Source: Chitinophagaceae bacterium | Lineage (GTDB): Bacteria > Bacteroidota > Bacteroidia > Chitinophagales > Chitinophagaceae | Reading direction: 5' to 3' | DNA: 41,707 nt | NCBI GenBank assembly: GCA_947447005.1 | Contig: CANFHO010000012.1 | Span: 1-41,707 of the forward strand | In this document: piece by piece, positions 1 through 41,707 of the stretch | How positions within the stretch are numbered: the first letter of the stretch is position 1 | How the letters are laid out: each line of letters opens with the position of its first letter | Translations under genes and position numbers: made by a program | Notes under the pieces: generated by a model | What the model was told of the DNA's origin: nothing | What the model saw: only the letters and a program-made list of their open reading frames with translations | The model's database searches: none

Positions 1-787
1 ACCACAGATGATGTCCTTTGATGTTTTTGAATTCCTGCGCAAAATCTAATTTCTCCCCGGCATGTATGTTAAATTGTTTTTTTTGTTCATTCATTAGCTT
101 ACCACTGGCATCGTAGATTTGTTGACTCACAATAATTTTTTTATTGTTTTGTCCATTGTTTACAAATGCCCCCTTGATTTGAACTGCTGCATTATCTTGA
201 TTAACAGAAGGAGTGGTGATAAATACACCCGATGATGCATAGTTATCAGCATCAAAATGAATTTTGTTGATTGCCTTCAGGTAAACATCCCTGTATATTC
301 CTCCGAAAAATGTAAAATCACCAGATAAAGGCGGAATATTTTCGTTATGGATATTGTCAACCCTCACCACGAGTTCATTTGGAGTATTTTTATCCGGTGA
401 GAATGTGAGATATTGACTCACAGGGAAACTAAATGCATTGTAACTTCCACGATGTGTACCTACTTTGGTTCCGTTGATATAAATATCTGCAACCTGACCT
501 ACTCCTTCGAAAAACAGATAGATATCTTTTTCTTTCCAATTGGATGGAACATAGATTGTTGTTTTATACCAACCCTCACCTCTGTAATATCCGGATTCTT
601 CATCGTTCACATCAAGTGCATTCCATGTATGGGGGATGGAGACCGTTGCCCATTTTTCGTCTTTCGTCTTTTTGGTCGTATCTCCTTTATAAAAAAGCCA
701 GTTGCTGTTTATGGTGGTAGAAATTCTTTCCTGGGCAACAACAGTACCCGATACAAATAAAATGAGGACCAAGAATTGTTTAAGCAT
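1..787 (-). CDS. Glycoside hydrolase family 2 (beta-galactosidase-like), N-terminal part; truncated by window edge
   Basis: Own translation of the minus strand from ATG at 787: MLKQFLVLILFVSGTVVAQERISTTINSNWLFYKGD...VSIPHTWNALDVNDEESGYYRGEGWYKTTIYVP...LFFEGVGQVADIYINGTKVGTHRGSYNAFSFPVS...ELVVRVDN. Signal peptide plus typical GH2 sugar-binding domain. Open to position 1; absent from the ORF track because the stop lies outside the window. Confidence 0.9.
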   Translation of the reverse strand, partial: MLKQFLVLILFVSGTVVAQERISTTINSNWLFYKGDTTKKTKDEKWATVSIPHTWNALDVNDEESGYYRGEGWYKTTIYVPSNWKEKDIYLFFEGVGQVADIYINGTKVGTHRGSYNAFSFPVSQYLTFSPDKNTPNELVVRVDNIHNENIPPLSGDFTFFGGIYRDVYLKAINKIHFDADNYASSGVFITTPSVNQDNAAVQIKGAFVNNGQNNKKIIVSQQIYDASGKLMNEQKKQFNIHAGEKLDFAQEFKNIKGHHLW

Positions 788-1106
788 AAAAATCGTTGAA
801 AAGTAAAAAGAAGTTGGATGTTTTTTTGATGTAATTATTGCGACAATTATTTGAAATCTCTGTATAGACATGAATTCCTCAACAATGTAGAAAAAATACC
901 TTGTAAATGAATCCCTTACAAAGGCTTTCTTTTGGATTGTAAAATATATTCTTCTTCTAAATAGTTATACAACAAAGAATAACAGTTAACAACTGAAATG
1001 CATCATACATTGATTTGATCATCATCAATGTATAGTGCGCATGTATAGAATAGCTTTGAACAACTTTCTTTATGAATCAATTTCTCAAATATAAAATACT
1101 ATTGTT

Positions 1107-1655
1107 ATGAAAAATACGAGTAATGTTTTAATAAACAGTTTCGCACTTATGATTACATTTTTATTGGTAAGTTCAACTGTTTTTTCACAGGCAAATAAAA
1201 ACAAAAGAATCATAGACGACAGCAAACAAGCCAAGAGCGAATTCATAAAATCAGATAAGCTGATGAGCAATCTCTTTAACAATGCATACGCTTATGTGAT
1301 ATTTCCCAATGTTGGAAAAGGTGGATTGGGTGTAGGAGGTGCATCTGGCAAAGGTGTTGTGTATCAACGGGGTAAACTGATTGGTACTGCCACCCTTACA
1401 CAAATAACTGTTGGATTTCAGGCCGGTGGGCAATCATATAGAGAAGTTATCTTTTTCGAAAATGAAAAGGATTTGAACAGATTCAAGGAAAACAACATTG
1501 AACTGTCTGCCCAGGCGTCGGCAGTTGCAGTAACGGAAGGTGCAGCCGGAAATGCAAAATACGTAGATGGTGTGATGATATTTTCACAAACCAAAGGTGG
1601 GTTGATGTATGAAGCATCTATCGGTGGACAAACATTTAAATACAGAGTATTGTAA
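1107..1655 (+). CDS. Lipid-binding SYLF (Ysc84-like) domain protein, secreted
   Basis: Signal peptide; AYVIFPNVGKGGLGVGGASGKGVVYQ...GFQAGGQSYREVIFFENEKDLNRFK pattern typical of SYLF domains. Confidence 0.85.
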   Translation: MKNTSNVLINSFALMITFLLVSSTVFSQANKNKRIIDDSKQAKSEFIKSDKLMSNLFNNAYAYVIFPNVGKGGLGVGGASGKGVVYQRGKLIGTATLTQITVGFQAGGQSYREVIFFENEKDLNRFKENNIELSAQASAVAVTEGAAGNAKYVDGVMIFSQTKGGLMYEASIGGQTFKYRVL

Positions 1656-1681
1656 GAGTGCTATGAAATATTGTGAATGTT

Positions 1682-2668
1682 TTATTTGAATAATTCCTGT
1701 GAGATGTTGATGACAACTTCTTCTGTCACTTCGAATTTTTCAGCAATCTGAGTATGTGTAAGTATGCCATTTCTAAGCTCATTGATTATAGAAAGTGTAA
1801 TCTGGATGCCTTCTGATTTTCCCTGTACTTTTCCCTCAGCAAGACCTTTTGCCTTTCCCTCAGTGAGTCCTTCAGCAAGACCTTTTGCCTTTCCCTCAGT
1901 GAGACCTTCAGCAAGACCTTCAGCAAGACCTTTTGCTTTTCCCTCTGCATGTCCTGTTTCCTTTTGATACGCCTCAATACTTTTTTGAAGGCGAATATTA
2001 TCTATGTACTTATCGTATGCGTACAATTGTGCCTCCGTAAAGTTAGATTCATCAAGCATTTCAATGGCTTTCTTTAGCTCTTCAAAAGTTTCGTAGTGTT
2101 TTGTTGGCATGGTTGAAAAGTATTCTGGTTCAGCAAAAAATTTCATCCACGCTTGCAGTGGATTTTTCAAATCAAATGTACTGAATTTTATAAATTTTGG
2201 CAACTCTACAAAATGAAGATGTATCCCGTCCATTTGATCTGAAGGGTCATTGATTTTTGAAATATTATAGGTTTGCACAAAACCAGGAAGATCATCTTCA
2301 ATTACAGTGTTTAGAATACATAAAGCATGAACTGGTTGTAGATTTTCATAAGCAGATCCCTGAGGAATTTGTCTGCTATATACCTTGCATGCATTTAACA
2401 AAACCCTTTTCACAAATGCCTTATGCATTGAAATTTGCATCTCAACAATGAAATGTCTATTTTTCGAATCTTTACATCGCACATCTACAATGGTGTTCTT
2501 TTCATAATAATGTTCAGGAACCAATTCTGTTTGCATATATTCAATCTCCACCACTGGATCTTCAAGTTCTATAAATGCATTGATTAGTGAGATCATGATG
2601 TCTTTTTCTTCCCCGAAAATTCTTTTGAAAATGGGGTCGGCGAGAGGGCTTAATAATTTTCTTTTCAT
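1682..2668 (-). CDS. Rpn family recombination-promoting nuclease / PD-(D/E)XK nuclease family putative transposase
   Basis: N-terminus MKRKLLSPLADPIFKRIFGEEKD, IVDVRCKDSKNRHFIVEMQ (PD-(D/E)XK-type core) and a C-terminal GLAEG/GKAKG repeat tract, all typical of the Rpn/YhgA-like family. Confidence 0.88.
   Translation of the reverse strand: MKRKLLSPLADPIFKRIFGEEKDIMISLINAFIELEDPVVEIEYMQTELVPEHYYEKNTIVDVRCKDSKNRHFIVEMQISMHKAFVKRVLLNACKVYSRQIPQGSAYENLQPVHALCILNTVIEDDLPGFVQTYNISKINDPSDQMDGIHLHFVELPKFIKFSTFDLKNPLQAWMKFFAEPEYFSTMPTKHYETFEELKKAIEMLDESNFTEAQLYAYDKYIDNIRLQKSIEAYQKETGHAEGKAKGLAEGLAEGLTEGKAKGLAEGLTEGKAKGLAEGKVQGKSEGIQITLSIINELRNGILTHTQIAEKFEVTEEVVINISQELFK
1785..1970 (-). repeat. In-gene 12-bp tandem repeat (GxxE/GxxK tetrapeptides) with 36-bp higher-order unit
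   Basis: Protein GHAE GKAK GLAE GLAE GLTE GKAK GLAE GLTE GKAK GLAE GKVQ GKSE: 12 consecutive 4-aa units; GLAE-GLTE-GKAK occurs twice in tandem. DNA words agcaagacctt / ttgcctttccctcagtgag recur on the plus strand. Confidence 0.9.
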
Positions 2669-2886
2669 TTTTCAAAGTTGGATACTTTAGAAAATGGAAA
2701 AAGGTGAAAAACAACAAAGTCAAAGGATATTTTTCTCCTTAAATGTTGTTGAGATAGGAATGTTTTTATGAGAAAAAAACATTGCAATAGAATTAAAAGA
2801 TCAAAAAAAAGCATCTTTTTTGAGTGCAGTCATCATTGTATTTACATAGAAAATAATCCTATCATCAAAAAATAGGACTGATTTGG

Positions 2887-2918
2887 TTGGTATAAAGAAG
2901 GATTCTTGATTATTTTTG
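2887..2918 (+). promoter_or_regulatory. Putative Bacteroidota-type promoter of kup (TTG...TATTTTTG)
   Basis: TATTTTTG at 2911-2918 matches TAnnTTTG; TTGG at 2887-2890 lies about 20 nt upstream. ATG at 2926 is only about 8 nt downstream, so the mRNA would be nearly leaderless. Confidence 0.4.
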
Positions 2919-2925
2919 ACTTCTT

Positions 2926-4884
2926 ATGTCTAAGAACTATTTCAGTAAGCTAACATTAGGTGGGGTTGTCATCACATTAGGAATTATTTACGGGGATATT
3001 GGCACATCGCCTATGTATGTGATGGATGCCATTATTGGAAACCGAGCAATCACTGAAACGCTTGTTTTAGGTGCAGCATCCCTTGTTTTCTGGATACTTA
3101 CTATTCTGACAACAATTAAATATGTTGTATTAACACTCTCTGCAGACAATCATGGCGAGGGTGGTGTATTCTCTTTGTTTGCCCTGGTAAGAAAATATTC
3201 AAAACGGCTTGTTCTTGTTACCATTATTGGTGCAGTAACACTGCTGGATGATGGAATTTTAACACCTCCGATTTCCATATCCTCTGCTGTTGAGGGATTG
3301 CATCAAATCAAAGGGATAGGTCAATATTTTCAGCCAGGCATGTTCACTACCGTCTTAATAATCATTGCAATCATCTCAACTGTATTTTATTTACAACGTT
3401 TTGGTACTACTGTTATAGGAAAAATGTTTGGCCCCATGATGTTGATATGGTTTTTGATGATATTGATTCTAGGGTTGAGAGAATTGATTCAATATCCGTG
3501 GGTAATGAAAGCAATCAATCCGATCTATGCTTTCAGACTCTTGTTTCAATATGAACATGGTTGGCTTATTTTGGGTGGCGTATTTTTATGTACAACAGGA
3601 GCAGAAGCACTCTATAGCGATCTCGGTCACTGCGGAATTAAAAATATTCGCGCATCATGGGTTTTTGTAAAAATTTGTTTGGTTGTAAATTATTTCGGGC
3701 AAGCTGCATATCTTTTGAACAATGGTTCAACATTTTTAAACGGACATGTTCCATTTTTCAGTATGATGCCATTATGGTTTCTGCCTATAGGTATTCTGAT
3801 CGCTACAGCTGCTGCTATCATTGCATCTCAGGCATTGATCAGTGGATCTTTTACCTTGATCAATGAGGCCATGAACCTAAACTTTTGGCCAAGGGTAAGG
3901 GTTAGACAACCCAGTGATATTAAAGGTCAGATTTACATACCCAGCTTAAATACCTTATTGTGGATCGGTTGTATTGGAATGGTCTTGTATTTTAAATCCT
4001 CTGAGAACATGGAATCGGTATATGGATTTTCCATTACAGTTGCTATGTTGATGACAACCATTCTCCTGAACTATTATCTGATTTTTAAATTAAAATGGAA
4101 TAGAATTAAAGTTGCATTGGTCATAGGATTTTTCCTCTTGCTTGAAACATCTTTTTTTCTTGTCAATATCCCCAAATTATTAGAAAGATGGGAGTTCCTC
4201 TTATTTACACTTAGTCTTTTCTTCGTTATGTATATCTGGTTTTATGCAAAAATGAAAATCATTGGGTTGGTAAAATTCCTTGATTTGTCGAAGCAATTGG
4301 ATAAACTGATTCAATTGAGCAATGATGAAACCATACCTAAAACGGCAACCCATTTGGTATATCTCACGAAGGCGAAAAGCAGTCATCAGATAGAAGAAAA
4401 AATCATTTTGTCCTTGTTTTCAAAAATACCCAAGCGTGCAGATGTATATTGGTTTTTACATGTCAATCGCACAGATGAGCCGTATACCATGAATTATGAA
4501 ACACATACGCTAGTTGATCAAAAGGCATATAAAATCATATTGAATATTGGTTTCAGGGTCCATTTAAGAACGGAATTGTATTTTAAAAAGGTGTTTCATG
4601 AAATGCTGAAACATGGTGAATTGAATGCAGACAGGATGTCTGATTTAAGTTTGAAATATCACAATGAACCAGAATTCAAATTCATTATCATTGAACGATT
4701 TTTATCCATTGAAAATGAATTTGTGGTCTTGGATGATATTGTTTTCAATACATACTTTTTCCTTAAGCAATTGGGGTTGAGTGATATCAAAGCTTTTGGC
4801 CTGGAAAGGAGCAATGTTCAGGTGGAGTATGTACCTTGGTTATATCAGCCTGCTAAGGAAATAAATATTACCAAAGCACTCTAA
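2926..4884 (+). CDS. kup: KUP/HAK/KT family potassium transporter
   Basis: GVVITLGIIYGDIGTSPMYVMDAI, GEGGVFSLFALVRKYSK, DDGILTPPISISSAVEGL: Kup signatures across a 652-aa multi-TM protein. Confidence 0.95.
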   Translation: MSKNYFSKLTLGGVVITLGIIYGDIGTSPMYVMDAIIGNRAITETLVLGAASLVFWILTILTTIKYVVLTLSADNHGEGGVFSLFALVRKYSKRLVLVTIIGAVTLLDDGILTPPISISSAVEGLHQIKGIGQYFQPGMFTTVLIIIAIISTVFYLQRFGTTVIGKMFGPMMLIWFLMILILGLRELIQYPWVMKAINPIYAFRLLFQYEHGWLILGGVFLCTTGAEALYSDLGHCGIKNIRASWVFVKICLVVNYFGQAAYLLNNGSTFLNGHVPFFSMMPLWFLPIGILIATAAAIIASQALISGSFTLINEAMNLNFWPRVRVRQPSDIKGQIYIPSLNTLLWIGCIGMVLYFKSSENMESVYGFSITVAMLMTTILLNYYLIFKLKWNRIKVALVIGFFLLLETSFFLVNIPKLLERWEFLLFTLSLFFVMYIWFYAKMKIIGLVKFLDLSKQLDKLIQLSNDETIPKTATHLVYLTKAKSSHQIEEKIILSLFSKIPKRADVYWFLHVNRTDEPYTMNYETHTLVDQKAYKIILNIGFRVHLRTELYFKKVFHEMLKHGELNADRMSDLSLKYHNEPEFKFIIIERFLSIENEFVVLDDIVFNTYFFLKQLGLSDIKAFGLERSNVQVEYVPWLYQPAKEINITKAL

Positions 4885-4969
4885 TTAATTATCTATACAT
4901 GGATAGTCTTATTCAGATGATCCAACCAAAAAAATGTAATAGAATTAATACTTTGTTCCAGATAAAATT

Positions 4970-6058
4970 TTATTTCAAGGCCATGATGGCGTGGAAAGCT
5001 GGTTTTGGTGAAAATGCACGATCAAATAGAAGCGGGTAATTTGTTCTTCCGCGAATAGGCCAACCGTTGAGCCAACTTTGTCCGTCATGCATTCCCCAAA
5101 AAGTAACTCTTGTGATTTTGTCGCGGTGCTTTAAAAAGAGTTTGAAAAGATTTGCATAATCTGTTGCTTGATCTTGTAATAGTTGATCTGGTATTCCTGC
5201 TGCATAAGGATTCAGGGCTGGATTGGATGCCTGGCGGTTTGCTACATCAGCACCATCAAAATTTCTGGGTAACATTTCAATATCCAATTCAGTGATCATT
5301 ACTTTCAACCCCAATGCATGATATGCCAAAATGCTTTCTTCAATTTCTTTCAATGGCACTTTTCCTTTCTGCCAATGACCCTGAATTCCTACGCCATCAA
5401 TTCTTACACCAGCATCTTGAATTTTTTTAATCAGGTTGATGCAACCTTCTCTCTTTTTAGGCTGCTCATTGTTATAATCATTGTAATACAATTCAGTTCC
5501 AGGAGATGCTTTCTCAGCGAGCCGGAATGCTTCTGTAACAAAATCGTTTCCAAGCTTTTCAAGAAATACAGACTTTCTCATGGTTCCATCTTCATTCAGG
5601 GCTTCATTGACTACATCCCAGGAATAAATTTTCCCTTTATACCTTGATGCAATTGTATTGATATGTTCTGTAAAGTAAGTTCTGAAAGAATCAGCTTGTT
5701 GAATCTGACGTGCAAAAAGTGGCAATTGACTATGCCAGATCAATGTATGACCATTGACAACCATGTGATTTTTTTCTCCCAATGCGATAATCTTATCCGC
5801 AAGAGTGAAATTGTAGCGGTCCCATCCTGGATGGATGACTTCTGCTTTCATGATGTTTTCAGGAGTGATGGCACTGAATTGTTCTCTGAGAAGTGTTGCT
5901 TCAGCATCATTTTTCTCTTCAATCTGTGAAGCATTGATGGCTGCACCAATCAGGAAATCCTTTTTGAAAGCAGATCTCAGGGTTTTATGTGCAATTGTCG
6001 CAGAGATGCATATGAAAGTCAGCGCTAAAATGACATTGATAAATAAATTTTTTTTCAT
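4970..6058 (-). CDS. Endo-1,4-beta-xylanase, glycoside hydrolase family 10
   Basis: LIGAAINASQIE..., ITPENIMKAEVIHPGWDRYNF, NGHTLIWHSQLP, WDVVNEALNEDG (acid/base Glu), MITELDIEMLP (nucleophile Glu), TFWGMHDGQSWL: canonical GH10 motifs. Confidence 0.95.
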   Translation of the reverse strand: MKKNLFINVILALTFICISATIAHKTLRSAFKKDFLIGAAINASQIEEKNDAEATLLREQFSAITPENIMKAEVIHPGWDRYNFTLADKIIALGEKNHMVVNGHTLIWHSQLPLFARQIQQADSFRTYFTEHINTIASRYKGKIYSWDVVNEALNEDGTMRKSVFLEKLGNDFVTEAFRLAEKASPGTELYYNDYNNEQPKKREGCINLIKKIQDAGVRIDGVGIQGHWQKGKVPLKEIEESILAYHALGLKVMITELDIEMLPRNFDGADVANRQASNPALNPYAAGIPDQLLQDQATDYANLFKLFLKHRDKITRVTFWGMHDGQSWLNGWPIRGRTNYPLLFDRAFSPKPAFHAIMALK

Positions 6059-6484
6059 GGCAATAATTACAAATGGTTACTGTATATCTGGATTGATCCA
6101 AGTCTTTTACAAGTTAAAGAATATTAAATCTATCTGGTAACTGGTTAGAATTTAAATGCAACTAATTTCTGGAAAAAAATGGATTTTTATATTCTTCTTT
6201 AAAACCAAGTCCTGATTTTTGAGGTTTTGACATTAATTGATTGAATTCTATCATTCTGAGGAAGAAATCGTTTTATTAATATATACAATCTGACCAAGAT
6301 ACATACATGTAAATAATAGTATGAAAAAATAAAACTATACAATTTAGTTGTCACTTACTATCTGTAAAAAATTACAAGATGTGCTTCAGTTGATATCTGT
6401 CATTGATGTTATACATTTTCATCATTCACGTTGGCATTGTTCAACTTGTATTTTCACTGCCACTTAATCAATGAAAAAATTTAC

Positions 6485-6823
6485 ATGATTAAATATTCAA
6501 ATATTATTCTATTTCACCTGTTATTTGTGTTTCAATCATTGATGCACCCTTCATTGCATGAAAAAAAACAACCAGTCATTTCCTATTCATACAGAATCAT
6601 CGAAGCTCAAGAGCAGACATTTGGATATGATATATTTCAGAACAACCGCATATTCATACATCAATTGTCTGTACCTGCCATCTCAGGAAACAAAGGATTT
6701 CCAACAAAGACCGACGCTGAAAAGGTGGCCATATTAGTGGTACAAAAACTTCGACAAAACATCATGCCCCCAACCATTTCAAAAAGTGAATTGGATTCTT
6801 TACACATAAAAATCAACTTATGA
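6485..6823 (+). CDS. DUF4907 domain-containing protein
   Basis: GYDIFQNNRIFIHQLSVPAISGNKGFPTKTDAEKVAILVVQKLRQNIMPPTISKSELDSL matches the DUF4907 pattern. Start set at ATG 6485 (MIKYSNIILFHLL...) rather than the ORF-track start at 6431. Confidence 0.75.
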   Translation: MIKYSNIILFHLLFVFQSLMHPSLHEKKQPVISYSYRIIEAQEQTFGYDIFQNNRIFIHQLSVPAISGNKGFPTKTDAEKVAILVVQKLRQNIMPPTISKSELDSLHIKINL

Positions 6824-8829
6824 AAACAACCTTGTTAAGCATGATGTTATTGTTAGGAATGCATCATGCCATTGCGCAAAATTGTATCGCTACCATTACA
6901 CCTGGTGGTCCAACCACCTTTTGTGCAGGCGACAGCGTAAAACTCTCTGCGAATAATGGTATCAACACATGGACTCAAAAAGCCAATTTTGCTGGAACCA
7001 AACGTTTTGGTACAACTGCCTTCAGTATCGGAAATAAAGGATACATGGGAACGGGCGCAGATGTCAGTGGAAACAGAAAGGATTTTTGGGAATACAATCC
7101 TGTTACCAATGCATGGACACAAAAAGCTGATTTTGTTACTAACCGTGTTTGGGCCGTAGGTTTCAGTATAGGGAATAAAGGGTATGTGGGAACAGGAGTC
7201 GAATATGATTTCAACTACAAAAATGATTTCTGGGAATATGACCCTGCTACAAATGCATGGACACAAAAAGCAAATTTTGCAGGTATTGCCAGAAGACATG
7301 CAGCAGCGTTCAGCATTGGTAACAAGGGATATATTGGTACAGGCGTGACGAATGCAACGCCGGTTGTTAGCGATTTTTGGGAGTACGACCCTGCTTTGGA
7401 TACATGGACGCAGAAAGCAAATTTTGGTGGCGGTATGAGATGGGCGGCCACTGGATTCAGTATTGCAAATAAAGGTTATATAACTACAGGAAGGGCAGGA
7501 ACAGGAAGTGGCGGAGATTTTGAAAAAGATCTATGGGCCTATGATCCATCAACAAATACATGGACTAAAAAAGCTGATTTTGGAGGTACAGCACGCATCA
7601 GAGCAGTGAGTTTCAGTATTGGCAACAAGGGATATTTGGGTACAGGGTATGATTACTCATTGAAAAAGGATTTTTGGGAGTATAATCCTGCAACGGATGT
7701 ATGGACACAAAAACTTGATTTCGGAGGGAACGCACGCGATTTTGCATTTGGTTTCAGCATTGGGGGTAAAGGATATATTGGAACCGGGGATGAATTCAAT
7801 GGTGTATACGACAATGATTTGTGGGAATACAATCCCGGTTCTACATATTTGTGGTCAACAGGCGCAACAAGTTTATCCATTGTGGCAACCATTCCAGGAA
7901 CATATACTGTAAGCGTTACAGATGCAGCAGGATGCTTTGCCACTTCTGATCCGGTAGATGTGGTAGTGCATGAGAAACCAGTTTTGAAAGTTTCCGATAT
8001 CAATGTCAGCAATACATCCAATGAATGTGGTGCATTGGTGTCTCTTCCATCGGGCGTATCTGTAGTTGGCAATCCTGATCCTGTTGTGACGTATACCATT
8101 GGAAGAAAAGTTATTACTAGTCCATATGTTTTTGAAGTTGGCTCAACACTTGTGCATGTAATTGCAACGAATGAATGTGGAACAAATAAAAAAGAATTGG
8201 TTGTACGAGTTGTCGACAATCAACCGCCAATAATCAGATGCAAGCCAGATGCCACGAGGATTGTACGGTCTGCAGTATATCAAATTCAAGGACATGAATT
8301 TGATGCATATGCATCCGATAATTGCAGAAGGCCTTCATTGGTGTATAGTCTAAACGGGGCAACGGTATTGGGTTGCAGTCCGAAGAATACATCACTTGAA
8401 AAAGAACATTTGAAAATCGGAACGACCATTATTACTTGGAAGGCAACAGATCAAAACAATAATATTTCAACCTGTATTACACGTGTAACTATTGTACATA
8501 AAAAAAATCATTTCGCTTCGCGAGATGAACACAATGAAGATGATCATGGATTAAATAATGTTGTATCAGACATTGAACAAACTGTGTTGACAGCCAGGGT
8601 GGTTCCGAATCCTTCGTCCAATTATTTTAGGATACAATTTTCAGGAAAAAGCAATGAGAGAATATCCATCAGGGCTGTCGACGTAAACGGAAAAATAGTA
8701 GAATCGAAGAACAATATCCCTCCCCATAGTTCAATTGAAATCGGATCTGGCTATCATGGAGGTACATATATTCTAGAAGTGTTACAGGGAAATGAAAAGC
8801 GGACAGTAACATTGATAAAAAGGCAGTAA
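6820..8829 (+). CDS. Secreted kelch-repeat protein with HYR-like domain and T9SS type A C-terminal sorting domain
   Basis: About six copies of FSIGNKGYxGTG...DFWEYxPxTxxWTQKAxF (~50 aa), then PPIIRCKPDATRIV...GTTIITWKATDQNNNISTC (HYR-like), then VVPNPSSNYFRIQFSG...GGTYILEVLQGNEKRTVTLIKRQ. Overlaps the upstream CDS by ATGA. Confidence 0.9.
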   Translation: MKTTLLSMMLLLGMHHAIAQNCIATITPGGPTTFCAGDSVKLSANNGINTWTQKANFAGTKRFGTTAFSIGNKGYMGTGADVSGNRKDFWEYNPVTNAWTQKADFVTNRVWAVGFSIGNKGYVGTGVEYDFNYKNDFWEYDPATNAWTQKANFAGIARRHAAAFSIGNKGYIGTGVTNATPVVSDFWEYDPALDTWTQKANFGGGMRWAATGFSIANKGYITTGRAGTGSGGDFEKDLWAYDPSTNTWTKKADFGGTARIRAVSFSIGNKGYLGTGYDYSLKKDFWEYNPATDVWTQKLDFGGNARDFAFGFSIGGKGYIGTGDEFNGVYDNDLWEYNPGSTYLWSTGATSLSIVATIPGTYTVSVTDAAGCFATSDPVDVVVHEKPVLKVSDINVSNTSNECGALVSLPSGVSVVGNPDPVVTYTIGRKVITSPYVFEVGSTLVHVIATNECGTNKKELVVRVVDNQPPIIRCKPDATRIVRSAVYQIQGHEFDAYASDNCRRPSLVYSLNGATVLGCSPKNTSLEKEHLKIGTTIITWKATDQNNNISTCITRVTIVHKKNHFASRDEHNEDDHGLNNVVSDIEQTVLTARVVPNPSSNYFRIQFSGKSNERISIRAVDVNGKIVESKNNIPPHSSIEIGSGYHGGTYILEVLQGNEKRTVTLIKRQ

Positions 8830-8868
8830 ACGGTATTCATTATGAGTCCTTTTCATTCATTCACCCCA

Positions 8869-8901
8869 ATAAAAAACCCCCGATTCGTTTCGGGGGTTTC
8901 T
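8869..8901. terminator. Intrinsic, likely bidirectional terminator between convergent genes
   Basis: AAAAAACCCCCGATTCGTTTCGGGGGTTTCT: stem CCCCCGA/TCGGGGG flanked by A-run and T-run, between stop codons at 8829(+) and 8921(-). Confidence 0.85.
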
Positions 8902-8920
8902 ATTTATGTGATGTGTTATC

Positions 8921-11900
8921 TTATTGCTTGATCACTTTCATTTGTGATACCTGTTTTCCATTCTGAAGTACCTTGATCAGATACATGCCTGAAGAGAGTC
9001 GAGATATATCAAATGAATTGTTCATCTGCATGGTTCGTTTGCTCATCACTTTCACACCATTGCTGTTGTAAAGGATGATCTCGGTATTGGATTTCAATTC
9101 ATCGAGACTTACCAACAGATTTCCTTTGGCAGGATTTGGATAAGCCTTTGCCATGCCTTGAGATTCAATAGCCTGAATACCGTTCGATGCACCTGTGATT
9201 ACATCAGACATTTTACCTGTAGCTGTGCCCAATGCAACTTTAAGGGTGTAGCATGTGGTGGCATTGAAGGTTGATGTATTGTTAGGGTACACTCTTGCAT
9301 AATATACGCCAGCAGTTGTTATATTATAGTTCGCAATGCTTTCACTGGTTGTGCCTGATAATTTAGATGTTTTCAACGCAGTTGTACCTGCAGAATTCAT
9401 CAGATCCAAATTATAGTTTGCCGGGAGTGTGGTCAATGACAAACTGATTGTTCCTGGCTTTAAGATGGTGAATTTGTAGAAATCCACATCAGTACCTACA
9501 TTGATTAACCCGTTAATATTGGTGGCATAAGGAATTACGGCAGCACCGGCTGCTGTTCCGTTCGTTGCATTATCATATGAACCTGCACAACTTGGAACAG
9601 TGGTTGTGAAATTGGCAGCTGTTATATAGTTTCCAGCACCAGCAGCACAGGTGGCAAGTACTTTCCAGGTGTATGCTGTTCCTTGTGTAAGTCCTGAAAG
9701 ATTTACTGATGTTGTTGTTTGTGTAATAGGAGCATTGGTCCATGTGGCGGCTGCAACAGTTTTATATTCTACTGTATAGCTGATGGCATTTGGAACAGCT
9801 GTCCAACTCAAAGTTGCTGTGTTTGGTGTGATAGCGCTGGTTGTCAATCCGGTTGGGTCTCCACACAATGGAGGTGTTCCGATCGTGAAGTTGGTATTGC
9901 TGATGTCGAAGAAAATGTTTCCAATGGCCTCGATTTTCACACGTGCTGTAGTGGTAAGGTTGCTTGGAATTGCAATGGTTTCTGTTCCATCGTTTGGTGT
10001 AGTTGCCGCCAGTACAATTGGGAACGTTTGTCCGCCATCTGTACTCAAACTGATCTTCACATTGGCACAATTGATTGGTGCAGCAGTGGTTGAATTCACA
10101 CTCCAGGTGATGGTTTGAGTAGACCCTGCAGCCCAGTTCACGGCTGTATTTGGAGCAGTTACTGCAAAAGCACCAGTAGTTTTAACAACATTTACTACCA
10201 CATCTGCAAATGAAGTTTGTCCAACTGAATAAGGAGAAACAGAACTAAATGGTGCATTATCACGTACAGTAAGTCTGAAATTCAGGGTTCTCGCTACAGA
10301 ACTCAATGCTTCAATATTGGCACCTGCATCACCACCGGTCAATGGACCAGTTACAGTAGCACCTGCAAGAATAGTAGATAGTTGTGGGAATATCCTTGTA
10401 GGGGAAGTACTTGGTTTGAATGAAATCCAGTTGGGACCTGTTGCTTTGGTTGCATTGGCAACACTTGAGGCATTGGTCTGTGATGCAGTAGCATTGTCAT
10501 TTTGTTCCCAACAATAAGTAAGGACATCATTTGGATTTGCATCAGTTCCAGTACCTGTTAAGAAAAATGGAGTGCTTATAGGTATGGTGTAAGTTGAGGA
10601 GGGTATACTTACTGATGGAGTTGCATTGCTTATTGTGTTATATGTAACAGGACATGTTTTTGTGTCAAGATTGGCTTGAATTTGACCTATCGAGGCCTGA
10701 TGGAAAATATCAATAGAATGGGGTGCCACATCTTGAGATGTAATTCCTGCATAGCCCATGATGGTGATACCTGACCCCACCTCTTTATTTACACCTGTTC
10801 CTTCATTGCTCATGGAAAAGGTATGATTGGCACCCAACTGATGTCCAACTTCATGCACAACATAATCAATATCAAAATTATCTCCCTTTGGAATTCCATC
10901 TGCAGGAGAAGTGATTCCGCTGCCTTTACCTGTTGCACATACGCATCCAATACAACCTGCATTTCCACCCCCACCGGTAGCACCGAACATATGTCCGATA
11001 TCATAGTTGGCTTCACCAATTATAGATGTTAAAGTGCTTTGCAGCGAAGCGTTCCAGCTGGATAAGGTTGTAGAATATGGATCTGTTGTAGCATTGTAAT
11101 AAATGACATTGGTACTCGCAGCGATCAGTTCCAAATGCAAAGCGAGGTCTTTTTCATATACTCCATTGCAACGTGTGAGGGTTGCATTGAAAGCCGCAAG
11201 TACTTTGGCAACATCGGCTGCACTTGTTGCACCAAAATAATTGGCATATTCTGCGTTGCAGGATTGGGCGAGACGAAGGGTTTTAAGGTTCGCACCTGAT
11301 CTGCCTGTGAGAGATGTATTTACAGTGAGCAATTGTCCGTTGATGGATGAAAGCGTTTGTTTGTCGGTCGTAGAGCAATTCCAGGGTAATTCCCCAGCTT
11401 TACGTTGTGACTTGAAACTGGCATAGGTTTTCAGGTCGTCTGAATAGGCTTCAATGAATTCATTCTCCTTTCCTCCTCTGAATACCATGCCCTCCACTTC
11501 ATCTTGAGAAACACTGATTTTGATGGTGGAGCTTGGGTCCGACAAACTTCTTCCGGAATACGCACGGATGTTTGGAAAACGCTCCTGAAGGGCAGGTTCG
11601 AAGTTTGATGATTCAGTAAGTTCATAATCTTCGATTTGTCCGTCGGCATTCGGCAGTGAAACAACGGCTGAACGCTTGGTTGCACCCTTGCCGGTAACAG
11701 ATGTCAGTTCCTGACGGAAAGATGGTAAGTCAAGATCAAAGAGTTTGTATTCAGTTGGAAAAGATGGTCTTGAAACTGCTTTGTGTGGATTAATGTCACC
11801 TGTTCCGGTATGTTCTGACCATGATTTTTTCTTTTGTGCAATGGCTGGAATAAACAATGCCATGGCAACTACGATTGTTGCAATTCTTCTCATAAGGCTA

Positions 11901-11944
11901 AAAAGGGTTTTGGTTTGTTTAACTAAGATAGTTGAAATTTTCAA
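8921..11944 (-). CDS. Secreted reprolysin-like zinc metallopeptidase with Fn3 and PPC-like domains and T9SS type A sorting domain
   Basis: HEVGHQLGANHTFS (HExxHxxGxxH) followed by a TIMGYAGI Met-turn; Fn3-like module PTGLTTSAITPNTATLSWTAVPNAISYTVEYK; C-terminal AYPNPAKGNLLVSLDEL...GMYLIKVLQNGKQVSQMKVIKQ. An alternative start at 11893 (MRRIATIVVAMALFIPAIAQ) gives a cleaner signal peptide. Confidence 0.9.
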   Translation of the reverse strand: MKISTILVKQTKTLFSLMRRIATIVVAMALFIPAIAQKKKSWSEHTGTGDINPHKAVSRPSFPTEYKLFDLDLPSFRQELTSVTGKGATKRSAVVSLPNADGQIEDYELTESSNFEPALQERFPNIRAYSGRSLSDPSSTIKISVSQDEVEGMVFRGGKENEFIEAYSDDLKTYASFKSQRKAGELPWNCSTTDKQTLSSINGQLLTVNTSLTGRSGANLKTLRLAQSCNAEYANYFGATSAADVAKVLAAFNATLTRCNGVYEKDLALHLELIAASTNVIYYNATTDPYSTTLSSWNASLQSTLTSIIGEANYDIGHMFGATGGGGNAGCIGCVCATGKGSGITSPADGIPKGDNFDIDYVVHEVGHQLGANHTFSMSNEGTGVNKEVGSGITIMGYAGITSQDVAPHSIDIFHQASIGQIQANLDTKTCPVTYNTISNATPSVSIPSSTYTIPISTPFFLTGTGTDANPNDVLTYCWEQNDNATASQTNASSVANATKATGPNWISFKPSTSPTRIFPQLSTILAGATVTGPLTGGDAGANIEALSSVARTLNFRLTVRDNAPFSSVSPYSVGQTSFADVVVNVVKTTGAFAVTAPNTAVNWAAGSTQTITWSVNSTTAAPINCANVKISLSTDGGQTFPIVLAATTPNDGTETIAIPSNLTTTARVKIEAIGNIFFDISNTNFTIGTPPLCGDPTGLTTSAITPNTATLSWTAVPNAISYTVEYKTVAAATWTNAPITQTTTSVNLSGLTQGTAYTWKVLATCAAGAGNYITAANFTTTVPSCAGSYDNATNGTAAGAAVIPYATNINGLINVGTDVDFYKFTILKPGTISLSLTTLPANYNLDLMNSAGTTALKTSKLSGTTSESIANYNITTAGVYYARVYPNNTSTFNATTCYTLKVALGTATGKMSDVITGASNGIQAIESQGMAKAYPNPAKGNLLVSLDELKSNTEIILYNSNGVKVMSKRTMQMNNSFDISRLSSGMYLIKVLQNGKQVSQMKVIKQ

Positions 11945-12007
11945 CGTATAAGTGATTGTATGATATTCTATACCCTAAAAGGATGATTTACTTATAGTTA
12001 TGAATGA

Positions 12008-12049
12008 TTGTTTAATTATTAATATAATTTTGAAATAATCATTAAACAA
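12008..12049 (+). promoter_or_regulatory. Putative promoter (TAATTTTG at 12025-12032) inside a 9-bp inverted repeat
   Basis: TTGTTTAAT (12008-12016) and ATTAAACAA (12041-12049) are exact inverted repeats flanking a TAnnTTTG match, upstream of the LuxR-type gene. Confidence 0.4.
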
Positions 12050-12088
12050 ATAAGGGATATTCACAAGAATCCCTGCAAACCATTTAAT

Positions 12089-12697
12089 TTGATTAAAATT
12101 CTTGTATACGAAAAACACCCTGAAAAGGTAGCTTTTTACCTTTCATTAAATGATTCTGAAAACGATCTTGAATTTATCATACCCAATGAAATTCATAATT
12201 TTTTTAGTAAGCAGGTTGATCTTGTTGGTCCTGATATCATCATTGTTGAATATGACGCTATTTTCAACGCAGGAAAGGAAGAATTTACACATTTTCTGGA
12301 AAAGATTCGAAAAATCAAATTTGTATGTTCACTGCAAGAATCAGAAATACATAATACACTACGTGTCTTAAAATTTGGCATCAAAGGGGTATTCCTGAAT
12401 ACAGACTCAAAAGATGTTTTATTTGACTGCCTCTTCAAAATAATGAAATACAATGGCTGCATTTCACCAAATCTGGTGTCAAAATTTGCAGGTTTCAATG
12501 ATGAGTTGTTAAATATCATGAGATCCCTTTCGTTTTCCCAAAAGCGCGTGATCAAGGAAATGTTGGAAGGTAAAAGCGATAAAATGATTGCGGATACGCT
12601 GAATTTAAGTTACCACACCATTAAGACACATCGAAAAAACATCTTCAAAAAATTTAATATCAATAGCCTCGGACAATTTTACAGCATGTTGAGTTGA
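12089..12697 (+). CDS. LuxR-family transcriptional regulator with degenerate receiver-like N-terminal domain
   Basis: C-terminal LSFSQKRVIKEMLEGKSDKMIADTLNLSYHTIKTHRKNIFKKFNINSLGQFYSML is a LuxR HTH; N-terminus has receiver-like alternation but lacks the canonical Asp. Start codon is TTG. Confidence 0.85.
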   Translation: MIKILVYEKHPEKVAFYLSLNDSENDLEFIIPNEIHNFFSKQVDLVGPDIIIVEYDAIFNAGKEEFTHFLEKIRKIKFVCSLQESEIHNTLRVLKFGIKGVFLNTDSKDVLFDCLFKIMKYNGCISPNLVSKFAGFNDELLNIMRSLSFSQKRVIKEMLEGKSDKMIADTLNLSYHTIKTHRKNIFKKFNINSLGQFYSMLS

Positions 12698-12785
12698 TAT
12701 GTTTGCTATTTTTTGGGTTAAGATTTGGGGATAATATATTAATTTCAGAATCCATTAACCAATCACACTTAAAACATTTTTGAAC

Positions 12786-13151
12786 ATGAAAGTAAAAAAA
12801 ATTATTGCACTGGTTATTTCGATTGCTGCATCTTTTATGCTTACTATGAGCGGAATCATGAAATTAATCGGCGGCAAGCAAGTTGAAGAAGGCTTTGCAG
12901 CCTTTGGTATATCCGCATACAGGGTTCCATTGGGTTTGATGGAACTTGTATTTGTTGCATTGTTTTTGCTACCTAAAACCAAAAGAATCGGACTCTTGTT
13001 TATCACTGGTTATTTGGGAGGTGCCATTGCTACACACTTGACACATCAAATGAATTTGTTTGGGCCAACGATGCCATTGGTTCTTTTTTGGGTTGGTGCA
13101 TATCTTACAGATAGTTCGATATTTCTTAAAGATTCAAACGGCGCTGTTTAG
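12786..13151 (+). CDS. DoxX-like family membrane protein
   Basis: MKVKKIIALVISIAASFMLTMSGIMKLIGGKQVEEGFAAFGISAYRVPLGLMELVFVALFLLPKTKRIGLLFITGYLGGAIATHLTHQ: four-TM DoxX-like pattern. Start at ATG 12786. Confidence 0.82.
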   Translation: MKVKKIIALVISIAASFMLTMSGIMKLIGGKQVEEGFAAFGISAYRVPLGLMELVFVALFLLPKTKRIGLLFITGYLGGAIATHLTHQMNLFGPTMPLVLFWVGAYLTDSSIFLKDSNGAV

Positions 13152-13183
13152 AATAAATAGTTTCATCCATTTTCAAAAGGAAT

Positions 13184-13212
13184 GCCCGCTTTTTTTGGCG
13201 GGCTTTTTTTTT
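13184..13212 (+). terminator. Intrinsic terminator downstream of the DoxX-like gene
   Basis: GCCCGC-ttttttt-GCGGGC followed by a T9 run. Confidence 0.88.
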
Positions 13213-13242
13213 ACTAAAAACAAGAGTAAGCAATAGGCTAAT

Positions 13243-14202
13243 CTATTTATTTTTTTTCCTGAAAAAATTCCTGAATAAAAAATTATGTTGAAGGGCTTCG
13301 AGGTCTTCATCCAACTTTTTACTGCTGGATCGAAGATTCAAAATGATTTCATGGATATCATTCGCCACAGTGGAATCGTTCATCAACATACCAATGGCAT
13401 TTTCTTTTTGATTGAGCTTTTCTCCAACATGTTGTAATTCAGTCATAAACATTCCGAACGAGTTTATTGATGTTTTCAAACCTTCTGCTGAAGCCGCAAG
13501 CGATGTATATATACTTGTATCGGAAATGATTTTGTTGATGAAGCCTTTATCATGATTCAGCCTATATGTGAATGCCGATATATTTTTTGCTGCTAATTCT
13601 GTTTGTATGGCTGTTTTATTGAAATGAAGAATGGTTTTTTGTACATCATTCAGTAAACTTTTGTCATTGATCAATCCACCCAAAGTCCCTTTTCCATCAT
13701 TCATCTTTTGTGAAATGCTTTTAAAGTTTTCTGTGATTTCCAGCACATTTTTATTGTTGTTTTGAAGGATCGTCAGTAACTCTGACAAGGCAACTGCTTT
13801 TTCAGTCCGCAAAGTATCTCCATTGGCTACAACGCCTTTTGAAAAGCTGCCTCCGGAAATGACAGCAATTTTATTTCCTATAAAACCATCGGTACTGATT
13901 TTTACTTTTGCATTTCTGAAAATATGTGCTTGAATCTTTTTTTCAATATTCATGGAAACAAGAATCATGTTATTATCCAAAATAGTAACCTTTTGTATGG
14001 CACCAACCTTCACTCCATATAGCCAAACATTGTGACCGGGTTGTAAGCCTTCAGCATCTGTTACCAGGAAGTGAAGTATAAATTTTTTTTCAAAAAATTT
14101 CCGTTGACTTCCAACGCTGAATACACCAGCAACAATGATTGCGGTTGCAATGATGATGAAAATTCCCAATATAACAGGCTTCTTTTTATTTTCTGCGTTC
14201 AT
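13243..14202 (-). CDS. MCE/MlaD family protein of an Mla-type lipid ABC transporter
   Basis: N-terminal TM, then FVTDAEGLQPGHNVWLYGVKVGAIQKVTILDNNMILVSMNIEKK...ISTDGFIGNKIAVISGG: MCE domain. Adjacent to MlaF and MlaE homologues. Confidence 0.9.
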   Translation of the reverse strand: MNAENKKKPVILGIFIIIATAIIVAGVFSVGSQRKFFEKKFILHFLVTDAEGLQPGHNVWLYGVKVGAIQKVTILDNNMILVSMNIEKKIQAHIFRNAKVKISTDGFIGNKIAVISGGSFSKGVVANGDTLRTEKAVALSELLTILQNNNKNVLEITENFKSISQKMNDGKGTLGGLINDKSLLNDVQKTILHFNKTAIQTELAAKNISAFTYRLNHDKGFINKIISDTSIYTSLAASAEGLKTSINSFGMFMTELQHVGEKLNQKENAIGMLMNDSTVANDIHEIILNLRSSSKKLDEDLEALQHNFLFRNFFRKKNK

Positions 14203-14205
14203 TGT

Positions 14206-14985
14206 TCATTGGATAAAATTGTAATTATAAAAATCTCTGATCCTCGGATCTTCTGTGTCGAATACTTCCTGAAATGTTCCTTCTTTGATACATATTCCAT
14301 CACTTAACATGAGGATACGATCTCCGGTAAATTTTGCACAACTCAAATCATGCGTGATGACCAATGATGTTGTATGGTATTGCTCCTTGACCTTGTTAAT
14401 GAGATTGTTTATTTCAACACAGGTGATAGGATCCAATCCGGCAGTAGGTTCATCATATAAAATGATTTGTGGTTTTAGAATCATCATACGGGCAATTCCA
14501 ATCCTTTTCTTTTGTCCGCCCGACAATTCTGAAGGCATTTGATACATGGTTTGTACCAATCCAACATCCTCTAATGCATCCGTCACAGCTTTATTAATCA
14601 TTTGCTTGTTCAGGTGTTTTTGATTTCTAATAAGGGAAAACGACAGATTTTCCATGACGTTCATGCCATCATACAAAGCACTTCCTTGGAAAAGAAATCC
14701 TATTTTCAATCGTAAATGTTGAAGTTCTTTTTCATTCAGTTTTTCAACTTGATTGCCCAAAATATCTATAGTACCCTCGTCTTGTTTTAATAGTCCAACC
14801 ATCAATTTTATCAAAACAGATTTTCCACTGCCCGATCTTCCAAGTACGACAAGGTTTTCACCTTTGTGAATTTTTAGATCTACACCATTCAATACATTTA
14901 TACCATCGAAAGATTTTTTAACTCCCTTCACGAAAATTTCCACTTCCTTTTTTTCATTGATTGATATGTCTTGTATTGTTTCCAT
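14206..14985 (-). CDS. ABC transporter ATP-binding protein, MlaF-like
   Basis: LGRSGSGKSVLIKLMVGLL (Walker A), LSGGQKKRIGIARMM (signature), IILYDEPTAGLDP (Walker B). Start set at ATG 14985 (METIQDISINEKKEVE) instead of the ORF-track start, which overlaps the upstream gene. Confidence 0.92.
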   Translation of the reverse strand: METIQDISINEKKEVEIFVKGVKKSFDGINVLNGVDLKIHKGENLVVLGRSGSGKSVLIKLMVGLLKQDEGTIDILGNQVEKLNEKELQHLRLKIGFLFQGSALYDGMNVMENLSFSLIRNQKHLNKQMINKAVTDALEDVGLVQTMYQMPSELSGGQKKRIGIARMMILKPQIILYDEPTAGLDPITCVEINNLINKVKEQYHTTSLVITHDLSCAKFTGDRILMLSDGICIKEGTFQEVFDTEDPRIRDFYNYNFIQ

Positions 14986-14989
14986 GATA

Positions 14990-15799
14990 TTATGCAAATC
15001 GGAAATAATTGATGATTTGAACAATAACCATTTCTTCGATGAAAATGATAAACATGGAATTAACAACAGAGGCATTTGCTGCTTTTCCAACCCCTACTGT
15101 TCCCATATCAGCATTGTATCCTTTCATACAACCCGTAACACCTATGGTGAAACCATAGACTACTGATTTTATAATCGAGGCAGTTAAGTCTAAAAAGGTA
15201 ATTTGCGAAAATCCATTCTGAATAAATGTTTTAAATGTGGTCAGCTCATTGTGATGAATATTGAGATATCCTCCAAGCAATCCTAACACAGCACTATAAG
15301 CAACCAGCAAAGGCATCATCAATGTGATGGAAAGTACACGGGTAGTGACCAGAAACTTGAATGGGTTGGTAGAAGAAATTTCCATGGCATCAATTTGCTC
15401 TGTAACCCGCATTGATCCTAATTCTGCACCAATGTTGGAACCTACTTTTCCTGCCAGGATCAATGCTGTGATCAGAGGTGCAAGTGCACGAACGATGGCA
15501 ATGGATATCAAAGAAGGCAGCCATGATGTTGCACCAAATTCAATTAAAGATGGGCGTGATTGTTTTGTGAAAACTATTCCAATGATGAAAGAAGTCATTG
15601 AAATGATGGGCAATGAATTTACCCCGATAGCATAACATTGTTTGATTATTTCACGAAACTCAAAGGGTGGCCTGAGTGTTTCTTTGAAAATTTTCAATAT
15701 AAAAATCGCAGTATTATAAAACCCAACAAATAGTTGTCGAAACCATATACTAAAACTGAATTTATGCTGCAGGATCTCATTTCCAGAAGCTGAATTCAT
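14990..15799 (-). CDS. MlaE family ABC transporter permease
   Basis: QCYAIGVNSLPIISMTSFIIGIVFTKQ, GKVGSNIGAELGSMRVTEQIDAMEISSTNPFKFLVTTRVLS: strongly conserved MlaE motifs. Confidence 0.95.
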   Translation of the reverse strand: MNSASGNEILQHKFSFSIWFRQLFVGFYNTAIFILKIFKETLRPPFEFREIIKQCYAIGVNSLPIISMTSFIIGIVFTKQSRPSLIEFGATSWLPSLISIAIVRALAPLITALILAGKVGSNIGAELGSMRVTEQIDAMEISSTNPFKFLVTTRVLSITLMMPLLVAYSAVLGLLGGYLNIHHNELTTFKTFIQNGFSQITFLDLTASIIKSVVYGFTIGVTGCMKGYNADMGTVGVGKAANASVVNSMFIIFIEEMVIVQIINYFRFA

Positions 15800-15949
15800 G
15801 TTGAATCAATTGAATAGTGAGGAATGTGCTTCTATGCGAAGTAATCTCAACTCACTATGCAAGTAAAGAAGAAAGGTCATGTATCTAAATGAGTAGCATC
15901 AGTGTGCATCGTATGTTTTTACTACGATAAGAGAAGGAAGAATCTACAT

Positions 15950-16495
15950 TTATCTTTTTGGATATACAACCGTATTGGGTCTGATCAGATGAAGCTGCTG
16001 GTTACTGAAAGCGGGATTGCTGCTTTTTTCAACACCTATGCTTGCAGAAATAGAGAACGTCTTTTGGTCGTTTACGTACATCAATCCAAGTTCAGCTCTT
16101 GAATACATATTCATTCCATTGGGATTGATATGTCTATTATTTTGCTGTATTTTCTGGATGTCTGTTGAAATAAAAGAATGACGGAGGTTGATGAAGGCAG
16201 GAGTTGTTGATACACTGCCAAATGCGTATAAGTTATGATTCAGTTTACGGGTGAGTTGTAACCCTATAGGTGCTGATAACAAGGTTGCACTTTCGCCATT
16301 GAAAAACCCATATCCAAGAGAAACGCCACTCAATGTGCTCCATTGCCATGGCTTCAAATCAGTACTGTCTTTTGTAAATTAATTGTCAACAAATGAAAAC
16401 GTATTTGTTTGACTTTTCATACTGTTATGAAAAGCGGACTGCCCATTCGCAAAACATGATATGATTAAAAGAAAAAATATGATTTGAATACGCAT
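15950..16495 (-). pseudogene. Secreted/outer-membrane-like protein gene interrupted by one in-frame TAA
   Basis: From ATG at 16495 the minus strand reads MRIQIIFFLLIISCFANGQSAFHNSMKSQTNTFSFVDN* (TAA = plus-strand TTA at 16379-16381) then, in the same frame, FTKDSTDLKPWQWSTLSGVSLGYGFFNGESATLLSAPIGLQLTRKLNHNLYAFGSVSTTPAFINLRHSF... to 15950. Confidence 0.7.
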
Positions 16496-16587
16496 GCTCT
16501 TGGATTTTTTTAATTCAGTAACAGATCCAACTTAAGTTACCCATGTTTACCAAAATTACATAACTTCAAATCAATTAAAAATATATT

Positions 16588-17016
16588 ATGTCAGATCAAC
16601 AATTCAGCAATCATGGCAGGTTACATCCTCCGTATCATTTTATTACAGCTCCTTTGGTTCTCGTTGGACTGATTGGAAGCATAGTGAACATGGTGAACTG
16701 CAAACCAGACTATTGTTATAGTGCATCTCTGTTGGTAGTGGTTTTCATTGTGCTTTTATTATTGGTGGCTTTGGTAAGAACATATGCACTCAAAGCACAA
16801 GATAGAGCCATCAGGGCAGAAGAAAACCTCAGACATTTTATGCTTACTGGAAAATCTTTTGATGCCCGATTAACCATTCAACAGGTGATTGCTTTACGAT
16901 TTGCATCTGATGTGGAGTTGCCAGGATTGGCACAAAAGGCCGCAGAAGAAGGATTGAGTTCAAAGCAAATTAAGCAGTCGATCCAACATTGGAGAGCCGA
17001 TTATTATCGTATTTAA
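16588..17016 (+). CDS. DUF6526 family membrane protein
   Basis: QQFSNHGRLHPPYHFITAPLVLVGLIGSIVNMV...YALKAQDRAIRAEENLRHFMLTGKSFDARLTIQQVIALRFASDVELPGLAQKA resembles DUF6526. Confidence 0.75.
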   Translation: MSDQQFSNHGRLHPPYHFITAPLVLVGLIGSIVNMVNCKPDYCYSASLLVVVFIVLLLLVALVRTYALKAQDRAIRAEENLRHFMLTGKSFDARLTIQQVIALRFASDVELPGLAQKAAEEGLSSKQIKQSIQHWRADYYRI

Positions 17017-17068
17017 ATTATGACTTCAACAATAGGATTGATTGATTCTACATCAGCATCATTCAATC

Positions 17069-17827
17069 CTATTTGATTTTTACAAAAACCATGCAATGTT
17101 GCCAGGGTAGATTGTTTATGTTTTTTTCCAGGTGAAAGCCTGCCATTTTCAATTCTTTTACTGCTTGCAATTCAGTCATTTTGTGAATTTCCTTGATGGG
17201 CACGGATCCATCCTCAGCCCTGAATTCCACCAAAACCAGTTTGCCATTCGGTTTCAGTGCATTGAACATGGACAATCCCATTTCATAGGGAAAGGAAAAT
17301 TCATGATAAACATCCACCAATAACATCATATCCATGCTTGAGGCTGGAAGAGAAACCGATTTTTCTGTGCCAAGCACTGTAATGATGTTTGGTAATTCTT
17401 CTTGTTTAATCCTTTCATTCAGGTAAGAAATCATTTGCGGTTCAACATCCACCGCAAATACCCTGCCATTTCCAATTCGTTTAGACAATAAACTGCTGTA
17501 ATAACCACTTCCTGCACCAATATCTGCAATTTGCATTCCAGGTTTCAGATTCAGATTTTTCAACAGCAATGAAGTATTTTCTTCAAACTCCCTTTCCGGT
17601 CTTTCAAGCCAATCAATTCCATAATGACTCATCACTTGTGCAATTTGTCGGCCCATGTACCATTTATCAATGCCATTGGGGTCGCCACCTTTGTATGTAT
17701 ATAATGACTGCCCATAACTTATGAAAGAAGAAAATATAACAGCAAAAGAGAGGATGATTTTTCCAGATGTATGCATATGGATGATATAAAAATTATTCTT
17801 TACCAAGGTACGAACATTCCAAGCCAT
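17069..17827 (-). CDS. Class I SAM-dependent methyltransferase with N-terminal signal sequence
   Basis: GMQIADIGAGSGYYSSLLSKRIGNGRVFAVDVEPQMISYLNERI is motif I of a Rossmann methyltransferase; hydrophobic N-terminus. Start may be downstream (MHTSGKIILSFAVIF). Confidence 0.88.
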   Translation of the reverse strand: MAWNVRTLVKNNFYIIHMHTSGKIILSFAVIFSSFISYGQSLYTYKGGDPNGIDKWYMGRQIAQVMSHYGIDWLERPEREFEENTSLLLKNLNLKPGMQIADIGAGSGYYSSLLSKRIGNGRVFAVDVEPQMISYLNERIKQEELPNIITVLGTEKSVSLPASSMDMMLLVDVYHEFSFPYEMGLSMFNALKPNGKLVLVEFRAEDGSVPIKEIHKMTELQAVKELKMAGFHLEKNINNLPWQHCMVFVKIK

Positions 17828-17838
17828 ATGGATTGAGA

Positions 17839-18039
17839 TTATTCTTTCATACTTAAATTTTCAAAATTCATCAATGTATTGTAGTAATCTTTCAACATTT
17901 TGATATTGATTTGAGGATCTTTTTTATCTGGGATGGTTGTTTTTATTTCATCCAGAAAACCAATGAATTCCGGGTGATCATTTTTCAATTTCTCAATCAA
18001 AGAAATAATTTTTTCGTTCCATTCATGTTCTGTTTCCAT
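17839..18039 (-). CDS. Hypothetical small protein
   Basis: 66-aa ORF with normal composition, directly upstream of and co-directional with the methyltransferase gene (about 11 bp gap). Confidence 0.5.
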   Translation of the reverse strand: METEHEWNEKIISLIEKLKNDHPEFIGFLDEIKTTIPDKKDPQINIKMLKDYYNTLMNFENLSMKE

Positions 18040-18245
18040 TTTGACGATTTACATGTTGAAATTATTCAAAGCATTATTTGAGAATTGTGATGATTATTTT
18101 TATGGTGAGTGATATATGTCAAATATTCTATTTCACCTGATAGATACATTATATTGAGAATTTGTTAATTCTCCAGATGTAAACTATTTACCCTCGAAGG
18201 TTTTTAATGACTTCAATTTTAATATTTTTGTCCAATAGTTTATCC

Positions 18246-18971
18246 ATGGTATTTCCTGTAAAAGTTCCATATACTGTTTCTGCTGATATGTCGAAGTTCG
18301 ACGGAGACTTGTACAATCTTCAACCGGATGCATATTATCTATCGCAGAAAAAAAATGAACTTGATCGATTTGGATTCGATGTTTCAAATTCCCTGCCAGA
18401 TGTGAGCATTTACTTAGATACTATAACTGAATTTCTTGGGATGAAAAAAGCTGAAACCATCACTGAGATTGCACTTCAATTGGAAGAGGATATTGCTATT
18501 CTGGATCAGGGGAGATTGGTTTCCATTTCATTTTGTTTTCCCAGTGGTTTTATTCCTACCGAAAAACTCGGAATGAATTTCTTTGATATGCACATGCCTG
18601 TAGGGGATGGCGAGAGGCTGAGGGCTGCGAGTGAAAAAGTATCGCAACTCATCTCCAGGGAAGGAGCGAGCTTCAGGAGGTTTGTATGGACAGTCACTTC
18701 ACTTGCTGGATTGAGTCAGCATCCAAGCTTACCCAGACCGATTCCTGCATGCATAGATGATTTATATTTCAGAACGGAGACACAAACCACTATAGGTCTT
18801 TCAAATAATATTTGTTTGTTTTTTGTGAAAGTGAATATGACACCGATGCATATGTGCTGGGATGATGAATTCAATAGAAATCAAATCAAGGATAGTATCA
18901 ACTCTATGTCAGAAGCAGTATTGGAATACAAGAATCTGCATCATATAAAATCTATTTTGAACAGTTTATAA
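18246..18971 (+). CDS. Heme-dependent oxidative N-demethylase-like (DUF3445-like) protein
   Basis: ALQLEEDIAILDQGRLVSISFCFPSGFIPTEKLGMNFFDMHMPVGDGERL...FRTETQTTIGLSNN..LFFVKVNMTP resembles DUF3445. Probable start ATG 18246 (MVFPVKVPYTVSAD). Confidence 0.65.
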   Translation: MVFPVKVPYTVSADMSKFDGDLYNLQPDAYYLSQKKNELDRFGFDVSNSLPDVSIYLDTITEFLGMKKAETITEIALQLEEDIAILDQGRLVSISFCFPSGFIPTEKLGMNFFDMHMPVGDGERLRAASEKVSQLISREGASFRRFVWTVTSLAGLSQHPSLPRPIPACIDDLYFRTETQTTIGLSNNICLFFVKVNMTPMHMCWDDEFNRNQIKDSINSMSEAVLEYKNLHHIKSILNSL

Positions 18972-20075
18972 TCTGAAAAATATTTTTTTCTTAAAGAGGA
19001 AAAGACAAATACCCCATTCAACGGCAAAAACAGCTATGGACGCAATAATTGAAGTTGTAATTTCTGGTATTGAAATTGGATGAAGCAATCCAGAAACCAA
19101 GAGTTGCATATAATGATTAAGCCATCCGCCACCTACCGTTTCAAAGAACAGGTATATGAATATCGAATTCATTGAAAGTACTTTAAAGAACATCAGATCT
19201 TTCCCCTTTTTCACATCAATCAAATAATAACAGATTGCAAAAAATGCCATACACCATCCAAGTGATACGATGGTGAATGAACTTGTTGCAATTCTTTTAA
19301 TGATGGGAGTGATGTGAAGTACATCCATAGCATAGCCAATGGCCAGTAATATGATACCGATTATAAACAGGGATTTTTCTTTTTTTGGATGATCACCCAT
19401 GAGGAACTTTCCCATGAGAGCTCCTGCAATGGTATGTACCGAAGTTGGTAAACAATTGATAGCCACCCAGCCACCTCGACTGGTTTTGTGCATCAACAAC
19501 GTATCGATGTAGTTTCCGAAATTATGATGATTTACATATGTTTGATTAAAGTCCGGAACATTTGAAAAGCGATAGAGGATTTCTGTAAGAAGCAACAGCG
19601 CAATACAGAAAATGATTTGATGATTGTTTTTCCATTTGAAGATCAGATAAGCCACGAGCAGCGTGAAAGACAGTTGTGTCAATACATTCCAAAGTTCAAA
19701 TGAAAGACCATCTTCATGCACTGCATATAGCAATACACCCCAAAAGAACAGCCAGCCACAGCGTTTAAGCATTTTCCGGGTTGTTGTTGATGTTGGAATG
19801 TCTTTTTTTGCTTGGCTTTGCAGCGAGTATGCCATGGCGGTGCCTGCAATGAACATGAAACCAGGTTGAATCAGATCCCAGAAACGCAACCCATTCCAAG
19901 GGTGATGGCGAAACTGAATGAATAAATTCTCCAGGGGTCCACCCAATGACCATTTATACAGGGTATTATATAGTCCGGTAGCTTCCAGCGTAAGCAGAAA
20001 CATGATAAACCCTCTCATGAAATCAAGGGAGGAGAGTCTTTTTTTGATGTCGTCAGAACTTAAAATGGTAGACAT
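18966..20075 (-). CDS. DUF5009 / heparan-alpha-glucosaminide N-acetyltransferase-like membrane protein
   Basis: RLSSLDFMRGFIMFLLTLEATGLY...FWDLIQPGFMFIAGTAMAYSL...multi-TM; typical of the HGSNAT/DUF5009 acyltransferase group. Confidence 0.8.
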   Translation of the reverse strand: MSTILSSDDIKKRLSSLDFMRGFIMFLLTLEATGLYNTLYKWSLGGPLENLFIQFRHHPWNGLRFWDLIQPGFMFIAGTAMAYSLQSQAKKDIPTSTTTRKMLKRCGWLFFWGVLLYAVHEDGLSFELWNVLTQLSFTLLVAYLIFKWKNNHQIIFCIALLLLTEILYRFSNVPDFNQTYVNHHNFGNYIDTLLMHKTSRGGWVAINCLPTSVHTIAGALMGKFLMGDHPKKEKSLFIIGIILLAIGYAMDVLHITPIIKRIATSSFTIVSLGWCMAFFAICYYLIDVKKGKDLMFFKVLSMNSIFIYLFFETVGGGWLNHYMQLLVSGLLHPISIPEITTSIIASIAVFAVEWGICLFLFKKKIFFRL

Positions 20076-20204
20076 GGCAATCGGTTGAATGTATCTAAGG
20101 ATGGATATTATTTACCCACGATTCAATTTACAATGATTTTCGATGTGTTTACAAACAGCTGAAAAATAATATTTAGCAGGTTTCATATATTCACATTTGT
20201 TTAA

Positions 20205-20225
20205 AGTCTATATATTTGGTAGACT
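20205..20225 (+). promoter_or_regulatory. Putative promoter TATATTTG flanked by AGTCTA/TAGACT dyad, upstream of metY-like gene
   Basis: AGTCTA (20205-20210) - TATATTTGG - TAGACT (20220-20225); TATATTTG (20211-20218) matches TAnnTTTG. Confidence 0.4.
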
Positions 20226-20281
20226 AAAAATTATCCAATAAGTTTGCAACTCTAAAAAGGGAATCATATTATTCAACCTAA

Positions 20282-21595
<1,314 letters not shown>

Positions 21596-21607
21596 TCAAC
21601 ATCTTAA

Positions 21608-21647
21608 AAACGAAAAAGCCGATGAAATTTCATCGGCTTTTTCGTTT
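21608..21647. terminator. Bidirectional intrinsic terminator between convergent metY-like and dienelactone hydrolase genes
   Basis: AAACGAAAAAGCCGATGAAA / TTTCATCGGCTTTTTCGTTT: perfect 20-bp inverted repeat with A and T tracts. Confidence 0.9.
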
Positions 21648-21657
21648 ATTGGATTTT

Positions 21658-22527
21658 TTAATGTGATTTTAAAAATGCGATTGCCTTTGTATATGAATCC
21701 TTCGTTGCATCTGCATTGAAGCTTGGATTGCTTGGATTTGCAAAACCATGTCCGGCATCATATTTATTTGTAGAGAGTTTTTTCCCGGCCAACTGCATAT
21801 TCTTTTCAAACTCAGTTACCATTTCTGGAGAAGGTGATTTGTCGAGGTTTCCAAAGAAACCGATGATATCACATTGAATTGACTTCAATTTATTCATATC
21901 CGTTTCTGGTCGTCCATAAAACATGATGGTTCCTTTCGCCTGAGCACCCGCGAGAATGGCGGTTTGCAAACTCCACATGCCGCCAAAGCACCATCCTACA
22001 GAATAGATGGATGCAGCAGTACCCGCATGTTTGATAGCACCTTGAATAATGGAGGTCATTCTTCCCATATCTGCACCACGCATCAATTTCATGGCACTGT
22101 CGGGTGTAGATGCCACACTTCCATCATACATATCTACTGCCAATACATTCATATCGCCCATATCCTTGAAGTATTTGTCGGCTTCGTTTTTAATATTGTC
22201 GTTCAAGCCCCACCACTCCTGAATGACGATGAGCCATTTGTTGCTTTTCTTTTTAGAAGGGATGAAATAGCCATTTGCTTCTTTTCCATCGGCGCAATTA
22301 AAATGAATCATTTTTCCCAACTGCAGAGAGGGGTCTGCATATTTTGGAGCCGGATGCATATTTGCGAAGGCTTTTGTGGAAGCTTCTTTTTGATATGCGT
22401 TTAAGGTTTCCATGTTTCCACATGAGTTGATGTCTGTTCTTCTGCCCGATATTTCTTTTGTTGAGCTGAAATTATTCCAGGTTAGCGTGAGCATCAAAAG
22501 GCTTGATAAAAAGATAAGATGTTTCAT
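21658..22527 (-). CDS. Dienelactone hydrolase family protein, secreted
   Basis: WLIVIQEWWGLNDNIKNEADKYF, YSVGWCFGGMWSLQTA (GxCxG nucleophile), KYDAGHGFANPSNPSFN: DLH motifs; N-terminal signal sequence. Confidence 0.92.
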   Translation of the reverse strand: MKHLIFLSSLLMLTLTWNNFSSTKEISGRRTDINSCGNMETLNAYQKEASTKAFANMHPAPKYADPSLQLGKMIHFNCADGKEANGYFIPSKKKSNKWLIVIQEWWGLNDNIKNEADKYFKDMGDMNVLAVDMYDGSVASTPDSAMKLMRGADMGRMTSIIQGAIKHAGTAASIYSVGWCFGGMWSLQTAILAGAQAKGTIMFYGRPETDMNKLKSIQCDIIGFFGNLDKSPSPEMVTEFEKNMQLAGKKLSTNKYDAGHGFANPSNPSFNADATKDSYTKAIAFLKSH

Positions 22528-22694
22528 TTCAAGTGATTAAGTGATGAAATTATACAATGGTTAACACAAACACATTGAAATTGTTTGAATTTTACAAAGG
22601 TTCATTTTTTGTGCTGACAATAATCATCTTTTGATTGGGTGCGCGGGTATTTCTTACCTTCATCATCCAATACAAGTACGAATTCAAATCATTA

Positions 22695-23422
22695 TGATCA
22701 AACACAGTATATTCTTTTTTCTAATTGTGCTAACATTTGTATCAACGCAGGTCTTTTCGCAATCAAAAACCCTGGATTTGAGCAACAGGATTGATGCCAG
22801 ATATGGTATTCAGAAAATGTTTGATGCGAAGGAGTTGGCAAAAAGAAATGCAAGTTCATATCCGGATGTACAGGGTTCGCCCTATTGGTCTGAAAAGTGG
22901 CTGAAAGCATTTGTGCAGCTCACCAACGGAACCGTTTATACAGTGGCTAAAGCCAAGATGGACATACATACCCATGAGTTTGAATATCTGAATGAAAATG
23001 ATATACGCCTTGTTATTGATGCGTCTTCCATTCTGAAAGTAGCTTTTATGAAAGAAGAGGATACTTCATCCTATGAAGCTGTTTTCATTGTATTGCCTGA
23101 TCATATTGACAATAAACCTTCTGCTTTCTTTCGGATTTGCAACAATGGTAAAGTCCAATTATTGGCCATGCAAAAAAATACCATCAAGAGTGGTCCGCCC
23201 GATCCATTTGTAACCACTCAAACATCCTTCTTCAACAAGAAAACATTTTATGTTCTGTATAATTACAATCACATCATTCCATTGAAGACGCTGGATCAGG
23301 ATGCAATCATCTCTACATTGAAGCCCAATGCTGACATCCTGGATTGGTTGAAAAAAAATAAAAATAAACTCAAGTCAGAAGAAGATGTAGTGAAGTTTTT
23401 GGATCAGTATAATAAGCAATAA
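22695..23422 (+). CDS. Hypothetical secreted protein
   Basis: ATG at 22695 gives MIKHSIFFFLIVLTFVSTQVFSQSKTLDLSN (signal peptide); 242 aa; no recognised domain. Confidence 0.75.
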
Positions 23423-23473
23423 TACTTTCAGGTAAAATCATTCAGCTTGGTCGTATTGAAAATTTGAATTTCA

Positions 23474-24832
23474 CTATGGATGCATCCAAGGTGATCTATA
23501 ATCTCTTCTCAACAACCTTGTGGCTTCTTCATCGTTTTTCACAATCATATTGATGGGATCATAGACCAATGGTCTTTTGAGTTTCATCGATATATTTGCA
23601 AGAATACAACTGGCGGTTGAAATATGACCCTGCTCAATATCTGCAATGGGTTTTGTTTTGTTATCGATGGCCTCCAGGAAATTTTTCATATGTTGCCTGG
23701 TGGCCGGAGATGTGTGCAATTCAATGTCTTTTTCCTTCAGGTCTTCAGGAAATTGTTCTCTTTCGTATTCAACATCTCCATGAATCTTGTTTCCCTTTCC
23801 ATTTGGAATAAAATCATATTTGTGAACGCTGCCACACAGTGTTCCATTTTCTCCATAGATCTTGAACGCCCATGGGTATTCTGGATCTGCAGGTGTTCCC
23901 CAGCTTCTGTGTTGCCAAACGCAATTCAGGTTTTCGTATTCAAAGATGGCAGTTTGGGTATCAGCCGTATTGCTTTTCCCCTGATCGGTTGAATAGATGC
24001 CCCCGGTTGAGCTAATCTTATTGGGCCAACCCAGATCAAGCATCCAACGCACGGCATCAAACATATGAACACACATATCTCCCATGATGCCATTGCCATA
24101 TTCCATAAAAGCCCTCCACCATCCGCGGTGTGGCAATCCGTCGTATGGCCTCATGGGAGCAGGACCTGTCCACATTTCGTAATCAAGAAAATCAGGTATG
24201 GGCTGAAGTGGTGGATTGCCAGTATTGCGCATGTGATAGTAACAACACATTTCAACATGATGTACTTTGCCAAGCAACCCTGCATCAACAATATTTTTCT
24301 TTGCCTCCATGAGGTGAGGCGTACTTCTTCTTTGTGTGCCTACCTGAACCGTACGATTGTATTTTCTGGCAGCTGCAAGCATGGCTTCACCTTCCATTAC
24401 ATCTACACTCACAGGTTTTTGAACATATACATTGGCGCCAGACTTGATGGCATCAATGGTTTGCAATGCATGCCAATGATCGGGTGTTCCTATGAGAACA
24501 ATATCAGGTTTTTCAGCTGATAATAATTTTCTGTAATCACTGTATAAGGGAATCTTTTCTGAAGAATTCAATCTTGAGGAAACAAGCTCTGATGCATGTT
24601 GTAGCTGATGCTGGTCAACATCACACAATCCAACCACATCCACAGGAGCAACCTGCATCAATTTAAAGAGATCACTTTTGCCATACCATCCTGTTCCAAT
24701 CAGTGCTACACGTCGTTTTGGAGAAAGATCCAGATGATGCAATCCTGCCGACTTGATATACGTCAATGCCAGGATTCCAGCACTGTTGCGAATAAAAGAC
24801 CTGCGGTTGTAATGACTATTTCCTTTCGTCAT
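23474..24832 (-). CDS. Gfo/Idh/MocA family oxidoreductase with Tat-like N-terminus
   Basis: NRRSFIRNSAGILALTY; RRVALIGTGWYGKSDLFKLMQVAPVDVVGLCDVD; GTPDHWHALQTIDAIKSGANVYVQKPVSVDVMEGEAMLAAARKYNRTVQVGTQRRS. Confidence 0.93.
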   Translation of the reverse strand: MTKGNSHYNRRSFIRNSAGILALTYIKSAGLHHLDLSPKRRVALIGTGWYGKSDLFKLMQVAPVDVVGLCDVDQHQLQHASELVSSRLNSSEKIPLYSDYRKLLSAEKPDIVLIGTPDHWHALQTIDAIKSGANVYVQKPVSVDVMEGEAMLAAARKYNRTVQVGTQRRSTPHLMEAKKNIVDAGLLGKVHHVEMCCYYHMRNTGNPPLQPIPDFLDYEMWTGPAPMRPYDGLPHRGWWRAFMEYGNGIMGDMCVHMFDAVRWMLDLGWPNKISSTGGIYSTDQGKSNTADTQTAIFEYENLNCVWQHRSWGTPADPEYPWAFKIYGENGTLCGSVHKYDFIPNGKGNKIHGDVEYEREQFPEDLKEKDIELHTSPATRQHMKNFLEAIDNKTKPIADIEQGHISTASCILANISMKLKRPLVYDPINMIVKNDEEATRLLRRDYRSPWMHP

Positions 24833-24978
24833 GTGTGTCCCTGTTTACCTATTCACAGACAATTTACACCAATCAGAATTAAATTCAATTAAATAGAATA
24901 ACACTTCTATAATGGTGATGAGAATTTGATATTTCTTACATTCATGTTTCGATTCATAAAATCATTTTATTCTATCAT

Positions 24979-26286
24979 ATGATTGAAAACAGGAAAGGTC
25001 CGAGGATCAAGGAAATGCATATTACACCGATTGCCATTGTAGATCCTCCATTATTGAATGCGGCAGGTTTGCATGCTCCCTATGCATTGAGAACGGTGTT
25101 GGAATTGGTGACAGAAGATGGTATTTCTGGTGTAAGTGAAATTCCTGGAACAGCCGATATCGATGCAGCATTGAAAGAATCTGAAAAATTTCTGATTGGA
25201 AAGGATGTGTTTCAATTGAACGATATCAAACGTGTTTTGATAGAAAATTTTGGTATTGACAGTACAACCGACAGAGGCCTGGCACCATGGGATCAACGTA
25301 AATTGGTACATATTTTCAGTTCGGTGGAAGTGGCTTGTATGGACATCATTGGAAAGGTAACTTCTCGTCCGGTAGTAGATTTATTGGGTGGCAAGATGCG
25401 CGATATGGTTCCTTTTTCTGCCTATTTGTTTTATAAGTATGAAGGAGCTGGTGGTGCATTGGAATTCAAAACTGATCCTGCTGCAACGGGTTGGGCAGCA
25501 GCACGACAAAAGTCGGCATTGAATCCTGCAGAAATGGTTGAACAGGCAAAGGCTATGTGTGCAGAATTTGGTTTTAAAAGCATCAAGTTGAAAGGGGGTG
25601 TTTTTGAACCTCGCCAGGAGGTGGATGCCATCTTTGCCTTATATGATGCATTTGGAAAAGATGTGCCATTGCGAATCGATCCGAATGCCTTGTGGAAAGT
25701 GGAAACGGCTATTCAATATGGTAAAGAGATGGAGTCGGTATTGGAGTATCTTGAAGATCCTGTGAGGGGACAAACAAATATGTCGCTGGTACGACAGGCA
25801 CTCAAAACACCCTTGGCTACGAATATGTGCACGACATCCTTTGAAGAGATTCCAAAGAGCATAGCGATAGGATCCGAGGACATCATTTTAAGTGATCATC
25901 ATTTCTGGGGAGGATTGAGATCGTCTATGCAATTGGCGGGTATCTGTGAAACTTTTGGCAGAGGCTTGTCGATGCACTCAAATAGTCACCTTGGAATTTC
26001 ATTGGCTGCTATGGTTCATTTGGGAGCTGCCATACCAAGAATGGATTATGCTCTTGATACACATTATCCTTGGCAGTCTGATGAAATCATTGTGGGTGGC
26101 AGAATGAAATTTGAAGAAGGTTCTGTTCAGGTATCCAGCGAGCCTGGCTTGGGAGTGGAATTGGACAGGGTTGCACTTGAAAAACTGCATCAGCAGTATC
26201 TTGCATGTGGATTGAAAAAACGAAATGATGAGATTGAAATGCAGAAAGTGAATCCGGGATGGAGGTTTGAGGCGGTGAGATGGTGA
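24979..26286 (+). CDS. Glucarate dehydratase family enolase-superfamily protein
   Basis: SIKLKGG (KxK), RIDPNALW, EDPVRGQTNMS, LSDHHFWGGLRSSMQLAGICETFGRGLSMHSNSHLGISLAAMVHLGAA, DTHYPWQSDEI, PGLGVELD: close to the GudD layout. Confidence 0.9.
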   Translation: MIENRKGPRIKEMHITPIAIVDPPLLNAAGLHAPYALRTVLELVTEDGISGVSEIPGTADIDAALKESEKFLIGKDVFQLNDIKRVLIENFGIDSTTDRGLAPWDQRKLVHIFSSVEVACMDIIGKVTSRPVVDLLGGKMRDMVPFSAYLFYKYEGAGGALEFKTDPAATGWAAARQKSALNPAEMVEQAKAMCAEFGFKSIKLKGGVFEPRQEVDAIFALYDAFGKDVPLRIDPNALWKVETAIQYGKEMESVLEYLEDPVRGQTNMSLVRQALKTPLATNMCTTSFEEIPKSIAIGSEDIILSDHHFWGGLRSSMQLAGICETFGRGLSMHSNSHLGISLAAMVHLGAAIPRMDYALDTHYPWQSDEIIVGGRMKFEEGSVQVSSEPGLGVELDRVALEKLHQQYLACGLKKRNDEIEMQKVNPGWRFEAVRW

Positions 26287-26293
26287 AAAAAAA

Positions 26294-26403
26294 AGAGAAG
26301 AGAGAAGAGAGAAGAGAGAAAAAAGAAGGCAATAGAGATAGGCAAGGAGCCTGCCTGCCGAAGGCAGGAAAAGAGAAAAGAGAAAAGAGAAAAGTGAAGA
26401 GTG
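26294..26403. repeat. Heptad-period purine repeat array with central hairpin (array 1)
   Basis: AGAGAAG x3 + AGAGAAA (26294-26321); hairpin CCTGCC-GAA-GGCAGG (26354-26368); AAAAGAG x3, AAAAGTG, AAGAGTG (26369-26403). All units are 7 nt. Confidence 0.9.
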
Positions 26404-26430
26404 AAATGAAAATTCATTAAAGAAAAGACA

Positions 26431-27411
26431 ATGGATAAAATGATTAGCTGGGGAATTATTGGGTGTGGGAATGTTACTGAAGTGAAGAGTGGTCCTGCAT
26501 TTAACAAAGTGCCCAATTCCAAACTGCATGCTGTTATGCGCCGGGATGCAGCGAAAGCAGAGGATTATGCAAAGCGACATGGAGTTCCTGTTTGGTATAA
26601 TGATGCCAATGATTTGATCAATGACCCGGAAGTCAATGCCATCTATATTGCCACGCCACCCAAATATCATGAAGCATATGCAAAAGCTGCATTGGAAAAG
26701 GGCAAACATGTATATATCGAAAAACCAGTTACCTTAAATGTGGCTGAACTTGACAGGCTGATTGAACTGGAGAAGATTTCTGCTGCAAAAATTGTGGTGG
26801 CGCATTATAGAAGGGCATTGCCGATGTTTAAACGTGTTAAAGAGTTGGTGGAGCAAAATATACTTGGACGAATACAACTCATTCAACTGGAAATGTTTCA
26901 GCCTCATGAAACAAACCTGATTGCCAGTTCTGAATCTTTCTGGAGAGTAGACCCTTCCATTTCAGGTGGTGGATTATTTTATGACCTTGCTCCCCATCAA
27001 CTGGATATCATGGTACATGTGTTTGGAAATCCGGTGATGATGTCGGGTACAGCTAGAAATCATGGTCGCCATTATACCGCAGAAGATGCAGTGGCCGGAA
27101 TCATGGGATTGCCCAATGGTATTATGTTTCAGGGGAGCTGGCATTTCAATATGCCTGGAGCTGTGAAATCAGATAGATGTAAAATCATTGGTGAGAAGGG
27201 CTTTATTGAGTTTCCTTTTTTTGGAAATCAAATAACGATTCATCTTGATGGTACTCAATCATTAGAAATATTTGAACACCCTCAACATATCCAGCAACCC
27301 ATGATTCAACAGGTTGTTGAACATTTTCTTGATCAATCTGCAAATCCATGCTCATTGCACGATGCGCGTGAAAGCCTAAGGGTTATGGAGCAATTTGTAT
27401 ATGGGAAGTGA
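26431..27411 (+). CDS. Gfo/Idh/MocA family oxidoreductase
   Basis: ISWGIIGCGNVTEVKSGPAFNKVPNSKLHAVMRRD; NAIYIATPPKYHEAYAKAALEKGKHVYIEKPVTLNVAELDRLIEL; GGGLFYDLAPHQLDIMVHVFG. Confidence 0.94.
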   Translation: MDKMISWGIIGCGNVTEVKSGPAFNKVPNSKLHAVMRRDAAKAEDYAKRHGVPVWYNDANDLINDPEVNAIYIATPPKYHEAYAKAALEKGKHVYIEKPVTLNVAELDRLIELEKISAAKIVVAHYRRALPMFKRVKELVEQNILGRIQLIQLEMFQPHETNLIASSESFWRVDPSISGGGLFYDLAPHQLDIMVHVFGNPVMMSGTARNHGRHYTAEDAVAGIMGLPNGIMFQGSWHFNMPGAVKSDRCKIIGEKGFIEFPFFGNQITIHLDGTQSLEIFEHPQHIQQPMIQQVVEHFLDQSANPCSLHDARESLRVMEQFVYGK

Positions 27412-27855
27412 TTATTTTGAATAATGCTTCAATATTTCAATAATAAAATACCATGCTGAAATCATGGTGCCCAAAGCCACGACAGCTGTGAAGATCATCA
27501 GCAAAAAAGAATATCTGTTGAAGTCATTTTCCATATTCAGGATTCGCTGTTTTTCTTTTTCTTCCAGAATTTTTTTCTGAGTATACCCACCATTGTTTCT
27601 GAATACCAATCCTTCCAGTGAAATGGTTAATGGATCAACATTTTTCACATGCTTATCAATCAGTAATGTGTAATATAAAACATTGATCTCCCATTCTTTC
27701 AACTTGAATTTATTCTTGACTTTCTCCGTAACAATGTCTTTTGTATTCATTGAAGCATCTTCTGTATAAAATGTAACACCCTTGTATAAATTTTCATATT
27801 CCACAATAAGCTGTTCCAGGATATAATCCATTTCTTCATTATAATTAATATCCAT
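27412..27855 (-). CDS. Hypothetical protein with C-terminal transmembrane segment, third gene of the Kai cluster
   Basis: 147 aa: LKEWEINVLYYTLLIDKHVKNVDPLTISLEGLVFRNNGGYTQKK suggests a small winged-helix-like region, followed by hydrophobic YSFLLMIFTAVVALGTMISAWYFIIEIL. Co-directional with kaiB, 11-bp gap. Confidence 0.75.
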   Translation of the reverse strand: MDINYNEEMDYILEQLIVEYENLYKGVTFYTEDASMNTKDIVTEKVKNKFKLKEWEINVLYYTLLIDKHVKNVDPLTISLEGLVFRNNGGYTQKKILEEKEKQRILNMENDFNRYSFLLMIFTAVVALGTMISAWYFIIEILKHYSK

Positions 27856-27866
27856 ATACTATTTAA

Positions 27867-28196
27867 TTATACTATGAAAAGATCTCTTGTTACTTTTATT
27901 GTATCTGATAAATCGCCAACAAGCCTCACTTCTGGCAATGGATATTTCTTGATAAGCAATGGCATAGCAATGATATGTTCTTTCATTACGTAAGATTTCT
28001 CTTTACTTGCATCTATCACTTTCAATTCATATCGATCCTTGAGGTGATTTTCAAAAATTGAAAGTGCATTTTGTATTGTTCTGGCAGACAGAATGGAGGT
28101 GCCATTGATGAATAAATGAAATATATATTTTTCGTGCTTGTGTTTTTCTACAATTTCTATCAACTTATTTGTTTTATGTGTATGTTCTTTCAGCAT
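27867..28196 (-). CDS. kaiB: KaiB-like circadian clock domain protein
   Basis: YIFHLFINGTSILSARTIQNALSIFENHLKDRYELKVIDASKEKSYVMKEHIIAMPLLIKKYPLPEVRLVGDLSDTIKV aligns by eye along the KaiB domain, including the GDLSD motif. Confidence 0.9.
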   Translation of the reverse strand: MLKEHTHKTNKLIEIVEKHKHEKYIFHLFINGTSILSARTIQNALSIFENHLKDRYELKVIDASKEKSYVMKEHIIAMPLLIKKYPLPEVRLVGDLSDTIKVTRDLFIV

Positions 28197-28229
28197 AATA
28201 AAATATTCATGTGTAGTGAGATGAATGAT

Positions 28230-29744
28230 TTAGGCAAGTACATTTATTTTTTTCTCTGCTGCAATCCTTTTGGATCCAAGCAATAAACCTTGTTCATTTC
28301 TTAAAACAGGTATTACCGTAATGCCATTTGAAGTAATAATGAATTCCCGTACCTCCTTGGAGTGGGCCATGCCCCTCGCTTTCATCACATAAATGCTTCT
28401 GTTTCTCTCTCCATCCAATTCAATATCCTCTAACATCATCCATGTATCAACCATAGAAGAAATTCCTTCGTCGCTCGGATTTCTGGCGATTGACCCCAAG
28501 GTGATTGCTGCAGTGAACATCACTGTAACGTGTTTCGTTTTTAAATAATCAATGAATCGAGTGAGCATTCCTCTTACATCACTGTTCGGTCCTTCAGTCA
28601 TGAGGTTTGTGATAGGGTCAAGAATAATGACAGAAGGTTTGTGTTCTTCAATCAAAACTTTGATGGATAAAAAATGCAATTCCAGATTTTGCAAGGTGGG
28701 TCTTGCATAATAAAATTGGAGTTTGCCGGATTTGGTAAATATCTCCAAATTGATACCAATCGATTTCATATTTCTGATGATCTGATTGGGCGACTCTTCA
28801 AACGCACAGAAAAAACAAGTTTCATTGTTCTCACACACACTTTTTGCAAATGAAGCTACGATGCTTGTTTTTCCTGTTCCTGAACTGCCAGAAACCAGGA
28901 TGCTGCTACCAACAAAAAATCCTTTGTTCTCCAACATTTCATCTAATTTGGGTATTCCTGAAGGAATTCTAATGAAGCTATTAACCTGATCAACTCCAAC
29001 AGTAACAATTGGGAAAACAGATAAGCCATTTTCATCAATGATGAAAGGATATTCATTATTCGCATGTTCAGAACCACGATATTTTAATATTCGAAGTCGC
29101 CTGGTTGCAATTTGATTTGTTATACGATTGCTCAATTCAATTACACAGTCTGCTACATTTTCTTCCAATCCCAGACGGGTTACATAAATATCTCCAAGTT
29201 CGGCAGTAATAATAGCTGTTACATTTTTTTCCTTCAGCCAAAAGAACAATCGTTTGAATTCAGAACGAAGCATACTAATATCAAGATTGACAAACAGACT
29301 ATCCAGTGAATCAAGTACAATTCGTTTTGCATGTATGCTTTCAATTGCTTTTTCAAGTCGGATAAAAAGGCCGTCAATATTATATTTTCCAGCCTCATGA
29401 TATTCGTTATGGCTTACATGTAAATGTTCGAGGTATAATTTTTTCTCCTTGATCATTGTGCCCAATTCAAATCCAAGATTTGAAACATTGGTTAACAGTT
29501 CATCTGCTTTCTCTTCAAATGTCATGAATACACCGGGTTCATCATACATGGCAATTCCTTTCAAAATAAATTGCATCGCCATAAATGTTTTTCCAGAGCC
29601 TATGCCACCTACAACCAATGTAGGTCTGTTTTGTGGAATTCCTCCTAAAGTGAGATTATCAAAACCTTTAATGCCGGTTGGCGTTTTTTCAAGATGATGC
29701 GAAACATCATTCAACTCCATTTTTACTTCTTGTGATTCCATCAT
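28230..29744 (-). CDS. kaiC: Two-domain KaiC family ATPase
   Basis: Duplicated RecA-like ATPase: CI P-loop GGIGSGKT with FEEKADE; CII P-loop GSSGTGKT with FEESPNQIIRNM; VDTWMMLEDIELDGERNRSIYVMKARGMAHSKEVREFII matches the KaiC CII C-terminal region. Confidence 0.94.
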   Translation of the reverse strand: MMESQEVKMELNDVSHHLEKTPTGIKGFDNLTLGGIPQNRPTLVVGGIGSGKTFMAMQFILKGIAMYDEPGVFMTFEEKADELLTNVSNLGFELGTMIKEKKLYLEHLHVSHNEYHEAGKYNIDGLFIRLEKAIESIHAKRIVLDSLDSLFVNLDISMLRSEFKRLFFWLKEKNVTAIITAELGDIYVTRLGLEENVADCVIELSNRITNQIATRRLRILKYRGSEHANNEYPFIIDENGLSVFPIVTVGVDQVNSFIRIPSGIPKLDEMLENKGFFVGSSILVSGSSGTGKTSIVASFAKSVCENNETCFFCAFEESPNQIIRNMKSIGINLEIFTKSGKLQFYYARPTLQNLELHFLSIKVLIEEHKPSVIILDPITNLMTEGPNSDVRGMLTRFIDYLKTKHVTVMFTAAITLGSIARNPSDEGISSMVDTWMMLEDIELDGERNRSIYVMKARGMAHSKEVREFIITSNGITVIPVLRNEQGLLLGSKRIAAEKKINVLA

Positions 29745-29779
29745 TTAATTTTTTGCAGTTTCAGAACATTTATATCATG

Positions 29780-29787
29780 CAAAATTA
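29780..29787 (-). promoter_or_regulatory. Putative -7 element (TAATTTTG on minus strand) upstream of kaiC
   Basis: Plus-strand CAAAATTA = TAATTTTG on the minus strand, about 35 nt upstream of the kaiC ATG; no clear -33 element found. Confidence 0.3.
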
Positions 29788-29860
29788 CTTGCAGAGATTT
29801 CTGAAGAAATGATGTGAATCAAGTGATGGCGTAGCATGAATCACTTTTGTTCTTAACAGC

Positions 29861-29953
29861 CAGGGAAGGGGAATACAGGGAATACAAGTAATACAAGGCA
29901 CAAGGCACGGGGCACAAGGAATACAAGGAATACAAGGGACGAGGCACAGGGAA
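29861..29953. repeat. Degenerate 7/9-nt repeat array (array 2)
   Basis: CAGGGAA GGGGAATA CAGGGAATA CAAGTAATA CAAGGCA CAAGGCA CGGGGCA CAAGGAATA CAAGGAATA CAAGGGA CGAGGCA CAGGGAA. Confidence 0.92.
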
Positions 29954-29965
29954 TGATTGAAACGT

Positions 29966-32377
29966 TTAATCTTCTTTGAGAATATTTACTTTTTTGGCTG
30001 AAGTGGATTGTTTGATTCTGTATGAAAACGTAAGATTGACCTGTGTGGGTGAATAACGGCCATAGCCATCATAATGATAGTTTGCACCATTGTAAATGTA
30101 TTTTGCCTTGCGTGTTTTGAACACGTCGAGTACATTTAAACTTACGGTACCTCTTTCTTTCAGGATATCCTTACTCAAAGAGAGATCGGTATAAAACATA
30201 CCTTTTCTTTTACCTTGTACAGTTTTTTGTGCAGCTTCGTAATTTGTACGAATTTGTATATCCAGTTTATTCTTCAAACTAAAGCGTGATGTTTGTCTGG
30301 CAAACCAACTGTAAGTAGCTGTTTTGTATGCAGCAAGAATATTGCTTCCATCTATATTGGCATGAAAGAAATTTCCATTCAGATCTAGTTTCCACCATTT
30401 TTTGGGTTTAAAGCCCCCCGTCAGTTCAACCCCATATGCTTTTTCAAAAAGAAGGTTTTCTGGACGTGTGGTTGCATTTCCGGCTGCATCAACATATCTG
30501 ATTCTTTCAATCCTGCCATGGGTACTTCTGTAATAAACAGAAGAACTTACAGAACCTTTATCAAATGTTTTTAAATGACCTAATTCAAATACGTTGCTGA
30601 ATTCAGGGTTCAGATTTGGATTTCCACCACTAAAATTCCTGCTATCTGAAAAAGTGGCATAAGGACTTAAATCATTGTAAACAGGTCGTCTGATACGCCT
30701 GCTATAACTGATTTGTAAACCATGATCGTTTGGCAATTGATAGGTAAAGTGCGAACTGGGAAACAGATTGGCATAGTTTCTTGGATTTTTATCATTGGTT
30801 CTGTCCAGCCTTGTTTCAACATCCGTCAATTCTGCTCTAAGTCCCAATTGATAAGAAAGCTTTTCGGCTTTATTTTCATATATCCCATATGCCGCATGAA
30901 TATTTTCGTTGTAGACAAAAACGTTGTTGAAGCCAGGCAATGGATCAAATCCACCACTGACATTTTTTTGTGCAACGAGGTAGTCGTTTACCATGTTACG
31001 CAGACTGCTTCTAAGTCCGGTTTCAAATTTTCCCTCTTTTCCGATGGGTTTAGTATAATCAACCTGAAGGAGGTATTGTTTTTCAAATTCAATATTGACA
31101 GAATGTTGAATGATGTTTTTGGTTAGATCTTCCACATGTGTAGGAGAAAACAATTTTTGAGTAAAAATCTGATCTGAATTTTCCCAATAATCCAGGTATT
31201 TGAATTCAGCTGAAAGTTCATGACCCTTTTGTGCAAAAGTCTTTTTATAATCTACCGTAAAATCAGTGTAGGGTTCAATTTCATCTTCATCCTGCGTACG
31301 TTTAACGTAATCCTTTAGATTATTTTTTGTGAAAAGATAGTCGTTGTACAAGATGGATGTCAATCTTTTCCCCTTGCTTTTTTTGTACATGTACGCAGCG
31401 GTGATTACGCTTTTTTCATTGAAGAAGTAATCCATTCCACCTCGAATATTATTGTTGTATCCAGTGAAACTTCCTTTATTATTTTGTTGGGTGATGAAGG
31501 TTGAATCCAGTCGATATATTTCCTGATAGGTTGAATTGTAGTAAGGCTGAACACGATATGCGATACCGTAGTTGATGAAAAAATTGATTTTATTTTTTCT
31601 GTAATTGACATTGGCAGCCCCTCCGAAATTTGTAGGATTGCCAGAAATCAATTCAAAGGATCCATTGAAACCTTGGCGCCTGTCTTTTTTCAGGATGATG
31701 TTGATGATGCCCGCCATGCCTTCAGCCTCATAGCGAGCTGAAGGGTTGGTGATGATCTCAACACGTTCAACCATGTTTGCCTGTAGTTGCTGCAACCCTG
31801 CAGCACCTTTGATACTCACCAAGCCAGAAGGTTTGCCATCAATCAAAATTCTGACATTGTCGCTACCACGTAATTTAACACCTCCATCAGGATCAACTGA
31901 AACCGAAGGAATATTCATCAGGATATCGGAAGCGGACCCACCTGCATTTGCAAGATCTTTGCCTACATTGAATATTTTTTTATCCAGGGCCAGTTGCATG
32001 GTGCTCTTTTCAGCCTGAACAACAATTTCTTTCAGTGATTGGTTGGTGATAGCTATTTTGACGATGCCCAGATTTACAACTTCATTTTTTTCGTTGATGA
32101 TGATGTTTTTCCTTGTGATGGTGCTGTATCCGATGAAATTGAAACGAACTGAATAGGATCCATAAGGGACACGCAATTCAAAACCACCATCAGTATTGGT
32201 GAGTTTTTCTTGAATCACTTCTTTTCCGCCTGTTTTGTTTACCTGCACAGTGGCAAATCCAAGTGGTTTATTATCGGTCGAATCAAACAGGCGGCCTATT
32301 ATGACTCCTTGTTGGATATTTTGGGCATGGGAAGAAAGAACAGAAAGCAACAATGAAACAAGCAATATCGATCTCAT
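29966..32377 (-). CDS. TonB-dependent receptor / outer-membrane beta-barrel protein with carboxypeptidase-regulatory-like domain
   Basis: GVIIGRLFDSTDNKPLGFATVQV...GSYSVRFNFIGYST (CarboxypepD_reg-like), ASDILMNIPSVSVDPDGGVKLRGSDNVRILIDGKPSG (plug), long beta-barrel with SYSRRIRRPVYNDLSPYATFSDSRNFSGGNPNLNPE. Confidence 0.94.
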   Translation of the reverse strand: MRSILLVSLLLSVLSSHAQNIQQGVIIGRLFDSTDNKPLGFATVQVNKTGGKEVIQEKLTNTDGGFELRVPYGSYSVRFNFIGYSTITRKNIIINEKNEVVNLGIVKIAITNQSLKEIVVQAEKSTMQLALDKKIFNVGKDLANAGGSASDILMNIPSVSVDPDGGVKLRGSDNVRILIDGKPSGLVSIKGAAGLQQLQANMVERVEIITNPSARYEAEGMAGIINIILKKDRRQGFNGSFELISGNPTNFGGAANVNYRKNKINFFINYGIAYRVQPYYNSTYQEIYRLDSTFITQQNNKGSFTGYNNNIRGGMDYFFNEKSVITAAYMYKKSKGKRLTSILYNDYLFTKNNLKDYVKRTQDEDEIEPYTDFTVDYKKTFAQKGHELSAEFKYLDYWENSDQIFTQKLFSPTHVEDLTKNIIQHSVNIEFEKQYLLQVDYTKPIGKEGKFETGLRSSLRNMVNDYLVAQKNVSGGFDPLPGFNNVFVYNENIHAAYGIYENKAEKLSYQLGLRAELTDVETRLDRTNDKNPRNYANLFPSSHFTYQLPNDHGLQISYSRRIRRPVYNDLSPYATFSDSRNFSGGNPNLNPEFSNVFELGHLKTFDKGSVSSSVYYRSTHGRIERIRYVDAAGNATTRPENLLFEKAYGVELTGGFKPKKWWKLDLNGNFFHANIDGSNILAAYKTATYSWFARQTSRFSLKNKLDIQIRTNYEAAQKTVQGKRKGMFYTDLSLSKDILKERGTVSLNVLDVFKTRKAKYIYNGANYHYDGYGRYSPTQVNLTFSYRIKQSTSAKKVNILKED

Positions 32378-32469
32378 CAGAAAAAATATGAAATGGTAAG
32401 ATGATTAAAAATAGGATAAACTTGTAAATAGGGATGCAGATAAATAGTAATGGGGGTATTGGGAATGCC

Positions 32470-32529
32470 AGGCAAAGAGGCAAGGAGGCAAAGAGACAGA
32501 AAAGAGAAAGGAGAAGGGCGAAAAGTGAA
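32470..32529. repeat. Degenerate 8-nt then 7-nt purine-rich repeat array (array 6)
   Basis: AGGCAAAG AGGCAAGG AGGCAAAG AGACAGAA, then AAGAGAA AGGAGAA GGGCGAA AAGTGAA, in phase. Confidence 0.75.
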
Positions 32530-32655
32530 GAACTGGCAGAAAAGAGTCATTGAGCTGAAAAGTGCCATCTTATTCTGACTTTTTAAACTTAACGCATAAA
32601 CATAGTGTCTATTGATGTGTTATCTTTATCATCAATCATTTTCAACATCACATTC

Positions 32656-34698
32656 ATGAAATATCTCCTCTCGCTTACTCTCTTCATTTCGCTGCATGCT
32701 TCATCACAGATCGACCCTACGCATATAACCATTGCACGGGACAGCTTTGGAGTGCCGCATATTTTTGCCAAAACAGATCCAGAGGTTTCCTATGGATTGG
32801 CATGGGCACATGCAGAAGATGATTTCAACAGTTTGCAACAAGTGGCCCTTCCTGCCAAAGGATTGATGGGAACAGTATACGGAAAAACCGGTGTTGCAGG
32901 CGATTATGCATTTGCCTTGTTCAGATGCAGAGAGATTACAGAAGAAAGATGGAATACACTCTCACCTGAATTTTTGAAATTGATTGAAGGGTACGTGCAA
33001 GGAATGAATGACTATGCAAAGGCACATCCGCAGGAAGTGATGGCCAAAAAATTATTTCCAATCACTGTAAAAGACTATATCGCATCATCTGTTTTGGCAC
33101 TCACGATTTTCAATGGAGGTGACAAAGCCCTGCGAGCAATTTTTGCAAACAAGGTCGAACCTACCATTGATTACGATAAAATGGGTTCAAATGCCATTGC
33201 TATCAGTTCTTCCAAAACCAATACCGGAGAGGCTTTCCTGGCTATCAATGCACATCAGCCAAATGAAGGTCCTGAAGCTTTTTACGAAGCACATGTCAAT
33301 AGTGAAGAAGGTTGGAACGCATTGGGTGGATTGCTGGCAGGCGGACCATGTATTCTGCATGGTGTGAATGAAAATCTTGGATGGGCCCATACAGTCAATA
33401 TGTGCGACAGGATGGATATTTTTCAATTGCAGATCAATCCCAATAATAAAGACCAATATATGTTTGATGGGGTGTGGACTGATTTAGAGAAGAAAAAAAT
33501 CAAACTGCATATTAAAGGCATCCCCATTCCTGTATCCAGGGATTTATATTGGAGTAAATACGGTGCCACGATGAAGAACGAGCAGGGAACATTTGCCATT
33601 CGTTTGGGTGCCAACATGGAAATTCGTGCATTGGAGCAGTGGTATAAGATGAACAAGGCAAAAAATTTCACGGAGTTTTACAAGGCTATCAGCCTGCAAG
33701 GATTGTCGATGTTCAATATTATGTATGCAGATCGCAATGATACCATCTTTTACATCAACAATGCCCTTATGCCCATCAGGGATGCATCACCAGCATACAA
33801 TTGGAAGAGCACCGTTCCAGGTAATACGTCAAAAACATTGTGGACTTCATTCAGGCCTATTGGTCAATTGCCTCAATATGTGAATCCCAAAAGTGGATTC
33901 CTTTTCAATACAAACCATTCGTCATTTCTGGCTTCCGGGAAAGCTGATAATTTATCCGAAACATCATTTCCAACACAAGACGGCTGGGAAACCTTGCAAA
34001 ACAATCGCAGTGTGAGGTTCCTGGAGTTGATGCCTCAGGAAGGAAAAATAGATTTTGAAACGTTTAAAAAGATCAAATTCAGCAGGCAATATCCTTCACA
34101 ATTTCAGTTTCCGGTGGGAATTGATTCTGTTTTTGTGATGAATCCATCTGCGTATCCTCAGTACGATACCATCTTAAGAAACCTTCAACAATGGGATCGC
34201 AAAGGGGAAGCCGACAGCAAGGGTGCCGGTGCATTCTTGATGGTATATGAAGCCGTTTCATCCAAATTCAAAAGTGTTCAAAGACAGTTGACTTTAGCAG
34301 AATGGGAAACGGTGTTGTCAAAAGTAAAGGAACAGATGATGCAGAATTTTGGAACCACTGATTTGAAATTGGGAGATATTCAAAAAATTGTACGTGGCTC
34401 CAAAGTATTGCCAGCTCCGGGTTTGCCGGATCTGTTGGCACCCGAATGGAGTGTAAAAAATGAAACTGGAACAAGAAAGATTTCAGGAGGGGATGCCTAT
34501 GTTGCCTTGGTGCGTTTCCCTAAAACCGGTTTACCGATCATTGAAACAGTAAACACCTATGGCGCTTCAGCAAAAGAAGGGAAACCGCATTTCGATGATC
34601 AGATTCCGCTTTTCTTGCAACAGAAGACCAAGCATATGACACTCGACAAACAAGAGGTGTTGAGAAATGCTGTGCGTACATATCATCCTGGAGAATAA
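32656..34698 (+). CDS. Penicillin acylase family protein (Ntn hydrolase), secreted
   Basis: ITIARDSFGVPHIFAKTDPEVSYGLAWAHAEDDF; GSNAIAISSSKTNTGEAFLAINAHQP (Gly|Ser autoprocessing site); GWAHTVN. ATG at 32656 gives MKYLLSLTLFISLHASSQ. Confidence 0.93.
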   Translation: MKYLLSLTLFISLHASSQIDPTHITIARDSFGVPHIFAKTDPEVSYGLAWAHAEDDFNSLQQVALPAKGLMGTVYGKTGVAGDYAFALFRCREITEERWNTLSPEFLKLIEGYVQGMNDYAKAHPQEVMAKKLFPITVKDYIASSVLALTIFNGGDKALRAIFANKVEPTIDYDKMGSNAIAISSSKTNTGEAFLAINAHQPNEGPEAFYEAHVNSEEGWNALGGLLAGGPCILHGVNENLGWAHTVNMCDRMDIFQLQINPNNKDQYMFDGVWTDLEKKKIKLHIKGIPIPVSRDLYWSKYGATMKNEQGTFAIRLGANMEIRALEQWYKMNKAKNFTEFYKAISLQGLSMFNIMYADRNDTIFYINNALMPIRDASPAYNWKSTVPGNTSKTLWTSFRPIGQLPQYVNPKSGFLFNTNHSSFLASGKADNLSETSFPTQDGWETLQNNRSVRFLELMPQEGKIDFETFKKIKFSRQYPSQFQFPVGIDSVFVMNPSAYPQYDTILRNLQQWDRKGEADSKGAGAFLMVYEAVSSKFKSVQRQLTLAEWETVLSKVKEQMMQNFGTTDLKLGDIQKIVRGSKVLPAPGLPDLLAPEWSVKNETGTRKISGGDAYVALVRFPKTGLPIIETVNTYGASAKEGKPHFDDQIPLFLQQKTKHMTLDKQEVLRNAVRTYHPGE

Positions 34699-34712
34699 AT
34701 AAATGTAATTGT

Positions 34713-35447
34713 ATGTCGATGCATCCCAATGACATGGTAGTGATAACAGGTGCCGGAATTTCTGTTGATTCTGGTATCAAGCCTTTTAGAGGCAAGGATG
34801 GTATTTGGAAGGAAAACCCTTTGGAAATGGCCACCTTCAAAAAATTCATGACAGAACCTGAAGTGTTTTTGGCATGGTATTATCAACGTTTTATCATTTG
34901 CAGAAATGCAGAACCCAATAAGGTACATCATTTGATTGCTGAAAAAGGCTTTCGGGTGATTACACAAAACGTAGACAATCTTCACCTAAACGCAAAGCAT
35001 CCCTCCCACAGACTTGTAGAGATTCATGGAAACATCACCCAAAAAAGAAAAATTCAGGCAACTGATCGAAGTGAATTGGAATTTGCTGATTGGGAGTCGG
35101 TGGATGAAGAAAATCTGACATCATCCCTCTTTGAAAAATTCCATATTGGTGCAGGAGGAGCAATTGACATGGAAGAATCATACAGGCCACATATTTTGTT
35201 GTTTGATGAGTATTATTCCGACTTGTATGAATATCATAAAGCTTTGCAATGGGTAGATGAAGCCAATACGATTTTGTTCATGGGAACTTCCAATTCTGTA
35301 GGCATTACTGAAGGCATTTTAAATATGGCAGTAAATGCAGGCAAACGCGTAGTGGTGGTAGATCCAAATCCAAGTACTTCATTTATGCAACATGGTGTGG
35401 AAGTGAACAGGATGACTGCAAGAGAATATTGCGACAGTGAACTTTAA
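34713..35447 (+). CDS. SIR2 family NAD-dependent protein deacylase (divergent sirtuin without zinc-ribbon cysteines)
   Basis: VVITGAGISVDSGIKPFRGKDGIWKENP, VITQNVDNLH, LVEIHGN (catalytic His), RPHILLFDEYY, FMGTSNSV: sirtuin motifs in correct order. Confidence 0.9.
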   Translation: MSMHPNDMVVITGAGISVDSGIKPFRGKDGIWKENPLEMATFKKFMTEPEVFLAWYYQRFIICRNAEPNKVHHLIAEKGFRVITQNVDNLHLNAKHPSHRLVEIHGNITQKRKIQATDRSELEFADWESVDEENLTSSLFEKFHIGAGGAIDMEESYRPHILLFDEYYSDLYEYHKALQWVDEANTILFMGTSNSVGITEGILNMAVNAGKRVVVVDPNPSTSFMQHGVEVNRMTAREYCDSEL

Positions 35448-35450
35448 CCT

Positions 35451-35870
35451 ATGAGTGATCAGATAAAAAAGGAACGATTATTACAAGAATTGTTGCGTTC
35501 CACGTATGCAACACTTCGACCATCCAAATTACATGGGATAGGTGTATTTGCTATCAAAGATATACCTCAAGGAACAAAAGATGTTTTTTCAAACCATGAT
35601 GCAGAGTGGATCAAAGTAAGTAAAGAAGAAGTAAACAATCTTCCCGAAGAATCCATCCAACTTGTTGAGAACTTTTGTTTGTATGATAAAGATCATTATT
35701 ATGTTCCTGAATATGGATTCAAGGTATTTGATATGGTTGTGTTCTTGAATCATTCAGAAACCCCCAATCTCATCTCCATCAATGATGGCGAATACTTTGA
35801 AACCACCCGTGATATCAGATGCGGTGAGGAGCTGCTGGTGGATTATGGTACTATTGTTGCGAGTCACTAA
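35451..35870 (+). CDS. SET domain-containing (putative protein-lysine methyltransferase) protein
   Basis: KLHGIGVFAIKDIPQGT, VVFLNHSETPN, CGEELLVDYG: the three conserved SET motifs in order. Starts 3 nt after the sirtuin stop. Confidence 0.9.
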   Translation: MSDQIKKERLLQELLRSTYATLRPSKLHGIGVFAIKDIPQGTKDVFSNHDAEWIKVSKEEVNNLPEESIQLVENFCLYDKDHYYVPEYGFKVFDMVVFLNHSETPNLISINDGEYFETTRDIRCGEELLVDYGTIVASH

Positions 35871-35881
35871 AAAGGCACTAA

Positions 35882-36023
35882 AAATACAAGGCACAAGGCA
35901 CAGGGCACGAGGCACAAGGAACAGCCTTACAAAAGAATTGTATTTCTTGTGCCCGGCTGTTCACTCGTGCCCTGTGCCTTGTCCCTTGTGCCTTGTATTT
36001 CTCGTGCCTTGTGCCTTGTATTT
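35882..36023. repeat. Heptad-word array folded as a long imperfect inverted repeat between convergent genes (array 3)
   Basis: CAAGGCA CAAGGCA CAGGGCA CGAGGCA CAAGGAA at 35887-35921. Exact inverted matches: 20 bp (35882-35901 vs 36004-36023), 18 bp (35894-35911 vs 35964-35981), 8 bp (35919-35926 vs 35955-35962). Confidence 0.93.
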
Positions 36024-37329
36024 AAAATTTCTTCCTCGCAATCATACTCTCATTCCTTCCCTTCTCGTTTGTAATGCTTTGAATGGTCCACATGTCTAGA
36101 AGATTATCTCCATCGATCATGCTGCCGCTGTAATCACCCCAAGATTGTCCTTCTGTACATCCTTTCCCTTCACCCATGCGAAAGATTTCTCTGGTGGTAC
36201 CTTTTTTGTCTTTTGCATATCTGTAGGTAAAACGCGGACTGATGAACATATTTTGATTCACTTCCTGAAATCCGATGAGCACATCCTTACGTTTATTGAC
36301 AGCAATTGTTGTTTGAATATAGTTGGTGGTATCGCTGCTGATCAATCCTTTTTGGATGATCTTACCATCTTTGGCACGAATCTGCAACCATTGAACTGCT
36401 GACCTTCCCTTGCATTCAACTGCCTGGGAAATCCAGATGCAACCACTTTGAAATACCAGATTCTTCGGATTTCTGTCGCCACTCGAAACCTTTTGTGCTG
36501 TACCTTTTTGTGGAGAAGCAGGAGGATAATCGAAGTAGGTAAGTCCGTGCATGCCAGTGTAAACCACTTCAGCATAAGGTGATCCATCTGCATTTTCACG
36601 TACCCTTCTGATCGTATAGGTACTGTCTTCAAAATCAAAGAAATACAAATCGTCTATGGCATCCTGTGTAAAGATGGGGTGACCTAAACTTCCTTTGAAA
36701 TGATATACAGATGCAGGTTTGCCACTTTTTGCTTGAGAAGTTTTCATAATGAAGGTATTCTCCTCTCCACCGGGGTAGGAGTATCCAATCCATTTTCTGC
36801 TGTACCCAATTCCACCACCATCTACTTCTTTGGTTCTGGAAACAGGATAAATATTCCATGCACCGGTTGGGTTGCTGGTTTCTGAAACTGCAACGTTTAC
36901 AGGTTTTGTTTTTTCCTTGTCATAATACCACCACATATCAAACAAAAAGACTTGATTATGAATATCAAATGCAAGCTTCGGATCAATGCCATTGTTGAAA
37001 CATTTTTGCGAAACACCCATCACATATTCACCCTGCTTGTTGTAGATCATGAGTCCACTATTGGAACCCTCCATCACGAAACCGCCACCCACAGCTACTT
37101 GTGGGTCTACCTGCCTATTGCCATCTGTTGATGCTTTGAAGAGCAATACCCCATCCACAGTTTGTGGGTCGCCACCAAATTTTCGAGGCGGACAAGTATT
37201 TCCATTGTTCAGATCGGTCTTGTGTATGGGGTTAACGATCTCTGTGTTAGATGGAAGTATTCTTTCTTGTGCAAAAGTTGAAGTACAAAAAAGCAAGAAA
37301 GCATGAATAAGCAGATTACGTATGGTCAT
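36022..37329 (-). CDS. Hypothetical secreted protein, possibly beta-propeller-like
   Basis: ATG at 37329 (MTIRNLLIHAFLLFCTSTFAQERILPSNTEIVNP) gives a signal peptide; the longer ORF to 37434 overlaps the upstream PhoD gene. Confidence 0.8.
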   Translation of the reverse strand: MTIRNLLIHAFLLFCTSTFAQERILPSNTEIVNPIHKTDLNNGNTCPPRKFGGDPQTVDGVLLFKASTDGNRQVDPQVAVGGGFVMEGSNSGLMIYNKQGEYVMGVSQKCFNNGIDPKLAFDIHNQVFLFDMWWYYDKEKTKPVNVAVSETSNPTGAWNIYPVSRTKEVDGGGIGYSRKWIGYSYPGGEENTFIMKTSQAKSGKPASVYHFKGSLGHPIFTQDAIDDLYFFDFEDSTYTIRRVRENADGSPYAEVVYTGMHGLTYFDYPPASPQKGTAQKVSSGDRNPKNLVFQSGCIWISQAVECKGRSAVQWLQIRAKDGKIIQKGLISSDTTNYIQTTIAVNKRKDVLIGFQEVNQNMFISPRFTYRYAKDKKGTTREIFRMGEGKGCTEGQSWGDYSGSMIDGDNLLDMWTIQSITNEKGRNESMIARKKF

Positions 37330-37357
37330 GAAATTAAAAATTTTAAAATTGAAATGA

Positions 37358-38863
37358 TTAGCTGAAATTCTTTTCAAATAATACTTTTCCATCAACACTA
37401 TAGTGTGAGAAGTGAATGGAAGGGTTGTTCTCATGATAGGCTAATTCAACTTGTAAGAAACCACCAACAATATTCAGGTATTGGTGTTCAGGGTAAATAT
37501 CTTCTTTTTTCCATCCACCTGCATGTTCATCGCTGGCAGGACCACAACTGAATTCATAGGTTCCTGTTTTTTTGTGTTGTGAAACATATTGCCAATGCCT
37601 GTCTCCACAAATCACAAATGTGTTCGGGTTGCCACCGATCAGATTTCTGATCATATCCCCTTCAAAAGCAAAACTCTTGTTTGAATGATTGTCTTTTTTC
37701 TGTGGTCTGTCTGGACCAATGATAGGGGTTGCGCTGATCAAAATTTTATATTTGGCATCAGATGAGTTATATGTTTCCTTGAACCAATTCATTTGTTCTT
37801 TTCCCCAAATGGTTTTATCAGGACCATCAGGCAATTCAAAAGAAACCCGAGCTTCTCTTCCGTCTACCATCCAAATTTGTAAATCTTTGCCCCATCTAAA
37901 AGTTCTGTATGGCTTTTCACTGCTGGGAACTTGTTGTTTGAAAAGGGCCAAACCTTGATCAAAAGTGAAATCCCCCATGAACCTGGTTTTTGTATCCCTG
38001 CAACAATCATTCATCCAGGTGTCATGATCATCTTTCATGAAATAACAAGGAACAGTTTTGTAGAATTCAACATTGTTTGGCAGGCTCGACATTTTTTGCC
38101 AATTCCATCTTGCCAATGCCAGATTTTTTGAAACGCGGTCATGATAAATTACATCACCTGTATGCACCAGAAAGTTTGGCGATAAGTGCTGCATGTGCTT
38201 GAAAATCTTGAAGCCTCCTTCGTTTGGTGCATCCTGGTCGTTGTATTCATGACATGTGGTAACCATGAATTTTACAGGCAGACTAGATTTTTCAGTAGGT
38301 GCGGTTTTAAATGTTCCTTCAATATGATTGATGATGTTGTTTCCTGATTTTCCTTCAACACGAACAAGATATTGTTCATTCGGATCCAAGTGGGTAAGTT
38401 TGAATTGACCACAATAATCTGTTTGGTCATCCACTTTTTGCCAATCACTCATCATCCAGTTTTTCGCATTTTTCTTTTTGTGTGAAATACGCATCTCTCC
38501 TGCAATACCCGGAACGGCGCCATCCAGGGTTTCAACCGAATGTCCTGCTGGCAGATTTACTTTCACTTTTTTATCTGGTCTATCTTCTTTGTATTTCGAT
38601 TTGAAATATGCTTCATCGTGCCACTCATTATTTTTTTCATCGAGGTAAACATTTTCAGGAAGAATTTTTCTGTCGGGTGTTCTGACAGGGTCTTTTGTAA
38701 GTCTTGCCCACACAATTGCAGCATTTGAAGACAGTTCACCGATTTTAATACCAGTGGTAAAGTAGGGTCCATTCAAGTTAGGTTGAGCATGTAGATTTTT
38801 TACCAATGGAACCGTACTGATAGCTGCAATGGCACTGTGTTTGATAAAACGTCTTCTTTTCAT
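37358..38863 (-). CDS. Alkaline phosphatase D (PhoD-like) family metallophosphoesterase
   Basis: MKRRRFIKHSAIAAISTVPLVKN (Tat-like); GIKIGELSSNAAIVWARLTK; NFLVHTGDVIYHD; CYFMKDDHDTWMNDC; FVICGDRHWQYVS; SCGPASDEHAGG. Confidence 0.92.
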   Translation of the reverse strand: MKRRRFIKHSAIAAISTVPLVKNLHAQPNLNGPYFTTGIKIGELSSNAAIVWARLTKDPVRTPDRKILPENVYLDEKNNEWHDEAYFKSKYKEDRPDKKVKVNLPAGHSVETLDGAVPGIAGEMRISHKKKNAKNWMMSDWQKVDDQTDYCGQFKLTHLDPNEQYLVRVEGKSGNNIINHIEGTFKTAPTEKSSLPVKFMVTTCHEYNDQDAPNEGGFKIFKHMQHLSPNFLVHTGDVIYHDRVSKNLALARWNWQKMSSLPNNVEFYKTVPCYFMKDDHDTWMNDCCRDTKTRFMGDFTFDQGLALFKQQVPSSEKPYRTFRWGKDLQIWMVDGREARVSFELPDGPDKTIWGKEQMNWFKETYNSSDAKYKILISATPIIGPDRPQKKDNHSNKSFAFEGDMIRNLIGGNPNTFVICGDRHWQYVSQHKKTGTYEFSCGPASDEHAGGWKKEDIYPEHQYLNIVGGFLQVELAYHENNPSIHFSHYSVDGKVLFEKNFS

Positions 38864-39023
38864 GAAAATTCTATTGATTGTTTAAATATAGTACGATAAA
38901 AAGTATTGAAGTGAAATTATTCAAAGTGATGAATGTTACTATATGCAGATACGAAAGTCATTCTTATGTTTTGGGAGCGCTTTTACATTTGCATGCTTTT
39001 ATTATTCACCTAAAAAAAATATA

Positions 39024-39575
39024 ATGAAAAAAACAATCATTGCTTTAAGCATGCTTTTTATTTGTGGATCTGCGTTTGCGCAAATTGAGAAAGCCAGTTG
39101 GCTTGTTGGTGGAAATGTAGATTATCAATCAAGCAAGGTGGCTTCTATAACAACAAGTTCATTTTCCTTTTCTCCGAATATTGGATACTTTTTGGCCGAC
39201 AAACTTGCAGGTGGTGTAAGGGCACAATTTCTGAGTTCAAAAGTAAGTGGAGAGGATGCCATTACACACAATAATATCGGGCCTTTTCTTCGTTATTATT
39301 TTCTGCAAAAAAGTGGAAAGACCAATATTTTTCTTGATGGTAATTTTTCATTTGGTTCAACAAGTATATTAGGCACATCAGTTAGCCATACGAGCTATGG
39401 ATTCAATGCTGGTCCTGCATTTTTTCTGAACAAACATACCGCCTTGGAGATAACCATAGGCTATGATGCTTTGAAGGCAGAAACAGATGATGTATGGACA
39501 AATGCAATCAAGATGGGAGTAGGATTTCAAATTCATTTGGGATCAAGCACACCAGCGCCAGTAACTCCAAAATAG
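39024..39575 (+). CDS. Outer-membrane beta-barrel (porin-like) protein
   Basis: ATG at 39024: MKKTIIALSMLFICGSAFAQIEKASWLVGGNVDYQSSK...NIGYFLADKLAGGVRAQF...GFNAGPAFFLNKHTALEITIGYD...MGVGFQIHLG: alternating beta pattern. Confidence 0.87.
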   Translation: MKKTIIALSMLFICGSAFAQIEKASWLVGGNVDYQSSKVASITTSSFSFSPNIGYFLADKLAGGVRAQFLSSKVSGEDAITHNNIGPFLRYYFLQKSGKTNIFLDGNFSFGSTSILGTSVSHTSYGFNAGPAFFLNKHTALEITIGYDALKAETDDVWTNAIKMGVGFQIHLGSSTPAPVTPK

Positions 39576-39588
39576 AAAATGAATTCAT

Positions 39589-39873
39589 ATGATTCGTACC
39601 CTATTGATTTTACTTTTATTTTGTTTGATTTCATCATGTGAAATGGAGCCTCGTTTTGTAATTGGAACCACGCTCACAGCTCCTTTGGGCTATCATGACA
39701 GATCGCCAGGAGAAGGTTATATCTGGATTCAGGGTGATTGGTTTTGGAATGGGGGAAGATATGCCTGGCGGGATGGATATTGGTCGCGGCCCGAACATGG
39801 ATATAACTTTTATCCGGGAACCTGGCAAAGACATAAAGGTGGGTGGTATTGGCGACAAGGAAGATGGAAGTAG
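39589..39873 (+). CDS. YXWGXW-repeat-like lipoprotein
   Basis: MIRTLLILLLFCLISSCEMEP (lipobox-like) and GYIWIQGDWFWNGGRYAWRDGYWSRPEHGYNFYPGTWQRHKGGWYWRQGRWK. Confidence 0.82.
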   Translation: MIRTLLILLLFCLISSCEMEPRFVIGTTLTAPLGYHDRSPGEGYIWIQGDWFWNGGRYAWRDGYWSRPEHGYNFYPGTWQRHKGGWYWRQGRWK

Positions 39874-39907
39874 ATCGGGTAGGTTTTAGGTGATGCTATT
39901 ATTTGTT

Positions 39908-39964
39908 GTAGGTTCTATGTTCTAGGTTAAATTGAATCAAAATAACCTTTTACATAGAACCTAC
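39908..39964. repeat. Heptad-word array folded as inverted repeat between convergent genes (array 5)
   Basis: TAGGTTC TATGTTC TAGGTTA (39909-39929); GTAGGTTCTATGT (39908-39920) has an exact 13-bp inverted partner ACATAGAACCTAC (39952-39964). Confidence 0.88.
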
Positions 39965-39976
39965 AGCATATCACTA

Positions 39977-40651
39977 TTAAGCTGTTTCATACATTTCCTG
40001 GTATACAATATCCAATTTGTTTTCAACCTGATTTACTCCTGGAGCAGCCCAAGCTGTATATTCAGCTTCTTCTTTTTCTGCGAATGATTGAACATGTCCT
40101 TTCAGGATGATTTTATCACCAAGTGCTTCTACATGGATATTATCAGCATCATGTCCTGCAGTTCGAACAAAGCTCTCTTTGATTTTTTGTTTAACATCGA
40201 TGCTGGCAGGTTTTTGTTTCACCAGGATTAGGTTATTTACGCTTCTGACTCCTGTGAGATTTTCAAGTGCATGTTTGGTTGCAATACGCTGATAACCCCA
40301 TTCAACTGTGCCTTCCAGAGTGATGATGCCATTTTCAACTTTTACCATGATTTTGTCTTCTGGTACGGAGCTATCCCATTTTAAGGTGTTGATACATGCT
40401 TCTGCAATTTCAGAATCTGTTCTGCTGTTGACAGGTGAAATACCTACTTGAAGATCGAGTGCCACTGCTTTCACTCCATAGACACCTTTGGCTATTTTTT
40501 CTGCAGCCAGTTTTTTTGGGTAAGTGTCTACAATTCCTGATAATGTAACAACTCCATGTTTCACTGAAACACCGATTTCGGAGGCGTTCAATTGTGGTTC
40601 CCATTTAAGTTGTGTTTGTACGTCTGTTTGAATCTGTGCATCATTTTTCAT
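39977..40651 (-). CDS. BON domain-containing protein (three BON domains)
   Basis: Three copies of the pattern (GVVTLSGIVDTYPKKLAAEKIAKGVYGVKAVALDLQV; GIITLEGTVEWGYQRIATKHALENLTGVRSVNNLILV; DKIILKGHVQSFAEKEEAEYTAWAAPGVNQVENKLDIV). Confidence 0.94.
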   Translation of the reverse strand: MKNDAQIQTDVQTQLKWEPQLNASEIGVSVKHGVVTLSGIVDTYPKKLAAEKIAKGVYGVKAVALDLQVGISPVNSRTDSEIAEACINTLKWDSSVPEDKIMVKVENGIITLEGTVEWGYQRIATKHALENLTGVRSVNNLILVKQKPASIDVKQKIKESFVRTAGHDADNIHVEALGDKIILKGHVQSFAEKEEAEYTAWAAPGVNQVENKLDIVYQEMYETA

Positions 40652-40691
40652 ATTGATGGTGTTTTTAATTGGTGACTATTTTATACAAACA

Positions 40692-40715
40692 AGGGCGGGC
40701 TTTGAGGCCCGCCCT
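40692..40715. other. Strong GC-rich hairpin (terminator-like or part of a structured leader/ncRNA)
   Basis: AGGGCGGGC-TTTGAG-GCCCGCCCT: perfect 9-bp stem; followed on the plus strand by TATATTTTT. Confidence 0.8.
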
Positions 40716-40969
40716 ATATTTTTGACTTTGCTGGGCTCCAGGGTTTTTGCCTCCTGAAGTCCGGCATCATCTATATTCAACAAAAGAAGTCTGAAACAAC
40801 AAATGGCTTCTATTCCAAATTTTCAGATGAACAGTTTAAGATGCTTTACCACCTGTATGTCTGATCTCTTATTGTTCCTACTGTCGCTTGCTGAACAATG
40901 TAAAAATAGCATCTATGTATACCGCATTCAAATGACTTCAAACATGAGGTAAAATGACTTATGCATATA

Positions 40970-41048
40970 GTTACAAGTGACGAGTAACAGGTTACCAGTA
41001 AACAGCCCAAATCAAATTACCTGTTACTTGTAACTCGTTACTTGTTAC
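40970..41048. repeat. Heptad-word array, inverted halves (array 4)
   Basis: GTTACAA GTGACGA GTAACAG GTTACCA GTAAACA (40970-41004), then in reverse orientation CTGTTAC TTGTAAC TCGTTAC TTGTTAC (41021-41048). Confidence 0.93.
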
Positions 41049-41074
41049 TCAGTATTAAGCATTTACCCAAAAAT

Positions 41075-41707
41075 TTATTTATGTTCCTTCTCCAAATACT
41101 CCACCAAATCCTCACCGCTTTTTTTAGCAGTGTACATGAACTTGACTGTATTGGAGAGGAGGGTTGCCCTGCGCATGATGACAGGAGCCAATTCCTTGAC
41201 ACATTTTTTCAATTCAGCACCTTGCAAAATGACCTTGGCATTGAATCTGTTGTCTTTCAATAAATCGAGTTGTGGTTTGGTATCTATCGTTTCCAACTGC
41301 TTTGCAGAACTATCAAATCTTAGATCCCATAAAATACCCGTTCGAAAAGACATGTATCGTCTGTTGGATTCACTGATGGGCATCCAGTTGATAAGCATAT
41401 TGTTAAACTCCGTTTTTACATAATCGCTTTCCTGCGATGTGCTTCTGGCCTCCGCTGCAAGGCAATCATTGCTATAGGCAAGAATCTTATCCAACAATAC
41501 CTCATCTTTAATATATCGCAATGATCCACTGCTTTTCATTTGTTCATATGTATCGTTCTTACTCAAGAATCTGTAAATGTTCGGATGCAGAAAACCATAA
41601 AGAGAATCAAGATCAACATGATCTGAAGTGACAAGGTAGACGTAACCCAAATCTAGATCATGGATAAGCGACTTGTCACGCAGCGTAACAGAATCAATAA
41701 AATGAAC
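41075..41707 (-). CDS. Hypothetical protein, C-terminal part; runs off the right edge
   Basis: The minus-strand frame stays open beyond the ORF-track start (a TTG at 41650) to the window edge: VHFIDSVTLRDKSLIHDLDLGYVYLVTSDHVDLDSLYGFLHPNIYRFLSKNDTYEQ... Confidence 0.7.
   Translation of the reverse strand, partial: VHFIDSVTLRDKSLIHDLDLGYVYLVTSDHVDLDSLYGFLHPNIYRFLSKNDTYEQMKSSGSLRYIKDEVLLDKILAYSNDCLAAEARSTSQESDYVKTEFNNMLINWMPISESNRRYMSFRTGILWDLRFDSSAKQLETIDTKPQLDLLKDNRFNAKVILQGAELKKCVKELAPVIMRRATLLSNTVKFMYTAKKSGEDLVEYLEKEHK

Follow-up and report, generated by a model that had tools for sequence, protein, structure and literature searches.

The kai operon and its products

The window analysed here is the whole 41,707-nucleotide stretch from a Chitinophagaceae bacterium, which at positions 27412-29744 carries three minus-strand genes in the order kaiC-kaiB-X. 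A sequence-only reading of this DNA had given the same order, strand and intergenic gaps, 33 bp between kaiC and kaiB and 11 bp between kaiB and X, and an ORF check reproduced them exactly. The following features were assigned:

28230-29744, minus strand: kaiC, 504 aa, double-domain and KaiC2-like, with Ser-Ser phosphosites and without a C-terminal coiled-coil extension (ORF, Pfam, NCBIfam, alignment)
28455-28460, minus strand: KaiC codons S429 and S430, predicted CII autophosphorylation pair, aligned with S431/T432 of S. elongatus KaiC (homology)
28230-28325, minus strand: short KaiC C-terminus, 31 residues from G474, with the ~75-residue helical extension of canonical relatives missing (alignment)
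27867-28196, minus strand: kaiB, 109 aa, single and fast-evolving (ORF, Pfam, dN/dS, KaiB tree)
27412-27855, minus strand: X, 147 aa, predicted winged-helix and tail-anchor protein adjoining kaiC (ORF, gene maps, AF2 model)
27619-27840, minus strand: X residues 6-79, predicted acidic winged helix with helices 6-24, 38-50 and 54-66 and strands 70-73 and 76-78 (AF2, Foldseek, charge count)
27430-27513, minus strand: X residues 115-142, predicted single C-terminal TM segment inside the long helix 90-146 (AF2, hydropathy)

The source genome (2.9 Mb, completeness listed as 100%) holds one close KaiC copy and one KaiB. No kaiA had been visible to the sequence-only reading, and a search with PF07688 likewise gave no match anywhere in this genome, leaving the operon without the KaiA that belongs to a KaiABC oscillator. 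Within the window no histidine kinase lies directly 3' of kaiC-kaiB; X occupies this position, followed by a convergent oxidoreductase gene in place of any kinase. The neighbouring genes at 23474-24832 (-, assigned by eye), 26431-27411 (+), 29966-32377 (-) and 32605-34698 (+) are of Gfo/Idh/MocA-type oxidoreductase, TonB-dependent receptor-like and penicillin-amidase-like types, and from window ORFs and Pfam none has an evident functional tie to the kai operon.

KaiC matched PF06745 over two stretches (E 1.9e-106) and scored 630 bits against the NCBIfam model PRK09302 (circadian clock protein KaiC, cut-off 408), which makes it a member of that family, while its score of 338 against the stricter cyanobacterial model TIGR02655 fell below the cut-off of 546. 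Both domains retain the Walker A Lys and the catalytic Glu pair (K52, E77, E78, K292, E316, E317). S430 is conserved in 56 of 56 aligned KaiCs and S429 in 55, and the Ser-Ser arrangement at the CII phosphosites is that of the KaiC2 subgroup (KaiC-RS type). Among KaiCs of X-bearing loci, where sequenced, Walker A, the catalytic Glu pairs and S430 are all conserved, and S429 is kept in all except L093. As already remarked from the sequence, KaiC ends soon after CII: 31 residues follow from G474, whereas canonical relatives have a median of 108, and the C-terminal coiled-coil extension of ~50 aa that predominates in the KaiC2 subgroup is absent. In R. sphaeroides this tail forms a coiled-coil bundle, termed an ancient regulatory moiety by Pitsawong et al., and when it is deleted autophosphorylation and nucleotide exchange remain similar (PMC10076222). 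Since KaiC-RS is still active without its coil, a tail-less, KaiA-less KaiC can be active, and by this analogy the window KaiC may be active despite its short tail and without KaiA. KaiB was recognised as a family member by PF07689 (E 2.7e-14, 53 bits, cut-off 27) and lay below the NCBIfam KaiB equivalog cut-offs.

Protein X and its wider family

X matches no described family, in agreement with the earlier reader's failure to recognise this third partner. Pfam searches with X and its relatives returned sub-threshold matches only (best among the relatives YrhC, E 0.0027), NCBIfam gave no credible match, and the best hit among PDB sequences, a potassium channel at E 0.31, was judged a chance similarity. 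The AF2 model built from 24 sequences (mean pLDDT 85.7, pTM 0.62, low confidence around residues 21-40) displays three helices and a two-strand wing at residues 6-79, a helix at 80-87 and a single helix at 90-146. Foldseek matches to this model were mostly winged-helix proteins (OhrR, MepR, SarZ, Z-alpha), all at E >0.1 and none individually significant. Hydropathy peaks at residues 116-134, and X ends about five residues after the TM segment without a periplasmic sensor domain. Model and matches are supportive, though not proof, of a winged helix followed by a tail anchor. They agree with the winged-helix-like region suspected from the sequence, and of the one or two TM segments proposed there, hydropathy and the single helix 90-146 favour one.

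We assigned genes to the X family if they lie immediately 3' of kaiC or kaiC-kaiB, match alignment A3 over their full length and carry a C-terminal TM segment, all of which holds for the window gene. X is in addition homologous over its full length to uncharacterised Bacteroidota orphans gathered in alignment A4 (L148, L149, L150, L154, L156, L157 and L159; hhalign 99.3%, E 2e-20), whose profile in turn finds X in the source genome at E 6e-14. These orphans are not beside kaiC, and identity to the first of them is 21-32%. Judged by this homology, X is a member of a wider uncharacterised Bacteroidota family of winged-helix and TM proteins. Four of 12 orphan loci adjoin transposase genes (L148:299-1798, L149:2982-4514, L159:1918-4457 and L157:3186-5011), which by eye are IS1595-like in three and IS3-like in L157, and insertion sequences may carry such X-like orphans as passengers. 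An origin of X as a kinase remnant was also considered and dismissed, as inspection by eye revealed no likeness to the coiled-coil/PAS start of the kinases.

Operon types and their history

A KaiC alignment scan of 84,980 species genomes yielded 78 loci, biased to close KaiCs because two X-type KaiCs supplied the search patterns. Four operon states could be distinguished. State A combines a long KaiC with two KaiBs and a histidine kinase and occurs in several phyla (in Bacteroidota as kaiC-kaiB-kaiB-PAS histidine kinase operons at L055, L057 and L060); state B, from Bacteroidota, has a short KaiC, one KaiB and a PAS histidine kinase (L076, L079-L085, L088, L090 and L134). In state C a short KaiC is followed by one KaiB and X (16 loci and the window), and in state D by X directly, without KaiB (8 loci). 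X is thus found directly 3' of kaiC-kaiB or of kaiC alone at 24 loci in addition to the window, and among the 78 every complete short-KaiC locus of the B/C/D clade had X or the kinase. One kaiC-kaiB-kinase operon, L078, has its KaiC split into two ORFs (297 and 185 aa), so that this KaiC is probably broken or affected by a frame error.

Sampling 399 genomes of the order without bias confirmed the association: KaiC of at least 65% identity was present only in G000 (the source genome), G011, G423 and G517, and strong X matches occurred in exactly these four; the chance of this coincidence is ~1e-9 if genomes are taken as independent. A phylum-wide sample of 396 genomes contained no strong X away from kaiC. 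KaiB above the family cut-off was absent genome-wide from all eight state-D genomes, including G423 with a completeness rated 100%, while all 15 state-C genomes checked had exactly one each. The stop codon of kaiC and the start codon of X share an ATGA at L062 and L066, making translational coupling of kaiC and X likely at these two loci. Nearly all relatives of the X-type operon come from metagenome-assembled genomes. The G011 copy of X at L052:9172-9609 (G011:C7, the contig that also carries L131) is interrupted by a single in-frame TAA (LK*WEIN) but otherwise well conserved, which reflects either recent pseudogene formation or an error in the sequence. G550, of the same genus as the source, has one KaiC at C12:492876-494330 (52% identity), with an open frame of 601 aa that resembles the canonical long type, a second at C6:64189-65598 (40%), and no X; three further congeners gave no KaiC match at the cut-off used. 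By these matches kai content changes quickly within the source genus.

In the maximum-likelihood tree of KaiC, X-bearing KaiCs form one clade (bootstrap 99, SH-aLRT 96). With the root placed on state A by choice, state B is sister to the X clade (100/97) and state A lies outside both (100/100). From this topology it follows that the long KaiC tail and the first KaiB are absent from both state B and the X clade, and that X stands where the kinase stood; most simply, the kinase would have been replaced by X once. A short KaiC tail does not always go with a single KaiB, as L098, L126 and L128 combine it with two. The KaiB tree, which is weakly resolved with long branches and served solely to rule out the first KaiB copy, places window-type KaiB outside the clade of first copies. 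Absence of kaiB within the X clade amounts to about five changes, at least three of them forced by supported branches, and no loss of X was found.

Selective constraint differs between the two small proteins. Among close relatives, dN/dS was 0.03-0.07 for X, marking it as a real constrained gene, 0.04-0.08 for KaiC and 0.11-0.32 for KaiB. Median identities over the 16 state-C loci including the window were 0.63 for KaiC, 0.53 for X and 0.42 for KaiB, with X exceeding KaiB in 117 of 120 locus pairs, whereas in state B KaiB is conserved much closer to KaiC (0.66 vs 0.74). Taken together, these values indicate that constraint on KaiB has loosened in the X clade, while X is constrained like KaiC. 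Given the repeated loss of kaiB, the retention of X throughout and its tighter constraint, the sequence comparison argues that X is linked more closely to KaiC than to KaiB. The sequence-only reading, which expected the third gene to be conserved beside the kai genes, therefore held up, with neither absence from relatives nor lack of co-occurrence seen at the 24 related loci. Its interpretation stands for the absence of KaiA, the conserved kaiC neighbour and the predicted membrane anchor and winged helix, but its idea of X tethering or reporting KaiB/KaiC state shifts to KaiC as the close partner, because X persists where KaiB was lost, at eight kaiC-X loci without kaiB. The kinase replacement, the lost coiled-coil tail, the lost first KaiB and the X relatives outside kai operons were beyond its view. 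Inactivation of KaiC in KaiB-less loci was ruled out by the catalytic residues, retained where sequenced. Alignment of KaiB-less KaiCs revealed no clear CI-loop change in the KaiB-contact region, as is expected if the kaiB losses are recent.

Proposed connection of KaiC to its partners

KaiB is usually seen as the core partner of KaiC, and histidine kinases as its standard output. With the KaiBC hourglass of Rhodobacter sphaeroides (KaiC-RS; PMC10076222), the window system shares the lack of KaiA, a double-domain KaiC with Ser-Ser phosphosites and a downstream KaiB. For R. sphaeroides a kinase is reported to share the operon with kaiBC (PMC5520375), and canonical relatives in our survey combine a long KaiC tail rich in helix with a downstream histidine kinase, whereas the window KaiC has no C-terminal extension, X takes the place of the kinase and KaiB is dispensable in relatives. 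The Bacteroidota kinase operons have a homologous KaiC (~50-65% identity) and an identical gene order, in which the partner gene comes at the end, but there it encodes a kinase that does not resemble X; tandem-KaiB kinase operons differ further by their two KaiBs and a usually long KaiC tail. The KaiABC clock of Synechococcus elongatus has in common the KaiC and KaiB families, the catalytic residues and the CII phosphosite positions, while in the window no KaiA was detected, the phosphosites are Ser-Ser rather than Ser-Thr and, as regards oscillation, the system is known from its sequence alone. According to the account of Makarova et al. 2017 given in PMC5847659, archaeal KaiC-like ATPases were proposed as signalling hubs. 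Within that account they resemble the window in that an ATPase of the KaiC family is paired with proteins other than KaiA/KaiB, and differ in KaiC branch and host, X not being reported among them. Our literature search, made mostly among freely available papers and short of the main archaeal KaiC study, found no description of the kaiC-X arrangement.

In the model we propose, to which we assign a probability of about 0.58, the Kai system has been remodelled: the place of the histidine kinase is taken by X, a tail-anchored winged-helix protein dedicated to KaiC. KaiC would form the usual ATP-dependent hexamer, autophosphorylated on its CII Ser-Ser pair, and would read the cellular ATP/ADP state over time. 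The C-terminal helix of X would anchor the protein in the inner membrane with an N-in topology, exposing the acidic winged helix to the cytosol, where it would bind KaiC directly and recruit it to the membrane. X could then pass the nucleotide or phosphorylation state of KaiC on to a membrane target, with KaiB as an optional accessory. We thus infer that X is the membrane-anchored output or adaptor of KaiC; operon linkage could also reflect a shared pathway without contact between the two proteins.

Signalling in the opposite direction, with X as an input or regulatory KaiC subunit that replaces the tail, KaiA or KaiB and controls nucleotide exchange or phosphorylation upon a signal from the membrane, appears unlikely to us, though less so than the other alternatives. 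It would account for the co-conservation of X with KaiC, for genomes which dispense with KaiB yet keep X, and for the absence in X-type KaiCs of the tail called an ancient regulatory moiety in PMC10076222. However, the sister clade is already without the tail and has one KaiB while the kinase is present, which dates the arrival of X to the loss of the kinase and not of the tail, and coil-less KaiC-RS still self-phosphorylates (PMC10076222), so that no substitute is required.

The winged-helix model and the mostly MarR-type DNA binders among the Foldseek matches could also suggest a membrane-tethered transcription factor of ToxR/CadC-like layout, with a DNA-binding winged helix under KaiC control. 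This we consider distinctly improbable: the putative recognition helix 54-66 has a mean of 0.12 Lys/Arg per sequence and the domain a net charge of about -6, as opposed to the basic recognition helix of ToxR/CadC, and X ends with its TM segment where these proteins have a periplasmic sensor. An acidic winged helix with a Lys/Arg-poor recognition helix favours protein binding, so X is probably no DNA binder. Hardly any weight falls on X as a passenger gene of unrelated function, kin to small wHTH-TM proteins sometimes found beside insertion sequences, that landed behind kaiC, even with full-length distant relatives outside kai operons and transposases at a third of the orphan loci (4/12). A single old acquisition with strict kaiC linkage across a deep clade, start/stop overlap at two loci, purifying selection of KaiC strength and exact co-occurrence all speak against it.

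Returning to X as the proposed membrane-anchored partner of KaiC, most of the genomes concerned are small (1.9-3.2 Mb, one of 5.4 Mb) and metagenome-assembled, many are named Chitinophagaceae, and from the names of their records we read a mostly freshwater habitat. Microbial rhodopsin was present in 18 of 25 X-type genomes, including the source genome (G000:C29:3998-4645, minus strand; PF01036, E 1.1e-40), and in 16 of 247 other sampled family genomes (Fisher p ~1e-13, with shared ancestry ignored). It also occurs in same-genus genomes without kai (G054, G142 and G208), and thus indicates a sunlit habitat rather than a direct kai link. A link of KaiC-X to daily light-driven energy changes is plausible, and shared habitat may explain the rhodopsin excess. 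More tentatively, and with less than even confidence, we suggest that KaiC and X constitute a self-sufficient membrane-anchored timing or energy-state switch without KaiA, KaiB or kinase, which would serve mostly rhodopsin-bearing freshwater bacteria in tracking the day-night energy cycle.

This lineage retained KaiC, lost the kinase, repeatedly lost KaiB and never lost the small membrane protein X, which suggests that the X-type operon wires a KaiC timer in a manner not described before. X would give a route from the KaiC timer to the membrane, and the lineage makes KaiC function without KaiA and KaiB directly testable.
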